Origin: Fluviicola chungangensis
GTDB lineage: Bacteria > Bacteroidota > Bacteroidia > Flavobacteriales_D > Crocinitomicaceae
DNA length: 64,000 bases
Reading direction: 5' to 3'
NCBI RefSeq assembly: GCF_007558725.1
Contig: NZ_VLPL01000007.1
Location: 1-64,000 of the forward strand
Position 1 is the stretch's first letter. The number at the start of each line of letters is the position of its first letter. The notes beneath the pieces were generated by a model, which was not told the DNA's origin, did not search any database, and saw only the letters and a list, made by a program, of their open reading frames with translations. Shown piece after piece: positions 1 to 64,000 of the stretch. The position numbers were made by a program, and so were the translations under genes.

Positions 1-83
1 TATGATAATTCACCACTATCAATTTTTCTTGCAACTTCAATTGCTGTTTCAATACTGTATTTTGAGTTCCATTGATAAGACAT
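1..83 (-). CDS. N-terminus of an unknown protein (cut by window edge)
   Basis: An ATG at 83 on the minus strand opens a frame that stays open to the window edge. It encodes 27 residues beginning MSYQWNSKYSIETAIEVARK and then an acidic stretch (IDSGELS). The codon use and amphipathic helical character look like a real protein start, but too little is visible to name a family. On its own strand it lies downstream of the hairpin repeat array at 128-392, so that array would be in its upstream region. Confidence 0.5.
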   Translation of the reverse strand, partial: MSYQWNSKYSIETAIEVARKIDSGELS

Positions 84-127
84 AACTTTACTTTTTACTG
101 TAAAGTGATTTCAGGACTACACCCCCA

Positions 128-392
128 TAATAAAAAATTAGTTGCCCACCTTTTGGTGGGCAGTTATGATTTTATTCAAATGAGAGCTTTTCAAAGCATA
201 ATAAAAAGTTAGATGCACCACTCTCAATGGGGCAAATAATCTTTTTTAGACGATTTTTTAATATTTGAAGGATAAAAAAACTTAGATGCACCACCTATCA
301 TGGGGCAAATAGATTTTTATTACTCAAAATTCGGGTTTTGTCAGGAAAAAAAATGCAGTTGCACCACTATGAGTACGGCAAGTAGCAAAAAA
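128..392. repeat. Array of four degenerate hairpin repeats, period 71-73 bp
   Basis: Four related blocks begin near 138, 209, 282 and 355. Each has an A-rich run, then TTAGATGCACCAC or a variant, 5-7 variable bases, then ATGGGGCAAATA or a variant, followed by a T-rich or A-rich stretch. The two halves can pair: the first copy is a perfect 8-bp stem (TGCCCACC / GGTGGGCA at 143-162) and the next two pair TGCACCA with TGGGGCA with one mismatch. About 33 bp of unrelated sequence separates the blocks. The copies are too diverged for an active CRISPR array. A multi-hairpin non-coding RNA or a mobile-repeat remnant is possible. The function is unknown. Confidence 0.6.
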
Positions 393-416
393 TGATGTGA
401 ACGGCATTTCTGAATA

Positions 417-743
417 TCAGGATTTACTCAATTGCTTCCAGTACTTTTTGCGTTCCAAAGCCAACCAGTCATAAATCCCAGTTGCCAACCGCTCAAAAGA
501 TTCTTTATCATTAAAGGCAAATTCGGTTACGTGATGCGCTCGGTCATTATACTCGTCGGTTAGGTGGTCCAATCGCCTATCATTCAAATTCAGTTCCATT
601 AGAGAGAAAACGGAACGGGAAATATCCAACATTCCATTATCGTGATCGAACCCCAATAAGTTCAAACCTAAAACGGTATGTTGGTGTCTTAAATCGTCTT
701 TTATCAATTGAATGATTACCTTTTTAGGAGTTTTTTTCTGCAT
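417..743 (-). CDS. Hypothetical protein, 108 aa
   Basis: A single open frame with Bacteroidota-like codon use encodes a soluble, charged, probably all-helical protein with a lysine-rich start (MQKKTPKKVIIQLIKDDLRH) and a C-terminal helix containing the aromatic pair YW. No signal peptide or membrane segment is visible and I do not recognise a family. It diverges from the XRE regulator at 903 across a 160-bp AT-rich gap that probably holds promoters for both. A small accessory-island protein is the safest description. Confidence 0.6.
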   Translation of the reverse strand: MQKKTPKKVIIQLIKDDLRHQHTVLGLNLLGFDHDNGMLDISRSVFSLMELNLNDRRLDHLTDEYNDRAHHVTEFAFNDKESFERLATGIYDWLALERKKYWKQLSKS

Positions 744-902
744 GAGTTGTAAATTTTGCTTAAAAATATTTATTTTATGCTTTTAAAGCAAATTAATACA
801 ATTATTTATATTCAAAAGAACCATTTTAAGCTAAAAGGCGTTATTTTTCGATTGTTGAATTATGCTTATTTTTCCTCAAATTCTATCTATAGAACATAAT
901 AA

Positions 903-1109
903 ATGGATAAAAAAGCACAGAATCGTATCAAAGCTGTCTTAGCTGAACAAGGTAAAACGAACAATTGGTTGGCAGAAGCTTTGGGTAAGAACCGAACAAC
1001 GGTTTCCAAATGGTGTACAAACCAAATGCAACCAACTATTGAAACTTTATTTGAGGTTGCAGAAGCTTTAGATGTTGATGTACGAGAATTATTGATTTCA
1101 ACGAAATAA
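903..1109 (+). CDS. XRE-family (Cro/CI-type HTH) regulator, 68 aa
   Basis: The protein is essentially one Cro/CI helix-turn-helix. Residues about 8-60 contain the pattern NNWLAEALGKNRTTVSKWC followed by a PTIETLFEVAEALDVDVREL tail, which is characteristic of the family. Length matches stand-alone XRE regulators. It is likely a DNA-binding repressor or switch for its neighbours: the MtlR/HEPN-like gene starts 57 bp downstream on the same strand, and the hypothetical gene at 417-743 points away. Small XRE proteins at the head of accessory cassettes commonly autoregulate them. Direct control of this cassette is inferred from position. Confidence 0.85.
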   Translation: MDKKAQNRIKAVLAEQGKTNNWLAEALGKNRTTVSKWCTNQMQPTIETLFEVAEALDVDVRELLISTK

Positions 1110-1166
1110 GAATAGAACCGCAATTAGCTTTACTAGACCACTTCCACTATTTACTACCAAAACAAG

Positions 1167-1838
1167 ATGTACATATTCGAACATCCAAAAATCAACGAAC
1201 TATTTAATGTCTTACTTGAAAATCTATTAGAGGAATCTGGCCGTGGTGCAATTCTAATTGCAACGGCGCACGCTGATGATTTTCTTACAGAGTTAATAGA
1301 AATTACTCTTCCGGATGAAATTTCAAAAAAAGAGAGAGAAAGGCTTTTAAATTATCCAGGTCATTTAAGTTCCTTTTCTGCTAAGATTGAATTAGCATTT
1401 GCTTTTCGGCTAATTAGTAAGACATTGAGAGATAGTTTGAATGCACTTCGAAAAGTTCGAAACGATGCTGCACACAGTTCTTTACCATTTGATTTATTTG
1501 AGCTTCAACAAAAAATGGAGTCTGTTTACGATCTGGGAAGCGATACTCCAATTGTAATTAGAAATGCAGCAACAAGAATGCTTGTGACCATGAAAATTGG
1601 TAAAATAGCGCACACTTTGAAAAATGCAGGCTATTCAGATGAGGAAAAAAATAAAGTACTAGCAGATTTGCCAAACGACAAAGAGAATATGGACATCATC
1701 AATAAGCAAATACCGCACTGGGAATTGATTTATGGAATTTGCTTGATCTGTGGAATGATTGTCAACTCAACTGAACAAATTTCGAAAGTAAAAACAGGCA
1801 TTAATACCTGGGGCGATCTTTTGCCAAAAGAATCGTAA
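1167..1838 (+). CDS. MtlR/HEPN-like helical protein, 223 aa
   Basis: Residues about 25-110 resemble the mannitol-repressor (MtlR) fold: an alpha-helical segment with ATAHADDFLTELIEITLP, then a YPGHLSSFSAKIELAFAFRL block. This ends in RKVRNDAAHSS, where RNDAAH fits the RNxxxH signature of HEPN domains, a family that includes many RNases of toxin-antitoxin and defence modules. The C-terminal half is helical and unassigned. It lies between an XRE regulator and a TPR-PIN conflict-type gene. A mannitol function is unlikely here, since no mtl genes are present. RNase or scaffold activity is inferred from the motif and has not been shown. Confidence 0.6.
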   Translation: MYIFEHPKINELFNVLLENLLEESGRGAILIATAHADDFLTELIEITLPDEISKKERERLLNYPGHLSSFSAKIELAFAFRLISKTLRDSLNALRKVRNDAAHSSLPFDLFELQQKMESVYDLGSDTPIVIRNAATRMLVTMKIGKIAHTLKNAGYSDEEKNKVLADLPNDKENMDIINKQIPHWELIYGICLICGMIVNSTEQISKVKTGINTWGDLLPKES

Positions 1839-1950
1839 AAAAACATATTGTCAGTACATAACACGCTGTTGCAATGACAATTAGTCAGCATGTCAGTTGT
1901 TCTTGCCATTGGCATATCCTTTGATAAAACAAGATTTCAATTATTTAAGC

Positions 1951-4900
1951 ATGAACATTACTACTGTAGAAAAACTAGCCATTATTTGGAAATCACTTAA
2001 ACCAAAATCATACAATATAATTACTCGAATAATTGTCAGTGCGGGTCTCGGCTTAATGGCTATTCCTTCATTGATACAGGTAGTCTGCCTTTATTTTTTC
2101 GGCAAAGACTTTTACCTAACTATATTTGGTCAGAGTAACATTTTAGTCGGGTTAATTGTAGTACTAATCGGTCTGATTTATAACATTATTAGCCAATTAA
2201 TAGATGCTCCGAAAAAACCTGAAAATTCAATAAAGAACTCGCAGATCAGTAACTCCAAGATAATTCAAGTGCAGGGTGATTTTTATGAAGGAGCTTCCAG
2301 CCAAGACCTTCAAGAAATTAAGGAAATATTAAAAGATAATAGTCCGCTGAAAGATGAATGGTTCAAACAAATTCAACTCTACAAAAACCTACTAAACGAA
2401 TACAAACCCAAAACAGCATTAAAGCTAGTTGAAGCCTTAGAAACGAGATTGAATGACAGTAATTTATCTAGCAATTCAATTCTAAGATCAGAAATTGCAT
2501 ACTTGAAAGGTTTGTGTCTTGAAATGATAAAAAACCGTGTAACCGATGCATATAAATGTTTCATCATCGCTTATGAACTCAATTCGATAAAAGACGTTGT
2601 AAAAGAACGGGCTTGTATCTCTTATTACATGACGGAAGAATACGATAAGGCACAAGTTCTTGTCAATGATATTCTTTCAACCAACTCGTTAAATGAATTT
2701 GCCAATGCGATTAACGTGTTATTGAAGCCTGACAGCATTGCTGAAGGAATGAATTCTGTGTCTAAAATTGTGTCTGGCAATCGAGATTTCAATCGAATCA
2801 TTCACTTGAATGTTAGAAACAAAGAGCAGTTCAACAATTTAGTAACTAGTCACCCACAGTTAATTCAAGATGGTGTCGTGTTAACTCTACTCGAATCCAC
2901 ACACCAAAACTATAAGAACAATCTATACATCGCTGAAGTTGCTATTACTCGATTCTTGCGAGAATTCAAAATACTATTCAATACAATTGACTATGATAAT
3001 AACCGACTCTTGATTAGCACGCATAATCTTTTGGATAGTTTTATGAAGCTCCTTCAAAATTCCGAAATCACGGAATACTATGTTCAAATTGATTTTTTCC
3101 GGGTTTTCACCGGTTACTTAATTTCAAAAGACGACGCCGCTGTTTTTGAACTTCAGAGGTTATACAATCAAAATAATAACAATGATGAACTTCTGAGTCT
3201 GATTCTTTCAAATGTTTTACAACAATCCGATAAAATTGATGAAGCGATCCAAATATTGAATGGAATGAGTCAAGAAACTCCCAATAGCATTAGTCTGTTG
3301 CTCTACTGCCATTATCGTGCTGATGATATTGAATCATATGCTACTACAGCTAATAGAAGAATCAAGCTACTGGAAAAAATAGATTCTTTGGCAACCGAAG
3401 AAATCCTGCGAATGGTTGGGGTTTTAGCTGTTCATGACAAGGCAAAAGATATTGATCTTGACAAACTTTCTAACATTTCGGTAGAAGTTCCACAGTATTT
3501 TGAATTTATCAAGATATACCGAGATTTATATGTTTCAGGTCCTAAAGAAGAATATACGGAATGGCTATTAGCGAATAAGGATGTTATATTGAAATCTGAA
3601 ATTAGCATAAGTCATTATTTGCAAGACGCTTTTTTCCTAAACAAGAATTTTGACGAATGTATTACTATAGTTGAACTCAAAGAAGATCAATTTCTTTCAG
3701 CTTTTGAGATATCTAACTATATCTGGGCACTGCATTATGCCAAGGCTAACAATCATAAATTGTTGAAATGGTTAAAGCATTGGAGAAATAATCTTCCGTA
3801 TAATTCGGCATTCACAAAACTTGAAATTCAAAAACGAACGCTAATTAGCGATTGGGGAGAATGTTTAGATATCTGTAAGTATGCCATTTCGCATGACCAA
3901 GATGAGCTATTCATGCTTTACCTGGCAATTTCTTGTTTCCATTTGAATTCTACAGATGAAATTGAGAATTATGTAGAAACATTGGCGAAGTTCAACTATC
4001 AAAATGCCGTTACTGCACTTCAAGTTGCGAATATTTTACTCCAGTTTAAATTTCACAAAGAAGGTATGGAACTCTGCTATTATTGGGCAAAAGAAAAAGA
4101 CAATAAACAGGCGAGAACAATGTTTTTTATGTCATTTTTGAAATTGCCTTGGGATGATTTTTTTGTGACTTTTGATGAAGTTGAAGAAGGTTGCTATGTG
4201 TTTTACAAGATCAATGGAAAAGATGAAGGTTTTGTCAAAATAATTGAGCCCAACGATGAATTTTCAAAACAGCTTCTTGGACATAAAACAAATGATGTTA
4301 TTGAGATCAAAAGACCACTTGGAAACATTGTTGACTCATATAAAATAGGCATCATTTGCAATAAATACTTAGCTCTAAAGATGGAAATCATTGAGGAAAC
4401 CAAGAATCCACAATCTGGGCTTGGTATGCAGTCTTTTAACATTGAAGAAGACGGATCACCATTGGACATTATTCATCAAATTGCAGGGCTTCCGAATGAG
4501 AATCCATACAACGTTTACGAAGAATACTATTCACAAAAAATTCTATTTTCCCAACTGGCATTTTCCACTTCCGAACTAAGAGAGAATTTAATTCATGCCT
4601 ACTACAAGTTAGTCTATGAAAAAAACGGATTGCTCAAAATGGACCCGAAAGCATTTCCGCTTTTAGACTTTTTCCAGGAATATGATTTTATATTGGATTT
4701 CACCTCATTACTTCACTTTTATATCTTAGAAAAAGAAGGGAAATACACTTTTAAAAATAAGTTCAAAATCCCAAGTTTCATTATGGTACTGATCAACTCA
4801 TACCGAAACAAACCTCTTGGAATGGTTCATCATGAAGATTATGTTTTGGATAAAGAATATTACGATCACTTAATTGCCTGGATCAATGAAAAGTGTGAGA

Positions 4901-5169
4901 TCATTAATCCTGCAAGCTTATTAGACATTATGGATGATGCAACTACAGGGAATACAATTGAGAATGAGTTAGGTCGGTACTTAATAAATCAAGCTGCCAT
5001 GGTTCAAGAATTCCCTAACTCTGTATTGATTACGGATGATCTTTTCTTTTATACAATGTATCCGCTTTCGCAGAAAAAACTAATCAGCACCGATGTGTTT
5101 TTGGTTTACGAAATGGTTAAAGATACTGCTATAGAGTTCAACGTTATTGATCCTTCCGATAATGAGTAA
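1951..5169 (+). CDS. TPR / GreAB-C-like / PIN-domain conflict-system protein, 1072 aa
   Basis: I chose the ATG at 1951 (MNITTVEKL); the open frame extends upstream to a TTG at 1897. Two hydrophobic segments lie within the first ~80 residues, which suggests membrane anchoring. A long helical-repeat (TPR-like) region spans about residues 110-740. A small beta domain near 750-810 contains QLLGHKTNDVIEI, resembling the C-terminal domain of GreA/GreB. The end looks like a PIN nuclease: DFILDFTSLL (first acidic motif) and SVLITDDLFFY (later acidic motif). This domain order matches the family I recall as PIN-TPR-GreABC, attributed to prokaryotic conflict systems. It overlaps the next gene by 8 bp, implying co-translation. 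RNase activity is predicted from the PIN motifs only. Confidence 0.65.
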   Translation: MNITTVEKLAIIWKSLKPKSYNIITRIIVSAGLGLMAIPSLIQVVCLYFFGKDFYLTIFGQSNILVGLIVVLIGLIYNIISQLIDAPKKPENSIKNSQISNSKIIQVQGDFYEGASSQDLQEIKEILKDNSPLKDEWFKQIQLYKNLLNEYKPKTALKLVEALETRLNDSNLSSNSILRSEIAYLKGLCLEMIKNRVTDAYKCFIIAYELNSIKDVVKERACISYYMTEEYDKAQVLVNDILSTNSLNEFANAINVLLKPDSIAEGMNSVSKIVSGNRDFNRIIHLNVRNKEQFNNLVTSHPQLIQDGVVLTLLESTHQNYKNNLYIAEVAITRFLREFKILFNTIDYDNNRLLISTHNLLDSFMKLLQNSEITEYYVQIDFFRVFTGYLISKDDAAVFELQRLYNQNNNNDELLSLILSNVLQQSDKIDEAIQILNGMSQETPNSISLLLYCHYRADDIESYATTANRRIKLLEKIDSLATEEILRMVGVLAVHDKAKDIDLDKLSNISVEVPQYFEFIKIYRDLYVSGPKEEYTEWLLANKDVILKSEISISHYLQDAFFLNKNFDECITIVELKEDQFLSAFEISNYIWALHYAKANNHKLLKWLKHWRNNLPYNSAFTKLEIQKRTLISDWGECLDICKYAISHDQDELFMLYLAISCFHLNSTDEIENYVETLAKFNYQNAVTALQVANILLQFKFHKEGMELCYYWAKEKDNKQARTMFFMSFLKLPWDDFFVTFDEVEEGCYVFYKINGKDEGFVKIIEPNDEFSKQLLGHKTNDVIEIKRPLGNIVDSYKIGIICNKYLALKMEIIEETKNPQSGLGMQSFNIEEDGSPLDIIHQIAGLPNENPYNVYEEYYSQKILFSQLAFSTSELRENLIHAYYKLVYEKNGLLKMDPKAFPLLDFFQEYDFILDFTSLLHFYILEKEGKYTFKNKFKIPSFIMVLINSYRNKPLGMVHHEDYVLDKEYYDHLIAWINEKCEIINPASLLDIMDDATTGNTIENELGRYLINQAAMVQEFPNSVLITDDLFFYTMYPLSQKKLISTDVFLVYEMVKDTAIEFNVIDPSDNE

Positions 5170-6283
5170 GCCGGTAAGACAACATTTTATTCCAAGAAGT
5201 TACCTTAACAATTTCTCGGAATCTATGGAAGGTAAATACTTCATTCATGGTAAAAGGCACGATTCTCAACAAATAGTCAGACTAAGCACAAAAGACATTT
5301 GTATTGAAAGAAATCTATATACCATTCCTACAAATGATGGAGAAAAGAATTTTGATGTTGAACACTTTTATGCAGATAAAGTAGACAGTGTTTTCCCCAC
5401 AGTATATACACTCATTAAGGACCCAAATGTTAGAACTATTGATTTTGAAACACGATTAAAAATCATTACTACGGCATTAAGCCTTTACTTTAGAACGCCT
5501 AAATTTCTAAACATTCAAAACAATTTCTTCGAGCGACAAATCAAACACGCATTTGAAAACACTACCAAGGACGAGGTGATTATTTCTTTTCTTGGAGAAG
5601 AACCGAAAGTGAATAGAAATGAAGTAGAAGAAATCATCAAAGAAAGAAAAGAACACAATAGAATTAGGTTTCTAATTCAACATCTACAGGACTATGAAAA
5701 CCTTGTGCAAAGCAAATTAATGGATGACATTTCAGTTTATCATATCGTCGATGACAGTGAATTCATAACATCTGATAATCCGGTAATTATTCGGGCATTT
5801 GTAGACCCGACTAGTCCTGATTATGATGAGGAAGAGTATTTCAAAAAGGAAATTAATCCTTTTGAAAAAACAAACATGATTCATTTGCCTTTGGATCGAA
5901 AAACGATGCTGACCATAATTCCGAGAGCAGATAATAACGTTTCAAGTTTATTCCGAAGAATGGACATCGAAATCCTGGATGTCTTAATGTATAATTCCGA
6001 TATTGAGAAAAATGCCGAGAGTTGGATTCTAGGATCGAAAAATGGAATCGAAAAGCATATTGAAGATCAGAGGAGTTTTAATGTCGAGACCCCTGAGAAT
6101 TTGGAGCGGGTTAGAAATTACAAAGAAAAGGCACTCGCTTTTTCAGAGTTGAAGACACTTATGGAGAAAAAAGGATTGAGAAGTGCGGAAGTAAAGGAGA
6201 AAGTTGCCGAAATGAATTCTATTCATCATATTTCTTCAGATAGAAACTTTCAAAAGATACTCCAGACAGTCAATTCTTTATGA
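5162..6283 (+). CDS. DUF4238 family protein, 373 aa
   Basis: The start at 5162 overlaps the stop of the TPR-PIN gene in an ATGAGTAA arrangement. The N-terminal QHFIPRSYLNNFS is the hallmark of DUF4238. It is followed by a block with KDICIERNLYTI and later SEFITSDNPVIIRAF, both typical of the family. The protein has no signal peptide and is probably cytosolic. DUF4238 proteins have no established biochemical role and are often encoded in accessory or defence-like loci. Here it is the middle gene of a tight three-gene set and probably works with the PIN-domain proteins on either side, but that is inference from spacing. Confidence 0.75.
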   Translation: MSKPVRQHFIPRSYLNNFSESMEGKYFIHGKRHDSQQIVRLSTKDICIERNLYTIPTNDGEKNFDVEHFYADKVDSVFPTVYTLIKDPNVRTIDFETRLKIITTALSLYFRTPKFLNIQNNFFERQIKHAFENTTKDEVIISFLGEEPKVNRNEVEEIIKERKEHNRIRFLIQHLQDYENLVQSKLMDDISVYHIVDDSEFITSDNPVIIRAFVDPTSPDYDEEEYFKKEINPFEKTNMIHLPLDRKTMLTIIPRADNNVSSLFRRMDIEILDVLMYNSDIEKNAESWILGSKNGIEKHIEDQRSFNVETPENLERVRNYKEKALAFSELKTLMEKKGLRSAEVKEKVAEMNSIHHISSDRNFQKILQTVNSL

Positions 6284-6307
6284 CAAAGGAAAACAGTACA
6301 ATTTCAA

Positions 6308-7576
6308 ATGGGCATTACAATTATTATTGACAAGTCGACCTTTCAATCATTGAACTTCATGGAACTCTACAGGCTAAGTTGTTATTATAAGCACAACGTA
6401 ACGCCTATACTTATAATGGAGATTTTGGGTGATCTAAAAAAAGAAGCAACGGCAGGGAAACCACCGCCTGAAGACAGGGTCAAAGACTTTGCAAACAAGT
6501 TGTTTCCAGTAGAGATTATTGTGAACGATCTCTATTTAGACTTGGTGCATAATGATTTGATGGGAAAAGGACCATCGTTAGATGGAAGACCAAATGTTCG
6601 AATGCAAAAAGCGGTTCAATCTTCAAGTGGACAAAAAGGGCTTGTGATTGATCAAACGCTGGAAGAAAAGTCCGTTTACAAATGGAAAGACGGAAAGTTT
6701 TCGGAAGCAGATAAAGAATTATCAGCATTGTGGCATGCACACACAACTCAAGAAGACATATTGGTCAACTTAAAAAGCAAGCTAACACTGGATGTTTCGG
6801 GAATAAAAGACTTCAAAACCTTAAATCAAAAAGTAACAGAGTTTTTAACCACTCCTTTTGGTCAACAATCTTTTTTGATGATTCTACTCCGAAATTATAA
6901 AGTGAGCTCAATTGACGGAATGGAAGTGATAAATCGATGGATGATTCAAGGACGTCCCCAAATTTCAACTTTTGCTCCATACGCCTTTCATTGTTTGCGT
7001 GTTGATACAATCTTTTCTTACGGATTAGCTAGCGGTCTAATAACGACACGTCCAACGAACAAAGTAGATCTTGAGTACTTGTATTATATGCCGTTCGGAA
7101 ACATTTTCACTTCTAACGACAAGTTGCACAAAAACCTTGCGCCATTATTATTACGTTCTTATCAGAAGTTCTATACAGGGACAGAATTAAAAGCCGATTT
7201 GAGCAACATTGTAAAGTACTTAGAAACCTTGCCAGTTGAAGAAGTTCGTAAATACAAGTTGGAACCACCAGTTATTGACGGATCGTTAACGGCTGAATTA
7301 TGGAAAGAATATTTTGGTTATCCTGAACATAAGCAATGGGATAGAAAACTTTCTGACAAAGAACTGGAAAGATCTAAGAAAAAAATTGATGAATTTGAAA
7401 AAGCAGCAAAAGAGAAAGGGCTTGAAATCGGAGAACTGAATGATCCTGATTTTATAGTAAAAACATCATATCTCTCCAAGAGAGATTTATGCTTTTGTGG
7501 AAGTGGTAAGATCATAATTAATTGTTGTATGACCGAAGAACAATTTGATGGGGAAGTAAGAAAACGAAATCACTAA
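6308..7576 (+). CDS. PIN-like N-terminal / SEC-C zinc-motif protein, 422 aa
   Basis: The last 30 residues carry a SEC-C zinc-binding motif, CFCGSGKIIINCC. The first ~50 residues read ITIIIDKSTFQSLN, then TPILIMEILGDL, which resembles the opening strand and acidic residues (D8, E38) of a PIN-type nuclease. The middle is helical and unassigned, with a lysine-rich coiled segment just before SEC-C. It starts 24 bp after the DUF4238 gene and is followed by a strong terminator, so it is the last gene of the island operon. The PIN assignment is a pattern call; the SEC-C motif is unambiguous. Confidence 0.65.
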   Translation: MGITIIIDKSTFQSLNFMELYRLSCYYKHNVTPILIMEILGDLKKEATAGKPPPEDRVKDFANKLFPVEIIVNDLYLDLVHNDLMGKGPSLDGRPNVRMQKAVQSSSGQKGLVIDQTLEEKSVYKWKDGKFSEADKELSALWHAHTTQEDILVNLKSKLTLDVSGIKDFKTLNQKVTEFLTTPFGQQSFLMILLRNYKVSSIDGMEVINRWMIQGRPQISTFAPYAFHCLRVDTIFSYGLASGLITTRPTNKVDLEYLYYMPFGNIFTSNDKLHKNLAPLLLRSYQKFYTGTELKADLSNIVKYLETLPVEEVRKYKLEPPVIDGSLTAELWKEYFGYPEHKQWDRKLSDKELERSKKKIDEFEKAAKEKGLEIGELNDPDFIVKTSYLSKRDLCFCGSGKIIINCCMTEEQFDGEVRKRNH

Positions 7577-7577
7577 A

Positions 7578-7614
7578 CTCTACGAAGTTGTGTGTTACTT
7601 CGTAGAGCTTATTT
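7578..7614 (+). terminator. Strong intrinsic-type terminator after the island operon
   Basis: An 11-bp perfect stem, CTCTACGAAGT (7578-7588) with ACTTCGTAGAG (7597-7607), encloses an 8-nt loop and is followed by CTTATTT. It sits immediately after the stop codon at 7576. Confidence 0.85.
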
Positions 7615-8216
7615 GATACAGTAGAATGTTAGAAATTACCAATTGAAAATTTGCTTATATTTGAGCAATAGAAGCACTTTCGCACCCTCAAATGGGAATC
7701 TGATGGAGCTTAAAGGATTATTTAGAACCCTAAGAAAACGTTGGGAGTGCAATAGTACCCTTATTCTTACCCTAAATCCATATGAAATTTATAATCGATT
7801 GATAATTAGTGTTTTGATCTGAATTTTTAATCCTGTATTTGTTTCACATAGTTTTATGAGTCATTGCAAGACGAAGAGGCGACTGGTAAGGGGAGTTATG
7901 TACTTAACACAGGTAACTTATGAAATAGGTTGTTTTAGAAAAATCTTCTCCAAGAATCTAAGTGATAATTTCCCACAGATGCACTGATTATTTGTGGCGC
8001 TTACCAGTCGCCACTTAAGCGAGTGCGGTAGCCGAGCAGTTAATCTGTGCATCTGTGGAAAAGATAAAGAGTGCCTGCTGGCAGGCACTGAAATGATGAA
8101 GCACCCAGGGATATTTTGGAACCACCTGTTTAAAGTACATAACTCCCACTGGTAAGCGCCTCCAATATTTGTGCATTTGTGGTAAAATATAACACAGTTT
8201 GTATTATAAAATAGTT
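7615..8216. repeat. Gene-free stretch holding a nest of inverted repeats
   Basis: No convincing gene is present. Between 7878 and 8160 several arms pair: GGCGACTGGTAAG (7878-7890) with its exact complement at 8000-8012; GAGTTATGTACTT (7893-7905) with 8133-8145; GGCGCTTACCAGT (7996-8008) with 8148-8160; and a copy around 7974-7991 of CCACAGATGCAC..ATTA pairing with TTAATCTGTGCATCTGTGG near 8040-8058 (one mismatch). A compact hairpin GTGCCTGC-TG-GCAGGCAC lies near 8073-8090. This looks like a non-autonomous, MITE-like or composite palindromic element at the boundary between the accessory island and core genes. The left part (7615-7870) shows only one TATATTTG promoter-like box (7656-7663). Confidence 0.55.
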
Positions 8217-8258
8217 TGGGTGCGAATAATACGTATACCCCGATTAATCGCGTACCCA
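8217..8258. terminator. Degenerate palindromic element, probable terminator
   Basis: TGGGT (8217-8221) pairs with ACCCA (8254-8258) and the interior contains CGATTAATCG, the core shared with the perfect palindromes at 9581, 38441 and 39293. It lies directly beyond the stop of the minus-strand gene at 8261. Confidence 0.5.
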
Positions 8259-8260
8259 CA

Positions 8261-8638
8261 TTATATCTTTTTGAGGAAAACATCCGGCTGGGGATAGATC
8301 CCTTTTCGTTCCAGGCGTTTGTCTTTTTTATACAGAACATAATTTTCCGGAATGAATTGTCCGTCCAATCGAACTTCCAGGTAAATACTGTTTTTATCTT
8401 CTTTCGTCAACCGGTACGTACCTTTCATTTCTTTTGCTGCTACTTTCTCCGTCAGCAATCCTTCCGGATTCAGCCGGATTTCGATCACAGCACTTTGAAC
8501 CTGAAACACTTCTTCTCCCAACTCCAAAGCATAAGAAGGGATTTCGCCGCTGTAAACTCCCAGGTATTTCTTTTTGATCTCCTGGGAAATTCCACTAAAT
8601 GAACATGTAACAACGAGAAATAATAAACAAAAACGCAT
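8261..8638 (-). CDS. Small secreted protein of unknown function, 125 aa
   Basis: The ATG at 8638 gives MRFCLLFLVVTCSFSGISQE, a clear type I signal peptide ending near SQ. The longer frame to 8698 would place non-signal residues in front and is rejected. The mature ~105 residues are predicted mostly beta (YLGVYSGEIPSYALELGEEVF, KGTYRLTKEDKNSIYLEVRL) and end with a lysine-rich tail. This looks like a single small periplasmic or outer-membrane-associated beta domain. I do not recognise a named family. It is transcribed away from thyA. Confidence 0.65.
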   Translation of the reverse strand: MRFCLLFLVVTCSFSGISQEIKKKYLGVYSGEIPSYALELGEEVFQVQSAVIEIRLNPEGLLTEKVAAKEMKGTYRLTKEDKNSIYLEVRLDGQFIPENYVLYKKDKRLERKGIYPQPDVFLKKI

Positions 8639-8766
8639 TTCTTCCTTTTGGGTAAAAATAGAGAAAGGAATCAACAATACAATCGAATTATCAACCAAAA
8701 CAAGATCTCTGCGATTAAATTCCCTAACTTCGGGTTTAGTTTTCCAATGCTCATTTCAAGACACCC

Positions 8767-9561
8767 ATGAAACAATATCACGATTTATTACAACACATTT
8801 TAGACAAGGGAACATTCAAAGGAGACCGAACAGGTACAGGTACTTTATCTACTTTCGGATACCAGATGCGTTTCAATTTGGAAGATGGTTTCCCTGTCCT
8901 GACAACCAAAAAGTTGCACCTGCGTTCGATCATTCATGAGTTGTTGTGGTTTCTCCAGGGAGATACAAATATCCGATACCTGAAAGACAACAAGGTGTCT
9001 ATTTGGGATGAGTGGGCAGATGAAAACGGCGATTTAGGTCCGGTTTACGGGTATCAATGGCGTTCATGGCCTACTCCTGATGGCGGATCGATCGACCAGA
9101 TTTCCAACCTGATAGAGCAAATTAAAAAAAATCCGAATTCCCGCAGACTGATCGTAAACGCATGGAATGTAGCTTACGTAGATAACATGGCACTTCCTCC
9201 CTGCCACACGATGTTCCAATTTTATGTGGCCGAGGGGAAATTAAGCTGCCAATTGTATCAACGATCAGCTGACACATTTTTGGGTGTTCCGTTCAATATT
9301 GCTTCTTATGCATTGCTGACAATGATGGTTGCACAGGTTTGTGATCTGAAACCGGGAGAATTCATTCATACACTTGGAGACGCGCATTTGTATACCAATC
9401 ATCTGGACCAGGCAAAATTGCAATTGGAACGTGATTTCAGACCGCTTCCAACGATGAAGATCAATCCGAATGTAAAAGACATTTTCGGATTCAAATACGA
9501 AGATTTTGAATTATTGAATTACGATCCGCATCCGCATATTAAAGCGGCCGTAGCCGTATAA
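8767..9561 (+). CDS. thyA: Thymidylate synthase
   Basis: This 264-residue protein has the same length as E. coli ThyA. It makes dTMP from dUMP using methylene-tetrahydrofolate in the cytosol. Visible family features are GDRTGTGT near residues 19-26 (phosphate loop), WDEWAD, the catalytic cysteine in LPPCH at about residue 146, [18 protein letters not shown], and the HIKAAVAV C-terminus with the terminal valine typical of the family. It stands alone as a single gene followed by a long palindromic terminator shared with the convergent recQ gene. Its start is followed immediately by the conserved [12 protein letters not shown], so the start is secure. Confidence 0.97.
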
Positions 9562-9580
9562 AATAATTTGTTACCGATAT

Positions 9581-9622
9581 AAAACACGTAGGGGCGCGAT
9601 TAATCGCGCCCCTACGTGTTTT
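9581..9622. terminator. Perfect 42-bp palindrome between thyA and recQ
   Basis: The sequence is self-complementary over its whole length: AAAACACGTAGGGGCGCGAT at the left is mirrored at the right, meeting at GATTAATC. The A-tract on one side and T-tract on the other make it a bidirectional terminator for the convergent genes thyA and recQ. It belongs to the ATTAAT-centred family found also at 38441 and 39293. Confidence 0.85.
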
Positions 9623-9630
9623 ATTATAAA

Positions 9631-11811
9631 TCAATTCGCCATTTCACTCATAAACTTGATGCGCATCAATCGCAATTCTTCTTCGGTATAATCCCCGTCA
9701 AATTCATGATAAGCTGTTGCCAAATCGTCTGTTTCTGCCTCCGAGAAATATTCATAAATCTCTTCCTGGTTATCCGCATCCAGAATATCGTCGATGTAAT
9801 AATTGATATTTACCCTTGTTCCGGAAGAAACAATTGCTTCAATCTCTTCAATTACTTCATCCATTGATTTACCCTGTGCTCTTCCGATATCTTCCAAAGG
9901 CAATTTCCGATCGATATTTTGGATCAACTGTACTTTCAACACGGATTTATTGATCAGCGATTTCACTACCAGATCCTGTGGCCTGTCGATATCATTTTCT
10001 TCCACATATTGTTGAATCATTTCGATGAAAGGCTGACCGTATCGCTGTGCTTTTCCGGCACCGACACCCTGACAATTCGTCAATTCATCTATCGTAATCG
10101 GATATTGAAAGCACATGTCTTTCAAAGTCGGTTCCTGGAAAATAACGAATGGCGGAATGTTATTCTGTTTTGATAACGATTTTCTCAGGTCAATCAACAT
10201 TTCATAAAGGACCTCATCAAAAGCACCGCCTTTTCCCGGAGCAACGATTCCATCCTCTTCGTCAGAAGCCGAATAATCGTGTTGCTTCAACAAGGTAAAC
10301 GAAACCGGATTCGCTAAAAACGCTTTTCCCTTTTCCGTAAACTTCAGTGTTCCGTAGGTTTCGATGTCCTTGTAAAGCAGTCCTGCCACGACTGTTTGCC
10401 GGATCACCGCATTCCAAAAATGTTCGTCGTGATCTTTTCCAATCCCGAATAAAGGAGCCTGGTCATGACGGTAGCTTTTAATCTCAGCTGTTACACCCCC
10501 CGAAAGGAAAGCACAAACGTGTTTCGATTTTTGCTGTTCTTGCAGAAAATCAACTACCTGGAGCAGTTGATGCACAAATTCTTTGCCTTCCAGTTTTTCC
10601 CTCGGATGCTTGCAATTGTCACACATTTCATTGCATTGCTTTTCATCAAACACCTCTCCGAAATAATGCAAAATAAATTTTCGTCTGCAAACAGATGTTT
10701 CAGAATAAGAAACAATTTCACTCAGTAACTGTTTCCCGATTTCTTGTTCTGCAACCGGTTTTCCCTGAAGGAATTTTTCCAGTTTTTCAATATCTTTGTA
10801 TGAATAGAACGTGATACATTCTCCAACACCTCCGTCGCGGCCGGCCCTACCCGTTTCCTGGTAATAACTTTCCAGCGATTTAGGAATATCGTGATGAATG
10901 ACAAAGCGAACATCCGGTTTATCAATTCCCATCCCGAAAGCAATGGTCGCAACGATGACATCCACTTCTTCCATCAGGAACATGTCCTGGTGTTTCGCCC
11001 GCGTAGTTGCATCCAAGCCCGCATGATATGCCAAAGCATTGATCCCGTTGACTTGAAGCAATTCAGCCATTTCTTCTACTTTTTTCCTGGAAAGGCAGTA
11101 AATGATCCCGGATTTCCCCTGTCGCTGGCGGATGTATTTAATGATTTCCTTTTCCACATCCCGCTTCGCCCGGATTTCATAATACAGATTGTCCCTGTTG
11201 AATGACGACTTGTACAATGTCGCATCCATCATATTGAGATTTTTCTGAATATCTGCCTGAACTTTCGGAGTTGCTGTAGCCGTTAGCGCAATAATCGCCA
11301 CGTCCGAGATCTTCTCAAAAATTTCGCGTAATCGGCGGTATTCCGGACGAAAATCATGCCCCCACTCAGAAATACAATGCGCTTCATCGATTGCAAAGAA
11401 TGAAATAGGTACGGAAGTTAAGAAGTCTATATTTTCTTGTTTGGTAAGCGATTCGGGGGCAACGTATAATAATTTTGTTCTCCCGGCAAGGATATCGTCT
11501 TTCACCCGGTTAATTTCCGTTTTACTGAGAGACGAATTCAAAAAATGGGCAACCGAATTATGGTCGCTCACATTGCGGATCGCATCTACCTGATTTTTCA
11601 TCAGTGCAATCAACGGAGAAACTACAATAGCCGTACCTTCTGATAATAATGCCGGAAGCTGATAACAAAGAGACTTCCCACCACCGGTAGGCATAATGAC
11701 GAACGTGTTCTTTTTTTGTAACACATTGGTGATTATATTTTCCTGTTGTCCCTTAAATTGATCAAAACCAAAAAATGTCCTAAGTGCTTCCTTTAGATCA
11801 TTCTGATCCAT
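9631..11811 (-). CDS. recQ: ATP-dependent DNA helicase RecQ
   Basis: A 726-residue RecQ. In order: motif 0 (QFKGQQENII), Walker A in MPTGGGKSLCYQLP (residues ~40-53), the DEAH box in FAIDEAHCISEWGHDFRPEY, the helicase-C motif QETGRAGRDG near residue 320, a zinc site with cysteines in SVCRRKFILHYFGE and CNEMCDNC, an RQC winged-helix region, and an HRDC domain near 525-600. A further ~125-residue acidic C-terminal extension follows, common in Bacteroidota homologues. It unwinds DNA 3'-5' in recombination and fork repair. It is monocistronic and convergent with thyA. Upstream, a 270-bp gap separates it from divergent tatC. Confidence 0.96.
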   Translation of the reverse strand: MDQNDLKEALRTFFGFDQFKGQQENIITNVLQKKNTFVIMPTGGGKSLCYQLPALLSEGTAIVVSPLIALMKNQVDAIRNVSDHNSVAHFLNSSLSKTEINRVKDDILAGRTKLLYVAPESLTKQENIDFLTSVPISFFAIDEAHCISEWGHDFRPEYRRLREIFEKISDVAIIALTATATPKVQADIQKNLNMMDATLYKSSFNRDNLYYEIRAKRDVEKEIIKYIRQRQGKSGIIYCLSRKKVEEMAELLQVNGINALAYHAGLDATTRAKHQDMFLMEEVDVIVATIAFGMGIDKPDVRFVIHHDIPKSLESYYQETGRAGRDGGVGECITFYSYKDIEKLEKFLQGKPVAEQEIGKQLLSEIVSYSETSVCRRKFILHYFGEVFDEKQCNEMCDNCKHPREKLEGKEFVHQLLQVVDFLQEQQKSKHVCAFLSGGVTAEIKSYRHDQAPLFGIGKDHDEHFWNAVIRQTVVAGLLYKDIETYGTLKFTEKGKAFLANPVSFTLLKQHDYSASDEEDGIVAPGKGGAFDEVLYEMLIDLRKSLSKQNNIPPFVIFQEPTLKDMCFQYPITIDELTNCQGVGAGKAQRYGQPFIEMIQQYVEENDIDRPQDLVVKSLINKSVLKVQLIQNIDRKLPLEDIGRAQGKSMDEVIEEIEAIVSSGTRVNINYYIDDILDADNQEEIYEYFSEAETDDLATAYHEFDGDYTEEELRLMRIKFMSEMAN

Positions 11812-12066
11812 AAAGTTTGAATATTAGAGGATTACCTAAATTAATAAATCGAAATTACAGATAATAAAACGCAAAGGCGCTATAAAATCGGCAACTACAC
11901 TAAAATACAAGATAAATCAATAAAAAACAACTACTAAGCTTCCCATGATCCTAAAAATTGCGGCTTTTTAATAAAAAAAGAGGGAGATTTACAGGTCATT
12001 TCAAAGAATTTCATCACTTAACAACGGTTATTAACATTTCAATCCCTGAAAATTTTGATGAATTAT

Positions 12067-12074
12067 TAACTTTG
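12067..12074 (+). promoter_or_regulatory. Promoter -7 box (TAACTTTG) for tatC
   Basis: It matches the Bacteroidota -7 consensus TAnnTTTG. Transcription would begin around 12080, only a few bases before the ATG at 12084, so the message would be nearly leaderless unless the second ATG at 12102 is used. The rest of the 11812-12066 gap is AT-rich with no other feature seen. Confidence 0.6.
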
Positions 12075-12083
12075 CGCCATAGT

Positions 12084-12881
12084 ATGGAAGAAGAAAAAAA
12101 TATGTCATTCTTACAACATCTCGAGGAATTGAGATGGAGACTGGTTCGAAGCGCAGCTGTAATCATTGTGTTGGCTATTGTAATTTGGTGGAATCAGGAC
12201 TGGATCATGAGGCATGTTTTCCTTTCAATGAGTCAACCCGACTTCTTCACCTTTCATTTCTTTTGCACCTATATGGATTTTATGTGCGTAGAAGAGATTC
12301 CGATTAATTTCCAGTCGACAACCATGGGAGGACAGTTCTCCTATGCTTTATGGATGAGCTTCTTAGGAGGAGTTGTGGTTGGGTTCCCATTTATCTTCTA
12401 TCAATTGTGGTCATTCGTAAAACCGGGATTGAAACAAAATGAAAAGAAAATGGTGAAAGGTATCGTGTTTTATGTAAGCCTTCTTTTTTTCCTGGGAATC
12501 CTGTTCGGTTATTTCATTGTAGCCCCCATGAGTGTTCAATTCTTCGGTACATACCAAATTACCAAAGAGATCAAGAATGATTTTACCATTAATTCGTATA
12601 TGAGTACTGTTCTTTCAACTGTATTCTATTCCGGATTGTTCTTCCTGCTTCCTATTTTGGCATATTTACTGGGAAAACTGGGGATTGTTTCTTCGGGTTT
12701 TCTGACCAAATACCGCAAGCACTCGATAGTTGTGGTGTTAATTTTAGCAGCGATCATTACCCCTCCGGATATCATTTCCCAGGTGATTGTAAGTCTTCCG
12801 ATTCTGCTTTTGTATGAGATCGGGATTTTTGTGGTGAAACGCGTTGAAAAATCACGTTTAAAGGACGAAATAAACGGGTAA
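12084..12881 (+). CDS. tatC: Twin-arginine translocase subunit TatC
   Basis: The ATG at 12084 (MEEEKN) or 12102 (MSFLQHLEELRWRL) is the true start; the frame extends upstream to 11958 but that part precedes the promoter box. The motif FLQHLEELRWRL is the conserved cytoplasmic N-terminus of TatC, followed by six hydrophobic helices and FVKPGLKQNEKK, another family landmark. TatC is the receptor of the Tat pathway, which moves folded proteins across the inner membrane. No tatA/B gene is adjacent. The 255-residue length is normal. A long periplasmic loop between helices 1 and 2 carries two cysteine pairs (FFCTYMDFMC). Confidence 0.94.
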   Translation: MEEEKNMSFLQHLEELRWRLVRSAAVIIVLAIVIWWNQDWIMRHVFLSMSQPDFFTFHFFCTYMDFMCVEEIPINFQSTTMGGQFSYALWMSFLGGVVVGFPFIFYQLWSFVKPGLKQNEKKMVKGIVFYVSLLFFLGILFGYFIVAPMSVQFFGTYQITKEIKNDFTINSYMSTVLSTVFYSGLFFLLPILAYLLGKLGIVSSGFLTKYRKHSIVVVLILAAIITPPDIISQVIVSLPILLLYEIGIFVVKRVEKSRLKDEING

Positions 12882-12929
12882 TTCCTATCTTGTTTTTACT
12901 CCGAGTTTTTCTTAGTTTTACGCCCATCT

Positions 12930-15389
12930 ATGTTTAAGCTAAGAATTCTATTTCTACTCTGCCTGACTCACAGCTTTGTCTATTCTCAACAGACAAAAGT
13001 TTCCGGTCGTGTTATTGATGCAGAGACAGGAGAAGGAATACCAGATGTGAGGGTCCAGTTTCAATACTCAAAAATCGGGACCCTAACTGACAGCCTTGGC
13101 TTTTATACGCTTCAAACGTATTACGCAACAGACAGTATCACTTATCTGATGCCCGAATTCAACCTGGTAACCAAGTCCGTTAAGAAGGACCAGGAACAGG
13201 TCATTGATGTAAAACTAACCGAAGCAATCATGGACATCACGGAAGTAACTGTGAAACCACCCGATGAATTCCCTTCGACCACAATGCATAAAAAGGTAAT
13301 TGCTCACAAAGATGCGAACAACAAGGAAAAATTAAGCTCTTACGAATACGAACTATACAACAAGATCCAGATCGACCTCAATAACATCGGGGATAAATTC
13401 AAAGACCGGGACATTGTAAAACGACTTGATGTGGTGATGGACTACCTGGATTCCATTGACGGCGGAAAAACCTATTTACCGGTCATTTTATCCGAAAACA
13501 TTTCCCAGTTCAGTTATAAGAACAATCCCAAAAAGAAGCGGGAATTCGTTTCTGCAACGCGGATTTCCGGAATTGAGAACCTCCAGTTGAACCAGTTTCT
13601 GGGAGAAATGTACCTGGATTTCAACATTTATGACAATTACCTGAACATTTTTCAAAAAGCCTTTGTTAGTCCGGTAGCGAATTTTGCCCGCAATTACTAC
13701 AAGTTCTACCTGGAAGACAGTATGTTCATTGACAACAACTGGTGCTATAAATTGCGTTTTACTCCAAAGAGAACTGGTGATATGACTTTTGAAGGGGAAA
13801 TGTGGATCAATGACACGACCTATGCGGTAAAATTATTTAAAGCAAAATTATCTCCCTGGGCCAATATCAATTACGTGCAGGATCTGTACATGGAACACCA
13901 TTTTGACCAGGTAATGCCGGAAGTATGGATGTTGACCGAAGAAAAAATGATCCTGGACCTGAAGGTCACGAAAGGAACCAAATTATATGGTTTCTACGGT
14001 CGGAAATACTCTTCCAGGAGAAATTTTGTCATCAACAAAGACCGGCCTGATGATTTTTACAAAAGTGATTTCACTGTTGAATTCGCCGACAGCGCCAAAA
14101 TCAGGAGCAAAGCCTACTGGATAGCGCACCGGCACGTTCCGCTCAACGATCAGGAAAATGGAATTGATAATATGGTGGATTCTTTGAACCAGGACCCCTT
14201 TTTCAAGTTCCTGAAGAATTCCACATACATGCTCGCTTCGGGGTATTACCCGATCGGAAAAATTGAATTGGGCTCTATCTATTCACTTTTTTCCGTTAAC
14301 CCGGTGGAGAAATTCCGAACAGGACTGGCCATTCGTACCTCCAATGCTTTCTCCAAACGGATCGAGTTCGGAGGCAGATTGTATTACGGGTTCGGGGATA
14401 AGCGATTCAAATACGGGTTAACTACCCGTATCAATATTACACCTAAAAAACGGGGACTCCTGATTTTATACGGAAACAGGGATATTGAACAGATTGGTAT
14501 TTCACCCACTGCAGCCGCGGTCGGATCGACATTCAGTTCTCTCTTGAGGACAGGTCCCTTGGACAAACTCACTTTTGTTGACAAAGCCGGTATTAATCTG
14601 GAGAAGGACTTCGGAAAGGACTTTGTGATCTTCGGTGGATTTGAATGGAAAGAATACACTCCATTGGGGCTTGCCACTTACGAACATCGCAATGAATACG
14701 GAGGATTGGATACGATCAGGCACGTCCAAAGCTCTGAAGTTACCTTGCGTTTCAGATGGTGTAAAGACGAAGAATTCATTTCAGGGAACTTTGACCGTAC
14801 AACTCTTCCTTCCAAATATCCCATTTTATCCATCCAGGGAATTTTCGGAATCAAAGGCGTTTTCGGAAGTGATTACAACTACCAGAAACTGGAATTTGCG
14901 ATGGAACACAACCGCAATGTGGGCGTTTTGGGACGATTGCGTTACGGAATAAATACCGGTGTGGTTTTGGGAACAGTTGCATATCCTTTCCTGAAAGTTC
15001 ACGAAGGAAGTCAATCTTATTGGTTGTACACCAACGCATTCAACCGCATGTCTTATTTTGAATTCATCTCCGACCGTTATGTTGGCGGATTTATTGAGCA
15101 ACATTGGCAAGGATTGTTATTTGACCGCATCCCATTGATCAAAAAACTGAAATGGAGATTGGTGACATCCGGTCGAATAACCTACGGAGCCATTAGTCAA
15201 CGACACAATGATGTGATGATCATCCCTTCTTTTACCAAGCAATTCGGAGCAGTTCCTTATGCAGAAGCAGCTGTGGGAATTGAGAATATTTTTAAATTAG
15301 GCCGCGTAGACCTGGTTTGGAGAATTACACACCTTGCTCCGGGAATTCCTCCATTGGGAATCCGGGCACGCTGGTCTTTTGCTTTTTAA
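12930..15389 (+). CDS. DUF5686 family outer-membrane protein with carboxypeptidase-regulatory-like domain
   Basis: 819 residues. A signal peptide (LLCLTHSFVYSQQ) is followed by a carboxypeptidase-D regulatory-like beta sandwich (TKVSGRVIDAETGEGIPDV, residues ~20-110). A long region typical of DUF5686 follows and ends in a beta-barrel-like half with alternating aromatic strands up to a C-terminal phenylalanine (RARWSFAF), as in outer-membrane barrels. Proteins of this type are abundant in Bacteroidota and are thought to sit in the outer membrane; the substrate is unknown. It begins 48 bp after tatC on the same strand and could be co-transcribed. The next gene, lptB, is separated by a repeat array. 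Confidence 0.8.
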   Translation: MFKLRILFLLCLTHSFVYSQQTKVSGRVIDAETGEGIPDVRVQFQYSKIGTLTDSLGFYTLQTYYATDSITYLMPEFNLVTKSVKKDQEQVIDVKLTEAIMDITEVTVKPPDEFPSTTMHKKVIAHKDANNKEKLSSYEYELYNKIQIDLNNIGDKFKDRDIVKRLDVVMDYLDSIDGGKTYLPVILSENISQFSYKNNPKKKREFVSATRISGIENLQLNQFLGEMYLDFNIYDNYLNIFQKAFVSPVANFARNYYKFYLEDSMFIDNNWCYKLRFTPKRTGDMTFEGEMWINDTTYAVKLFKAKLSPWANINYVQDLYMEHHFDQVMPEVWMLTEEKMILDLKVTKGTKLYGFYGRKYSSRRNFVINKDRPDDFYKSDFTVEFADSAKIRSKAYWIAHRHVPLNDQENGIDNMVDSLNQDPFFKFLKNSTYMLASGYYPIGKIELGSIYSLFSVNPVEKFRTGLAIRTSNAFSKRIEFGGRLYYGFGDKRFKYGLTTRINITPKKRGLLILYGNRDIEQIGISPTAAAVGSTFSSLLRTGPLDKLTFVDKAGINLEKDFGKDFVIFGGFEWKEYTPLGLATYEHRNEYGGLDTIRHVQSSEVTLRFRWCKDEEFISGNFDRTTLPSKYPILSIQGIFGIKGVFGSDYNYQKLEFAMEHNRNVGVLGRLRYGINTGVVLGTVAYPFLKVHEGSQSYWLYTNAFNRMSYFEFISDRYVGGFIEQHWQGLLFDRIPLIKKLKWRLVTSGRITYGAISQRHNDVMIIPSFTKQFGAVPYAEAAVGIENIFKLGRVDLVWRITHLAPGIPPLGIRARWSFAF

Positions 15390-15480
15390 GAACGTTCAAA
15401 GAATTCAATAGTCGAAAATCCGATGGTTATCGGTATCAAAATATTGGCTCTCAGCAGTTGCAATCCAAGTTACAAATTAT

Positions 15481-15705
15481 CCTAAATTACTGCCGCACTA
15501 ACGTTTGTTGTAATTTACTCTTCAAAAGCTTCGCCGTCCTAAATTACTGCCGCACAACGTTTGTTGTAATTTACTCTTCAAAAGCTTCGCCGTCCTAAAT
15601 TACTGCCGCACTAACGTTTGTTGTAATTTACTCTTCAAAAGCTTCGCCGTCCTAAATTACTGCCGCACTAACGTTTGTTGTAATTTACTCTTCAAAAGCT
15701 TCGCT
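15481..15705. repeat. Four tandem copies of a 57-bp repeat upstream of lptB
   Basis: Units begin at 15481, 15538 (one base shorter), 15594 and 15651 and are otherwise nearly identical. Each reads CCTAAATTACTGCCGCAC, then TAACGTTTGTTGTAATTT, then ACTCTTCAAAAGCTTCGC. Within each unit AAATTAC pairs with GTAATTT, giving a hairpin. The last copy runs into TTTTTCTTCTTATTTTCG, which is both a T-tract and a promoter-like box just before the lptB start. A diverged two-copy version lies at 43584-43696. The preceding 15390-15480 stretch shows nothing else. Confidence 0.9.
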
Positions 15706-15726
15706 TTTTCTTCTTATTTTCGCAAG

Positions 15727-16461
15727 GTGAAATTACATACGCACGATATTAAAAAGACCTACAAAGGCCGAAACGTCGTAAAAGGAGTTACGATCGAAGT
15801 AAATCAGGGTGAAATTGTTGGTTTACTGGGTCCGAACGGAGCCGGGAAAACGACTTCTTTCTACATGATGGTAGGATTGGTAAAACCGGACGAAGGTCAT
15901 GTATTCCTGGATGATTTGGAAATCACACACTATCCGATGTACAAACGCTCTCAACTGGGAATCGGGTATCTTCCGCAGGAAGTTTCCGTCTTCCGTAAAT
16001 TAAGCGTAGAAGACAACATCCTGTCCATCCTGGAACTTTCCGATTTGACAAAAGTTGAACGAAAAGAGAAAATGGAACAATTACTGGAAGAGTTCAGCTT
16101 GACAAAAGTTCGAAAAAACCTCGGGAACAGGCTTTCCGGAGGAGAAAAAAGAAGAACCGAGATCGCGCGTGCATTGGCCACCAACCCGAAATTTGTTTTA
16201 CTGGATGAGCCATTTGCCGGGGTAGATCCGATTGCGGTGGAAGACATTCAAAGCATTGTTTCAGATCTGCGCAAGCGCAATATCGGGATCCTGATCACGG
16301 ACCACAACGTACAAGAGACACTCTCTATTACTGACAGAGCATATTTGTTATTTGAAGGAAGTATTTTGAAATCCGGAACAGCGGAAGAACTGGCTTCAGA
16401 CGAACAGGTGCGCAAGGTTTACCTCGGTCAAAATTTTGTGCTACGCACGAAAAACGGATAG
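15727..16461 (+). CDS. lptB: LPS-export ABC transporter ATPase LptB
   Basis: A 244-residue ABC ATPase starting at GTG 15727. Walker A is [15 protein letters not shown], the Q-loop is [17 protein letters not shown], the signature is [17 protein letters not shown], Walker B is [15 protein letters not shown], and the switch histidine is in [27 protein letters not shown] and [13 protein letters not shown] are diagnostic of LptB rather than generic ABC proteins. It powers LptFG to extract lipopolysaccharide from the inner membrane. No other lpt gene is adjacent. The start sits a few bases after a TATTTTCG promoter-like box, so the leader is very short, and the 57-bp repeat array lies directly upstream. 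Confidence 0.93.
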
Positions 16462-16466
16462 ATATA

Positions 16467-16496
16467 AAAAAAGCCTCCGTGGGAAGAGACTTTTGG
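16467..16496. terminator. Probable terminator between lptB and the small lipoprotein gene
   Basis: AAAAGCCTC pairs with GAGACTTTT (one mismatch) around a short loop, flanked by an A-run on the left and a T-rich stretch on the right. It could stop transcription from both convergent genes. Confidence 0.55.
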
Positions 16497-16505
16497 TTTG
16501 TTTCG

Positions 16506-16643
16506 TTATTTAGATGCTAAATCAGCGTTTTCAGCGTTGTTAACACTTCCATAAGCATCACAATGTCCTCTGGAGGATCCGCAAGATGCTAAAACTACCG
16601 CTAAGAAAGCAGCCATAGCTGCGTAGGCAAAAAATTTCTTCAT
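16506..16643 (-). CDS. Tiny lipoprotein, 45 aa
   Basis: A short frame from ATG at 16643 to TAA at 16506. The protein starts MKKFFAYAAMAAFLAVVLAS and then has a lipobox cysteine (LASC) followed by GSSRGHCDAYGSVNN. The signal sequence and lipobox are textbook, so a lipoprotein with a mature part of about 25 residues is likely. A second, similar gene lies at 16864-16989; both mature parts share C-D-A-Y. This is too short for routine gene callers. Function unknown; tiny lipoproteins with a CDAYG motif may be widespread in the phylum, but I cannot verify that here. Confidence 0.7.
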   Translation of the reverse strand: MKKFFAYAAMAAFLAVVLASCGSSRGHCDAYGSVNNAENADLASK

Positions 16644-16863
16644 AGTTACTGCTTGTTTTTTAGTTTACTAGTTGTTGTTCGAATTACAAATCTATTATTT
16701 TTTAACGTTAGTTTGCATAAATATTATTCACATTCCAAATTTTTATCATGTGGATTAGTTGTGATTTAATTTAAAAACGCACTTTTTTTTTAACGTTACA
16801 CTTCTTCAAAAATTACCAAAGCTACTGTTTATCTGCGTTCCGGGTAGAATACCCCTTAAACAG

Positions 16864-16989
16864 TTAATGATCGGCTTTTTCTGTTTGGCTCATTCCGTTA
16901 TATGCGTCACAATTTGCTTTTGTCCTACAGGATGTGCTCACCAGGAGAACAACTAGCACTGCAGCAAAAATTCCAAGGATCTTCTTCAT
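16864..16989 (-). CDS. Tiny lipoprotein paralogue, 41 aa
   Basis: ATG at 16989 to TAA at 16864. The sequence is MKKILGIFAAVLVVLLVSTS, then lipobox cysteine 21 (STSC), then RTKANCDAYNGMSQTEKADH. It shares the MKK-signal-lipobox-CDAY-short acidic tail layout with the 45-aa protein at 16506-16643, including the ENADLAS / TEKADH ending, so the two appear to be paralogues in tandem. Mature length is about 21 residues. The gap 16644-16863 between the two is AT-rich, with long T/A runs and no other feature seen. Confidence 0.65.
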   Translation of the reverse strand: MKKILGIFAAVLVVLLVSTSCRTKANCDAYNGMSQTEKADH

Positions 16990-17140
16990 AATCTTTCCTT
17001 TAATGGTTGACACTCATTGTATCTTCTATACAAACTTACTACTTTCAGCGTTATATTAAAGGATATTCCACAATTTTGTGAAAGGAAACAGTTGAAATTA
17101 AAGCATTTAACAGACTAACTGAAACTAAAAGGTATAAAAA

Positions 17141-18886
17141 TTGAAAGAAAAACTGCGCTTACGCTTGTTTATATCAAAAGCTTTGCTTTCTCTTATTCAG
17201 GAAAAATGGCTGGTGATTCTGTTAATCAACTTATCGGTTTTCAGTTCTACCATTCTCTATTCACAGAAAAGTATTCATTTTTCAGATGCAAGCTTCAAAA
17301 AAATCAGTAAACGGAATTCTTTCAACTATTCGGATACTTTTTCGCTTGAGAAGCAACTGCAGGACATTCAGTTCCTGGCTTATAAAAAGGGATACCTCAC
17401 TTTCGGGATCGATTCCATTATTCCGAGTGACAGTTTAAACAGTGAAGCATATTTTACGCTCGGCCTGCGGTATAAACAATTAAACCTTTCAATCTCTGAC
17501 AATAGTAAACGTGCGCTGAGAGAAATCGGGATTAGTCCGCGATCGATAGAAACGCTCCCTCCCACTCCCCTGGAAATTTCCAAAAGCCTGGAACGCATTC
17601 TTCGTGATTTTGAAATTGCCGGTTATCCTTTTGCACGTATTTCGTTTGAAGATCTGCGCGTTGAAAAGGAAACCCTTTTCGCAGAACTCATTATTGCTCC
17701 GAACTCCCGGGTAAAATGGAATGACCTCATCGTATCGGGAAATAAAGTCAAATTATCCAAAAAATACCTGGAAAATTTCCTTCACATCGAAAAAGGAAAT
17801 TGGTATAACCAGGAACAGGTGAACCTGATCAATACGCGATTGACCCAATTGATTTTCGTGAAACAGCTAAAACCCGCCGAAATCCTGTTTACTCCGGAAG
17901 GTGCCAATCTGTATTTGTATCTCGAAACAAAACCGGTTTCGTTATTCAACGGAACAATCGGCCTGCAGCAAGATCCGATCAAATTGAAGTACCAATTAAC
18001 CGGGGATCTGCGATTGAAACTTCAGAATGCATTCAAACACGGAGAGCTTTTCGACCTGAACTGGCGCTCCATTCAACCGGGAAGTCCGCAGTTGAAGATC
18101 CAGGCCGCGTATCCGTTCTTATTCAATACACCCTTCGGGCTGGACGGGCAATTTTCACTGTTCAAGCGGGATTCAACCTTCCTGGAATTAAAAACCAGTA
18201 TTGGAATTACTTATTTTGTTTCGGGAGGAAAAACATTGACCGGATTTTACAAAAACCAACAATCCAACCTGCTAGGTGCAGCAAACACCGGACTGGCTTA
18301 CGGAACTTCCAAAAGCAATTTATACGGGCTTTCCTTCCGCAATCAGACAGTCGACTATTTACCCAATCCGCGGAAAGGATTTATCTGGTATCTGGAAGGG
18401 AACATTGGAAAACGGACACTCATCAAAGACTCCGTTACCAATCACTACCTCATCTACGGCGGGAAAGTTCAAATTGAATATTACCAGTCGCTTGGAAAGC
18501 GATTTGTACTAAAAGGAGGCCTGATCAGCGAATCGTTTTACACCAACAACATTCAGCAGAACGAACTCCTGCGCTTCGGAGGAAACCTCTCCCAGCGAGG
18601 CTTCATGGAAGATGAATTGCTGGGTACTTTCCGCGCAACAGTGACCATTGAACCCCGGTTTATACTCGATCAGAATTCCTATTTGTTTGTGTTCTACGAT
18701 CAAAGCTGGTATGAACGCAACGTGCAGCAATACCGGCACGATTCTCCGAAAGGTTTCGGGGCAGGACTTTGTTTCGGAACCAATATCGGGATTTTCTCAT
18801 TGACATACGCATTGGGACAGCAATTCTCCAATCCGATCCTGTTCAGGGATTCAAAGGTACATTTTGGATATGTTGCGTATTTCTAA
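17141..18886 (+). CDS. Omp85/BamA-like outer-membrane protein with POTRA-like domains
   Basis: The frame starts at TTG 17141 (a GTG at 17213 is an alternative); both leave a hydrophobic signal ending at ILYSQ. Residues ~60-280 look like POTRA modules (beta-alpha-alpha-beta-beta, with WNDLIVSGNKVKLSKKYLENFL typical of one). The rest looks like a 16-strand-type barrel with repeated aromatic strands (LPNPRKGFIWYLEG is a typical Omp85 strand, and RGFMEDELLGTFRATVTIEP is another) and ends YVAYF. The architecture resembles TamA/BamA-like proteins, which insert or secrete proteins or lipids at the outer membrane. It is shorter than BamA, so it is more likely an accessory Omp85 member. Confidence 0.72.
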   Translation: MKEKLRLRLFISKALLSLIQEKWLVILLINLSVFSSTILYSQKSIHFSDASFKKISKRNSFNYSDTFSLEKQLQDIQFLAYKKGYLTFGIDSIIPSDSLNSEAYFTLGLRYKQLNLSISDNSKRALREIGISPRSIETLPPTPLEISKSLERILRDFEIAGYPFARISFEDLRVEKETLFAELIIAPNSRVKWNDLIVSGNKVKLSKKYLENFLHIEKGNWYNQEQVNLINTRLTQLIFVKQLKPAEILFTPEGANLYLYLETKPVSLFNGTIGLQQDPIKLKYQLTGDLRLKLQNAFKHGELFDLNWRSIQPGSPQLKIQAAYPFLFNTPFGLDGQFSLFKRDSTFLELKTSIGITYFVSGGKTLTGFYKNQQSNLLGAANTGLAYGTSKSNLYGLSFRNQTVDYLPNPRKGFIWYLEGNIGKRTLIKDSVTNHYLIYGGKVQIEYYQSLGKRFVLKGGLISESFYTNNIQQNELLRFGGNLSQRGFMEDELLGTFRATVTIEPRFILDQNSYLFVFYDQSWYERNVQQYRHDSPKGFGAGLCFGTNIGIFSLTYALGQQFSNPILFRDSKVHFGYVAYF

Positions 18887-18970
18887 TCGACCGATCCTAA
18901 AATCAATCAAAGAAACACTTTAATCAATCCGTTAGGTCCTGTTTCTTTTTTTCTTTAACTTAAAACTCTG

Positions 18971-20296
18971 ATGAACTACTTATGCATATCGGACAAGGTT
19001 TGGAAATCCATTCTTACGGTGCTTCTGCTTTCATTTAGCGGCGCCGTTTATTCCCAGGATGTGGTGGTTACCGGAACGGTCATGAATGAGCAAAATCAGC
19101 GGGTATCCGGTGTTGAGATCAAACTCGGAGCGGCTAATGTAAAATCCAACAGCAAGGGAATATTCCTGTTAAGAACAACCAATCTTCCTGCGCAACTGTA
19201 CGCGAAGCATCCGCTTTATAACGATTATTTCGAAATTGTCAGAGCTCCTGTAAACAAAGACGACACACTTAAAGTAGAGATCATCCTGGAAGGAAAAGAA
19301 ACGGAACTGGAAGAAGTTACTGTTAACGCTTCCCAGGTCATTTGGGTTTACGAAAAGAAAAATACCCACATCATTGATTTTGCACTTTACGAAAAAGAAA
19401 TACTGCTTGTTTGCCAGGAAAATCACAAGTACTTTCTTAGAAGACTGGATTCGATCGGTAGAAAAATAGTTGATCTTCCCATCAAAAAAAATCCGGTCGG
19501 CCTCTATGCCGATTGCACCGGGGGAACACATTTGGTTTATTCCGACAGTATTTTCGAAATCAAGTTTATCCGGAATTCCATCGGAATGCTTGCCGGACAT
19601 TCCTATGAGGAAACTATGAAGGTATTGTCGCCCTGCATCATTTCCAGTGCGGATAACTTCATCTTAAAAAGACTTGGTCCGCATAACAAACTGATTGAAT
19701 ATGTGAAAATTGACTGGAACACGAAAAAGCCAAGCTTACTTTATTCAACCAGTGACCGGCAAAAAATGCGGGAACTGGATGATTTTGCGATGGAAAATGA
19801 AATTGCCGTTCCTGTGTCCAATCCGAACTACAAACGCGGGCAACAAGCAAACAATTTAACAGACAGGCAAAAATGGGATAACCAGCAATTTTACAATCAA
19901 ATCCTTAAAAAACCGCTATATGCTCCTATTTTCGAGATCAATGATTCCATTTTTATTTTCGACCACTTTAAGGACAGTGCTTTGGTTTATTCTATTTCAG
20001 GGAAATATATTCGTTCGTTCCAAATAAGCTATCATTATTTTGAAAATTGGAAAAGCGAATTGCTTATTAACGAAGAAAAAACAAAACTCTATGCCAAGTA
20101 TGAAATCAATGGACTCGTGACACTTCGCCAGATCAATCCTTCGACTGGAAAAGTTGTCAGCCTGGACGTACTTGAAAAACACATTCATCCGATCAACATT
20201 CAAATCCGGGGTAATTATGCTTATTATATCTATAACCATTATTTGGACAACAGTATTCATTATCTTTATAAACAACCGCTGAAAAACATTCCTTAA
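18971..20296 (+). CDS. Secreted protein with carboxypeptidase-regulatory-like domain, tandem paralogue 1
   Basis: 441 residues. A signal segment (LLLSFSGAVYSQD) precedes a carboxypeptidase-regulatory-like domain (VVVTGTVMNEQNQRVSGVEI, residues ~27-115). A ~320-residue domain of unknown type follows with IWVYEKKNTHIIDFALY, CQENHKYFLRRLD and EINDSIFIFDHFKDSALVYS, suggestive of a beta-propeller-like repeat. It is the first and most diverged of three adjacent paralogues (next starts 11 bp later). Likely cell-envelope or extracellular. No enzyme motif was recognised. Confidence 0.7.
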   Translation: MNYLCISDKVWKSILTVLLLSFSGAVYSQDVVVTGTVMNEQNQRVSGVEIKLGAANVKSNSKGIFLLRTTNLPAQLYAKHPLYNDYFEIVRAPVNKDDTLKVEIILEGKETELEEVTVNASQVIWVYEKKNTHIIDFALYEKEILLVCQENHKYFLRRLDSIGRKIVDLPIKKNPVGLYADCTGGTHLVYSDSIFEIKFIRNSIGMLAGHSYEETMKVLSPCIISSADNFILKRLGPHNKLIEYVKIDWNTKKPSLLYSTSDRQKMRELDDFAMENEIAVPVSNPNYKRGQQANNLTDRQKWDNQQFYNQILKKPLYAPIFEINDSIFIFDHFKDSALVYSISGKYIRSFQISYHYFENWKSELLINEEKTKLYAKYEINGLVTLRQINPSTGKVVSLDVLEKHIHPINIQIRGNYAYYIYNHYLDNSIHYLYKQPLKNIP

Positions 20297-20307
20297 ACCC
20301 AATCGAC

Positions 20308-21612
20308 ATGAGACATTTAAATCACTTCCAAATCCTTTGTCTGGTCCTATTTTGCGGATGCGTGATGAATACAGGCCTATCCCAGGTGGAAGCAGTTGTG
20401 AAAGGAAAAGTAATCAACGAGAACGGAACACCTATTAAAAATGCCTCTGTAAAATTGGGAAATTCGGATGCCCGAACCAATTCATCCGGTTTTTTCATTG
20501 TAAAGAATACCGACTTTCCTGCTCAGTTGACAGTAAATCATGTGCTATACTCTGAATACACGGACATGGTTGCACTTCCCGAACGATGGAAAGATACAAT
20601 CCGCGTATTTGTAGTAATGACCGGAAAAGAAAAGGAATTGGAAGAAGTGACTGTTTCCGCCGAAAAAATCTTTTGGGTATATCCCAGAAAGCAAGCCAAT
20701 GTGCTGGACTTTCTCCTGCAACCGGATGACGAAATTTTACTCTGCTGCAGTGATGAACACCATTATTTTGTTCGAGGACTGGATGCGTCCGGAGAAAAGG
20801 TCTTTGAAACGAACATACGCAATCATCCCAGAAAATTATATCGCGACTGTATGGAAAACATTCACTTGGTTTATGCAGATAGTATCTATGAAACAGCAAT
20901 GGTCAATAATTCCATCGGGATCTTTTCACCGAAACCGGCTCTTGGAGTCTTTAGTTTTCTTCAATCCTGTGTCTACAAGGATGACCGGAATTTAGTGAAA
21001 TACAATTATTCCGAAAGGGATCAGCGTATTGAATATTCTGCAATTAATCTTCAAACTAAAATTACCCGGGTAATGTATGTCGGAGAGGATCGTTCCCGCA
21101 ACAGGGGGCTCCGCGAATACGAGCAGGAAAATCGTACCGCAGACAATGATCTCTTTCTCACAACAGACAAGAATGCGATCCGGAAAGTACGCGATAAATG
21201 GAGCAATATCCGATTCTATGATCTGATCCTGACCGATCCGGTTTATATTCCCTTATTTGAGATCAATGATTCCCTGATTATTTTCGACCATCTCAACGAT
21301 TCCGCTATTGTTTTTACTAAAGCGGGGATACGTGTACGATCATTTTCTATTGTTTACCATTACTTCAAAGGGTGGAAAAAAGAACTCATTACCAATATGG
21401 AAAAAACGAAGATTTACGCCCGTTATGAGAAGGAAGGGTTAACGATCCTTCGGGAGCTCAATCCAACAAATGGAAAAACGGAACGGATTATCAAATTGGA
21501 AAAGCATGTTTTCCCCGAGCATCTCCAAATTCACGGGGATTTCATTTATTACATCTACAAAGATTACCTGGACCAGAGTATGCACTACCTATTTAAACAA
21601 AAACTTGAATAG
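20308..21612 (+). CDS. Secreted protein with carboxypeptidase-regulatory-like domain, tandem paralogue 2
   Basis: 434 residues with the same layout as its neighbours: signal peptide (ILCLVLFCGCVMNTGLSQ), regulatory-like beta sandwich (VKGKVINENGTPIKNASVKL), and the unassigned domain with FWVYPRKQANVLDFLLQ, ILLCCSDEHHYFVR and EINDSLIIFDHLNDSAIVFT. It is closer to paralogue 3 than to paralogue 1. The gap to paralogue 1 is 11 bp, so the two are co-transcribed. A CCCCGGAAGGGG mini-hairpin just after the stop, near 21650, may reduce read-through into paralogue 3. Confidence 0.72.
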   Translation: MRHLNHFQILCLVLFCGCVMNTGLSQVEAVVKGKVINENGTPIKNASVKLGNSDARTNSSGFFIVKNTDFPAQLTVNHVLYSEYTDMVALPERWKDTIRVFVVMTGKEKELEEVTVSAEKIFWVYPRKQANVLDFLLQPDDEILLCCSDEHHYFVRGLDASGEKVFETNIRNHPRKLYRDCMENIHLVYADSIYETAMVNNSIGIFSPKPALGVFSFLQSCVYKDDRNLVKYNYSERDQRIEYSAINLQTKITRVMYVGEDRSRNRGLREYEQENRTADNDLFLTTDKNAIRKVRDKWSNIRFYDLILTDPVYIPLFEINDSLIIFDHLNDSAIVFTKAGIRVRSFSIVYHYFKGWKKELITNMEKTKIYARYEKEGLTILRELNPTNGKTERIIKLEKHVFPEHLQIHGDFIYYIYKDYLDQSMHYLFKQKLE

Positions 21613-21752
21613 GATCAGCTACATACCTGAAGTGACTCCAGGTTAATAACCCCGGAAGGGGCTGCCAAAAAATCAGGTATATTATTCGCGTGCGGAACTG
21701 GTTTTCCCCGATCAATTGTTTACTTTTATCTAAAAAATCATCCATCAAATAC

Positions 21753-23084
21753 ATGCCAGGCTTTCCACATTTTTTGTTTTTTTTGATCTGCTTGACCTGC
21801 ATAAATTCCGCTTGGTGCCAGGATGACATCATCATTAAAGGAAAGGTAGTCAACGAAAGCGGAGCACCGATTAAGAATGCCTCTGTTCAGATAGATATCC
21901 ATAATACACGTACCAATTCCAATGGCTTTTTCATCTTAAAAAACGGAAATTTCCCGGCACAATTGACCGTCAAAGGCAATTTGTACAAGGATTTTACCGA
22001 TATTTTACTTTTTCCCGAAAAATGGAAAGACACCCTGATGGTTTATGTCGTCATGGAAGGAAAAGAAACCCAGTTGGACGAAGTAACAATCAATGCTGAC
22101 AGCAAATTCTGGGTGTATCCGCGCAAACAGGCCAATGTACTCGATTTCAAAGTGGAACCGGACGGCAATATCATTTTATGCTGCAGCGATGAACACACTT
22201 ATTACCTGCGTCATTTGAATGAAACAGGAGATAAGATGTATGAAACTCCTATCAGAAAACACCCGAAACAAATCAAACAGGATTGTGGGGGAAAATTTCA
22301 CCTGATTTACAACGACAGTGTTTATGAAACCTCCATTGTAGGTCAGGCCGTCGGAATTTTTTCTCCTCTTCCTTACCACAAAGCCATCGGGTTACTCGAC
22401 AATTGTTCTTATTCGGATGATACATCAATCATCATCCGAACCTATATGAATCAAAAACAGTACCTGGAATACCAACTGATCACCAAAAAAACGCGCCTCA
22501 GTAAAACACTCTATGTGAGCCAGGACCGTCAGAAAAGCCGGCAATTGAAAGATTATCAGCGGGAGAACAAGCAGACTGTGAGCGAGATCCTGAAAGAATC
22601 CAACACGAACCACAGTGATAAACTATCAAACGACCGGCACGACCTAAAAAAAGCACGGGAACGATGGAGTACGCAACAATTTTATGACCTGATCCTTCTT
22701 AAACCGATCTATGCTCCTTTATTTGAATTGAATGATTCGCTGATTATTTTCGACCATCCGAACGATTCTGCGATCGTATTCACAAAATCCGGTGTGCGGA
22801 TCCGAAGTTTTCCTATTGCCTACCAATATTTCAGAGGCTGGAAAAGCGAATTGATTCCCAATATCGAGAAAACAGCAATTTATGCCCGTTTTGAAAGAGA
22901 TGGGATTACCAGTCTCCGTAAAATTAACCTGGTCAATGGAAAGGTAGAAGAAGTGGTACAGATAAAGGACCACATTTACCCGGAACATATCCAGATCCAC
23001 CGGGACTTCATTTACTATGTTTACAAAGATTATTTGGATTTGAGCATGCACTATATTTTCAAACAACATCTGACAAACCGGTAA
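21753..23084 (+). CDS. Secreted protein with carboxypeptidase-regulatory-like domain, tandem paralogue 3
   Basis: 443 residues from the ATG at 21753 (MPGFPHFLFFLICLTCINSA, a signal peptide). The frame opens at 21690, but those residues precede a TACTTTTA promoter-like stretch and are not signal-like. The regulatory-like domain (IIKGKVVNESGAPIKNASVQ) and the C-terminal domain (FWVYPRKQANVLDFKVE, ILCCSDEHTYYLR, ELNDSLIIFDHPNDSAIVFT) match paralogue 2 closely. A ~25-residue insertion rich in K, N and S (ILKESNTNHSDKLSNDRH) lies in the middle. Recent duplication with separate promoter capture is a reasonable reading. Confidence 0.72.
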   Translation: MPGFPHFLFFLICLTCINSAWCQDDIIIKGKVVNESGAPIKNASVQIDIHNTRTNSNGFFILKNGNFPAQLTVKGNLYKDFTDILLFPEKWKDTLMVYVVMEGKETQLDEVTINADSKFWVYPRKQANVLDFKVEPDGNIILCCSDEHTYYLRHLNETGDKMYETPIRKHPKQIKQDCGGKFHLIYNDSVYETSIVGQAVGIFSPLPYHKAIGLLDNCSYSDDTSIIIRTYMNQKQYLEYQLITKKTRLSKTLYVSQDRQKSRQLKDYQRENKQTVSEILKESNTNHSDKLSNDRHDLKKARERWSTQQFYDLILLKPIYAPLFELNDSLIIFDHPNDSAIVFTKSGVRIRSFPIAYQYFRGWKSELIPNIEKTAIYARFERDGITSLRKINLVNGKVEEVVQIKDHIYPEHIQIHRDFIYYVYKDYLDLSMHYIFKQHLTNR

Positions 23085-23087
23085 AGA

Positions 23088-23120
23088 TTTGATTTCGGTT
23101 TGAAAAAGAAGGTAATTTTG
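23088..23120 (+). promoter_or_regulatory. Promoter for the Pif1-like helicase gene
   Basis: TTTG (23088-23091) and TAATTTTG (23113-23120) are spaced by 21 bp, matching the Bacteroidota -33/-7 arrangement. The start codon is at 23138. Confidence 0.7.
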
Positions 23121-23137
23121 CGTATCTTCAAGTAAGA

Positions 23138-25444
23138 ATGAAAAACAATACAGAATCCATCAGCAATCCGGCTGAATTTACGGAACGATTTATTAATCAA
23201 ACCAACAGTCCTGTTTTCCTCACCGGAAAAGCGGGAACCGGAAAAACCACCCTTCTGCGGAAGATTGTAGAAACCACTCATAAAAACACCGTCATTGTTG
23301 CTCCCACAGGAATTGCAGCCTTAAATGCCGGCGGGGTAACCATTCATTCTTTTTTTCAGCTTCCATTCAGTTCATTTATCCCTGAATTTGTTTCGAACGG
23401 ACTGGTTTCCGGGAACACCAAGTTTGAATCGAAAGAAACATTGAAACGTCATTTTCATTTCAATAAAACGCGCCAGAACCTCATCCGGAATGTGGAGCTC
23501 CTTATCATTGACGAAGTCTCCATGCTACGGGCTGATTTACTGGATGCTATTGACTGGACTTTACGAAATGTGCGCAAGAACAATCACCCTTTCGGTGGAC
23601 TTCAGGTTCTTTTCATCGGAGATTTGCTGCAACTTCCACCGGTTATCAAACCGGAAGAATGGAGTGTATTGCAAAAATACTATCATGGAATTTTCTTCTT
23701 CAATGCACGAGTTCTCCAGGAACAGGCTCCTGTTTATATCGAACTGGACAAAATATTTCGTCAGGACGACCAGCTTTTTATCGATCTCCTGAATAATTTA
23801 AGGAATAACCGGGTCACGTCAGAAGATCAGCGCTTACTGGAACAATACGTCAATCCGGACTTCGATTCTACCAAAGAAGAAGGATACATTACGTTAACAA
23901 CTCATAATTCCAAAGCTGACCAGATGAATGCAGCAGCTTTAAATTCGCTGAAGGAACAATCAATCATTTACTCAGCGGAAATCAAAAATGATTTTCCGCC
24001 ACACCTGTATCCGCTGGAAAAGGAAACGGAATTAAAGGTCGGTGCTCAAATCATGTTCATCAAGAACGATATTTCCTTTGAGAAGAACTTCTACAATGGT
24101 AAAATGGGCGTTATCAAATCCCTGACCAAGGATGAGATTGAAGTGTTTTTCAAAGAGGAGAACAGAAGCATTACCGTTGAGAAATACGAGTGGAATAATA
24201 TCAAATACACCTTAAATGAACAAAGCGGTGAAATCGAAGAAGAAATCCTCGGGACTTTCGTTCATTATCCCATTAAACTCGCCTGGGCAATTACCATTCA
24301 TAAAAGCCAGGGATTGACTTTCGACAAAGCCGTTTTGGATGTTTCCAATGTCTTTGCTCCGGGACAGGCTTACGTAGCATTATCCCGATTACGCAGCCTG
24401 AAAGGATTGGTTTTATTGAAACCGCTTTCCATGAACGGATTGGTGAACGATCACCAGGTCGTTTCCTATTCATCCAACAAAGCTCCCGAAGACCAAATGA
24501 AACTATACTTGGACAGGGAAACCTCCCGCTTTGTTTACAACAGCCTGGTACAAGCTTTCGATTGGTACGATTATACCACCAAATGGGCAACCTTCGAGTT
24601 GGGCTTTAAAAATCAAGGTCCGAAAACGGAAAAGGGGAAAGACAAATCGTGGGTAGCAAACCAGCTGCAAACAGTCCAGGCTACATTTGATGCAGCCCGT
24701 AAATTTCAAAATCAACTGGCCAACCTGTTTTCAAAAGAAAAACCGGAATGGGAATTTATTCATGAACGGGTACAGGCTGCTTACCAGTATTTCTTCAAGC
24801 CATTGGACGCCCAGGTATATTCCATCATGAAAAGACGCTATGAGGTGGCCAAGATCAAAAAAACAAAGAGCTATTTTGAGGAATTGGAAGAGTTGGAACA
24901 GGAAGTGATTGCAGTTGTTCATCGATTGATGAAAGGCCGTTTATTGATCGAAGCCATCGTCAACCAGAAACCATTTACGAAGGAAACCGTCAAATCAGCT
25001 GAAATCACGAACTACGTCATTGCTAAAAGCCATAGCATTCAACAGGAATTGCGGGCAAACCGTTCCATGATGGACGAAATGATGGAAGAAGATTTTACGG
25101 ATGTACTTCAATTAATAAAACCTAAAAAAGAAGTTAAAGAAGAAAAGGTCGCTAAGAAAAACACCTATGAAATTACTTTCGACCTGTTCGAAGCAGGAAA
25201 AACAATCGAAGAAATTGCAAATGAGCGTCAATTGGGGTTATCCACGATAGAAGGACATTTTGCGAAATTGATTCAGCAGGAAAAAATCGACATTACTTCG
25301 GTTCTGGACCCAAAGCGCATCAGCGAGATCGAATCGTACCTGGAAGACGCCGAAGGAAAAACGCTGGGGATGCTCAAAGAGGAATTGGGAGACAGAGTGA
25401 GTTATGCCGAATTGAAATGGGTTCAGGCTTCGAAGATGTTGTAA
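23138..25444 (+). CDS. Pif1/RecD2-like DNA helicase with C-terminal HTH
   Basis: 768 residues. Superfamily 1 motifs are clear: Walker A in LTGKAGTGKTTLLRKIV (residues ~28-44), Walker B in LLIIDEVSMLRADLLDAID, GDLLQLPPV, a late motif in WAITIHKSQGLTFDKAVLD, and YVALSRLRSLKGLVLL. The last ~90 residues contain an HTH_40-type domain (TYEITFDLFEAGKTIEEIAN, then GLSTIEGHFAKLI) like that at the end of some RecQ proteins. It is probably a 5'-3' helicase involved in replication or recombination. A coiled linker rich in E and K joins the two parts. Confidence 0.88.
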   Translation: MKNNTESISNPAEFTERFINQTNSPVFLTGKAGTGKTTLLRKIVETTHKNTVIVAPTGIAALNAGGVTIHSFFQLPFSSFIPEFVSNGLVSGNTKFESKETLKRHFHFNKTRQNLIRNVELLIIDEVSMLRADLLDAIDWTLRNVRKNNHPFGGLQVLFIGDLLQLPPVIKPEEWSVLQKYYHGIFFFNARVLQEQAPVYIELDKIFRQDDQLFIDLLNNLRNNRVTSEDQRLLEQYVNPDFDSTKEEGYITLTTHNSKADQMNAAALNSLKEQSIIYSAEIKNDFPPHLYPLEKETELKVGAQIMFIKNDISFEKNFYNGKMGVIKSLTKDEIEVFFKEENRSITVEKYEWNNIKYTLNEQSGEIEEEILGTFVHYPIKLAWAITIHKSQGLTFDKAVLDVSNVFAPGQAYVALSRLRSLKGLVLLKPLSMNGLVNDHQVVSYSSNKAPEDQMKLYLDRETSRFVYNSLVQAFDWYDYTTKWATFELGFKNQGPKTEKGKDKSWVANQLQTVQATFDAARKFQNQLANLFSKEKPEWEFIHERVQAAYQYFFKPLDAQVYSIMKRRYEVAKIKKTKSYFEELEELEQEVIAVVHRLMKGRLLIEAIVNQKPFTKETVKSAEITNYVIAKSHSIQQELRANRSMMDEMMEEDFTDVLQLIKPKKEVKEEKVAKKNTYEITFDLFEAGKTIEEIANERQLGLSTIEGHFAKLIQQEKIDITSVLDPKRISEIESYLEDAEGKTLGMLKEELGDRVSYAELKWVQASKML

Positions 25445-25643
25445 AAGCGCTTCAAAACCTTTACTGACGAGGCAATTCGTTATATAACAAAATCATGATT
25501 TTATGATATCACGATACCATAAAAAAATCACACCCGCAACAACAGATGTGATTTCACCAAACTACCAAATAACTGCTCGTCATTTAAACCAACCAATGAC
25601 TTTGTTTTCAAATAGAATACAATTGATTCAAAAAGTAACAGAA

Positions 25644-25688
25644 ATAAAAAACCCGGCATTTCGACTACACTCAATGACCGGGTTTTAA
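25644..25688 (-). terminator. Intrinsic terminator of metK
   Basis: On the minus strand AAAACCCGG pairs with CCGGGTTTT around a 20-nt loop, followed by a T-run. It lies 22 bp past the metK stop. The other part of the gap (25445-25643) is AT-rich and shows nothing else. Confidence 0.8.
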
Positions 25689-25709
25689 AATATAGTTATA
25701 AAGTGTTTC

Positions 25710-26990
25710 TTACAAAGAGAAAGCAGCTTTTACTTTATCTACGAAATCCAATTTCTCCCAAGTAAACAATTCTACTTCTTTCACCACCTGGGATCCATCC
25801 GGAGCACTGAATGTCTTCTTCACGATTTCATTCTTACGTCCCATGTGTCCGTAAGCAGCGGTTTCGGAATACATCGGGTTTCTCAATTTCAAACGTTGTT
25901 CAATCGCATAAGGACGCATGTCAAAAATTTCGGCACATTTCTTAGCGATATCCCCGTCTGTCATATTCACTTTTGATGTTCCATATGTATTGATAAACAA
26001 ACCACAAGGCTTAGCAACACCGATAGCATAAGATACTTGAACCAACACCTCATCACACAAACCGGCAGCCACTAAATTCTTAGCAATGTGGCGTGTTGCG
26101 TATGCTGCAGAACGGTCTACTTTTGAAGGATCTTTTCCGGAGAAAGCACCACCACCATGAGCACCTTTTCCACCATATGTGTCAACAATGATCTTGCGAC
26201 CTGTCAAACCGGTATCTCCATGCGGTCCACCGATAACGAATTTCCCTGTTGGATTGATATGATACGTGATTTGGTCGTTAAACAACGCTTGCAATTCCGG
26301 TTTTAATTTCGCTTTTACACGCGGAATAACGATGTTCACGATATCTTCCTTGATCTTTTTCAACATGTCCGCTTCCGTTCCGAAATCATCGTGTTGCGTA
26401 GAAACTACGATCGTATCGATACGTTGCGGAATATTGTCATCCGAATATTCGATCGTTACCTGTGATTTTGCATCCGGGCGCAAATACCCGATAATATGCG
26501 ATTCGTTGTTACGGATTTTAGACAACTCCTGAAGAATGTTGTGCGCCAAATCCAACGCCAACGGCATGTAATTTTCAGTTTCTTTCGTTGCGTAACCGAA
26601 CATCATCCCTTGATCACCAGCTCCCTGAGCCTCCGCTTTCGCTTCAAAGTCATCATTGGAAACTTTCCGGTCAACTCCCTGGTTGATATCGGAAGACTGA
26701 TCGTGGATTGCAGAAAGAATTCCGCAGGAGTTCGCTTCGAACATATACTCAGACTTCGTGTAACCGATCTTGCGGATCACATCACGTGCAATCGACTGAA
26801 CGTCCAAATACGTATTTGTTTTTACCTCTCCGGCCAAGACTACCTGACCTGTTGTTACTAGCGTTTCGCATGCGACCTTTGACGTTGGGTCAAAAGCCAT
26901 AAAGTTATCGATTAGCGCATCTGAAATTTGATCCGCTACTTTATCCGGGTGTCCTTCAGAAACAGATTCTGAGGTAAACAAGTATGACAT
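25710..26990 (-). CDS. metK: S-adenosylmethionine synthase
   Basis: 426 residues, slightly longer than E. coli MetK (384). It forms SAM from ATP and methionine. Family motifs: [20 protein letters not shown] at the N-terminus, [13 protein letters not shown] in the middle, and [20 protein letters not shown] with [19 protein letters not shown] (ATP and metal site). It is monocistronic with its own terminator. No SAM riboswitch is visible upstream (26991-27060); the 5' leader is short, preceded by a TAATTTCG promoter-like box. Confidence 0.97.
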
Positions 26991-27126
26991 AGTCCTTGAG
27001 TATAAAATTTATGGGTGCGAAATTAGTGAAAAAAAAGAAATTGATTCGCGAATGTTGAAAAAACAGGTATGAATATTCTACTAAAAAGGTGGATTAATTG
27101 ATTGCCCCGGACTTTTCAATACCAGA

Positions 27127-27597
27127 TTACAAATGCTTACCCGATTTCAATCGTTCGTCAACGGGCAATTCGATAAATTCCTTTATTTCGACCCTTCCAA
27201 ATTCACTGAACAATGGATTGAGAATATAATTAGACTCCAACCAGACTATTGTTGACGGCACTTTTAATGCGAAAAAATTGGTGTTCTTTGATAATTCTGT
27301 GAAAATCCCTGTTGTTTTCGATGAATACGGATATTGGTTCCACCTTTCCGGCAAATCATCCAATACTTTAATTTCGAAATCATCGGGAAACTCTATTTTG
27401 GCTATTAGAATTTCTTTAGGTAAATATGCAATATTTGCTGAATGGACATAATATTCCAAAAGTGCCAACGAAATATTTTCAGAACAATAAACTGCTCTCG
27501 TACCTATTTCATTCCATCTCCCTCCCACTTTTTCAGCCCCAATACCCGACAAGGTTTGAGCCTTGTACTTAACGTTTGCCAGCCTGTAAACAACCAT
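27127..27597 (-). CDS. RES-domain toxin
   Basis: 156 residues, standard size for RES toxins, which degrade NAD+ in characterised relatives such as MbcT. The named conserved residues are present: Arg5 in VYRLA, Glu48 in ALLEYYVHS, and Ser115 in KVPSTIVWLESNYILNP, together with GGRWNEIGTRAVYCS. Its ATG overlaps the antitoxin stop (TAATG), so the two are co-translated. Target and NAD+ hydrolysis are inferred from the family. Confidence 0.9.
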   Translation of the reverse strand: MVVYRLANVKYKAQTLSGIGAEKVGGRWNEIGTRAVYCSENISLALLEYYVHSANIAYLPKEILIAKIEFPDDFEIKVLDDLPERWNQYPYSSKTTGIFTELSKNTNFFALKVPSTIVWLESNYILNPLFSEFGRVEIKEFIELPVDERLKSGKHL

Positions 27598-28091
27598 TAA
27601 CTGTAAACGTTGTATTGAATTCTGGCAATTTCATTCTCCACCATTTCAAACCCAAAACTACTATCCAGTAATTCGAATGGTTTTTTGTTACCCAGCGCTC
27701 GCGAAGGTGTCATGAGCCAGTTTTTGAAATCCTCCTTCGTATCAAAAACTTCATACCCCAAGCCAAACAAACGTGCCAATTCATAAATTCTTTCTGAAGT
27801 TTCCCTCCCATAGACAGATTTTTTCTGCATACTGCTAATAGAAGTCGGAAGAATCAATTCGAATTCTTTTTCTGTGGCACCAATATTCAAAATCAACTGC
27901 TTCCAATCAGATTTTTTAACGCCATCTCTGATCCGGTCAATTAATTCCATCTGATACCCAGGTGCATCCTTAGCGTTTATTACAACCCAAGCCGGAGAGA
28001 ATTTTGCAGGATGGTTCTCCCTTCTAACCGCTTTCGCACTTTGACGGGAAGCTGGTTTACTGGAATGCCCGGATGATGTTTTGACGTTCAC
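27597..28091 (-). CDS. Xre/MbcA/ParS-type antitoxin (DUF2384)
   Basis: The C-terminal ~60 residues (DTKEDFKNWLMTPSRALGNK, then PFELLDSSFGFEMVENEIAR) form the DUF2384 toxin-binding region. The centre (GATEKEFELILPTSISSMQK) is the Xre-like HTH. I favour the GTG at 28091 because the upstream TTG at 28115 lies inside the promoter box; the N-terminal ~35 residues are basic and probably disordered. The protein neutralises the RES toxin encoded immediately downstream and probably represses the operon through the palindrome at 28093-28108. Confidence 0.85.
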   Translation of the reverse strand: MNVKTSSGHSSKPASRQSAKAVRRENHPAKFSPAWVVINAKDAPGYQMELIDRIRDGVKKSDWKQLILNIGATEKEFELILPTSISSMQKKSVYGRETSERIYELARLFGLGYEVFDTKEDFKNWLMTPSRALGNKKPFELLDSSFGFEMVENEIARIQYNVYS

Positions 28092-28092
28092 G

Positions 28093-28120
28093 ATTGTAAT
28101 TTTACAATTATACAAACGTA
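28093..28120 (-). promoter_or_regulatory. Promoter and operator of the RES/Xre operon
   Basis: On the minus strand TACGTTTG (28113-28120) matches the -7 consensus. Immediately downstream, ATTGTA and TACAAT form an inverted repeat with a 4-bp spacer (28093-28108) spanning the likely transcription start, a good position for autorepression by the HTH antitoxin. Confidence 0.6.
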
Positions 28121-28238
28121 AATATACAATTATATTTTGGATTTAAAAAATAAAATGCACCAATGAAGCAACCCAATGGTTAATTAATCCTTTCACCAGA
28201 GAAGTATCTTCTTCATTTTAATTCTACTTCACAAAAAA

Positions 28239-28272
28239 ATCCCGTTCTGATGAATTCAAAACGGGACTTCAT
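28239..28272. terminator. Terminator downstream of the DUF4476 gene
   Basis: TCCCGTT (28240-28246) pairs with AACGGGA (28260-28266), with A-runs left and T-runs right, so it works for the minus-strand gene and possibly in both directions. The rest of 28121-28238 is AT-rich, with nothing else seen. Confidence 0.75.
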
Positions 28273-28288
28273 TTTTTTATGCAGATTC

Positions 28289-29254
28289 TTATCTTCTGAA
28301 TCCACTGGTATACGTATTCAATTCATCAATACTTGATTCAAATGTGAACGCATCATTCAGCTGGTAGTAATTCCCGATGTCGTAAGTGTATCCGTAAGCG
28401 TATTTAGCCAAATCCAAACGTGTGTCTTCAAAACTGAATAACAACATCAACCGCTTTACCTGGTTGCTGGTCATACAGTTTGTATTGATCACTTGTTTTG
28501 CCATGGTCAATCGGGAATCATCAAAAGACTTTGCCTCAATTGACTTAACCACTTCATTAAAACGTGCTTCGTCCATCGGATATCCGTTGCAACCTACATT
28601 TCCATTGTAACCCGGCATAACATAACCATTTTGCACCGTACCAACCGTACCCGTATTCCCGGAAGTCGTGGTTGTTGTTGTAGAATAAGTGGTGGTTGTG
28701 CTTTGAGTTTGGGTATTCATTCCGGTTTCGTTGACATTGATGTTCATGTTGATATTCGCTCCACCTGTTGTTGGATCGTTGACATTGATTCCCACATTCA
28801 TTTGGTCGGAAGTTCCCGGATTCGTTGTGGTGTTAGAAATCACCGTTGTTTGAGTGGTAGTGCTTATCGGTGTGCTGTGATAAACGATTACATTTTGTCC
28901 GGCCATTGGTCTTGGAGCTTGTGCAATAGGAACTTCGCTCATCCATCTCAAAACAATTTCTCCTTTGTTTGAACTCCGGATAGCATAGGTTGTTTCGGTT
29001 CCTGCGTTGAAATTGAGTGTTTTGTCAATGTCCGGAGTAATTCCGTCTGCAAACTTCACTTTTACCTTGTAATAAGGCTGGATCAGGTTGGTCACGCGCA
29101 CATTGGTTTCCGGATTCGCATTTTGCTGAATTCCGTTCAAAATAATGTAAAATTGTTGCCCTTGCTCCGAGAAAAAAACCAGATTGGTATTTTGCTGAGC
29201 ATTCGAAAATTGGGAAAGGAACAATAAAATAATTAGTGTAAATACATGTTTCAT
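28289..29254 (-). CDS. DUF4476 domain secreted protein
   Basis: 321 residues from the ATG at 29254 (MKHVFTLIILLFLSQFSNAQ, signal peptide). The N-terminal third is a beta domain (NLVFFSEQGQQFYIILNGIQ). The middle is a low-complexity T/S/N-rich linker (TTTTYSTTTTTTSGNTGTVG and similar). The C-terminal ~90 residues match DUF4476 (YPMDEARFNEVVKSIEAKSF, DDSRLTMAKQVI, RLMLLFSFEDTRLDLAKYAY), which is common in Bacteroidota secreted proteins of unknown role. Repeats in the linker suggest a flexible spacer on the cell surface or in the periplasm. Confidence 0.85.
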   Translation of the reverse strand: MKHVFTLIILLFLSQFSNAQQNTNLVFFSEQGQQFYIILNGIQQNANPETNVRVTNLIQPYYKVKVKFADGITPDIDKTLNFNAGTETTYAIRSSNKGEIVLRWMSEVPIAQAPRPMAGQNVIVYHSTPISTTTQTTVISNTTTNPGTSDQMNVGINVNDPTTGGANINMNINVNETGMNTQTQSTTTTYSTTTTTTSGNTGTVGTVQNGYVMPGYNGNVGCNGYPMDEARFNEVVKSIEAKSFDDSRLTMAKQVINTNCMTSNQVKRLMLLFSFEDTRLDLAKYAYGYTYDIGNYYQLNDAFTFESSIDELNTYTSGFRR

Positions 29255-29466
29255 AGTAATCAAATTTAATTTTTTTTAGCGAAAAACAAAAACGATGCCA
29301 AAGCCCGTTCACACTGTTCGGAACGTACTTTCCACCTGTTGCTTTCGCAAAAGTAAACGCTTTAAGATTTCGGTCAAAAAAGAATCTGTAAATAATCCGA
29401 AGTGGTTGAAAAATAAGTTTTTTGAATTCAAACCACCGAATCGCATAAATTCGTGAAAAATGCGAT

Positions 29467-29474
29467 TACTTTTG
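29467..29474 (+). promoter_or_regulatory. Promoter -7 box (TACTTTTG) for the antiporter gene
   Basis: It matches TAnnTTTG 20 bp before the ATG at 29494. The stretch 29255-29466 has no other feature that I can see. Confidence 0.55.
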
Positions 29475-29493
29475 TTGCAGATATTCCAACGAG

Positions 29494-31674
29494 ATGAACG
29501 GGTTATTTGAACAATTTTCCAAAGAATTTCAGAACCTCCTCGGCGAGTTTAAATTGCCTTTGGAAAACCCGATTCTTACTTTCTCACTGCTTTTGCTAAT
29601 CATCCTCTTTTCTCCGATTATTCTTAGAAGAGTAAAGATTCCGGCCTTGATCGGTTTAATTATTTCAGGAGTAATTATCGGACCGAACGGGTTTCAGTTA
29701 ATCTCCGAAGCCAATATGAAAACAGGATTTGTGAACATGTTTGCCAAAATCGGTTTGCTTTACATTATGTTCATGGCCGGTTTGGAACTCGATATGCAGG
29801 AATTCAGACGCTACCGCAATAAATCATTGGCTTTTGGCGCACTCACTTTTTTTATTCCGCTTCTTTTGGGGTATCCGACCTGCAGATATGCATTGGGATT
29901 AAATGAAACTGCGAGCTTATTGACAGCAAGTATGTTCGCCACACATACACTGGTCGCCTATCCAATTGTGTCCAAATTCGGGATCTCCAAAATGGAAGCT
30001 GTTGCTATTGCTATCGGGGGAACCATTCTGACAGACACAGCTGTCCTGATTATCCTGGCTGTGATTTCAGGATCGGACCATGGTGTGATTAATACCAGCG
30101 TTTTGGCACATTTGGGGATTACCCTTTCCATTTTCAGTTTAATCATGTTTTGGGGAGTTCCCAAAATCTCTCGTTGGTTTTTAAGCAAACTCGAATCAGA
30201 AAAATCGTCGCAATTCATTTACGTACTCTCCATTTTATTCTTTGCAGCATTCTTAGCAGAAGTAGCGGGAATTGAAGGGATCATCGGAGCTTTCGTTGCG
30301 GGATTGGTCATGAACCGATTGATTCCCCACTCTTCTACCCTGATGAACCGCATCGAGTTTATCGGAAATGCCCTGTTCATTCCCTTTTTCCTGATTTCCA
30401 TCGGGATGGTGGTCAATGTGAAGGCACTGGCAAACGAACCCTGGGCCTGGGCGGTTGCCGGGATACTGAGCGCTTTTGCAATTTTCAGTAAGTTTTTGGC
30501 AGCCCTCATTACCCAACTTATTTTCAAAATGAGCAGGCCGGAACGACAGGTTATTTTTGGTCTCAGTACTGCACATGCCGCTGCGACACTAGCCGTGATC
30601 AACGTGGGATATACCATGGGAATTCTGAATATTGAGATTGTGAACGGAACCGTTATCCTGATCCTGATTACCAGTATGACCGCTTCCTTTGTTACGGAAA
30701 ATGCCGGAAAGAAGCTCCTGATTTCTCAAACCAAAAATGAACCGCTGGAAGGACCTTCCATGCGGAGTCAACACGTATTGGTAGCAGCAAATGAATTGAA
30801 AGGAAACGAACCTCTGCTCGATTTTTCGGTACTGATTACGGATAAAACAGTCATGAACCCCATTTCTGTGGTTAGCGTACTGGAAAACGATGAAGAAGCG
30901 GAAATGCGCATTCGCCGCTCCCGCAAACACATCGATGATTTTATTACTCATTACAACAGTGGCGAAATCAATGTACACGCCATGGCCACGATCGATCACA
31001 ACCTGTCCAGCGGAATTGCCCGTGTTTCAAAAGAACTGGTTGCTGACATCGTCCTGATCAACGATAATTCGAAAATCAATCTGTTGAAAAGACTGATTGG
31101 TGATGACCGGGACCACTTGCTCAACGTGTGCGACAAGACCGTTTTCTTTTGTCACTTCAACCATGCGTTTTCAAGCTATCGAAAAATTTCCGTGGTTTGC
31201 CCGGCCTATGCCGAATTGGAGCAAGACTGCAATCAATGGCTGGAACGTGTAATGCGCATATCCAGGGAATTGAACCTGGACATCGATGTGTACAGCACCC
31301 GCGAAACTTTTGAGAAATTCAAAGCTTACCGAACTTACCGGAAATTTGCAGCGGATCTGATGCATTTCCCGATCGAATCCCCGGAAGAAATCGTAGAGAA
31401 ACTTTCCGGTTTTGGTGATAATCAATTGTTTATTTCGGTTTTCGCACGTCAAGGGTCCGTTTCAGCCTTCACCGGAATGGAATTTTTACCTCAACGTATG
31501 GAAAAGGAAAACACCAACCTGGACTATGTATTCATTTATCCTTCGCAAAGCGCATCCGATCTGTCTTACGCCGCCTATGACGATATGAGCGGGAGCCCGC
31601 TTGCTGCCGGAGTTGAAACTATTCAGCGCCTATCGAAGGAGGTTGGAGGAATGTTTAAGAAAAATGAGGAGTAA
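29494..31674 (+). CDS. Kef-type cation:proton antiporter (CPA2) with large cytosolic domain
   Basis: 726 residues. Residues ~20-410 contain about twelve membrane helices with CPA2 landmarks: GVIIGPNGFQLI, LYIMFMAGLELDMQEFRRYR, GGTILTDTAVLIILAVISG and GIEGIIGAFVAGLVMNRLIP. The remaining ~310 residues are soluble, with two alpha/beta subdomains resembling universal-stress-protein folds (DFSVLITDKTVMNPISVVSV, KISVVCPAYAELEQDCNQW) rather than the KTN domain of KefB/C. It probably exchanges K+ or Na+ for protons. The ion and the regulator bound by the cytosolic part cannot be read from the sequence. Confidence 0.88.
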   Translation: MNGLFEQFSKEFQNLLGEFKLPLENPILTFSLLLLIILFSPIILRRVKIPALIGLIISGVIIGPNGFQLISEANMKTGFVNMFAKIGLLYIMFMAGLELDMQEFRRYRNKSLAFGALTFFIPLLLGYPTCRYALGLNETASLLTASMFATHTLVAYPIVSKFGISKMEAVAIAIGGTILTDTAVLIILAVISGSDHGVINTSVLAHLGITLSIFSLIMFWGVPKISRWFLSKLESEKSSQFIYVLSILFFAAFLAEVAGIEGIIGAFVAGLVMNRLIPHSSTLMNRIEFIGNALFIPFFLISIGMVVNVKALANEPWAWAVAGILSAFAIFSKFLAALITQLIFKMSRPERQVIFGLSTAHAAATLAVINVGYTMGILNIEIVNGTVILILITSMTASFVTENAGKKLLISQTKNEPLEGPSMRSQHVLVAANELKGNEPLLDFSVLITDKTVMNPISVVSVLENDEEAEMRIRRSRKHIDDFITHYNSGEINVHAMATIDHNLSSGIARVSKELVADIVLINDNSKINLLKRLIGDDRDHLLNVCDKTVFFCHFNHAFSSYRKISVVCPAYAELEQDCNQWLERVMRISRELNLDIDVYSTRETFEKFKAYRTYRKFAADLMHFPIESPEEIVEKLSGFGDNQLFISVFARQGSVSAFTGMEFLPQRMEKENTNLDYVFIYPSQSASDLSYAAYDDMSGSPLAAGVETIQRLSKEVGGMFKKNEE

Positions 31675-31718
31675 TCCATTCATCAAAGTTCTTTATCTTC
31701 ACCATCAAATACACTCCC

Positions 31719-32363
31719 ATGAAAAATCAATTTTTACTAATCATCCTATTCTGCGCAAGCTTCGTTTCTTTGGCGCAAAATTCAACCGAAGTAGTTGTTC
31801 CTCCATTCAAAGACACATACTGTGAACTTGTAAAACAATTGGAATCGGGTGAAACAGACATCAATTACCAGGATTTTCGTTATCAGTTTATTGAAAGCAA
31901 ACAGTTCGTTATCGCCAGCAATAAAACAGAAGAATCCGATAGCCTTAAAAAAGCAATGTATGCATGTATGGACAATTCGGATACGCTGGGTGTAATAAGA
32001 ATCACAAAACAAATGCTGAGTATCGATTACACCGATATGATGGCGCACAAAATATTGCGTCAGACATATAAAATGATCGGAGATACTGCGAATGCGCGCA
32101 AATACAAAACCATTCAATTCGGACTCCTGAACTCCATTGTGAAAAACGGAAATGGTCAAAGCTGTGAAACTGCATGGCCTGTTATTCAAGTTTCGGAAGA
32201 ATACTTTATTCTCCAGATGATCGATGCAGAATTACAGGAGCAAAGTATTGAACGGAAAGGTGGTTTGTGTGATCGCATGGATGTGAAAATAGACGGCAAA
32301 AAGAAAACGTATTATTTCGAGACGACAAAAGTGTTCGAAGGTTATAAAAAACTGGGACTATAA
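31719..32363 (+). CDS. DUF4919 family secreted protein
   Basis: 214 residues. Signal peptide FLLIILFCASFVSLAQ, then a helical domain with DINYQDFRYQFIESKQF, AHKILRQTYKMIGDTANARK and a final beta segment (KKTYYFETTKVFEGYKKLGL), matching DUF4919. It is small and periplasmic, of unknown function. It starts 44 bp after the antiporter gene on the same strand. Its last codons overlap the tail of the convergent MmcQ/YjbR gene by 6 bp. Confidence 0.75.
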   Translation: MKNQFLLIILFCASFVSLAQNSTEVVVPPFKDTYCELVKQLESGETDINYQDFRYQFIESKQFVIASNKTEESDSLKKAMYACMDNSDTLGVIRITKQMLSIDYTDMMAHKILRQTYKMIGDTANARKYKTIQFGLLNSIVKNGNGQSCETAWPVIQVSEEYFILQMIDAELQEQSIERKGGLCDRMDVKIDGKKKTYYFETTKVFEGYKKLGL

Positions 32364-32690
32364 TAAATCCACCAACTTCTTCGGTGCCACATTCGAATAA
32401 GAAGTCTTCACAATGTCTTTCAAAAAGTCTTCTTCTACTTTTTCAAAGTAAACGCGTGTCCAGCCTTGTAAGCCCCATTTGTTCGGAACGGGGTGACAAG
32501 CACTTTCATCCCATTTACAAAAAAGCGATTGCTGCAAAGTAGTCAGTTTGACCACAAAAAAGGCTTCATCCAAACTGACCGTCGCGAAGATTTTCTTTTT
32601 CACCCGGTAAGAACGCTTCTCAAAATGAGGTTCTTCCGTAGCTTCAGGCAGGGAAAGCGCATAAGCGGAAAGCATCGAAAAATTCGTCAT
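32358..32690 (-). CDS. MmcQ/YjbR family protein, 110 aa
   Basis: The ATG at 32690 gives MTNFSMLSAYALSLPEATEE followed by PHFEKRSYRVKKKIFATVSL, the typical start of the YjbR/MmcQ (CyaY-like fold) family. KWGLQGWTRVYFEKVEEDFL and a C-terminal helix are also family-like. The frame extends upstream to 32813, but that part is basic and not conserved. The fold binds DNA or protein; the biological role is unsettled. The 3' end overlaps the convergent DUF4919 gene. Confidence 0.85.
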   Translation of the reverse strand: MTNFSMLSAYALSLPEATEEPHFEKRSYRVKKKIFATVSLDEAFFVVKLTTLQQSLFCKWDESACHPVPNKWGLQGWTRVYFEKVEEDFLKDIVKTSYSNVAPKKLVDLL

Positions 32691-32772
32691 GATATAGCAA
32701 CTTGTTAACGAATATACCGTTTCCTTGTTATAGAAGTAATTTTTAATTGCTTTTAAAATATTCAGACATCCC

Positions 32773-33141
32773 ATGGCTATTGTTCTCAATTTTATTGCCT
32801 TCATTACCTGCATAATCTGGTTCCACCGATTAATTCAACAGCCGGGAAACAAATTGATTCTTCCCGTTGTTTTGGTTTACCTGGCGGGAGTTATTTTCAG
32901 TTTCATATTTTCCTTTCTATTGCAGCATGATTACCTGGACGGGCTCCTTCACATGATCGTCAGTGGAATTTCCATCCTGGTCTTTTGGTTCTGGACAAGT
33001 ATTGTGATCATTGTGAAATATGCGAAAAAAGATCAGTCCAAATTTCTCCTGATCGGCCTGGCTCAAACCAGTGCACTACTCATTGTTCCTTTGGCAATCG
33101 CCTTGCTGATCAGTAATGCTTCGTTCAAAATAGGCGGGTAA
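32773..33141 (+). CDS. Four-helix membrane protein, unknown
   Basis: 122 residues dominated by four hydrophobic segments (IVLNFIAFITCIIWFHRLI; LILPVVLVYLAGVIFSFIFS; GLLHMIVSGISILVFWFWTS; LIVPLAIALLISNA), with short charged loops. No family motif was recognised. It is divergent from the MmcQ gene and convergent with the HMA-protein operon, whose terminator lies just past its stop. An inner-membrane protein of unknown role. Confidence 0.6.
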   Translation: MAIVLNFIAFITCIIWFHRLIQQPGNKLILPVVLVYLAGVIFSFIFSFLLQHDYLDGLLHMIVSGISILVFWFWTSIVIIVKYAKKDQSKFLLIGLAQTSALLIVPLAIALLISNASFKIGG

Positions 33142-33178
33142 CAAAAAATCCTGACCCCATTGAAGGAATCAGGATGCT
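33142..33178 (-). terminator. Terminator of the HMA/TonB-receptor operon
   Basis: On the minus strand ATCCTGA (complement of 33169-33175) pairs with TCAGGAT (complement of 33148-33154) around a 14-nt loop, followed by TTTTTTGT. Confidence 0.8.
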
Positions 33179-33196
33179 GGTCAACCATCGAACCGA

Positions 33197-33547
33197 TTAA
33201 TGTTCCATTCCACCCGCTTTGCAACAAGCAGGCAACTTTTCATACGCTGCCGGATCTGCTAATACCTCATCGGCATTATATCCAAGAGCCGAGATTTGTT
33301 TCTTGATCTCCTCTAATGTAATCACGTCATTTTTGAACTTTACAGTTAATTTCCGCGAGGGTACATCTAATTCTGCGAATTTCACTCCTTTGGTATAATT
33401 CAAAGCGCCTTCAATGCGTTCTTTGCATTCGTCACATTCGGCACTCGTAAGAATCACAACAGTTTCTGTTTTTGCTGCCGGTTTCTGGCTGAATCCAAAA
33501 CCAGCCACAAACAAAAAGACTAATAATAACAAGCTATTTTTCATCAT
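33197..33547 (-). CDS. Secreted heavy-metal-associated (HMA) protein
   Basis: 116 residues: a signal peptide (LLLLVFLFVAGFGFSQ) and one ferredoxin-like HMA domain with the metal loop SAECDECKERIEGAL (CxxC) and KLTVKFKNDVITLEEIKKQI. A second cysteine pair sits in the C-terminal LPACCKAGGMEH, which could be an extra metal site. It probably acts as a periplasmic copper or zinc carrier of MerP type. It is the downstream gene of an operon with a TonB-dependent receptor (9 bp gap) and close to a Fur-family regulator and a CDF exporter. Confidence 0.85.
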   Translation of the reverse strand: MMKNSLLLLVFLFVAGFGFSQKPAAKTETVVILTSAECDECKERIEGALNYTKGVKFAELDVPSRKLTVKFKNDVITLEEIKKQISALGYNADEVLADPAAYEKLPACCKAGGMEH

Positions 33548-33555
33548 TCATTGGT

Positions 33556-35772
33556 TTACTTTTTCTCTACTTTTCTTTTTATCTCATATCTAAATCCTGC
33601 ATAAACTACCGTTCCCATCACCGGCGCCCAAACCCGGGTCGCATCGAATGTCGGATCATACGGATTATTCGCACTAATGATCGGATTTTTTTGCCTGAAG
33701 TTAAACAGGTTTTCCCCTCCTACATACAGGTCCCAACGTTTGAAATGACGTGTAATTTGTGCCAATCCAACCGGTACGACTTTACTTTTTTCATCGGTTA
33801 AATACGATCCGTCCGGTAAGGCAACATCCGGTAAACGCATCGGACTGTATACAGAAATCGTACCATCTACTTCCCATTTCTTGTTCCTGCTTGCAAAAGC
33901 CACATTAAACAAGCCGCGGTGTTGCGGAATCATTACTTGTTGTCTCAAACTTCCGACATAATCAGCTTTTACTTCCAGGTATTTGTATGCCAGCCGGAAA
34001 GTGATTGTTCTCCAGGGCATAAAACTCAATTCTGTTTGAAAAGTACTACTTCTGGAAATATTTCTCTGGAAACCGAAGAAGATCGAATCGGTCGATTGCT
34101 CGCGATCAATGATCAGTTGCTTCGTAAAACGCGCATAATAAAAATCAGCGGAAATACTTGCGGAACGATTCCACCACCTCATCGTCCGGACAACCGAAAC
34201 CCCGGAGTTCCATACTTCTTCCTGTTCGTTACTGCCGTTTACAACCCAGGTTTTGGAGGTCGCCAGTAAAGAAGAGTTATCCATTACCACGGTCGGCAAT
34301 CTCCACGATTTCCCGGTGGTCAAGCGAAGATCCGTGAATTCATCCAGTGTATACTTTGCATGTACGCGAGGTGAAAACTGGAATTTCTCTTTTTGATCTC
34401 CGAAAGCTGTTTGAAAATCGGCTCGCATTCCGGCTACCAAAACCAGTCGGGTTCCGGTATACGTGTATTCCAGGAAGGCTCCCGGAGTAATTACATTGCG
34501 GTTGAAATTGGCCGAATCAATGTGTTGGTGCAAATCCTGACCGACTGCTGAAACTCCCACTTTGTACTTATGTGAAGTCGTTCCGATAATTCCATCAAAA
34601 ATAGCATTGATATATCCGCGCAATTCCTTTCCACCGAAATCTCTCAAGCCATACAATCCGTCCGACTGATGGTATTTGAATTGGTAAACTATTCCAAAAC
34701 TTTGGTAAGGCTTTTTGGGAAATAAAAATCCTGTTTTGGCAAAAAGTTCCGCGTGTTGGTTGGTTGTTTCAGCACGATATCGATTTGCAAGACCGTATAA
34801 TTGGCCTCCCAACCGTTGATCGTAATACCCGTTCACCCCAAACCTGGTCTCAAATTTTTTGCCGGTATACTCCCAGCGATTCATAAAAGAACCAGATTTA
34901 CTCAGGGGCGCATCCCGAAATCCGTCGTTATTTCTGTCCCATTCACTTTGCAGGGTAGAAACATGTGCAAACGTTCCGGTGCTCCATTTATCATTGATCA
35001 TCTGCCCTCCGTGAACATTCAATTCTGCTCTTCCCAAACTGGAACCATATCCGTTCACAAAAAAGCGTTGCATGGTAGTTGGCTTGCGGAATTCGACATT
35101 GATCAATCCGGCCATCGATTCATAGCCGTTTACAACCGAACCCGTTCCTTTGGTAATCTGGATAGATTCCACCCAGGTCCCCGGAACGGAATTCAAGCCG
35201 AAACTGCTTTCCAAACCGGTTAGGAACGGAATGTTTTCCATTTGCAATTGCGTGTAGACACCATCCAATCCCAATAACTGGATTTTCTTTGCACCTGAAA
35301 CAGCATCCGTGAAATTCACATCTACAGTCGCATTCGTTTCAAAAGATTCCGACAAGTTACAGCAAGCTGCTTTTTTCAATTCCCCTTCGCCCAGGTTCTC
35401 CACCTGCAACGGTTTCAAACGGGAAAATGTTTTGGAATCCTGTTTGAATTCAACTACTACTTCATCCAACTCATCGATTTCAAAAAGAGTAATTTCCAAT
35501 CCGGAGAAACGGTCCTCTTTTGTTACAATAACAGAATCGCTTTCATAACCGGGAGCTGAAACGACCAGTACGTCCGGCAGCTCCTTGGGCAGTATGATTT
35601 CAAACCGTCCGTTTTCTTCGCTATAGACTTGTATCTGGGCTTTTCTTAGAATAATTTTCGCTTGTTTAAGCTGGATTTTTCCGCCATTCTTTATTCCAAA
35701 GACAATCCCTTGAAGCTGGGCCTGACTGAAAGAAAGAAAAAACAGGAAAAAACCGAGTATGGCATATTTCAT
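33556..35772 (-). CDS. TonB-dependent receptor, metal-linked
   Basis: 738 residues: signal peptide (LGFFLFFLSFSQAQ), a carboxypeptidase-regulatory-like domain (~residues 20-95), a plug (ESFETNATVDVNFTDAVSGA, GLNSVPGTWVESIQITKGTG) and a 22-strand-type barrel with many aromatic strands ending RYEIKRKVEKK. The plug begins with a cysteine pair (KKAACCNLSES), which is unusual. Genomic context (HMA protein downstream, HYC_CC_PP upstream, Fur and CDF genes next) suggests import or sensing of copper, zinc or iron complexes. The ligand is inferred, not shown. Confidence 0.88.
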   Translation of the reverse strand: MKYAILGFFLFFLSFSQAQLQGIVFGIKNGGKIQLKQAKIILRKAQIQVYSEENGRFEIILPKELPDVLVVSAPGYESDSVIVTKEDRFSGLEITLFEIDELDEVVVEFKQDSKTFSRLKPLQVENLGEGELKKAACCNLSESFETNATVDVNFTDAVSGAKKIQLLGLDGVYTQLQMENIPFLTGLESSFGLNSVPGTWVESIQITKGTGSVVNGYESMAGLINVEFRKPTTMQRFFVNGYGSSLGRAELNVHGGQMINDKWSTGTFAHVSTLQSEWDRNNDGFRDAPLSKSGSFMNRWEYTGKKFETRFGVNGYYDQRLGGQLYGLANRYRAETTNQHAELFAKTGFLFPKKPYQSFGIVYQFKYHQSDGLYGLRDFGGKELRGYINAIFDGIIGTTSHKYKVGVSAVGQDLHQHIDSANFNRNVITPGAFLEYTYTGTRLVLVAGMRADFQTAFGDQKEKFQFSPRVHAKYTLDEFTDLRLTTGKSWRLPTVVMDNSSLLATSKTWVVNGSNEQEEVWNSGVSVVRTMRWWNRSASISADFYYARFTKQLIIDREQSTDSIFFGFQRNISRSSTFQTELSFMPWRTITFRLAYKYLEVKADYVGSLRQQVMIPQHRGLFNVAFASRNKKWEVDGTISVYSPMRLPDVALPDGSYLTDEKSKVVPVGLAQITRHFKRWDLYVGGENLFNFRQKNPIISANNPYDPTFDATRVWAPVMGTVVYAGFRYEIKRKVEKK

Positions 35773-35820
35773 TGTTCTTCACGTTTAATTCAACTTCGCT
35801 TTTGTTTCAAAAGGAAGGAA

Positions 35821-36270
35821 TTACAGACGCCAAATACACAAATGAGTTAATCGCTGAAGACTTGTTAAAGCAGGTGGATCCGATCCGGAGAATAATTCAG
35901 TGTCTTCGGTCGCCCGCACCGTTTCGAAATGGGAGAAAAAAGAAAGAATGGAAACTTCTTCCAATACTTCAGCAAAGATCGGATGGACACTCTGAAAGAA
36001 GAAAAATGAGAACTGCCAGTTGGAAACTTCATCCAGGCAACAATTATCGGAAACCGTTTCACCGTGAGATGGAGTTGAACGAACCTGCTTAGCTGCACAA
36101 CAATCCGGTTTTTCCATCTTTTGGTGGTGTTCTTCCGAACACATATTTGAGGGAACAAAAACAGATTTCAGAACCCTGTTCTCATGCAAGCAGGTATGTT
36201 GATAGAAAGGTATCCCGATGGTTCCCATCAGCACAACCACAATCATCCCCATTTGAAGCATGCGTTTCAT
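35821..36270 (-). CDS. HYC_CC_PP family protein
   Basis: 149 residues. A hydrophobic N-terminus (MIVVVLMGTIGIPFYQ) leads to the family landmarks: QHTCLHE (the H.C element), two CC pairs (PDCCAAK, DNCCLDE) and DPPALTSLQR (the PP element). The cysteine/histidine pattern suggests metal binding in the periplasm. It lies 48 bp upstream of the TonB receptor gene, so it is probably first in that operon. It diverges from the Fur-family gene across a ~105-bp shared regulatory gap. Confidence 0.8.
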   Translation of the reverse strand: MKRMLQMGMIVVVLMGTIGIPFYQHTCLHENRVLKSVFVPSNMCSEEHHQKMEKPDCCAAKQVRSTPSHGETVSDNCCLDEVSNWQFSFFFFQSVHPIFAEVLEEVSILSFFSHFETVRATEDTELFSGSDPPALTSLQRLTHLCIWRL

Positions 36271-36350
36271 CGAATCAAAAGTACGAAAAAAGAAGTTCAG
36301 ATAAATTCACAAAAAACAACTAACTTGAAATGCCAACGAATTAAACTTTG

Positions 36351-36358
36351 TACTTTTG
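36351..36358 (+). promoter_or_regulatory. Promoter -7 box (TACTTTTG) for the Fur-family gene
   Basis: It matches TAnnTTTG 17 bp before the ATG at 36376. The divergent gap 36271-36375 is the logical place for a metal-regulator operator controlling both sides, though I see no clear 19-bp Fur palindrome in it. Confidence 0.55.
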
Positions 36359-36375
36359 CTATCCTGATAATCAAA

Positions 36376-36771
36376 ATGAAGACAACAAGAAATACAGCCG
36401 CCAGAAGTGCTATTCTGGAACTTATTAACGATTCAAATGTAGCGTTGTCTCAACCTGCTATCCAACACAAATTGAACGGATTGTGTGACCGCGTAACCAT
36501 TTACCGGGTTTTAGACCGCTTGTTGGACGATGGCCTAATCCACAAAATTGTCAATGTCAACGGAGTGGTGAATTACGCTGCATGTTCTACTTGTAATCAC
36601 GATCAGGAACACGATCACGAACATATTCACTTCAGCTGCAGGGTATGTGGTGAATTAACCTGTTTGGACCAGGTTATTCCTTCTTTTTCACTTCCTGAGG
36701 GATTTCAGGCGGAAGAAACTTTCTTCACGATCTCCGGAATTTGCCCCAACTGTAAAGACTCCAAAAAATGA
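36376..36771 (+). CDS. Fur-family metalloregulator
   Basis: 131 residues from the ATG at 36376; the frame runs upstream to 36184, but that part crosses the promoter. A winged-helix N-terminus (LSQPAIQHKLNGLCDRVTIY, RVLDRLLDDGLI) is followed by a histidine-rich metal site (NHDQEHDHEHIHFSC), then CRVCGELTCLD and a final CPNC, giving the two CxxC pairs of the structural zinc site. It is most like Zur/Fur. Which metal it senses cannot be decided. It overlaps the CDF exporter gene by 4 bp (ATGA). Confidence 0.88.
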   Translation: MKTTRNTAARSAILELINDSNVALSQPAIQHKLNGLCDRVTIYRVLDRLLDDGLIHKIVNVNGVVNYAACSTCNHDQEHDHEHIHFSCRVCGELTCLDQVIPSFSLPEGFQAEETFFTISGICPNCKDSKK

Positions 36772-37637
36772 GTCTCAATCACGAAAAAGCGGAAAAGACT
36801 GCCTGGTTCAGTTTGATCGGTAATTTCGTCATGGCCGCAGTCAAAGCCCTGGTAGGATATTTCGGAAATTCGTACGCCCTAATTGCCGACGCTATCGAAT
36901 CAACGGGCGATGTTTTTGCTTCTGCTTTGGTGATTGTGGGATTTCGATATGCCAAACGGCCGCCGGATGAGAATCATCCATACGGACACGGCAAAGTAGA
37001 ACCCCTGATCACATTCGTTGTCGTGGGATTCCTCGTGGCCTCGGCAACCCTGATTATCATCGAAAGTATTCATAACATTCAGACACCCCACAAAGCTCCG
37101 GCACCTTATACCCTTTGGTTTATCGGCGCAATCATCCTGGTAAAGGAATTATTCTTTCGTTTTGTTTACCAATCAAGTAAAGAAGTCGGAAGTACTTCCT
37201 TAAAAGCCGATGCATGGCATCACCGAAGCGACGCCATTACATCGGCATGTGCTTTTGTCGGAATAGCAATTGCAGTCTACAAAGGTGATTCCTGGGCCCA
37301 GGCAGACGATTGGGCCGCGTTGATTGCTTCACTGATCATTTTTTACAATGCCTATAAAATATTCCGGCCGGCTCTTGGCGAAATCATGGACGAACACGTA
37401 CACGATGAATTCATCCTGGTAATTCGTGAAAAATCCAAAGAAGTAGCAGGAATTATTGATACGGAAAAATGTTTGGTCCGAAAATCAGGGATGCGCTATT
37501 GGGTAGATTTGCACATTCACGTCAAGGGAAATCTAAGCGTCGACCAGGGACATACGATCGCCCATAACCTGAAAAAACATTTGATGGATGAAATTCCGGA
37601 AATTGAAGACATTTTAGTACACGTGGAACCGGCCTGA
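36768..37637 (+). CDS. Cation diffusion facilitator (CDF) metal exporter
   Basis: 289 residues. Six membrane helices, with paired acidic/histidine sites in ALIADAIESTGDVFASALVI and KADAWHHRSDAITSACAFVG, the HPYGHGKVEPLITFV loop, and a C-terminal metallochaperone-like domain ending in DILVHVEPA. CDF proteins export Zn2+, Fe2+, Co2+ or Mn2+ in exchange for protons. Translationally coupled to the Fur-family regulator upstream, so expression is likely metal-responsive. Confidence 0.93.
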   Translation: MSLNHEKAEKTAWFSLIGNFVMAAVKALVGYFGNSYALIADAIESTGDVFASALVIVGFRYAKRPPDENHPYGHGKVEPLITFVVVGFLVASATLIIIESIHNIQTPHKAPAPYTLWFIGAIILVKELFFRFVYQSSKEVGSTSLKADAWHHRSDAITSACAFVGIAIAVYKGDSWAQADDWAALIASLIIFYNAYKIFRPALGEIMDEHVHDEFILVIREKSKEVAGIIDTEKCLVRKSGMRYWVDLHIHVKGNLSVDQGHTIAHNLKKHLMDEIPEIEDILVHVEPA

Positions 37638-37783
37638 CAATTGAGAATTGAAAATGTTAAAATTGAAAAGACTTTTACGGACTTTTAATTCGAATAACAA
37701 AAAATCTTGACTCCTGAAGCTCATAGTCTTGACACTCATTCACAAAACTTCTCCATTTTCAATTCTACATTTTCAATTTGAAG
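37638..37783. repeat. AATTGAAAATG / CATTTTCAATT repeat stretch
   Basis: After the CDF stop come TTGAGAATTGAAAATG and AAATTGAAAAG. Near 37751-37780 the complementary motifs CATTTTCAATTCTACATTTT and CAATTTG appear, so the ends can pair over a ~100-bp loop. Similar TTTTCAATT runs occur at 41210-41240 and 61190-61295. Probably a low-complexity terminator-like repeat. Confidence 0.5.
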
Positions 37784-37791
37784 TATCTTTG
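37784..37791 (+). promoter_or_regulatory. Promoter -7 box (TATCTTTG) for nfu
   Basis: It matches TAnnTTTG 23 bp before the ATG at 37814. Confidence 0.6.
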
Positions 37792-37813
37792 TACCATAAA
37801 ATAAACAAACATC

Positions 37814-38419
37814 ATGACATCAGTTCCAGTTACAGTATATGTTGAAATGACTCCCAATCCAAACACGATGAAATTCGTTGCAAACAAATATTTGCTTATT
37901 AACGGGGAGTCGGTTGAATTTCATTCAGGCTCAGAAGCCAAAGGATATTCTCCATTGGCGGAAGAATTATTTCATTTTCCGTTCGTGAAAACCGTTTTTA
38001 TCACTGCCAATTTTGTTACCATCGCAAAGAACGATAGCATTTCCTGGGATTTCGTAACCATGGAGTTACGCGAATTTGTCAAGAACTGGATTGTTGAAGG
38101 AAAAGATATTCTGATCCAAATGCCCGTTGCGAAACCAAAGGTTTCCACTGATGCAGATGCAAAACCGGCGAAAGAATATGCTCCGTCCGAATACGATGAT
38201 GCGATCCGTGCGTTATTGGATGAATATGTTCGCCCGGCAGTTGAAGGTGACGGTGGTGCGATTGACTTTGTTGGATTTGAAGAAGGAACAGTTACGGTTG
38301 CACTTCGCGGTGCCTGTTCGGGTTGTCCTTCCAGTACGGCTACCTTGAAAGGTGGAATCGAAAATTTATTGAAACAGCATTTGCCGGATGTAAAAGAGGT
38401 CGTTGCTGAATCCTTGTAA
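37814..38419 (+). CDS. nfu: Iron-sulfur cluster scaffold/carrier, Nfu type
   Basis: 201 residues. Residues ~8-95 are the Nfu N-terminal domain (EMTPNPNTMKFVANKYLL, LFHFPFVKTVFITANFVTIA). A linker rich in K, P and A is followed by the NifU C-terminal domain with VEGDGGAIDFVGFEEGTVTV and the cluster-binding CxxC in GACSGCPSSTATLKGGIENL. It delivers Fe-S clusters to apoproteins. Monocistronic, ending at a palindromic terminator. Confidence 0.93.
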   Translation: MTSVPVTVYVEMTPNPNTMKFVANKYLLINGESVEFHSGSEAKGYSPLAEELFHFPFVKTVFITANFVTIAKNDSISWDFVTMELREFVKNWIVEGKDILIQMPVAKPKVSTDADAKPAKEYAPSEYDDAIRALLDEYVRPAVEGDGGAIDFVGFEEGTVTVALRGACSGCPSSTATLKGGIENLLKQHLPDVKEVVAESL

Positions 38420-38440
38420 ATAAACAATTATAAAAAACTG

Positions 38441-38468
38441 GTGGGCACGCGATTAATCGCGTGCCCAC
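38441..38468. terminator. Perfect 28-bp palindrome after nfu
   Basis: GTGGGCACGCGATT is followed by its exact complement, meeting at GATTAATC. An A-run precedes it and TGCTTTTA follows. It is the same family as 9581-9622 and 39293-39320. Confidence 0.85.
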
Positions 38469-38560
38469 TGCTTTTATACCCTTTTTGATTTTTTTCATGT
38501 GTATTTATGGAATTTCTATTTGACCGGCATCTCTATAGAAATCAATTAAAAAATCAGATC

Positions 38561-39268
38561 ATGAAAACAATCACATTTATCGCAGCATTTTTTCTGACAG
38601 GAATCACTTTTGCTCAAAACACGTTCGGGGACATCATCGGAACTTTTACAACCCCGGACAAAAAAGAAGGAATCTTCGGTGCATACGCCGTAACAACGCG
38701 CGGAGACCAGTTTTTTAAAGCCATAACAGATGAAGACGGCCGATTCCGCATCTCAGCCGTTCCGGCCGGAGTTTACCAGGTATTTTTTATTTATGATGGA
38801 GATACTACCTACGCTAAAAATACTGTTGACGTAGCTCCTGATGGTTTTGGAAATACCGGAATTGTTGCACAAACTAGTACTACAGTTATTGATGTTATCG
38901 ATATTACTGCACCAATCTACAGACTTACAACCGGAGTTGCTCCTGAAATCAAATTAACCAAAAAAGACATCCAGCACATGCCCGTGAAGTTCAATGCAAA
39001 GCAAATGGTTGCGGCAATGACTTCCGATGTCAAATTAACGGATGACGGACAATTGATCTTCCGCGGAGCACGCAAAGGAGATGTGATCAACTACATTGAC
39101 GGGGTAAAAATGAACGACGTGCAAAATGTACCGAGTGCCGCACTTGGATACGTGATGGTATATTCCGGAGCAATTCCTGCAAAATACGGAGATACGACCG
39201 GTGGTGTCGTGGTAATGGAAACATTAAGCTACTTCGATCTGCTAAGAGAATACAATAACAGACCATAA
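38561..39268 (+). CDS. Plug-domain-only TonB-receptor-like protein
   Basis: 235 residues from the ATG at 38561 (MKTITFIAAFFLTGITFAQN, signal peptide). A carboxypeptidase-regulatory-like domain (residues ~25-110) is followed by a plug-like segment (DGQLIFRGARKGDVINYIDG, VYSGAIPAKYGDTTGGVVVM), which is what TonB-dependent receptors have before the barrel. The protein stops there with no barrel, and a terminator follows, so this is either a stand-alone plug protein or a gene that has lost its barrel. No remnant of barrel sequence is seen after 39268. Confidence 0.7.
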   Translation: MKTITFIAAFFLTGITFAQNTFGDIIGTFTTPDKKEGIFGAYAVTTRGDQFFKAITDEDGRFRISAVPAGVYQVFFIYDGDTTYAKNTVDVAPDGFGNTGIVAQTSTTVIDVIDITAPIYRLTTGVAPEIKLTKKDIQHMPVKFNAKQMVAAMTSDVKLTDDGQLIFRGARKGDVINYIDGVKMNDVQNVPSAALGYVMVYSGAIPAKYGDTTGGVVVMETLSYFDLLREYNNRP

Positions 39269-39292
39269 AAACCATCCTTTACAAAACAACAC

Positions 39293-39320
39293 GTGGGCAT
39301 GTGATTAATCACATGCCCAC
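39293..39320. terminator. Perfect 28-bp palindrome between the plug protein and GMP gene
   Basis: GTGGGCATGTGATT is followed by its exact complement. The adjacent ACAAAACAAC and TGTTTTTC tracts suit a bidirectional terminator for two convergent genes. Relative to 38441-38468, the paired bases differ in both arms (CGCG versus TGTG/CACA), so pairing is preserved by compensatory change. Confidence 0.85.
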
Positions 39321-39344
39321 TGTTTTTCAGGTAATTCAACACTT

Positions 39345-40433
39345 TTATTTCGGAAAGAATTCCGGGCTCGCTTCTTCCATCGGAGCCATGTATTTCTTCA
39401 GATTCTGCTCGTCGTGCTGATTCAGGATCATCAGCATGTTATCCGATTCGACAATAATGTAATTTTCTAATCCCTGGATCAAAGCCAGTTTATTGCTCGG
39501 CAGGTTTACAATGCAATTTTCCGAATTAATCATATGAACATGATCCCCGATCACTGCATTCCCATTGTAATCTTTTTCCAGGTGTGAATACAAACTTCCC
39601 CAGGTTCCCAAATCCGACCAATCGAAATTTGCAAGGACAACATCCACATTCTTCGCATTTTCCATTACTGCAAAATCGATCGAAATATCCTCACACGCCG
39701 CAAATGAAGCATTCACATAAGCTTGCTCTTCGGGTGTATTGTATTTCCCCGATTGGTCCGTGAACAAATGGAATAATTCCGGTTTGAACTTTTCCAATGC
39801 ATTCAAAATGGTTTTTGCCCGCCAGATAAAAATTCCGGAATTCCAATAGTAATTCCCGCTTCTTAAGAAAATTTCCGCCAATTCACGGTTCGGTTTTTCC
39901 GTAAAGTGCTTTACATCTTTCACTTGTCCGGGAAGAATATCTCCATCTTCAATGAATTCAATGTAACCATACCCCGTATCAGGACGTGTCGGTTTAATTC
40001 CCAGCGTAACCAAACGATCTTCTTTATTTGCCGTTGCAATTGCCGTATGGACAATTTCTGTGAATTTATCTTCTTTCAGGATCAAATGGTCCGATGGCGC
40101 AACAACCAGGGTTGCATTCGGATTCAAGGCATGAATTTTCGCAGCTGCATAGGTAATGCACGGAGCTGTATTCTTTCGCTCAGGTTCTGTTAAGATCTGA
40201 CCGTCACTCAATTCAGGGAGTTGTTCTTTGACCAAAGAAAAATAATTCGCGTTCGTCACGATGTAAATATTCTCAGCCGGTGCAATGTGCAATAAACGCT
40301 CAAAAGTCATTCGCAACAAGGATTTTCCGATTCCGAGAACATCTAAAAATTGTTTTGGGCGTTGGACAGTCGACATCGGCCAGAACCGGCTTCCGATTCC
40401 ACCGGCCATGATCACACAGTAATTATCTTTCAT
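39345..40433 (-). CDS. manC: Mannose-1-phosphate guanylyltransferase
   Basis: 362 residues. The nucleotidyltransferase signature GGIGSRFWPMSTVQRPKQFL sits at the N-terminus and FTEKPNRELAEIFLRSGNYY (FxEKP motif) near residue 180, followed by WNSGIFIWRAKTIL. It makes GDP-mannose from mannose-1-phosphate and GTP for surface polysaccharide or glycoprotein. There is no C-terminal isomerase domain, so it is the monofunctional type. Its start overlaps the end of the upstream SprT gene by 11 bp. Confidence 0.93.
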   Translation of the reverse strand: MKDNYCVIMAGGIGSRFWPMSTVQRPKQFLDVLGIGKSLLRMTFERLLHIAPAENIYIVTNANYFSLVKEQLPELSDGQILTEPERKNTAPCITYAAAKIHALNPNATLVVAPSDHLILKEDKFTEIVHTAIATANKEDRLVTLGIKPTRPDTGYGYIEFIEDGDILPGQVKDVKHFTEKPNRELAEIFLRSGNYYWNSGIFIWRAKTILNALEKFKPELFHLFTDQSGKYNTPEEQAYVNASFAACEDISIDFAVMENAKNVDVVLANFDWSDLGTWGSLYSHLEKDYNGNAVIGDHVHMINSENCIVNLPSNKLALIQGLENYIIVESDNMLMILNQHDEQNLKKYMAPMEEASPEFFPK

Positions 40434-41070
40434 GTATGTTTTCTAAAAGTTGAACAGTTGCAAGCGAATGAATTAAGAACTGGCGTTTTGAAGGTACCTC
40501 CGTACATAAAAAACGCGTGCGTCGCAATTCCCCCTTCACGAAGGTTTTTCCCTGCAAAACAAAAGTAGCATTTTTTGGAATTTCTTCAAGTACAATCTCC
40601 CCGCCTTCCCGCTTGTCGTATTGCCTCAACACGCGTGATAATTGGGTATCCGTGCAGGAAGAAGCTTTCATATTTGTCAGGCTGCTCATCAAAGCGATTT
40701 CGATATCTTTTGGCAGCAATCCCGTTTGAATGGCTGGCCACAATAATTTTCGGAACTCGGATTTCCATTCTTCGCCATGTGGTTTGATCCGGAAACCGAA
40801 CTGAAGATAGACCCGCAAATGGGCAAATTCGTGGAGCGTTGTGATCAAAAAATTATACGGATTCAAATTTCCGTTGACGGAAATGCGATGAAATGTTTCT
40901 CCTTGTTGCGGAGCCCGGTAATCTCCCAGTTTGGTAGCACGCGGATTGGTGATGGCAAAACGCACCGGGTGACTGAGCAGCAGTTCAGCTACCATTTCTT
41001 CGAAACCCGCGGGTAAATATGGTTTCAATTGCCTGATGTATTTTTCCTTTTTCGTAGGTTTTGCTTCCAC
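40423..41070 (-). CDS. SprT-like zinc metalloprotease-fold protein
   Basis: 215 residues. TLHEFAHLRVYLQFGFRIKP contains the HExxH zinc motif (HEFAH), and HGEEWKSEFRKLL supplies the downstream conserved histidine and glutamate typical of SprT. The C-terminal ~60 residues (VLQGKTFVKGELRRTRFLCT) form a beta element. Eukaryotic SPRTN relatives cut DNA-protein crosslinks; the bacterial role is uncertain. First gene of the pair with manC. No functional link between the two is known. Confidence 0.85.
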   Translation of the reverse strand: MEAKPTKKEKYIRQLKPYLPAGFEEMVAELLLSHPVRFAITNPRATKLGDYRAPQQGETFHRISVNGNLNPYNFLITTLHEFAHLRVYLQFGFRIKPHGEEWKSEFRKLLWPAIQTGLLPKDIEIALMSSLTNMKASSCTDTQLSRVLRQYDKREGGEIVLEEIPKNATFVLQGKTFVKGELRRTRFLCTEVPSKRQFLIHSLATVQLLENIHER

Positions 41071-41277
41071 GTGACAAAATTACGTTGATTTTGAATGCGA
41101 GATCCGGTGTTGCAGAAGAAGTTATGAATCGGGAACAGTGAATAATTCGTTTATTGAAAAAGATGATTGACCATTGAAAACGACCAAAAATCTTCCCATG
41201 TTATAAATTCTTTTCAATTTTACATTTTCAATTTTCAATTCCGTAGATAGCAGATTTCTTTTAACTTTATATCCGAA
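41071..41277. other. Intergenic stretch with TTTTCAATT repeats and divergent promoters
   Basis: Between the divergent SprT and mlaE genes lies AT-rich sequence. The 41206-41240 part is made of overlapping TTTTCAATTTTACATTTTCA copies, matching the family at 37638 and 61190. A TAACTTTA box (41262-41269) just before the ATG at 41278 is the likely mlaE promoter. Confidence 0.45.
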
Positions 41278-42018
41278 ATGGGAATAATACAAAATATCGG
41301 CAAGTATTTCATGATGTTGTGGATCGTGTTTTCGAAGCCAGAAAAATGGAGAATATTCCGCAGACGTTTTTTTGAAGAAATGGAATTGATCGGGATTAAG
41401 TCAATTCCAATCGTTGCATTGATGTCTGCCTTCATGGGCGCTGTAATTGCATTACAGACTGCTTCCAATATGGATAATCCCCTGCTTCCAACTTACACGG
41501 TCGGTTACATTACCCGTTCGTCTACGATTCTGGAATTTTCACCTACCATTATTTCCCTGATCCTGGCAGGAAAAGTAGGATCAAATATTGCTTCGGAGGT
41601 TGGAACCATGCGTGTTACGGAACAAATCGATGCATTGGAAATTATGGGTGTAAACTCCTTGAGTTACCTCGTACTTCCAAAAGTTACTTCAGCTATGATC
41701 TTCTTTCCGGTATTGATTATTTTCTCTATCGGTTTAAGTTTGATCGGAGGTTGGTTGGCACTGAAACTTTCGGGACTTTCCTCTACGGAAACATATATTT
41801 ACGGTATCCGTTTTTTTTATAGAGACAGTGATATCGTGTATGCTTTGACGAAAACAGTCGTATTTGCCTTCCTCATTACTTCAATCGCATCTTTCAAAGG
41901 CTATTACACAAAAGGCGGATCACTCGATGTGGGTAAATCTTCTACCGAAGCAGTAGTAAGTGCCAGTGTTGCCATTTTGATTGCGAATTTCTTCTTAACT
42001 CAAATGTTCTTATTGTAA
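41278..42018 (+). CDS. mlaE: MlaE-type lipid-transport permease
   Basis: 246 residues of the DUF140/MlaE family: LIGIKSIPIVALMSAFMGAV, then ISLILAGKVGSNIASEVGTM with the conserved EVGTMRVTEQIDALEIMGVN, and about five membrane helices. It is the permease of the Mla complex, which moves phospholipids between the membranes. Its stop overlaps the start of the ATPase gene (TAATG). Confidence 0.93.
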   Translation: MGIIQNIGKYFMMLWIVFSKPEKWRIFRRRFFEEMELIGIKSIPIVALMSAFMGAVIALQTASNMDNPLLPTYTVGYITRSSTILEFSPTIISLILAGKVGSNIASEVGTMRVTEQIDALEIMGVNSLSYLVLPKVTSAMIFFPVLIIFSIGLSLIGGWLALKLSGLSSTETYIYGIRFFYRDSDIVYALTKTVVFAFLITSIASFKGYYTKGGSLDVGKSSTEAVVSASVAILIANFFLTQMFLL

Positions 42019-42779
42019 TGATTGAAGTAATCAACATCAATAAAACTTTTGGCGATAATCAAATCCTGAAAGATGTAAGTGCTACCTTTGAAAAGGGAAA
42101 AGTAAACCTGATCATCGGTCAATCAGGCTCTGGTAAATCAGTACTCGCAAAATGTATTGTCGGACTGCATGAGGTAGATTCCGGTCAAGTCTTATATGAC
42201 GGTAGGGATTTCACAAAAATGGACCGTTTGCAGCGAAAGGATATCAGGAAGGAAATCGGGATGTTATTCCAGGGGTCAGCACTTTTTGATTCCATGACGG
42301 TGGAGCAGAATATTATGTTCCCCTTAACCATGTTTACAAAAATGACCCGGAAAGAAATGCAGGAACGTGTGGATTTTTGCCTGGAGCGTGTAAACCTGGC
42401 AGGAAGAAACAAATTATTTCCCGCAGAATGCTCCGGGGGTATGCAAAAACGGATTGCCATTGCACGCGCCATTTCCATGAATCCAAAATACCTTTTCTGT
42501 GATGAACCGAATTCCGGACTGGACCCGCAAACATCGATCCTGATTGATAACCTCATCCGGGAGATTACTCATGAATATGAAATCACCACGATCGTTATTA
42601 CGCACGATATGAATTCCGTAATCGAGATCGGGGAAAGCGTCATTTTCATTAATCAAGGCCAGAATTGGTGGCAGGGAGACCGCAAATCGATCATTATGAC
42701 AGACAATAAGGAAATCAATGATTTCGTATTTGCTTCAGACTTCATGAAGGAGATCAAAGAAACCTTGAAAAAACATTAA
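42018..42779 (+). CDS. mlaF: MlaF-type lipid-transport ATPase
   Basis: 253 residues. Walker A is IGQSGSGKSVLAKCIVG, the signature is ECSGGMQKRIAIARAIS, Walker B is YLFCDEPNSGLDPQTS, and the histidine switch is in TIVITHDMNSV. PNSGLDP and the downstream IGESVIFINQGQNWWQGDRK are typical of MlaF. It couples ATP hydrolysis to lipid transport with MlaE. The substrate-binding MlaD gene is not in this window. Confidence 0.93.
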   Translation: MIEVININKTFGDNQILKDVSATFEKGKVNLIIGQSGSGKSVLAKCIVGLHEVDSGQVLYDGRDFTKMDRLQRKDIRKEIGMLFQGSALFDSMTVEQNIMFPLTMFTKMTRKEMQERVDFCLERVNLAGRNKLFPAECSGGMQKRIAIARAISMNPKYLFCDEPNSGLDPQTSILIDNLIREITHEYEITTIVITHDMNSVIEIGESVIFINQGQNWWQGDRKSIIMTDNKEINDFVFASDFMKEIKETLKKH

Positions 42780-42812
42780 CTCGTTCTATCCACCGGCAGA
42801 CAGCTCTTATTC

Positions 42813-43460
42813 CTAATAATAGATTTTCAAAATCATTGGTTTCGGTTCCCGGTCAATAATCGGCATCAATTCTTCGAAATACTTTTCCGATAACATGGCA
42901 CATCCCAAACTGTTGCAAATAGGGTAATGTTGTTCCTCATCCGGAACACAGCTGTACCGGTGAAGTACGATTGCCCTTACGGCTGCTTTATCATTTGATT
43001 TTTCCAAACCTGCCAGTTTATACGATTTTCCAAAACTTCCCTGGTAAGAATGACCGATCTTATACAACCCCAAAGAAGTCATATAAGAATTGGGAATATT
43101 GCTGAACTGCAGGGAATCTGTACCTGCTATTTCGGATCCGGAGCCATGTGCACATAATCCCTTTGAAATAATTTTATTCGTTTTCAGATCTATCACAAAC
43201 AGGCGGAAATACTTCGATGGAATTTTCATATCCACCAGGATGGCTTTCTGATTCGAGTAGATTCCTCCTTTGCTTTTAATATAGGTTTTAACTGCGGCGA
43301 TTTGCTGCGGCAATACGCTCAAAAGACGAGTAGAATCATAATCGGATTCAGGCATGGCCCCGGAAGATTCTTCCCTGGTTAGGTCACTTACCTGCGCCTG
43401 ATTATAAGTACAGGCACAAACCGTTAAAAGAAAGGCAATCAAATAATACAGTCGGTTCAT
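42813..43460 (-). CDS. L,D-transpeptidase-like murein protein (YkuD_2 family)
   Basis: 215 residues from the ATG at 43460 (MNRLYYLIAFLLTVCACTYN, a lipoprotein-type signal with adjacent cysteines). The catalytic region contains AIVLHRYSCVPDEEQ and YPICNSLGCAMLSEKYFEEL, where the histidine and the SLGC cysteine fit the L,D-transpeptidase active site. It probably crosslinks or modifies peptidoglycan in the periplasm. Convergent with mlaF. Confidence 0.82.
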   Translation of the reverse strand: MNRLYYLIAFLLTVCACTYNQAQVSDLTREESSGAMPESDYDSTRLLSVLPQQIAAVKTYIKSKGGIYSNQKAILVDMKIPSKYFRLFVIDLKTNKIISKGLCAHGSGSEIAGTDSLQFSNIPNSYMTSLGLYKIGHSYQGSFGKSYKLAGLEKSNDKAAVRAIVLHRYSCVPDEEQHYPICNSLGCAMLSEKYFEELMPIIDREPKPMILKIYY

Positions 43461-43583
43461 TTTCAGTTTTAATTCTAACGCCAAAAAAATAATTCCGGTA
43501 CAAAATAAGAAGAACTTTATTAAACTCCCATTTAAATTTTACTGTCCGGTAGACTCCCCTATACCCCACATCGAATCACTTTT

Positions 43584-43696
43584 CCAAATTACTTCCGCAC
43601 TGACGTTTGTCGTAATTTAGTCTTCAAAAGCTACGCTGTCCCAAATTACTTCCGCACTGACGTTTGTCGTAATTTAGTCTTCAAAAGCTACGCTTT
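43584..43696. repeat. Two tandem copies of a 57-bp repeat, diverged from the lptB-upstream array
   Basis: Units start at 43584 and 43641 and read CCAAATTACTTCCGCACTGA, then CGTTTGTCGTAATTTAG, then TCTTCAAAAGCTACGC. The period (57 bp), the AAATTAC/GTAATTT stem and the closing AAGCTACGCTTTTTCTTATA correspond one-to-one with the repeats at 15481-15705 (about ten differences per unit). The last copy runs into a T-tract and promoter-like box ahead of the gene at 43726. The 43461-43583 part shows nothing else. Confidence 0.9.
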
Positions 43697-43725
43697 TTCT
43701 TATATTTACTGGAAAATAGCTTCTT

Positions 43726-44142
43726 ATGAAGAAAGGAACCATTGCAATTATTGTCGGAATTATTGTCGGAGGGCTTTTTGTTGCTCTGGGCGAAAGCATG
43801 TCTACTTACATTTTCCCCCTGGAAAAACCGATCCCTGCCGATCCGGCATTGCTGAGCGACTATATTGAAAACGATGTCCCGCTCGGCTCAAAAATGGTGG
43901 TCGTGCTGAATTGGATCGTTGCTGCTTTTGTTGCCGCACTTGCCAGCACGTTTATTTCCGGGAGGACCTCTCCCAAGCCCATGTTAGCTTCTGTCGGTGT
44001 TTTGAACGTTCTTACACTCATCAACTTATTCATTATCCACCATCCGAAATGGATGTGGATTACTTGCCTGGTTACGTTTATTCCTGTTGGATACATTGCT
44101 TATTTCCTAATTCGAAAAAAGAACACCGATGAAACCACGTGA
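43726..44142 (+). CDS. Four-helix membrane protein, 138 aa
   Basis: Four hydrophobic segments (TIAIIVGIIVGGLFVALGES, VVVLNWIVAAFVAALASTFI, MLASVGVLNVLTLINLFII, ITCLVTFIPVGYIAYFLI) and a proline-rich loop. No named family was recognised. It overlaps the following YdeI-like gene by 14 bp, so the two are co-translated. It starts directly after the 57-bp repeat pair. Confidence 0.65.
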   Translation: MKKGTIAIIVGIIVGGLFVALGESMSTYIFPLEKPIPADPALLSDYIENDVPLGSKMVVVLNWIVAAFVAALASTFISGRTSPKPMLASVGVLNVLTLINLFIIHHPKWMWITCLVTFIPVGYIAYFLIRKKNTDETT

Positions 44143-44743
44143 CGAACGAATAACACAATACATCTCAAAATCTGCCGATTTTGCTCAGCCCATCTTACGG
44201 GAGCTGAGAGAAATAGTCCACGATTTTTGTCCGGATGTGGAAGAAGCCATGAAATGGAGCATGCCGTTTTTTACGTACCGGGGGAAAATCCTGTGTAATA
44301 TGGCATCCTTTAAAAACCATTGTTCTTTTGGTTTCTGGTTGCAGTCCGAAATGCATGATCCGCACGGAATATTCAAACGCGACAAGGAAGGTGGAATGGG
44401 AAGCTTGGGAAAAATAGCCTCTTCAGCAGATTTGCCAAAAACAGAACATTTGGGTGCTTATATCCTGGAAGCAATGACGCTGATTGAACAGGGAACCATT
44501 CCGCGTGAATTAAACCCGAAAATAAAAAAACCGGTGGGAGAAATTCCTGCTGAATTGATCGTACTGCTTGAATCGGAGCCTAAAGCGAAAGCGGTTTTTG
44601 AATCCTTTCCTCCATCTCATCAAAGAGAGTACATCAACTGGATAACAGAGGCAAAACGGGAAGAAACCAAACAGCGCAGATTACAGCAAACCCTGGAAAA
44701 TCTCTTGGAAGGGAAGTCAAAAGACTGGAAATACATGCGTTAA
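44129..44743 (+). CDS. DUF1801 / YdeI-like protein
   Basis: 204 residues. The first ~110 residues match DUF1801 (LRELREIVHDFCPDVEEAMK, then WSMPFFTYRGKILCNMASFK). The C-terminal ~80 residues (PAELIVLLESEPKAKAVFES, then FPPSHQREYINWITEAKREE) match the YdeI/OmdA bacteriocin-protection-like domain. The combination is the common YdeI/OmpD-associated form. Cytosolic, role not established. The 14-bp overlap with the upstream membrane-protein gene suggests coupling. Confidence 0.85.
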   Translation: MKPRDERITQYISKSADFAQPILRELREIVHDFCPDVEEAMKWSMPFFTYRGKILCNMASFKNHCSFGFWLQSEMHDPHGIFKRDKEGGMGSLGKIASSADLPKTEHLGAYILEAMTLIEQGTIPRELNPKIKKPVGEIPAELIVLLESEPKAKAVFESFPPSHQREYINWITEAKREETKQRRLQQTLENLLEGKSKDWKYMR

Positions 44744-44798
44744 CCGATTTTCGCCCACCATTGACCGATTTTGACTATTTAACTCCTGATTAGTCTTA

Positions 44799-44806
44799 TA
44801 CCTTTG
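44799..44806 (+). promoter_or_regulatory. Promoter -7 box (TACCTTTG) for the LiaF/LytS/LytTR operon
   Basis: It matches TAnnTTTG 20 bp before the ATG at 44827. A TTTG at 44770-44773 may be the upstream element, with slightly long spacing. Confidence 0.55.
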
Positions 44807-44826
44807 CTTTATAAATCTTTCAGATT

Positions 44827-45639
44827 ATGGAAACAGATAACATCCGCACGGAAATAGAACACGAAATCTTAAAAGCACAAAAAGGACATCGTCGCGGAAA
44901 AATTGCAGGTGGATTAGCCATTGTTTTCTTTGGAGTAGTTTACTTATTGAAACAACTGGGATACCACATTCCTTCTTACTTACTTAGCTGGCAGATGATC
45001 CTCATTGTCATCGGGATCGTGGTGCTGATCAAACACAAGTTCAGTAAATTTCACGGTTACCTGATGATCATCGTCGGTAAATTCTTTCTTTGGGCGGAAT
45101 GGTACCCGAAATTGATCAATGTCAAAATCATTCTCCCGATTGTAATCATTTTGGTGGGGCTTGCCATTGTCTTCTTTTCGAATAAAAAATTCGGAAAACA
45201 CCACAGAAGAAAACAGCGTTTTTCCCGTGAAAACTGGAAGGAAATTCACGAAGCACAACAACGTGGTTTCAGCTATTATAAGTACAATGAAGATGATTTC
45301 ATCGACAGTGTCAGCTTTTTCGGAGGGATTACAAAAACGATCGTCAGCAAGACTTTTAAAGGAGCAGACATTGTTTCTTTCTTCGGCGGAACAGACATCA
45401 ACCTTTCGCAAGCCGATTTCCAGGGCCGCATCGTCATTGACGTAACCAACATATTCGGAGGCACCACCTTAACGATCCCAAACAATTGGGAAGTTATTTC
45501 GGAGGTAGCCAGCATTTTTGGAGCATTTGAGGACAAGCGCCCACAATACCAGCGAGAAGCCGGTGAAGAAAGTAAAGTGATTATTCTTAGAGGGACCTGC
45601 ATGTTCGGGGGAATTGAAGTAAACAGTTTCAGTAAATAA
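44827..45639 (+). CDS. LiaF-like membrane protein
   Basis: 270 residues. An acidic/basic cytosolic N-terminus, then four hydrophobic segments (residues ~25-115) as in LiaF transmembrane domains, then a soluble part with repeated FFGG/FGG turns (DSVSFFGGITKTIVSKTFKG, ADIVSFFGGTDINLSQADF, DVTNIFGGTTLTIPNNWEV, FGGIEVNSFSK) forming the beta-helix-like LiaF C-terminal domain. In Firmicutes LiaF tunes a cell-wall-stress two-component system. Here it heads an operon with a LytS-like kinase and a LytTR regulator, so an analogous role is likely. Confidence 0.85.
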   Translation: METDNIRTEIEHEILKAQKGHRRGKIAGGLAIVFFGVVYLLKQLGYHIPSYLLSWQMILIVIGIVVLIKHKFSKFHGYLMIIVGKFFLWAEWYPKLINVKIILPIVIILVGLAIVFFSNKKFGKHHRRKQRFSRENWKEIHEAQQRGFSYYKYNEDDFIDSVSFFGGITKTIVSKTFKGADIVSFFGGTDINLSQADFQGRIVIDVTNIFGGTTLTIPNNWEVISEVASIFGAFEDKRPQYQREAGEESKVIILRGTCMFGGIEVNSFSK

Positions 45640-45645
45640 CACGGA

Positions 45646-46671
45646 ATGTTTTTAAAGACAAGTACAAGAGTGCAATTGCTTTTCATCGTTTGGACGGTGA
45701 TTGCAAGTCTTGTATTTTTCTGTGTCCTTTTAATCAATCACTATCCGATAGATATTGTATGGAAGGATACTCTTTTTTCCGGACTCCTGATCTCCGTCAT
45801 TTCACAGATCATTTATTTCATCCAAACGTATTATCACGCGAAAAGACCAGTTAATTTTTCCAACTTCGGTTTAGTTTTGGTTTTAACCGCATTTTACCAG
45901 CTATCCATTAACAGTGCATTTCAACTGGTCTTGGGTGATGAACGGTGGAGAGAATACATTCTTCCCTTTGAAGGCGCCCGGGCCTTCATCGTATTTTTTA
46001 TCCTCATTTCGGTGAGTTTGTATTGGTGGATCAATAAGAATCAGCAGATCCAGTCACAGGTCCAGCAGCAACTGATTGAACAGGAACGCGCATTGACAAA
46101 GGCTGAACTAGACAATATCCATCAGCAATTACAACCACATTTTTTATTCAACAGTTTGAATTCCATCGGTGCATTGACTGAGATAAATCCAAAAGAAGCT
46201 AACCGGATGATTCTCCTGTTAAGTGACTTTTTGAGAGGAACGCTGCGCAAAGACATCCAAACCCTCATCCCTATTGCAGAAGAAATCGAACAGGTAAAAC
46301 GCTACCTGGAAATTGAAAAAATCCGTTTCGGACACCGTTTAAAAACGGAATTCGACATCGATGAAGGCTGTATGAAAACCCTTGTTCCTCCACTTTTGCT
46401 GCAACCGGTTATTGAGAACGCAATCAAATTCGGTCTATACGGATCAACAGACGAAGTAACAATCTATGTGGGCGTACAACTCCAGGAAAATGGCTTGTTG
46501 ATCGAAGTAAGAAATCCGTTTGATTCGGATTTTACACAGTATAAGACCGGAAAAGGTTTCGGATTGACAAGTATTAAACGCAGATTGATGCTGCTTTTTA
46601 ATCAATACGACCTGTTAACCACAGAAAAAAAAGATAAACTATTCATTACCAAAATCTTAATCCCGAAATGA
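45646..46671 (+). CDS. LytS-type sensor histidine kinase
   Basis: 341 residues. Four or more membrane helices in the first ~130 residues, then a coiled linker and the His_kinase box with the phospho-histidine in QLQPHFLFNSLNSIGALTEI, followed by an HATPase region (PPLLLQPVIENAIKFGLYG, GKGFGLTSIKRRL). There is no separate periplasmic sensor domain, so it may sense membrane or envelope state through the helices or through the LiaF-like partner. It starts 6 bp after that gene and overlaps the response-regulator start by 4 bp. Confidence 0.92.
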   Translation: MFLKTSTRVQLLFIVWTVIASLVFFCVLLINHYPIDIVWKDTLFSGLLISVISQIIYFIQTYYHAKRPVNFSNFGLVLVLTAFYQLSINSAFQLVLGDERWREYILPFEGARAFIVFFILISVSLYWWINKNQQIQSQVQQQLIEQERALTKAELDNIHQQLQPHFLFNSLNSIGALTEINPKEANRMILLLSDFLRGTLRKDIQTLIPIAEEIEQVKRYLEIEKIRFGHRLKTEFDIDEGCMKTLVPPLLLQPVIENAIKFGLYGSTDEVTIYVGVQLQENGLLIEVRNPFDSDFTQYKTGKGFGLTSIKRRLMLLFNQYDLLTTEKKDKLFITKILIPK

Positions 46672-47393
46672 TTAAAGCATTTATTGTAGACGACGAACCT
46701 TTAGCCAGAGAGGTTGTTAAAAAACATTTACAAAAGTATTCGGACATTGTCCTGGCAGGAGAAGCAAACGATGGGTTTGAAGCATTGAAACTCATTCCCG
46801 AAGTGAAACCCGACTTGTTGTTTTTGGATATTCAAATGCCCAAAATCAATGGTTTCGAATTATTGGAATTACTGACTGAAAATCCATCCGTGATTTTCAC
46901 GACTGCTTTTGACGAATTTGCCTTAAAGGCATTCGAAGTCAATGCATTGGACTATTTACTAAAACCTTTTTCAGAAGAACGCTTTGATTCCGCAGTCAAT
47001 AAAAAAAGGAATTCCGAATTACAGAACGATCAGAAAAAAGATATTCCACTTCAAATCATCCATGAACAAAACCGGATTGTTGTGAAAGACGGAACAGAAA
47101 TCAAAATCATTCCGATCAATGAAGTCGATTACATAGAGGCCTATGACGACTATGTAAAGATCTATCAGGGAAAAAAATACATCCTGAAAAAACAAACAAT
47201 GAATCATTTTGAACAAGTCCTTCCAAAAGATCAGTTTATTCGCATTCATCGTTCCTACATTTTAAATGTCAATCAATTGACCAAAATTGAATCTTACGAA
47301 AAAAACAGCTATGTTGCCATTTTAAAGAGCGGAACAAGCATCCCGATCTCCCGTTCTTCCTACAGTGATTTGAAGTCCCGGTTAGGTTTGTAA
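46668..47393 (+). CDS. LytTR-family response regulator
   Basis: 241 residues. A receiver domain with the acidic pocket (FIVDDEPLAREVVKKHL), phospho-acceptor aspartate in DLLFLDIQMPKINGFELL and DYLLKPF, followed by a LytTR DNA-binding domain (INEVDYIEAYDDYVKIY, FIRIHRSYILNVNQLTKIES). It pairs with the LytS-type kinase overlapping upstream. It is the last intact gene of the operon; a T9SS remnant begins 12 bp after its stop. Confidence 0.94.
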   Translation: MIKAFIVDDEPLAREVVKKHLQKYSDIVLAGEANDGFEALKLIPEVKPDLLFLDIQMPKINGFELLELLTENPSVIFTTAFDEFALKAFEVNALDYLLKPFSEERFDSAVNKKRNSELQNDQKKDIPLQIIHEQNRIVVKDGTEIKIIPINEVDYIEAYDDYVKIYQGKKYILKKQTMNHFEQVLPKDQFIRIHRSYILNVNQLTKIESYEKNSYVAILKSGTSIPISRSSYSDLKSRLGL

Positions 47394-47398
47394 TAAGT

Positions 47399-48392
47399 TA
47401 GTTTTGTGTGTTTTTTTGGTCTAATTACCGTTACAGTAACAGATAACAACGGCTGCCAGGGAACAAGCCCTTCCGTGAATGTTACTTCCGTTGCCCAAAT
47501 TGTAACCAATTCCACTGTTTCGATTTGCCAGGGACAGAGTGCCGTTATTCACGGCATTTCCCAATCAACTGCAGGAGTTTACAGTCAGACTTTCCAGTCA
47601 TCCGGAGGTTGCGACAGTATTTCAAATGTGACATTGGTTGTAAATCCGGGTCCCAATCCGGTTATTACAGGAAATCTTTGGTATTGTGAAGGAAATCAAG
47701 CTACACTTGATGCAGGAGGTCCGTATGCAAGTTACTTCTGGAGTATCGGCGGGAATCAGCAAACGATCCAAACAACCAGTTCGGCTCCTATTACAGTCAC
47801 TGTAACTGATGCAAATGGTTGTTCAGCGACCAGTGCGGCGGTGAATCTGATCGCTCCTCCGCTCGCAGTTGTTGATGCTACCCCTTCAACAGGAACTGCA
47901 CCATTGGCAGTAAACTTAACGAACGGAAGTCAGAATGCGACTGTCTATCATTGGTATTTCGGAAACGGAACGGATTTGACAACAGCGAGTATTAACAGTC
48001 AATCCCAGACATATGACAGTACCGGACAGTACACCGTCATACTAGTTGCTTCATCCCAATTTGGTTGTTCTGATACCGCTTATGTCACCATTGTGGTGGT
48101 GGAACCGAACCAACCAATGATTATTGATTTCCCGAATATTTTCACACCGAACGGCGATCACAACAACGATTTCTTTGAATTTGCAAGTTCTAATGTAGCC
48201 TCACTAGAAGTGATTGTGACCAATCGTTGGGGGAATTTAATGTTCAAATCCACGGATATCCATTTTCAATGGGACGGTACCATGCCGAATGGAGAACAAG
48301 CTTCTGAGGGAGTTTACTTTTACCAGTATAAAGTAACCGGCATACTTGGTGAGTACCTGGAAGGACAAAAATTCGTGCATTTGGTCAAATAA
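47399..48392 (+). pseudogene. 5'-truncated T9SS type B cargo protein (gliding-motility-type C-terminus)
   Basis: The open part (47406-48392, 328 codons) has no signal peptide and begins in the middle of a beta-sandwich repeat (LITVTVTDNNGCQGTSPSVN). It continues with similar SICQGQSAVIHGI and YCEGNQATLDAGGPY modules, a PKD-like domain (TPSTGTAPLAVNLTNGSQNA, YHWYFGNG), and ends with an intact type B sorting domain (FPNIFTPNGDHNNDFFEFAS, VYFYQYKVTGILGE). The only possible start is a GTG at 47406 overlapping a TAGTTTTG promoter box (47399-47406). Best read as the 3' remnant of a large secreted adhesin-like gene that lost its signal peptide by deletion. If expressed, it could not reach the T9SS. 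Confidence 0.75.
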
Positions 48393-48420
48393 TAATTCAT
48401 TCCAATAGATCAAAATAAAA

Positions 48421-48448
48421 GTAGGGGCGGATAATTATCTGCCCCTAT
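48421..48448. terminator. Palindromic terminator (AATT-centred) after the T9SS remnant
   Basis: GTAGGGGCGGATAATTATCT then GCCCCTAT pairs along its length with two G-T wobbles and is followed by TTTTTT. It is related to the ATTAAT-centred palindromes at 9581, 38441 and 39293. Confidence 0.8.
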
Positions 48449-48582
48449 TTTTTGGTTTCTAAAAAGGTTTGTAAACTCAATTTTGATTAAAAAATAATCA
48501 AAAATATTATCCGTTAAAACACTAATAAAACTGGGTATTTTTGAAAAAAGATTATTTTTTAATCAATTTTTATTCAAAAAAA

Positions 48583-48614
48583 TTTGGCAGATCGAAATAA
48601 ATTTTTTATCTTTG
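48583..48614 (+). promoter_or_regulatory. Strong promoter for the paralogue-cluster operon
   Basis: TTTG (48583-48586) and TATCTTTG (48607-48614) with a 20-bp spacer are an excellent match to the Bacteroidota consensus. Upstream is a very A/T-rich run (48480-48580) with repeated ATTATTTTTTAATCAA-like stretches, which could act as an UP-like or DNA-bending region. The leader before the GTG at 48685 is about 65 nt. Confidence 0.75.
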
Positions 48615-48684
48615 TAAGGTAGCAAGTTCAGAAAAGGACTTATTGCACAAACAACCTTAATTATTAACCATTATAAATCGAATC

Positions 48685-49743
48685 GTGAAACGAATTATCA
48701 TCCTTTCCGTTGGTACGGCGACTCCAAAAGTTATCAAAGCAATTTCCGAAGCTTTTGAAATCAACCAGGAGTTATTATTCAAAATTCTTTACAATGCGCC
48801 TGCTGTCTTTTTGGACAATGCAGAAGAAGCGCTGGCAGAAAAAGCATCTACTATTTTAACAGAACTCGGGCTGGAAGTTTTGATACAAAGTACAGATGAA
48901 GAAGTACCTCTGCCTACAGAATCCCTGGATCTTTCCGTACACATCAATGATCCGGTGAAACTAAGCACCGTTAACAAACAGCTGTCTGAATTTCTGGGCT
49001 GCAATGAAAGTGAATCTCTGCAACTTTTGCTCAATGAACCAAGTGTGGTTTTGGGCGGAGTATCTATGGCCACCGCAGAGAGCTTGCAAAAACGCATAGA
49101 TGCTGAAGTGATTGCAAGTAACCCGAAGATGGATTTGTACACCATTGAATTCACCGCAGAATCAGAAAGCGACCGCTTAAAGTTAATTAACCTCATCGCA
49201 AACCAGGAAATCACCATTCCTAAAGGAGAAACAAAATGGGTTCGCAACTTAACCTACGAACAAATGAACCAGTTTCTCACACGCCACCGATCAAAGCATG
49301 AGGTTAAGATCTACAATCAGAGTTATGCCAGGTTTCGTATTCTCCTGGAGAACTTTGACCTGACGAACACTTCCCAAACCGAATTTTTGGTAAACGAAAT
49401 CGGCATGCCGGTGGAAGTGCTCGCAGAAATCCACACCAATCTACCTGTTTTACTGGATGAATCTGTCAACTACGGAATACTTCAGGAAAAATTAGCCTGG
49501 TATAAACAGGCCGGTTTAACCTGTTCCGAAGAACAGATCCCATTCGGAAAGTACGTCATCTCAGTAAGTAACATTACCGATTCTGGAAAAGCACGGGAAA
49601 TCCTGAGCAAATTTTACAAAGATGTCAATTTAGACAAACTCACTGATGTCTGGAAAGCCCCAATGCCCCTCGGTGGTACTGTGAGCAGACTACTTGAAAA
49701 ACAGCTGGAAACTATTGGGTGTGAAATTGAATACGAATACTAA
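48685..49743 (+). CDS. Protein of five tandem L7/L12 C-terminal-like domains
   Basis: 352 residues from GTG at 48685. It divides into about five ~70-residue units with a beta-alpha-alpha-beta-alpha-beta pattern: strand, hydrophobic helix, LLFKILYNAPAVFLDNAEE-type segment, helix, strand. The same order recurs in LQLLLNEPSVVLGGVSMATA, and VLAEIHTNLPVLLDES and LTDVWKAPMPLGGT in later units. This resembles the C-terminal domain of ribosomal protein bL12 (helix, AP-V-L turn, helix, AGL-strand). Unit 3 is the most degenerate. No signal peptide. It heads the operon; a role as a modular binding platform is inference. I know of no named family with this arrangement. Confidence 0.6.
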   Translation: MKRIIILSVGTATPKVIKAISEAFEINQELLFKILYNAPAVFLDNAEEALAEKASTILTELGLEVLIQSTDEEVPLPTESLDLSVHINDPVKLSTVNKQLSEFLGCNESESLQLLLNEPSVVLGGVSMATAESLQKRIDAEVIASNPKMDLYTIEFTAESESDRLKLINLIANQEITIPKGETKWVRNLTYEQMNQFLTRHRSKHEVKIYNQSYARFRILLENFDLTNTSQTEFLVNEIGMPVEVLAEIHTNLPVLLDESVNYGILQEKLAWYKQAGLTCSEEQIPFGKYVISVSNITDSGKAREILSKFYKDVNLDKLTDVWKAPMPLGGTVSRLLEKQLETIGCEIEYEY

Positions 49744-49748
49744 CCACT

Positions 49749-50306
49749 ATGAACGAACACAAACCAAACCTCCATCTCCAAATCGCTGAAAACGGAAAAG
49801 TACTCGCTTTAAGAGGAGATCACAAAGAAGCATTACGCCATTATAAAGAGGCCATGCGCATGTGTCAAACAGCCGATAACTCAGAAGTTTTCCTGCAGCA
49901 TTACAGTTTGTGTGCCATGGAATCCCTGGAAATGATGGAGGCACACGAAGAAATCATCACTTTTTGCGAAAAAAGCATCGATTTCCTGACACCTAAAAAG
50001 GCCGAACGAACAGACGATTGGTTCAGGAAAAACCTCGCATCCCTCTGGGAACGGAAAGGAATCCAGTGCATCTACCTGGATGATAAAGAAGAGGCGATAG
50101 AAGCTTTGGATTCTGCACTCAAGGAGGCAAAAAACTTGTCTATGCCCTTGAGTACGGAATTACTAAACTGGCTTCGAAGAGGCTATGCAATTACTCACCA
50201 AAAAGTGCGTGATTTACAAATCAAACATCACTACTTTACTGTTCGTAAGGAGAATGTCAACGAAAAAATAGCAGTGCAACTGCCGGAAATGATCAATCCG
50301 TTCTAA
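49749..50306 (+). CDS. TPR-like helical protein, 185 aa
   Basis: It begins five bases after the previous stop. Residues ~8-45 (IAENGKVLALRGDHKEALRH, then YKEAMRMC) form a TPR unit, ECSL-type helices follow, and a second repeat (IQCIYLDDKEEAIEALDSAL) lies near residues 115-140. It ends with a basic, aromatic tail. No signal peptide. It probably binds a partner protein of the cluster; which one cannot be told. The cluster's structured intergenic RNA follows directly. Confidence 0.65.
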   Translation: MNEHKPNLHLQIAENGKVLALRGDHKEALRHYKEAMRMCQTADNSEVFLQHYSLCAMESLEMMEAHEEIITFCEKSIDFLTPKKAERTDDWFRKNLASLWERKGIQCIYLDDKEEAIEALDSALKEAKNLSMPLSTELLNWLRRGYAITHQKVRDLQIKHHYFTVRKENVNEKIAVQLPEMINPF

Positions 50307-50315
50307 CAACGTTTT

Positions 50316-50438
50316 TTACGAGATACAGGTAGCCTTATTTGTGCGCACAAATAATTATCCGCCTGAAACCCATCACCAAAAATGAACGGGACAAACCGGT
50401 TACACCCTCATTTGACGGATGCTGCCTGTATTTCGTAA
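50316..50438 (+). ncRNA. Structured intergenic leader (18-bp outer stem)
   Basis: TTACGAGATACAGGTAGC (50316-50333) pairs with GCTGCCTGTATTTCGTAA (50421-50438) over all 18 positions if two G-U wobbles are allowed. Inside are a perfect palindrome TTTGTGCGCACAAA (50338-50351) and ATCCG (50358-50362) pairing with CGGAT (50416-50420). It lies 9 bp past the TPR-gene stop and ends 24 bp before the ATG at 50463, so it could be a processing site, an attenuator or a leader element that sets expression of the downstream paralogues. Confidence 0.6.
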
Positions 50439-50462
50439 GAAACATTAAAAAACAATTAATTT

Positions 50463-52307
50463 ATGAGTGATTTAACCAAATTCAGTGAAGGAGCTTCCAT
50501 TCTGCAGCAGGTTGATGTCAGCGACATCTTTACAAACCTTGCGATGGGAATTGCGGAAGCTCAACAGAAACTAGATGACAATTCGATAGCACAGGCTATT
50601 AAATTGGCAGAAACTAACATCGACGGTGAATCCTTGTTGTCTTTAGGATTTGCTCCTGTCTTTTACGCATTCCAGTATGCAGACATCAGTGCCAGTATCA
50701 GTTTGAGAATGGGCCTGAAAGAAGCTCTGGAATTCGGATTCGGAATCGATGTCCAATTGGCCAACCAAAAAGGGTACTCTGCTTCTAACCGCGATTTTTT
50801 AAGTTCAAACAGCTATTCCGAAACTTCGGAAGAATACAAATCTGTGAGACAACTAAACTTTCGTGCAAAGGAAAAAAAGGCGATCAAGATCAACAACAAA
50901 TTTGTCAGCCAAAGCGAGTTTCTTGATTCGAAAAGCCGCCTGGAGGATTTCAAACACAAGATCAAGACTGAAGCATCCGTTGACCAGGTCTATGAAGAAA
51001 TCCAGTCCAGAAAACTTACCGAAAACAACAGTCTTGGAGTAGATGTTTGGATGGACGGAGGCTTTGTTCGAATTGAAAAAGGCTTGCATTTCGGAACTAA
51101 TGGAGTTGGAATCTTGAAAATCAAAGATTTTTACACCGCAACTTCTATTGACGTGGACGGAGGTACACCGAACGGCTTTGCTTTGGCAACAGCTTTTTCA
51201 AGTACATTTTTGGAAGATGCCGTTACAGGATCAGGAGGAGCAACCGTTTATGCGATTACAAAAACAGGAAATTTGTATGCAAAGTACGGTCCCAACTGGG
51301 TAGAGGTTTCAAGCAACCTTTATTTCGGATACAACAGTGATGAGATTACTTACGGTAAAAACCTGAAGGACGGACCAAATGATTCGGCTGACCTTCTATA
51401 CACTTATCCGGGGCCAATTGTAGCCAATCCTAATCAAAACCACGATCAGCACCCGTTAATTCACAGAGTGCTTCGTTTGATCCAAAGCCATGATTCAGAT
51501 GCATCGATTACCATTACCGGAATGACAGATCCGAAAGGCGGAAACAATCCGAAGAACAGAAGTTTGGCGAAAAGACGTGCTGAAAAGCTGTGTGGTCATA
51601 TCTTCGGATCTTCAGCTCCAGTCAATGTAGGAATTGGTGCGGTAACCAATGCAGCCGGTGCCAGCGATTTGCTTCTTCGTCAAGCTACAATCGAATTGAA
51701 TGCCGATTACATGATCTTTATTGATGGTAACACGACCAAAGACGCAGCTCCTGAAAAAACAAGCAGTGGACCAAACAAATTTATCTATGCAGATGATAAA
51801 GGTATATCACCTACCAGTACTTTCATTACATTGGATGTTCAGTATGGTGACATTTCCTTAGTTTCAACCAATGCTTCTTTCAGCACAATTTTGAGTGAGG
51901 CTCAGGCACTAATGTCCAACCATTCACACGAAGAAACTGCTGAAGAACTTCACTACTCCCTGGACAACGAAGCAATTGTCAAATTGCATTTGCTTTCCAA
52001 TGCGGCAGAGGAGATTTCCATTGAAGAGAATTCGGAAAGCGGCAGTGAAGGTAGTGAAAACCAAAGTTCTTACCTGTGGGCGAAAACCAAGAAAGAAAGT
52101 GCTGCAACAAGCGAAAGTTCAAGTAACAGTACACAAAGCAAATCATTTGCTTTCGGAGCCAACGTGGATTTCAGAATGTCCCGCCAGTTTGAAATGTCGA
52201 TGGAAGGAAACTCTGCCATGTCAGCACGATTGGTTTCACTTCCTGCACCTGAAAACTTCCTGAACTACCTGAATACCAAATACGGAAGTCAGACTACGGA
52301 AGAATAG
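50463..52307 (+). CDS. Large cluster paralogue with OmpA-like domain inserted, 614 aa
   Basis: Family parts at the ends: an N-terminal helix (VSDIFTNLAMGIAEAQQKLD, residues ~18-37), a strand pair (SLLSLGFAPVFYAFQYADIS, ~59-78), and a C-terminal strand pair (ANVDFRMSRQFEMSMEGNSA, then RLVSLPAPENF, ~565-600). Between them is a ~450-residue insertion containing an OmpA-like domain: SNLYFGYNSDEITYGKN, SITITGMTDPKGGNNPKNRS and LAKRRAEKLCGHIFG. There is no signal peptide or lipobox, so the OmpA-like part may not meet peptidoglycan in the usual way. An S/N/E-rich spacer precedes the last strands. Largest member of the paralogue set and probably a principal structural subunit; function unknown. Confidence 0.6.
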   Translation: MSDLTKFSEGASILQQVDVSDIFTNLAMGIAEAQQKLDDNSIAQAIKLAETNIDGESLLSLGFAPVFYAFQYADISASISLRMGLKEALEFGFGIDVQLANQKGYSASNRDFLSSNSYSETSEEYKSVRQLNFRAKEKKAIKINNKFVSQSEFLDSKSRLEDFKHKIKTEASVDQVYEEIQSRKLTENNSLGVDVWMDGGFVRIEKGLHFGTNGVGILKIKDFYTATSIDVDGGTPNGFALATAFSSTFLEDAVTGSGGATVYAITKTGNLYAKYGPNWVEVSSNLYFGYNSDEITYGKNLKDGPNDSADLLYTYPGPIVANPNQNHDQHPLIHRVLRLIQSHDSDASITITGMTDPKGGNNPKNRSLAKRRAEKLCGHIFGSSAPVNVGIGAVTNAAGASDLLLRQATIELNADYMIFIDGNTTKDAAPEKTSSGPNKFIYADDKGISPTSTFITLDVQYGDISLVSTNASFSTILSEAQALMSNHSHEETAEELHYSLDNEAIVKLHLLSNAAEEISIEENSESGSEGSENQSSYLWAKTKKESAATSESSSNSTQSKSFAFGANVDFRMSRQFEMSMEGNSAMSARLVSLPAPENFLNYLNTKYGSQTTEE

Positions 52308-52332
52308 TATTCACCTATTAAATTCCTAGTAC

Positions 52333-52794
52333 ATGCCAGCAATTGAAACAATAACAAGCACGCTAACGAACTCCCCGCTTTCGTCTATGATCGAAAACAT
52401 GGGACTTTCAATAGCAACAGCGCAAGCGGCGTTAGACAGCAATTCCATCGAAATGCTCAAGAAAATCGCTTCCAGCACCGTGGAAATCGGGGGAAATCAA
52501 ATCAGCCTGTTAAACCTAGGTTTTGTTCCCAGTTTTTACGCTTTTACGGAAGCAAGCTTCGATGCAAAAATGGATTTTGCCATGTCAGAATCGACTGCTT
52601 TCGATGTGAATGGCGTGGTTTCAGTTGAAACACAGGTGGTTTCGACTACCGTCAGTGCAGGTTACGCACGTAAATTTGATCAATCCGCTTCGGCTTCTTC
52701 GAGTATTGCGGCCCGCATGGTTTCACTGCCTCCACCCGAAAACCTCGTTACACTTCTGAAAAATTTAAGCTCAGAAGGAAACACAACAACGTAA
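52333..52794 (+). CDS. Minimal cluster paralogue, 153 aa
   Basis: This is the smallest member and shows the bare family architecture: LSSMIENMGLSIATAQAALD helix (residues ~17-36), SLLNLGFVPSFYAFTEASF (~57-75), a beta region, and VSAGYARKFDQSASASSSIA then RMVSLPPPENLVTLL (~112-147). Comparison with its neighbours defines the three conserved blocks. No signal peptide or membrane segment. It follows the 614-aa gene by 25 bp and shares its closing motif (RLVSLPAPEN / RMVSLPPPEN), so it is closest to that protein. Function unknown. Confidence 0.6.
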   Translation: MPAIETITSTLTNSPLSSMIENMGLSIATAQAALDSNSIEMLKKIASSTVEIGGNQISLLNLGFVPSFYAFTEASFDAKMDFAMSESTAFDVNGVVSVETQVVSTTVSAGYARKFDQSASASSSIAARMVSLPPPENLVTLLKNLSSEGNTTT

Positions 52795-52821
52795 TCTTTT
52801 AATCAACAAAAACAACAAAGT

Positions 52822-53709
52822 ATGTTTGAAAACACCAAACCACGCATTGGTCAGGAACTTCTTGACGTGCCTATGGGCGACATGATTCGCCAAATGGCTT
52901 TTGCAATCGCAGAAGCACAAATTGTTCTGGATCAGAACTCTATCGATGTAGCCGAAATGATGGGCGGTTTAACAACCGTTACGGATGAAGAAGGAAATGT
53001 TACTTTCCACGACAGCCGGGTATATTTCGGAACCGAAGATGTATCAAGAGCCGAGGCTATTGCACGACACAATAGCACAGTAAACATCCAGCAAAAAGCT
53101 GAAATCAGAACATTGTTGGATACAGGCTACTCACCAGCAATGGTTTCTGTTCCAGTAGGCGGTTTCACTCCTGGATCCACGAAACTTTTAACAACTGAAT
53201 ACATTGATTTCCAAGGATTTTATTATGTAGGTAACGGAACCGGAGCTCTTGATGCCCCAGCAAGCCAGGTATCTTATGGAGATTTGAAAATTGCTTCAAC
53301 AAATACAACAACAGATTCTACGACTATCTTAAAACTTCCACGCAGAATTTCCATGTTGGAATGTGGTTTCACCCCGACATTCTATCAATTTGTTGATACG
53401 ATCATTGAAGTGAAAATTTCCATCCGCTATACGCAGGAAGGATCTACCAACAGCGCTGTAAATAACAATTTACGATCAAGTGCGGCACGAATTGGCTTTG
53501 GATTAGGAAGAATCAAATTCGGACGATCCGTTCAAACCACACAGGTGAACGCCAGCTATGCTCAGAAGTACAGCTACTCTGCTGAAGGATCGAGTTTGCT
53601 TCGCACCAAATTGGTACCGATTCCTGCCCCTGCAGTTCTGGAACAGCGTATCCAGCGATTGATGGAGGAAGAGTTTAACAACACAACGCCACCGCAAACG
53701 CCGGCATAA
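52822..53709 (+). CDS. Cluster paralogue, 295 aa
   Basis: The family helix is VPMGDMIRQMAFAIAEAQIV followed by LDQNSID (residues ~12-38). An ~130-residue insertion rich in beta (FHDSRVYFGTEDVSRAEAIA, TTEYIDFQGFYYVGNGTG) is followed by MLECGFTPTFYQFVDTIIEV (~182-201) and the closing strands VNASYAQKYSYSAEGSSLLR, TKLVPIPAPAVLEQRI. No signal peptide. Its terminal strands are nearly the same as those of the next gene (182 aa), marking a recent duplication pair. Confidence 0.6.
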   Translation: MFENTKPRIGQELLDVPMGDMIRQMAFAIAEAQIVLDQNSIDVAEMMGGLTTVTDEEGNVTFHDSRVYFGTEDVSRAEAIARHNSTVNIQQKAEIRTLLDTGYSPAMVSVPVGGFTPGSTKLLTTEYIDFQGFYYVGNGTGALDAPASQVSYGDLKIASTNTTTDSTTILKLPRRISMLECGFTPTFYQFVDTIIEVKISIRYTQEGSTNSAVNNNLRSSAARIGFGLGRIKFGRSVQTTQVNASYAQKYSYSAEGSSLLRTKLVPIPAPAVLEQRIQRLMEEEFNNTTPPQTPA

Positions 53710-53715
53710 TTAACC

Positions 53716-53744
53716 CCGGGCAGCTGTCAAACCGGCAGCTGCTC
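53716..53744 (+). promoter_or_regulatory. Intra-operon hairpin
   Basis: GCAGCTG (53720-53726) pairs with CAGCTGC (53736-53742) around a 9-nt loop in the 59-bp gap between two cluster genes. There is no T-tract after it, so it is more likely an mRNA-stability or processing hairpin than a terminator. Confidence 0.5.
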
Positions 53745-53768
53745 TATTAACCCTTAATCAATAAGCTT

Positions 53769-54317
53769 ATGATAAATGTTGGAAGAGAGTTATTAAATGC
53801 TCCGTTTCCTGAATTAGTTCGCACGCTTGGTGTAGGGATTGCCGAGGCTCAATATGCTCTCGATCGTGTTTCTATCAAGATCGCGCAATTAATGGCGGGA
53901 TTTAAACTAAATGATGAAGGAAACCTGGAACGGGATGAAAATTCCCTGATCAAACTCAGGGAAAATGATCCCGGAGTGAGTTTGCTTGCTCTCGGTTTCA
54001 CACCTACATTTTACCAGTTCGTAGAAACATACATTGAACTCAAATTGGCTATTTCCATGAAAAAAGAAGAAGAAGTTAGCGCTGAATCTTCTGTCGGAGG
54101 CGTTGCCTGGTCACCGTTTGGTGTAATTGCGGCCTCTGTGAACGCAAGTTATTCACAGAAGTACCAATACGAAGCAAGCGGGAGCTCCGAAATGCGCACC
54201 AAACTCGTAACGGTTCCCGCTCCGGCCATGTTTGAAAGCCGTTTGAAACAATTGATGGACGAAAAACAAATCGAGACCATTCAGTCAGAAATGCCTGAAG
54301 AGGAAAATGAAATTTAA
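53769..54317 (+). CDS. Cluster paralogue, 182 aa
   Basis: Helix FPELVRTLGVGIAEAQYALD (residues ~9-28), SLLALGFTPTFYQFVETYIE (~75-94), closing strands VNASYSQKYQYEASGSSEMR and TKLVTVPAPAMFESRLKQLM, then an acidic tail (MPEEENEI). It is the clearest close relative of the 295-aa protein upstream but lacks its insertion. No signal peptide. The compact size makes it a good reference for the family fold. Function unknown. Confidence 0.6.
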   Translation: MINVGRELLNAPFPELVRTLGVGIAEAQYALDRVSIKIAQLMAGFKLNDEGNLERDENSLIKLRENDPGVSLLALGFTPTFYQFVETYIELKLAISMKKEEEVSAESSVGGVAWSPFGVIAASVNASYSQKYQYEASGSSEMRTKLVTVPAPAMFESRLKQLMDEKQIETIQSEMPEEENEI

Positions 54318-54342
54318 TACCAACCTATTCTAAAACAAGATT

Positions 54343-55416
54343 ATGACAAAAAGCTGGAAAAAACTCGTCAAAACCACAGATTTTGATTCCAACACAGCAA
54401 GCGAAAACTCTTTTAGTAATATCCAATTAACGCTGGACGAACTTGCAGCGCAAAACCAGGAATTGGACCATTTGTTGAAGGAACGCCAGTCTTTGGAAAA
54501 TGAGATGGGCAATTTGCTTCAATCGAATAATCCTGTAGAAGAAAATCCTCGGTTCACCGGCACTATCGAATCGTTTAAAAGTAAACGCGAGAAAGAAAAA
54601 AAAAGAGCCGCTCAGAAGAAAAAACTCGAAGAGCGGCTCTTAAAAAAAAGCAAAGAACTGGAGAAATGGGAAGAAAATCAGGCCCGCCTGAAAGAAAAAC
54701 TTGCCCTTCAAAGGAAATCTTTGTCTAAAAAAGAAACCGAACAAGATCCTTCAACCAGCCTAAAAGCACCGAAATCAACAAAAAACAGTTCTGAAAAACG
54801 TTGGTTTGATACCAATACTATCCGGAAAAAGAAAGATGTAATAGAAAGAGTGAAAAAAGTGCCAACCGAACAAATAAAGAAGGTAAAACAGATCCCAGAA
54901 AAAATCAGGGAATTGAAACCCTCTTTCGATCTGTTCGGACAGAAGGATCTTGTGAAGTTTCAAAAGAAACTGGATCAGGAGAAAAAAACTGCAGTAATTC
55001 CTACTCAGGTTCGCAAGATAAAAGATGATTGGGACGAAAAACGTGAGGCCGCGAAAGCAAAACTGAAAGAAAAGATCCACCTGAAAAAACTGGAAGAAAA
55101 ACTGGAAGAAACCAAACGGTTTGGTCAGTCTGTGAAAGCAGCTGTCAATGACTCAATCGGATCACTCGAATCTAAAGACCCTCAAATTAAGGAAATGACC
55201 GACAAACTCAAAAAAGAATTGTCTATGGATGATCGTCAAAATAACCTTTCTGAAAATGCTTCTGCCAAAAAAGCAGAGCAAAAAGAAGCGGAACAAAAAG
55301 ATACGGAACGCAGAGAAAAACTGAAAGAACGATTTCTATCCAGAAAAAAGGCCGAACAAAAAGAAGAAAAACGGTCAAGTAGAAAAAAAGAACGCAAAAA
55401 CGAAAAATACATTTAA
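54343..55416 (+). CDS. Highly charged coiled-coil protein, 357 aa
   Basis: Nearly the whole protein is K/E/R/Q-rich heptad-like helix (LDELAAQNQELDHLLKERQS; EEKRAA-type stretches; KLKEKIHLKKLEEKLEETKR; AEQKEAEQKDTERREKLKER), with a basic tail (RKKERKNEKYI). A ~50-residue segment in the middle (KRWFDTNTIRKKKDVIERVK) is less repetitive. No signal peptide. It sits among the paralogues and ends two bases before the next start, suggesting fixed stoichiometry. Likely a scaffold, tether or nucleic-acid-binding rod; that is inference from composition. Confidence 0.6.
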   Translation: MTKSWKKLVKTTDFDSNTASENSFSNIQLTLDELAAQNQELDHLLKERQSLENEMGNLLQSNNPVEENPRFTGTIESFKSKREKEKKRAAQKKKLEERLLKKSKELEKWEENQARLKEKLALQRKSLSKKETEQDPSTSLKAPKSTKNSSEKRWFDTNTIRKKKDVIERVKKVPTEQIKKVKQIPEKIRELKPSFDLFGQKDLVKFQKKLDQEKKTAVIPTQVRKIKDDWDEKREAAKAKLKEKIHLKKLEEKLEETKRFGQSVKAAVNDSIGSLESKDPQIKEMTDKLKKELSMDDRQNNLSENASAKKAEQKEAEQKDTERREKLKERFLSRKKAEQKEEKRSSRKKERKNEKYI

Positions 55417-55417
55417 A

Positions 55418-56095
55418 ATGAGTTCAACAACAACCACCACCAATTCGCTGGCCCTGCATGAAATAGTTCTCAGCATCGCGGACAGTTTGAATGAAGCGCA
55501 GGAAACCTTGCGCAGTGTGCCTCAATATGATGAATACGGCAGGCCAAACACCTTATATCAGCTTCCTTACCTGGATTTCAACCTGGAAGTGATCTCGCAA
55601 TTCGAAACATCCCAGACAGGCGGAAATACCGCCGGTGGAAATGCCATTCGCTTCATCCCGTTTCGAAGCACAGAGACAACAACAAAGAACCAGGGCATTG
55701 TTACCAGCAATATTTCCGGACGATTTGTCGCGGTTATGCCCAATGAAGGATTGCCTCAAATTTCCCTGAACGGAATAGTTAAACTGGTTGAAGCCAACAG
55801 CGATTATGTCCTGTATTCGATCGCTGTCCAGGCACTTCAACCAAACGGAGAATGGGTTATCGGCCAACGAATTGAGATCAACTTCGACGAAGCCACCTCA
55901 CTGGACCTCAACTCCAAAATTCCTGTCATAGTACCCAGCTTCATCGGTTCAAAAGATGGCTTTACCAGACCGGACGACGGATGTGTTTATGTACAGGTTA
56001 AACTGAAAACCTCTGATTATGACGCAGGAAGGACCTTCGTCTTTAAAGCCAATAGTGGAACACAATTTATGTCAATCGCAATTAGTAAACCATGA
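55418..56095 (+). CDS. Diverged cluster paralogue, 225 aa
   Basis: It keeps the family start in weaker form (LHEIVLSIADSLNEAQETLR, residues ~13-32), then YLDFNLEVISQFETSQTGG and NISGRFVAVMPNEGLPQISL. The C-terminal ~120 residues are a separate beta domain (IVKLVEANSDYVLYSIAVQA, VYVQVKLKTSDYDAGRTFVF). The GF.P.FY block has become LPYLDF. No signal peptide. Its ATG lies one base after the coiled-coil stop, and its stop overlaps the next start (ATGA). Confidence 0.5.
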   Translation: MSSTTTTTNSLALHEIVLSIADSLNEAQETLRSVPQYDEYGRPNTLYQLPYLDFNLEVISQFETSQTGGNTAGGNAIRFIPFRSTETTTKNQGIVTSNISGRFVAVMPNEGLPQISLNGIVKLVEANSDYVLYSIAVQALQPNGEWVIGQRIEINFDEATSLDLNSKIPVIVPSFIGSKDGFTRPDDGCVYVQVKLKTSDYDAGRTFVFKANSGTQFMSIAISKP

Positions 56096-57009
56096 TAGAT
56101 TTCAATTATTTTATTTTAAAGCTGAAGCTTTATACCGGGACAAATGATTTAGCCGAGAATTTTGCGGCGAGTATTCAATACTACAGTTTCGTGGATTCAG
56201 ATTGGATCACCGTTTTCGGAGGTAATACCAAGAGTGGTTTTTTGGTTGTCAACCAGGAAGTCAGAGATGCCAATTCAACTCAGGCGCTCTTTTACGATTT
56301 GATAGCACAGGAAAAACTTCCTCCGATGCGTATTATACCTGACGCACCACTCTCTCCTGATATTACCAAACAGCCCGTTATCGGAAGTTCCTTTACATTC
56401 AACCTGGAACCAGTAGACGGAATGATCGCTTTCGAAATCGATTTCGGTACCTTGTATATGATCCCGAATGAATTAATCCTCGATTCAAGCAGCGCATTCG
56501 CAGATATCCTGCCTGTTGCCAATTATTTCCCTGTAACCGTTACAATACCTGAACCAGCGGTACCACCGATTCCAATCCAGGATTTGTATACGAATCTCGT
56601 CTCTGAAATTGCAGCAGCAAGCCAAACATCAAGTGAGTCCCCATTTAAACTATCCAATATTTCAGTGAAACTGAAAGCATTGGTCCATGGAGACGGCGAG
56701 TCATTAAGCGCTTCCTTGCTGAACCTTGAAAATTCCGAAAATGTGAATGGAGAAGCAATCAGTGAATTGTTCTTTGACATCACTCCTGTTCATAATCGGG
56801 AAAACTTAAGTATCAGTATGCCGGACGTGATGGGCTTAACCGAAACTGCGGTCAGAAGAATTCTGAAAAAAGCCGGCTTACGTTTGAACCCGGTTTACCA
56901 GAAAAAAGAGAGCGTTGTGAACGGCGACTCGTTCAAGCAATCCCCGCTTAAAGGAATCAGCGTTCAACCAAATCAATTAGTAACCGTAATTTTTAGTAAA
57001 CATGAGTGA
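56092..57009 (+). CDS. Cluster protein ending in a PASTA-like domain, 305 aa
   Basis: The first ~150 residues are beta-rich and unassigned (YFILKLKLYTGTNDLAENFA). Residues ~165-245 resemble the family core (LYTNLVSEIAAASQTSSESP, FKLSNISVKLKALVHGDGES, ELFFDITPVHNRENL). The last ~65 residues match a PASTA domain (MPDVMGLTETAVRRILKKAG, then NQLVTVIFSKHE). PASTA domains usually sit outside the cell on kinases and penicillin-binding proteins and bind cell-wall fragments, but this protein has no signal peptide. It overlaps the next gene by 8 bp. Confidence 0.6.
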   Translation: MIDFNYFILKLKLYTGTNDLAENFAASIQYYSFVDSDWITVFGGNTKSGFLVVNQEVRDANSTQALFYDLIAQEKLPPMRIIPDAPLSPDITKQPVIGSSFTFNLEPVDGMIAFEIDFGTLYMIPNELILDSSSAFADILPVANYFPVTVTIPEPAVPPIPIQDLYTNLVSEIAAASQTSSESPFKLSNISVKLKALVHGDGESLSASLLNLENSENVNGEAISELFFDITPVHNRENLSISMPDVMGLTETAVRRILKKAGLRLNPVYQKKESVVNGDSFKQSPLKGISVQPNQLVTVIFSKHE

Positions 57010-57682
57010 TACAAATAACCCCATTCAATTATTCAGTGAACTGCTGGGTAGCCCGTTGGGCGAATTAATCAGTTCAGTTGGCCAGGGAGTCGGCGATGCA
57101 CAGGCAGCTCTTGATCAGGGAGCACTTCAGCAAACATTGGACATCTATGATTTCAGCAAAGACAGTGAACGTTCCAATGAGGAATTAAACCTCATAAACC
57201 TGATTCGGGAAATGGGATACCAACCCACCTTTTACACCATTCCCGAAACAGAAGTGGAAGCACAAATTTCCCTGTCGCTGGACCTGAAATCCGAGCAGTC
57301 TGCTCCGACTTCCGGCTATACACTTTCCAAGTATAAAATCAATGCCACCCCGCTAAACGCAGGAAATATGAACCGGTATGGCCTACAAGCCAATGCAATG
57401 GCCAAACTGAAGTTTAAAATCGTTCCTGTTCCACCTCCGCAAGGCAGCGGAGAGCTTCGTCTTATTCCGGATTTCAATGGAAAATCCTGGGACGAAACAA
57501 CGAAAGCATTGATTGAAAATCTGGGCTTCATCTACGAATTAAGAGATGACTCGAACAACGAAGTGATAGCGGACGAAGAAACAGTTTTGAATCTTCCTAT
57601 CTCTGGCCAAAGTCCGGCTTACGGAACAGTGTCCAGGATCGGAAACCTGATTGTTCTTCAGATCACCACCACTGAGATCTAA
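57002..57682 (+). CDS. Cluster paralogue ending in a PASTA-like domain, 226 aa
   Basis: Family blocks: LGELISSVGQGVGDAQAALD (residues ~18-37), IREMGYQPTFYTIPETEVEA (~66-85), and MAKLKFKIVPVPPPQGSGEL (~132-151), equivalent to the RTKLVPIPAP strand. It then runs directly into a PASTA-like domain (LIPDFNGKSWDETTKALIEN, then GNLIVLQITTTEI). No signal peptide. Last gene before the terminator at 57693. The shared helix and closing strand show that this PASTA-bearing protein belongs with the other paralogues. Confidence 0.6.
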   Translation: MSDTNNPIQLFSELLGSPLGELISSVGQGVGDAQAALDQGALQQTLDIYDFSKDSERSNEELNLINLIREMGYQPTFYTIPETEVEAQISLSLDLKSEQSAPTSGYTLSKYKINATPLNAGNMNRYGLQANAMAKLKFKIVPVPPPQGSGELRLIPDFNGKSWDETTKALIENLGFIYELRDDSNNEVIADEETVLNLPISGQSPAYGTVSRIGNLIVLQITTTEI

Positions 57683-57692
57683 TCTTCAGGAG

Positions 57693-57731
57693 AAATTCAG
57701 GATACGAGAAGATCCCGTATCCTGAATTTTA
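57693..57731 (+). terminator. Terminator ending the paralogue operon
   Basis: AAATTCAGGATACG (57693-57706) and CGTATCCTGAATTT (57716-57729) form a perfect 14-bp stem with a 9-nt loop. The tail is TTAATC rather than a long T-run, so termination may be partial. Confidence 0.75.
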
Positions 57732-57770
57732 ATCAGTCATTACAATTATTAACCTATTCCCAACCACCAC

Positions 57771-58760
57771 ATGCACAAGCTCAATATTACGACTACTATT
57801 TTCGATCAAGTGGCGGAAATAAACAGTCAAAAAGAATACTGGTATGTTCGTACCGACGGAGGAGAGCATTATACCGATTTTGTTCAAAATGGATACATCG
57901 GAATTAATTGGAATTTCATTTCTGCTTCTGATATCCGGGAAGAAAACCTGCAATATCTCCGAAAATCAATCATCACCAACAGTTATAAATACAGAAAAGT
58001 TCCCTACGATAAATTAGGAGCCGGAGAAAAATCGTCGGTAACCAAAACCATCAACAAACTATTTACCTTTCAAAACCTGAAGAAAGGTGATGTGGTGCTC
58101 ATTCCCTCTGAAGAAGCGGATCGTTTCAGTATCGGTGAAATTGCAGACGACGAAATCTATACTGTTTCCGAAAAAGAGACATCAACCGGTGTATTTCTTA
58201 AAAGACGAAAAGTAAACTGGCTGAAAACTTCCATTCAACACCCTTATTACAATTCCCTGTTTTACTTATTAAAACATTCACACACCATTGTCTCCATTAA
58301 AAAATATGCCGATTTCATTGATTCCATCATGGAAGAATTGTACATCAAGGACGGTGATTGTTTTTTATCCCTGAGAATCAACAAAGAATCGGAAATCAGC
58401 TTGAAAGACCTGAAGGATTTATTTGACAATTACCTGGGACTTATCTCGAAAGTAAACAACGATTTCAATTTCGGAGAACAAATCGATACGACCACTGTGA
58501 AACTGAGTTTAAATTCTCCGGGATTCATCAATATCAAATTACCCGTTGGAAAATCTCTGATCGTAACCAGTTTGATCGTTTCTATGTTTCTGAACGGTTG
58601 TTCCAATGAAGAAATCAGCATGAAAATCAATCGCGAGAACATTCCGACAGAGTACATTCCATACATGGATTCCATCCAAAACATCCGGAAAAACCTGGAA
58701 GTGGAGAACGACTCGATTTTTAACCGTTTAACAAATCAGGACCATGGAAACAGCAAGTAG
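57771..58760 (+). CDS. PUA-like (restriction-system-type) N-terminal domain protein with membrane segment, 329 aa
   Basis: Residues ~22-140 follow the pattern seen at the N-terminus of Mrr-like restriction proteins: YWYVRTDGGEHYTDFVQNGY then IGINWN, KKGDVVLIPSEEADRFSIGE, and FLKRRKVNWLKT. That fold (PUA/EVE-like) typically recognises modified nucleic acid. Residues ~240-290 hold SLNSPGFINIKLPVGKSL followed by a hydrophobic segment (IVTSLIVSMFLNGCS), giving a possible membrane anchor. No nuclease motif is visible. The last 17 bp overlap the next gene. Its link to the cluster upstream, across the terminator, is positional only. Confidence 0.6.
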   Translation: MHKLNITTTIFDQVAEINSQKEYWYVRTDGGEHYTDFVQNGYIGINWNFISASDIREENLQYLRKSIITNSYKYRKVPYDKLGAGEKSSVTKTINKLFTFQNLKKGDVVLIPSEEADRFSIGEIADDEIYTVSEKETSTGVFLKRRKVNWLKTSIQHPYYNSLFYLLKHSHTIVSIKKYADFIDSIMEELYIKDGDCFLSLRINKESEISLKDLKDLFDNYLGLISKVNNDFNFGEQIDTTTVKLSLNSPGFINIKLPVGKSLIVTSLIVSMFLNGCSNEEISMKINRENIPTEYIPYMDSIQNIRKNLEVENDSIFNRLTNQDHGNSK

Positions 58761-59223
58761 TTTTTTAGCATCGGGAGACAACGTCTTCAAATTCCTGTTG
58801 ACCATGTGTATCGGAACCATTCTGTTCAACATCGTGTACCCGACTGATAAGATCCGGGAGCTTGAAATTCGGAGAAGCGAACTGAATTACAAACTGGACA
58901 TCATAAACAATGACTCCAGGAAACTTTTTGAAGAGGTGAAAAAGCTAAAACGGATAGAAGATAACCTGGCGGATAAAGCAGTCTCCTATCCGGCCGGTTT
59001 CATGAAAAAAGTGGAATCATTCGATTTGAAATACGAGTTGCTCACAAAGAAAGATTATGAGATCAAACACCTGCGAAAACTGATTGCCATTTCCGAAGAC
59101 GAACTGGAGTTCTATTCCGGTTTCCGGTTCTGGAGTTATTATCCTTCCATGGTGATCGGGTTATTGTCTTTGATCTTTTGGATTAAGTTTTATGTGAAGA
59201 GCCTGGAAAAAGAAGAACATTAG
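58744..59223 (+). CDS. Membrane-anchored coiled-coil protein, 159 aa
   Basis: A hydrophobic segment at residues ~13-32 (VFKFLLTMCIGTILFNIVYP), a ~90-residue charged helical/coiled region (IRELEIRRSELNYKLDIINN, KLFEEVKKLKRIEDNLADKA), and a second hydrophobic segment near the end (YYPSMVIGLLSLIFWIKFYV). No family was recognised. The start overlaps the PUA-like gene by 17 bp, so the two are coupled and probably interact at the membrane. Confidence 0.6.
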   Translation: METASSFLASGDNVFKFLLTMCIGTILFNIVYPTDKIRELEIRRSELNYKLDIINNDSRKLFEEVKKLKRIEDNLADKAVSYPAGFMKKVESFDLKYELLTKKDYEIKHLRKLIAISEDELEFYSGFRFWSYYPSMVIGLLSLIFWIKFYVKSLEKEEH

Positions 59224-59294
59224 ACATGGTAAAGTAAAGTCCATCGCGGAACTCAATACGGATGTCATTCTAAACTCAGACGACATTATAACGG

Positions 59295-59810
59295 TTAGCT
59301 TTTTAACTTCTTCACAATATTCGTTGTGCTGAATCCTTCAACGAGGGCAACAGTTTTTACTTCACCGCCTTTTGCAAGGATCGTCTCTCTTCCAACGATG
59401 TACTTTTTACTGGAAGGATCCGACTCATCGGCATCGTAATCAGCACCTTTTACCAGCACATCCGGTTCCAGGAATTCAATAAGGGAAACCGGTGTATCTT
59501 CATCAAAAAACACCACTCCGTCAACAAATGCCAAAGCTGCCAGGATCAATGCCCTGGAAGATTCCGGATTAATCGGGCGTTCTTCCCCTTTGCCCTGTCG
59601 TTTCACGGAAGCATCGGTATTGATGGCGATGATTAATTTCGATCCGAAATCAGCCGCTTTTGCCAGGTAAGTGACATGGCCTTCGTGTAAAATATCGAAA
59701 CAGCCATTGGTAAAAACTACTTTTTCACCGGATTGTTTCCATTCCCGGATCCAATGTTTCATTTCTTCCGGAGAAGTTACTTTATGCTTGATTTGCTCGA
59801 ATTTCCCCAT
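59295..59810 (-). CDS. rfaE2: D-glycero-beta-D-manno-heptose 1-phosphate adenylyltransferase
   Basis: 171 residues. FTNGCFDILHEGHVTYLAKA contains the nucleotidyltransferase HxGH motif (HEGH). KLIIAINTDASVKRQGKGEE, RALILAALAFVDGVVFFDED and VLVKGADYDADESD are as in the C-terminal half of HldE. This is the stand-alone adenylyltransferase (RfaE domain II) that makes ADP-heptose for LPS core. Its start overlaps the end of the upstream flippase-like gene by 29 bp, so the two are co-translated. Confidence 0.92.
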   Translation of the reverse strand: MGKFEQIKHKVTSPEEMKHWIREWKQSGEKVVFTNGCFDILHEGHVTYLAKAADFGSKLIIAINTDASVKRQGKGEERPINPESSRALILAALAFVDGVVFFDEDTPVSLIEFLEPDVLVKGADYDADESDPSSKKYIVGRETILAKGGEVKTVALVEGFSTTNIVKKLKS

Positions 59811-60807
59811 CTTTCGAATAGTTTTTTGGTAAGAGAAAAAGGGACAATATTCCCAAAAGAATAATCAGTAATGTCTGGGAAGCCCAAATGATCATTCCCA
59901 AAGCCCAGCCCAAACCTCTGGCCTGAACACCGTATTGGTCTTTGAGGTAATATTCGATCACCAGTCCAACTACCAACGGAAAAATTCCCATACCACCGTT
60001 AGTCAGTGTAATTCCCAAAGAGCCGGCTAAAAATGCCAATAACATCCCGGTTGGCGGAACTTTTGATGTTTCGTCCAGTGCAAAAAAGCAAATCCCAAAA
60101 TAAACAATGTAAAGAATCCAGATAAATAGTGTGTGACCGATAAATCCGACCGGATTCTTTGTATTAAAGACGGATAACGCTCCTGCAAACAACCCTCTGA
60201 TAAAACCGATAACCTTTAAACGGATGGATCTCATAAAGAACACCAGGCAAAAACCCGCTAAAACAATTCCGGCAACAATCCATTTGATCAATTGAAAGTT
60301 GGAAGCAGATTCCGGGTCTCCGGAAAACTTCGCTTCGATGAGGTCTTTTATTTTCCAAAAGTCACCCGCTCCGACAATAGAAGCAATCAGCGCAACGGAA
60401 AATAACAAGATGAGGTCAAAAACGCGTTCTGCCAGAATAGTCCCGAAAGATTTGGAGAAAGGAACTCCATCCGAACGATAAAGCATAGCAGCCCTGGAAG
60501 CTTCACCGGCCCTTGGAATCGTCAGGTTTACAATGTACCCGATCATAATGGCATGGTAGCGATTCCAAAGGGAAGTCTTGTATCCCATTGGCTCCAATAA
60601 ATACTTCCAGCGATAAGCACGTGAAAGCAAGGCAAAAAAACTTAGCAACAAGGATAGGAAAACCCAAAAATAGTTGGCTTCGCGAAGTGCTTTGTAGAAA
60701 GCATCTTTCACAGCCGATTCCATTGAGTGAAAAAAGTACCAGATCAGATAAACGCCTAATGCCAGTGGAAGAACTGTTTTTAGAAGAATACCTGCTGTTT
60801 TTTTCAT
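59782..60807 (-). CDS. Flippase-like membrane protein (LPG synthase TM-domain family)
   Basis: 341 residues with about eight hydrophobic segments and the family landmarks LLSFFALLSRAYRWKYLLEP, GYIVNLTIPRAGEASRAAML and ALGMIIWASQTLLIILLGIL (UPF0104 / lysylphosphatidylglycerol synthase TM region). It probably moves or modifies a lipid in the inner membrane. The soluble synthase domain is missing, as is usual for the family. Its first codon shares a base with the panD stop (TGATG-type junction), so it follows panD directly. Confidence 0.85.
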   Translation of the reverse strand: MKKTAGILLKTVLPLALGVYLIWYFFHSMESAVKDAFYKALREANYFWVFLSLLLSFFALLSRAYRWKYLLEPMGYKTSLWNRYHAIMIGYIVNLTIPRAGEASRAAMLYRSDGVPFSKSFGTILAERVFDLILLFSVALIASIVGAGDFWKIKDLIEAKFSGDPESASNFQLIKWIVAGIVLAGFCLVFFMRSIRLKVIGFIRGLFAGALSVFNTKNPVGFIGHTLFIWILYIVYFGICFFALDETSKVPPTGMLLAFLAGSLGITLTNGGMGIFPLVVGLVIEYYLKDQYGVQARGLGWALGMIIWASQTLLIILLGILSLFLLPKNYSKDGEIRANQA

Positions 60808-61157
60808 CAGACTATCAAATTAGTCAATTCATTCGGAAAAACCAAAGACGGTTTGAATGATCGGGCTTCTTCGGGAGTCATATATCCATAACCGATCACG
60901 ATGATCATGTCTCCAACAGCTACTTTTCTTGCTGCCGGACCATTTAAACAAATGGTACCACTTCCTCTGTCGCCTTTTATAACATAAGTTTCCAAACGCT
61001 CGCCATTATTTATATTGACAACCTGAACACGTTCTCCTTCAACCAAATTGGATGCATCCATCAATGCTTCATCGATAGTAATGCTTCCGACGTAATTTAG
61101 TTCTGCCTGAGTTACGCGTACGCGGTGAATTTTTGATTTGACTACTTGTATCAACAT
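60807..61157 (-). CDS. panD: Aspartate 1-decarboxylase proenzyme
   Basis: 116 residues. The self-cleavage site Gly24-Ser25 in [14 protein letters not shown] is present, and [20 protein letters not shown] is diagnostic. It makes beta-alanine for pantothenate. It sits downstream of panC, giving a two-gene pantothenate set separated by a ~130-bp gap. Confidence 0.95.
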
Positions 61158-61289
61158 GTTTGTAAAAATCGAAATGCAAAGTTAATGTAAAATTGAGAAT
61201 GTAAAATGAAGTCCCGATAATTATCGGGATGAAAAGTTAACACCGTTTACTCAAGGAAAATCAGCTTTTCAATTTTCACTTCACGATTT
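61158..61289. repeat. Intergenic stretch with AATT-centred palindrome and TTTTCAATT repeats
   Basis: TCCCGATAATTATCGGGA (61212-61229) is a perfect 18-bp palindrome between panC and panD. It is flanked by GTAAAATTGAGAATGTAAAA on the left and TTTTCAATTTTCACTTCACG on the right, which can pair with each other. The elements match families described elsewhere in the window. Confidence 0.65.
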
Positions 61290-62129
61290 TCAATTCAGAA
61301 TCATATTATCGATCAACCTGACTTCTCCGCAAAAACACGCAATACACATGGTTGCTCCCGGAACCCAGTGATCAGTCAAATCCTGCAAAGTAAGCGGATC
61401 CACTATATTCAAATACTCCAACTGAAGCGTTCCCTGCATGAAAAATTCCTTTGCACGAATAGCCGTTTCTTCCGGTGAAAAATTACCCGAATCCGTTTTT
61501 GCATGAATCAGGGTTTTATAGATTATTAACGCTTCTTCTTTTTGATCCTCTGTCAGACGCTTATTTCTGCTGCTCATGGCAAGCCCTTTATCTGTTCTGA
61601 AAGTCTCACAGGGAACTATTTCGATCGGGAGTTTCAATTGTTCCACCATCTTCTTGATAACGGCAACCTGCTGAAAATCCTTCAATCCGAAAAATGCTTT
61701 TTGAGGTTCGACCAATTCGAACAAGCGGGAAACAACTTGGACGACACCTTTGAAATGCCCCGGACGAAATTTCCCCTCCATTACAGTATCCAATCCGCCT
61801 AAATCTACCCGGGGAGATACCAGTTTTTTGGGATAAACTTCTGCTTCAGAAGGAAAAAAAGCGATGTCGCAACCGAATTTTTTCAACAACTCGGAATCGG
61901 CCTCCGGAGTTCGGGGATATTTTTCAAGGTCCGAGAGATTATTGAACTGGGTCGGATTCACAAAAACACTTACCACAACCACGTCACATGCAGCAACAGC
62001 GCGACTTACCAAGTCCATATGCCCCTGATGTAAAGCACCCATAGTTGGCACAAAACCAATGCTTTTACCTTCTTTACGAGCTGAATTTAGAGCTTGTTTT
62101 AGCCCTTCAACCGTGTTGATTATTTCCAC
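61290..62129 (-). CDS. panC: Pantothenate synthetase
   Basis: 279 residues from GTG at 62129 (VEIINTVEGLKQAL), close to the usual ~283. The upstream TTG at 62162 lies inside the TAGTTTTG promoter box and is rejected. Motifs: GFVPTMGALHQGHMDLVSRA (HIGH-like ATP site), NPTQFNNLSDLEKYPRT, KAFFGLKDFQQVAVIKKMV and MSSRNKRL. It joins pantoate and beta-alanine. Divergent from the GT5-like gene. Confidence 0.95.
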   Translation of the reverse strand: MEIINTVEGLKQALNSARKEGKSIGFVPTMGALHQGHMDLVSRAVAACDVVVVSVFVNPTQFNNLSDLEKYPRTPEADSELLKKFGCDIAFFPSEAEVYPKKLVSPRVDLGGLDTVMEGKFRPGHFKGVVQVVSRLFELVEPQKAFFGLKDFQQVAVIKKMVEQLKLPIEIVPCETFRTDKGLAMSSRNKRLTEDQKEEALIIYKTLIHAKTDSGNFSPEETAIRAKEFFMQGTLQLEYLNIVDPLTLQDLTDHWVPGATMCIACFCGEVRLIDNMILN

Positions 62130-62159
62130 ATTTCTACCCTTTCGTTCAAAACAAGCAGG

Positions 62160-62208
62160 CAAAACTATATTAATATCTTGAAGATTCCGTCTTTTTTTCT
62201 TAATTTTG
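62160..62208. promoter_or_regulatory. Divergent promoters for panC and the GT5-like gene
   Basis: On the minus strand TAGTTTTG (complement of 62160-62167) precedes panC. On the plus strand TTG (62178-62180) and TAATTTTG (62201-62208), spaced by 20 bp, precede the gene at 62245. Both match the TAnnTTTG consensus. Confidence 0.7.
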
Positions 62209-62244
62209 CACGTATAATATTCAAAAATTCCCCTATCGAATTCT

Positions 62245-63075
62245 ATGGAAAAGAAAAGAATTCTCTTTGTTTCTCAGGAAATTTACCCATTTCTTGCAAA
62301 AACAGAAATTTCTCACAATGCTCGCAAGCTTCCGCAAGGAACGCAGGAGAATGGTAAAGAAATCCGTGTTTTCACACCTCGCTTTGGCAGTATTAACGAA
62401 AGAAGACATCAGCTTCATGAAGTAATCCGCCTCTCGGGAATGAATATCATTATTGACGACAATGATCATCCGTTGATCATTAAGGTCGCGTCAATTCCGG
62501 CTGCACGTTTACAGGTTTATTTCATTGATAACGATGAATTCTTCAAACGTAAAACAAATGTAACAGATGATAAAGGAGCTGATTTCACTGACAACGACGA
62601 AAGAAGTATGTTCTTCTGCCGCGGTGTTTTGGAAACAGTTAAAAAATTAGGGTGGAAACCGGACGTGATTCATTGTCACGGATGGATGACTTCCCTGATG
62701 TCTTTATACATCAAAAAAATCTACAACAAGGATCCGCATTTTGCAGATACTAAAGTAGTTTACAGTATTTACGATGATAAAGAAGGTTTCGAATCTCCAT
62801 GGGATGAGCGCTTCCACGAAAAATTGAAATTTGACGGATTTGACGAAGAAGTCACAAATTTAGTTAAAACCCCTACCCTGGACGCAATAACTAAAGCTGC
62901 TGTGACGTTCTCTGACGGAGTTATCCAAAGTAGTGAAGTAATTCAACCTGAATTGCAAAAAGTCTACGACGATGCAACGTGTTTAAAACTAAATTATTTA
63001 CCGGAAGAACACTTAACCAAAGGATTATCAGAGTTCTTTGATAAAGTAATAGAAGAAGGTATTTTGATACAATGA
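62245..63075 (+). CDS. Short GT5 glycogen/starch-synthase-like protein
   Basis: 276 residues containing only the N-terminal catalytic half of GT5 synthases: ILFVSQEIYPFLAKTEISHN, RKLPQGTQENGKEIRVFTPR, and VIHCHGWMTSLMSLYIKK, which carries the HCHxW motif of the family. The C-terminal glucosyl-donor half (KPR / EPCGL-type region) is absent. A short form at this position next to panC and DUF4270 seems to be a standard arrangement in Bacteroidota, so the truncation is probably ancestral. Activity as a glycogen synthase is doubtful. Its stop overlaps the next start. Confidence 0.82.
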   Translation: MEKKRILFVSQEIYPFLAKTEISHNARKLPQGTQENGKEIRVFTPRFGSINERRHQLHEVIRLSGMNIIIDDNDHPLIIKVASIPAARLQVYFIDNDEFFKRKTNVTDDKGADFTDNDERSMFFCRGVLETVKKLGWKPDVIHCHGWMTSLMSLYIKKIYNKDPHFADTKVVYSIYDDKEGFESPWDERFHEKLKFDGFDEEVTNLVKTPTLDAITKAAVTFSDGVIQSSEVIQPELQKVYDDATCLKLNYLPEEHLTKGLSEFFDKVIEEGILIQ

Positions 63076-64000
63076 TGAATCTAAAAAAACTACATAATAA
63101 CTGGCGGAAAGGTGTTTTACTTTCCGCTTGTTTTGTCTTAACACTTTCCGTTTTACCAAGCTGTAAAAAAACATCTTCCAAATTCGGAACGGAAGCTCTG
63201 AACGTTGACGACTTGTTAGCCGCAGGTGGCGTGGATACTTTTCAACTGAAAACGTCCTCTGTTCTTTTTGATACACTTGCAACTGACAACCAGGTTTACG
63301 GAACTCTTGGTGCATATCACGATCCGAAATTCGGGATTGTCAATGCTTCTATTTACACTCAATTTTCAATTGCAGGGTCTATCTCTATGGGAACAGCCCC
63401 GATTGTTGATTCCGTAGTTCTAAGCCTGAACTATGGTGGTTATTACGGTAAACTGGATCCGCAAACATTCGAAGTGTACCAACTTGCAGATGCACTTCAC
63501 AAAGATTCTGTTTATAAAAGAAACACCGTAAAGGCAACTATGGGTAGCAATTTGGTAGACCCGGGATCCGCTACGCAAACACCCGTTACTGATGGAAAAG
63601 TGATTATTGCAGACTCGGACGGGGATGGGAATGCCGACACCCTAAATCCACAACTTAGATTAAAACTCAGCAACGCTTTGGGTCAGCAATTTTTGGATGA
63701 TATGGCTGCCGATAATCCTGCGTTCGAAAGCAGTGAAGCCTTTCTTAGTTCAGGTTACTTTAAAGGATTGAAAATAAATGTAGCAGATGCAACCCCTTCA
63801 AACGGGAAGGGAGCAGTTTTATATTTCAACCTAGGGAACGCCCAGACAAAAATGACGATTTACTACAAGCTTGCTGCCGAGCCTTCCGTATCACGAAATG
63901 TGGCCCTGATCATTAATTCTTCCTGCGGCGATTTCAACCATGTAGATATTGACAATTCCGGATACCACATTGCAGACGTTCTTGCAAATCCAATAAACGG
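63072..64000 (+). CDS. DUF4270 lipoprotein (cut by window edge)
   Basis: The frame starts at ATG 63072 (ATG at 63075 is an alternative), overlapping the previous stop in ATGATG, and remains open to the window end. About 309 residues are visible. A signal (LLSACFVLTLSVLPSC) has a lipobox cysteine followed by KKTSSKFGTEALNVDDL. The mature protein is beta-rich, with LGAYHDPKFGIVNASIYTQF and the DUF4270-type PIVDSVVLSLNYGGYYGKL. It is co-transcribed with the GT5-like gene. An outer-membrane or surface lipoprotein of unknown role. Confidence 0.85.
   Translation, partial: MMNLKKLHNNWRKGVLLSACFVLTLSVLPSCKKTSSKFGTEALNVDDLLAAGGVDTFQLKTSSVLFDTLATDNQVYGTLGAYHDPKFGIVNASIYTQFSIAGSISMGTAPIVDSVVLSLNYGGYYGKLDPQTFEVYQLADALHKDSVYKRNTVKATMGSNLVDPGSATQTPVTDGKVIIADSDGDGNADTLNPQLRLKLSNALGQQFLDDMAADNPAFESSEAFLSSGYFKGLKINVADATPSNGKGAVLYFNLGNAQTKMTIYYKLAAEPSVSRNVALIINSSCGDFNHVDIDNSGYHIADVLANPIN

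Follow-up and report, generated by a model that had tools for sequence, protein, structure and literature searches.

A ten-gene operon of Fluviicola and distant bacteria with a core common to seven of its proteins: a candidate multi-part assembly

We analysed a window of 64,000 nt from Fluviicola (Bacteroidota) and found that ten genes on one strand (48685-57682) form a single operon, seven of whose proteins have one core in common, two of them weakly, as judged by comparison of sequence profiles. Because this ten-gene unit recurs in distant bacteria and no system in the family libraries and papers searched was matched to it, we tentatively suggest that the cassette may encode a new kind of multi-part assembly. 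An original prediction for this DNA had described an unrecognised operon of diverged paralogues with swapped accessory domains, and that description is upheld by the profile comparison, by 58 complete cassettes with identical gene order and by the lack of any meaningful Pfam, NCBIfam or PHROG match for proteins A to E of the window. Its observations were confirmed overall, every open reading frame that it named being present at the length given (Table 1).

Table 1. Features of the operon and its surroundings in the window
Feature	Position	Strand	Evidence
Candidate operators: two 17-bp palindromes TGATTA-N5-TAATCA	48484-48500, 48549-48565	.	
Promoter, Bacteroidota-type, TTTG-N20-TATCTTTG	48583..48614	+	kept in six relatives
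Gene 1, 352 aa, at least four L7/L12-C-terminal-like repeats	48685..49743	+	Pfam, 1ctf, repeat comparison
Gene 2, TPR protein, 185 aa	49749..50306	+	TPR_2 2.7e-7
Structured RNA element between genes 2 and 3	50307..50462	+	fold z, covariation
A614: core interrupted by large insert with OmpA/Pal-like domain (~283-413)	50463..52307	+	
B153: core without additions	52333..52794	+	profile comparison
C295: core with insert lying between helix and strand 1	52822..53709	+	profile comparison
D182: core without additions; structure-prediction reference	53769..54317	+	
ROD357: coiled-coil-like, charged; sequence poorly conserved, position fixed	54343..55416	+	
E225: divergent core, then Big_1-like Ig domain	55418..56095	+	E-G 3.7e-6; Big_1 in relatives
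F305: N-terminal domain, reduced core (~157-235), C-terminal PASTA	56092..57009	+	
G226: core, C-terminal PASTA	57002..57682	+	profile comparison; PASTA in relatives
Terminator-like 9-bp hairpin, weak T tail	57698..57724	+	

Control elements of the operon

The promoter motif follows the Bacteroidota-type consensus and is conserved in six relatives. Both palindromes upstream of gene 1 are conserved across six Fluviicola, their pattern being matched twice in the window against 0.36 expected. The RNA between genes 2 and 3 has a fold z of -5.4, and its alignment across six relatives contains 32 consensus pairs, eight of them with two-sided change; this conserved structure had been overlooked in the original prediction. 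The single terminator proposed there is plausible, given the hairpin listed in Table 1, but not proven, as the T tail is short; the terminator scan reported this hairpin on the minus strand only.

The shared core and its distant relatives

Comparison by hhalign, with small profiles and then with deep ones, identified A614, B153, C295, D182 and G226 as paralogues (E 5e-11 to 6e-65), the pairwise values including 5.7e-65 for C-D, 2.2e-49 for B-D, 5.7e-35 for B-C, 4.7e-27 for D-G and 1.1e-20 for A-B. E225 has a weaker form of the core, which was matched to that of G226 with deep profiles, as does the middle segment of F305, which scored 2.5e-4 against E, 2.7e-4 against B and 3.7e-4 against D, the L12 and TPR controls giving 0.36-0.38. 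The estimate of five to seven proteins with shared blocks was therefore right, five being firm and two weak, and profile searches found paralogy instead of unrelated families. The core runs from an N-terminal helix through strand 1, a Ser/Thr-rich stretch and strand 2, which closes with VxxPxP, to a C-terminal helix, with no catalytic-looking set of residues in evidence. Comparison of the D182 core model with solved structures by Foldseek and VIA gave no significant match, the best E being 1.1 and the best Z 2.2. This does not imply a new fold, because the model is partial. A structure search with Bizionia C24 gave a match to 6ov6 at E 1.7.

The hint of DUF2589 (PF11655) in the original prediction held in part, as a possible distant full-length similarity, and failed as family membership and as a shared gene set. 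D182 aligned with DUF2589 colinearly over its full length (hhalign E 8e-5, probability 61%), the B profile matched DUF2589 proteins at 1.4e-4 and 8e-4, and the likeness comprises the helix, a strand, a Ser-rich middle, a closing strand and frequent tandem paralogues. Membership was nevertheless rejected, as the Pfam threshold was missed and the gene set is different: the DUF2589 model matched none of the ten proteins (E up to 1), none of 84 relatives of B and D (0.1) and nothing in the window's genome, and the cassette is absent from nine DUF2589 loci. The strong match near those loci came from the A profile only, 5 kb away at one of them (L149), and is probably to an ordinary OmpA-domain protein. 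DUF2589 and the cassette occur independently, both being present in 3 of 18 cassette genomes. The DUF2589 genes AF0414-AF0417 are up-regulated on lactate (PMC3949148).

The core is perhaps also distantly like Trypco2, a small adapter described from ternary conflict systems, where it lies next to trypsin-like peptidases (PMC7159879). The likeness consists of a helix and two strands and a weak profile match to relatives of E225 (hhalign 2.6e-4, with TPR at 0.42 and L12 at 0.16); PF19631 was weakly matched by 4 of 49 E relatives (best 0.0039), and the window copies had no match to this Pfam model. Together with the context known for Trypco2 and the patchy distribution of the cassette, these matches are consistent with a cytosolic conflict or defence scaffold whose core is akin to the adapter and whose wall domains would sense wall fragments or damage and then signal. 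We consider this rather unlikely, as an NTPase, nuclease, peptidase (the trypsin-like type included) and nucleotide cyclase are all absent from the ten proteins, as are MoxR/vWA genes, the flanks are not conserved across phyla and Trypco2 is present in just 1 of 35 cassette genomes. PADLOC matches arise solely via PASTA, and identity with a known anti-phage defence system was rejected, the one match being that of the F PASTA region to PD-T4-6.

In the AlphaFold2 model of A the two core strands, 67-86 and 575-593, lie at either end of the insert, with low confidence at 77-100 and 544-586, and the hairpin tip has a pLDDT below 50 in the models of both D182 and A614. Amphipathic strands flank this arm, the best 24-residue window being equalled in none of 2000 shuffles for A, 5 of 2000 for G and 39-62 of 2000 for B, C and D; DUF2589 has no such signal, and the result for B, C, D and E is modest. 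In the long strands, most clearly those of A, B and G, hydrophobic residues alternate with small polar ones, as might be expected of a hetero-oligomeric beta-barrel pore or needle to which each core would contribute one long, aerolysin-like amphipathic hairpin. Such a pore seems distinctly improbable, however, given that the core is without a significant structural match among solved proteins, signal peptides are absent and the hairpin tip is poorly predicted.

Accessory domains and predicted wall binding

Sequence comparison shows that A carries a Pal-type domain, predicted to bind peptidoglycan, in which the Asp and Arg of the diaminopimelate site are conserved. Pfam OmpA was matched in 42 of 44 A relatives, the window copy itself being without a match, and the model of the window copy matched Pal/OmpA folds with a VIA Z of ~11 over 97-100 residues, so that the OmpA-like call for the 614-aa protein was correct. 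The wall-binding residues Asp356 and Arg372 are kept in 42 and 44, respectively, of the 44 relatives. The likeness to Pal and the OmpA C-terminal domain thus lies in the fold and in these two residues, whereas the domain in A614 is nested inside another domain, between two core strands, of a protein without a signal peptide.

The PASTA-like modules attributed to the 305- and 226-aa proteins were borne out by Pfam, F scoring 2e-7 (31.3 bits, above the cut-off of 23.2) and G 1.4e-4 (22.1 bits, slightly below it), with matches in 43 of 46 G relatives and a match of G226 to PknB PASTA structures at 2.4e-11. F and G resemble PknB-type kinases in their single C-terminal PASTA, but have neither a kinase nor a transmembrane segment. 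In F relatives a long coiled coil intervenes and length reaches 1546 aa. At its C-terminus E225 has a candidate Ig-like domain that had been overlooked earlier: Big_1 was matched by 15 of 49 relatives, the best at 1.4e-6, but not by the window copy. The L7/L12-like repeat and TPR proteins proposed for the operon were likewise supported, gene 1 matching L7/L12 in Pfam at 0.0016 in the window copy and in 21 of 45 relatives, and 1ctf at 4.6e-6. Its internal repeats (r1-r4 8.5e-11, r1-r2 1.1e-9, r1-r5 4.1e-6) are like the C-terminal domain of ribosomal protein L7/L12, but lie in tandem in one protein, away from ribosomal operons.

The products have no recognisable signal peptides or membrane helices, and no 19-residue hydrophobic segment was found in relatives of TPR, A to D, ROD, F or G. 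Of 71 A relatives, 15 were picked out by a crude signal-peptide rule, yet we read these as having a conserved amphipathic helix because their 19-residue hydropathy is low. The intact Pal-like site and the PASTA domains would fit the producer's own wall, and a release gene is absent, as might be expected of an internal envelope-linked scaffold from which A, F and G would gain access to the wall non-classically. We give this little credence, since no export signal or membrane anchor was found, and presence or absence of the block among congeners fits an accessory role more than a housekeeping one.

Distribution and the proposed assembly

A genome scan returned 142 relatives, and the search for the same gene order in other genomes, as originally proposed, found the full ten-gene complement in 59 of 80 retained loci and the identical order in 58. 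In complete cassettes, which occur in Bacteroidota, Pseudomonadota, Myxococcota and Gemmatimonadota, all genes are on the same strand; four further phyla have partial or divergent forms. The genes stay together, and within the genus they are present or missing as a block, four congeners without the cassette showing the same chromosomal junction. No flanking gene is conserved across phyla. Plasmid carriage was rejected, a single plasmid, from Sphaerotilus, having been found to bear a short form.

A domesticated phage structural module would likewise contain numerous small, structural-looking genes in a set order, and in one relative the F coiled coil resembles a tape-measure profile (probably a coiled-coil match), but this reading is very improbable and phage or prophage origin was rejected, as there were no matches in 50,697 phage records and 2.9 million viral contigs and head, tail and portal families are absent from the ten. 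PHROG matches of A relatives are confined to the OmpA region, and a viral-structure search with A614 gave none below 0.1.

We still infer that the products would form a multi-subunit assembly, as originally predicted, a proposal now better supported by the block of genes, by the lack of a catalytic set and by wall-binding domains in products that lack signal peptides and membrane helices. At somewhat less than even odds, the helix-plus-hairpin subunits form a hetero-oligomer that would be produced in the cytoplasm and display wall-binding domains. In favour of this are the paralogy, the complete cassettes with a single gene order, the empty sites in congeners, the amphipathic strands, the modelled position of both core strands of A and the conserved wall-binding residues. 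Paired amphipathic strands of neighbouring subunits would join into a shared beta sheet (a ring, tube or filament), which the bare subunits B, C and D may form and A, E, F and G decorate; the L7/L12-like repeat protein and the TPR protein may be assembly factors, and the rod and the F coiled coil may set length or spacing. A particle assembled in the cytoplasm would reach the cell wall on crossing the envelope or once released. Against this reading, the hairpin tip is poorly predicted, the amphipathic signal is modest in several cores, and neither the cassette nor any conserved neighbour encodes an export route, a sheath, an ATPase, a holin or a toxin. As multi-gene particles with wall-binding parts, built in the cytoplasm, extracellular contractile injection systems and tailocins resemble the proposed assembly solely in how they work; the sheath, tube, spike, baseplate and ATPase families are absent from the ten (Pfam, NCBIfam, PHROG).

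A literature search found the gene set described nowhere. With a confidence that falls just short of even, we propose that it may represent an undescribed class of particle or nanomachine that has no kinship with contractile, gas-vesicle, encapsulin or secretion systems, with six or seven paralogous helix-plus-hairpin subunits, bearing wall-binding domains, encoded in one block in at least four phyla and in partial or divergent form in four more. A fixed-order block of ten genes in four phyla, with core proteins outside Pfam, NCBIfam and PHROGs, indicates an unexplored bacterial function, and DUF2589, on which there is scarcely any literature, gains a wider structural and genomic context. As the hosts include the cultured Caulobacter, Halomonas, Kordia and Tenacibaculum, the cassette is testable now.

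Distribution of the ten-gene cassette

A single pattern-based scan of 84,980 species genomes returned at least 142 stretches encoding relatives of the cassette proteins, the best 80 of which were analyzed by scoring six-frame ORFs with profiles rebuilt in two rounds. All ten genes (gene 1, gene 2, genes A–G and the ROD gene) were found in 59 of these 80 loci, on one strand throughout and spanning 8.5–10.9 kb, with identification of the fast-evolving ROD gene leaning on position because the profiles were enlarged from the same loci. The order was canonical in 58, the one exception, L127, probably reflecting an over-extended start. Of the other 21 loci, most are cut short where their contig ends and a few belong to divergent versions. 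No published description of the gene set was found in open-access PubMed Central, and one may exist elsewhere.

Record titles place complete cassettes in Bacteroidota, Pseudomonadota, Myxococcota and Gemmatimonadota, a Latescibacterota contig has eight cassette genes in order before it ends, and partial or divergent forms were seen in Acidobacteriota, Verrucomicrobiota and Chloroflexota. In a quick tree of five concatenated cassette proteins, Bacteroidota and Pseudomonadota formed largely separate groups, and Gemmatimonadota and Latescibacterota stood beside Halomonas. This tree fits some inter-phylum transfer, and metagenome bins may be misassigned. No flanking genes were common to different phyla. 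In five divergent cassettes (L137, L139, L142, L103 and L112) the A position is taken by a shorter core protein that lacks the OmpA insert. Short forms are known from Chlorobium-like genomes and a Sphaerotilus plasmid; three of two tandem core genes are possibly ancestral or reduced versions.

Within the genus Fluviicola, to which the window belongs, the cassette is present in 7 of 14 genomes, counting the window's own, and in one genome of another genus of the family. In four cassette-free genomes (G006, G010, G012 and G013) an rfaE-like gene neighbors those for the histidine kinase and the regulator, separated from them by no more than one or two unrelated genes; in G001 the cassette occupies this gap. 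The two genes downstream of the cassette, neither with a Pfam match, are retained in six of the seven Fluviicola that have the cassette and are absent in L010. The protein encoded upstream is probably a remnant, since its start and signal peptide appear missing (relatives have 888–1508 residues). The public record of L069 (CP034120.1, named Glaciecola amylolytica; same place as L013/G003) looks mislabeled because the tree nests it inside Fluviicola and its flanks are those of Fluviicola.

Coordinates of features of the window and of the short forms
Feature	Position	Strand	Remarks
Promoter TTTG-N20-TATCTTTG	48583-48614	+	conserved; precedes all ten genes
Ten cassette genes	48685-57682	+	mostly short intergenic gaps or overlaps
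Structured RNA element	50307-50462		156 nt; inside operon, between TPR gene and A614 gene
Two downstream genes	57771-59223		329 and 159 aa
Upstream probable remnant	47406-48392		C-terminal 328 aa with PKD and CHU_C type IX sorting domain
Short form L152	2293-5658		Chlorobium-like; coiled-coil gene added
Short form L153	478-1538
Short form L145	9643-12422		on Sphaerotilus plasmid

Two conserved palindromes lie upstream of the promoter. The RNA element has a folding z of -5.4 and covaries, with two-sided changes at eight pairs among six relatives; no Rfam match was found. It may set different expression levels for the first two genes versus the structural genes.

A shared core and its relation to DUF2589

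The window copies of A614, B153, C295, D182 and E225 had no meaningful match in Pfam, NCBIfam or PHROGs. Profiles built from relatives aligned with one another in hhalign (C-D 5.7e-65, B-D 2.2e-49, B-C 5.7e-35, D-G 4.7e-27, C-G 5.2e-23, A-B 1.1e-20, A-D 4.9e-19), down to the weakest pair, A-G, at 5.2e-11. Core membership of E225 (3.7e-6 against the G226 core) and F305 (middle segment against E, B and D, 2.5e-4 to 3.7e-4; controls TPR 0.38, L12 0.36) is suggestive, not certain, because these E-values are single comparisons. Across 84 B and D relatives, D182 positions P12, Q28, D32, L75, G76, F77, P79, F81, Y82, S140, P150 and P152 are invariant, and no catalytic-looking set was seen among them.

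AlphaFold2 predicted for D182 a long helix, strands at 81-93 and 138-149 and a C-terminal helix (mean pLDDT 73; below 50 at residues 97-136), and for A614 core strands at 67-86 and 575-593, with partly low confidence. Hydrophobicity alternated, in a 24-residue window, clearly above shuffles in A (0/2000) and G (5/2000), with a modest excess for B, C and D (39-62/2000) and none for the L12 and TPR controls or for DUF2589. This pattern would suit a strand pair completed by neighboring subunits of an oligomer.

The original prediction saw a faint resemblance to DUF2589 (PF11655). Testing it gave a mixed picture: D182 and DUF2589 aligned from end to end (E 8e-5, probability 61%) and the B profile picked up DUF2589 proteins at 1.4e-4 and 8e-4, but no cassette protein passes the model. 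The window's genome has no DUF2589, none of nine DUF2589 loci examined has the cassette, and the two occur independently of each other. A shared origin is likely, and we do not claim membership.

Accessory modules and the possible assembly

In A614 the core is split, with helix and strand 1 N-terminal, strand 2 and helix C-terminal, and an insert with an OmpA/Pal domain between them. Pfam OmpA was found in 42 of 44 relatives, Pal structures matched at 9.4e-21, and the model of the window copy gave a Z of about 11. The Asp (42/44) and Arg (44/44) of the diaminopimelate site, residues that bind peptidoglycan in OmpA and Pal structures, are kept. In C295 an insert separates the helix from strand 1, E225 has a C-terminal Big_1-like Ig domain (present in 15 of 49 relatives), and F305 and G226 both end in PASTA. 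Gene 1 encodes at least four L7/L12-like repeats, gene 2 a TPR protein and ROD357 is charged and coil-like. Four cassette proteins appear to have domains that are usually extracytoplasmic, one of them with a retained putative wall-binding site; no recognizable export signals were found in the cassette proteins.

The simplest reading, which we favor tentatively, is that the cassette may encode a cytoplasm-made assembly that reaches peptidoglycan while crossing the envelope of its own or another cell. Next after this comes a conflict-system scaffold, which we regard as unlikely. Trypco2 (PF19631) is a conflict-system domain (PMC7159879), and likeness to it, mainly of E225 and with only three Trypco2 domains in the comparison, is weaker than the DUF2589 link. 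A pore and an internal envelope scaffold are, to equal degree, less probable still.
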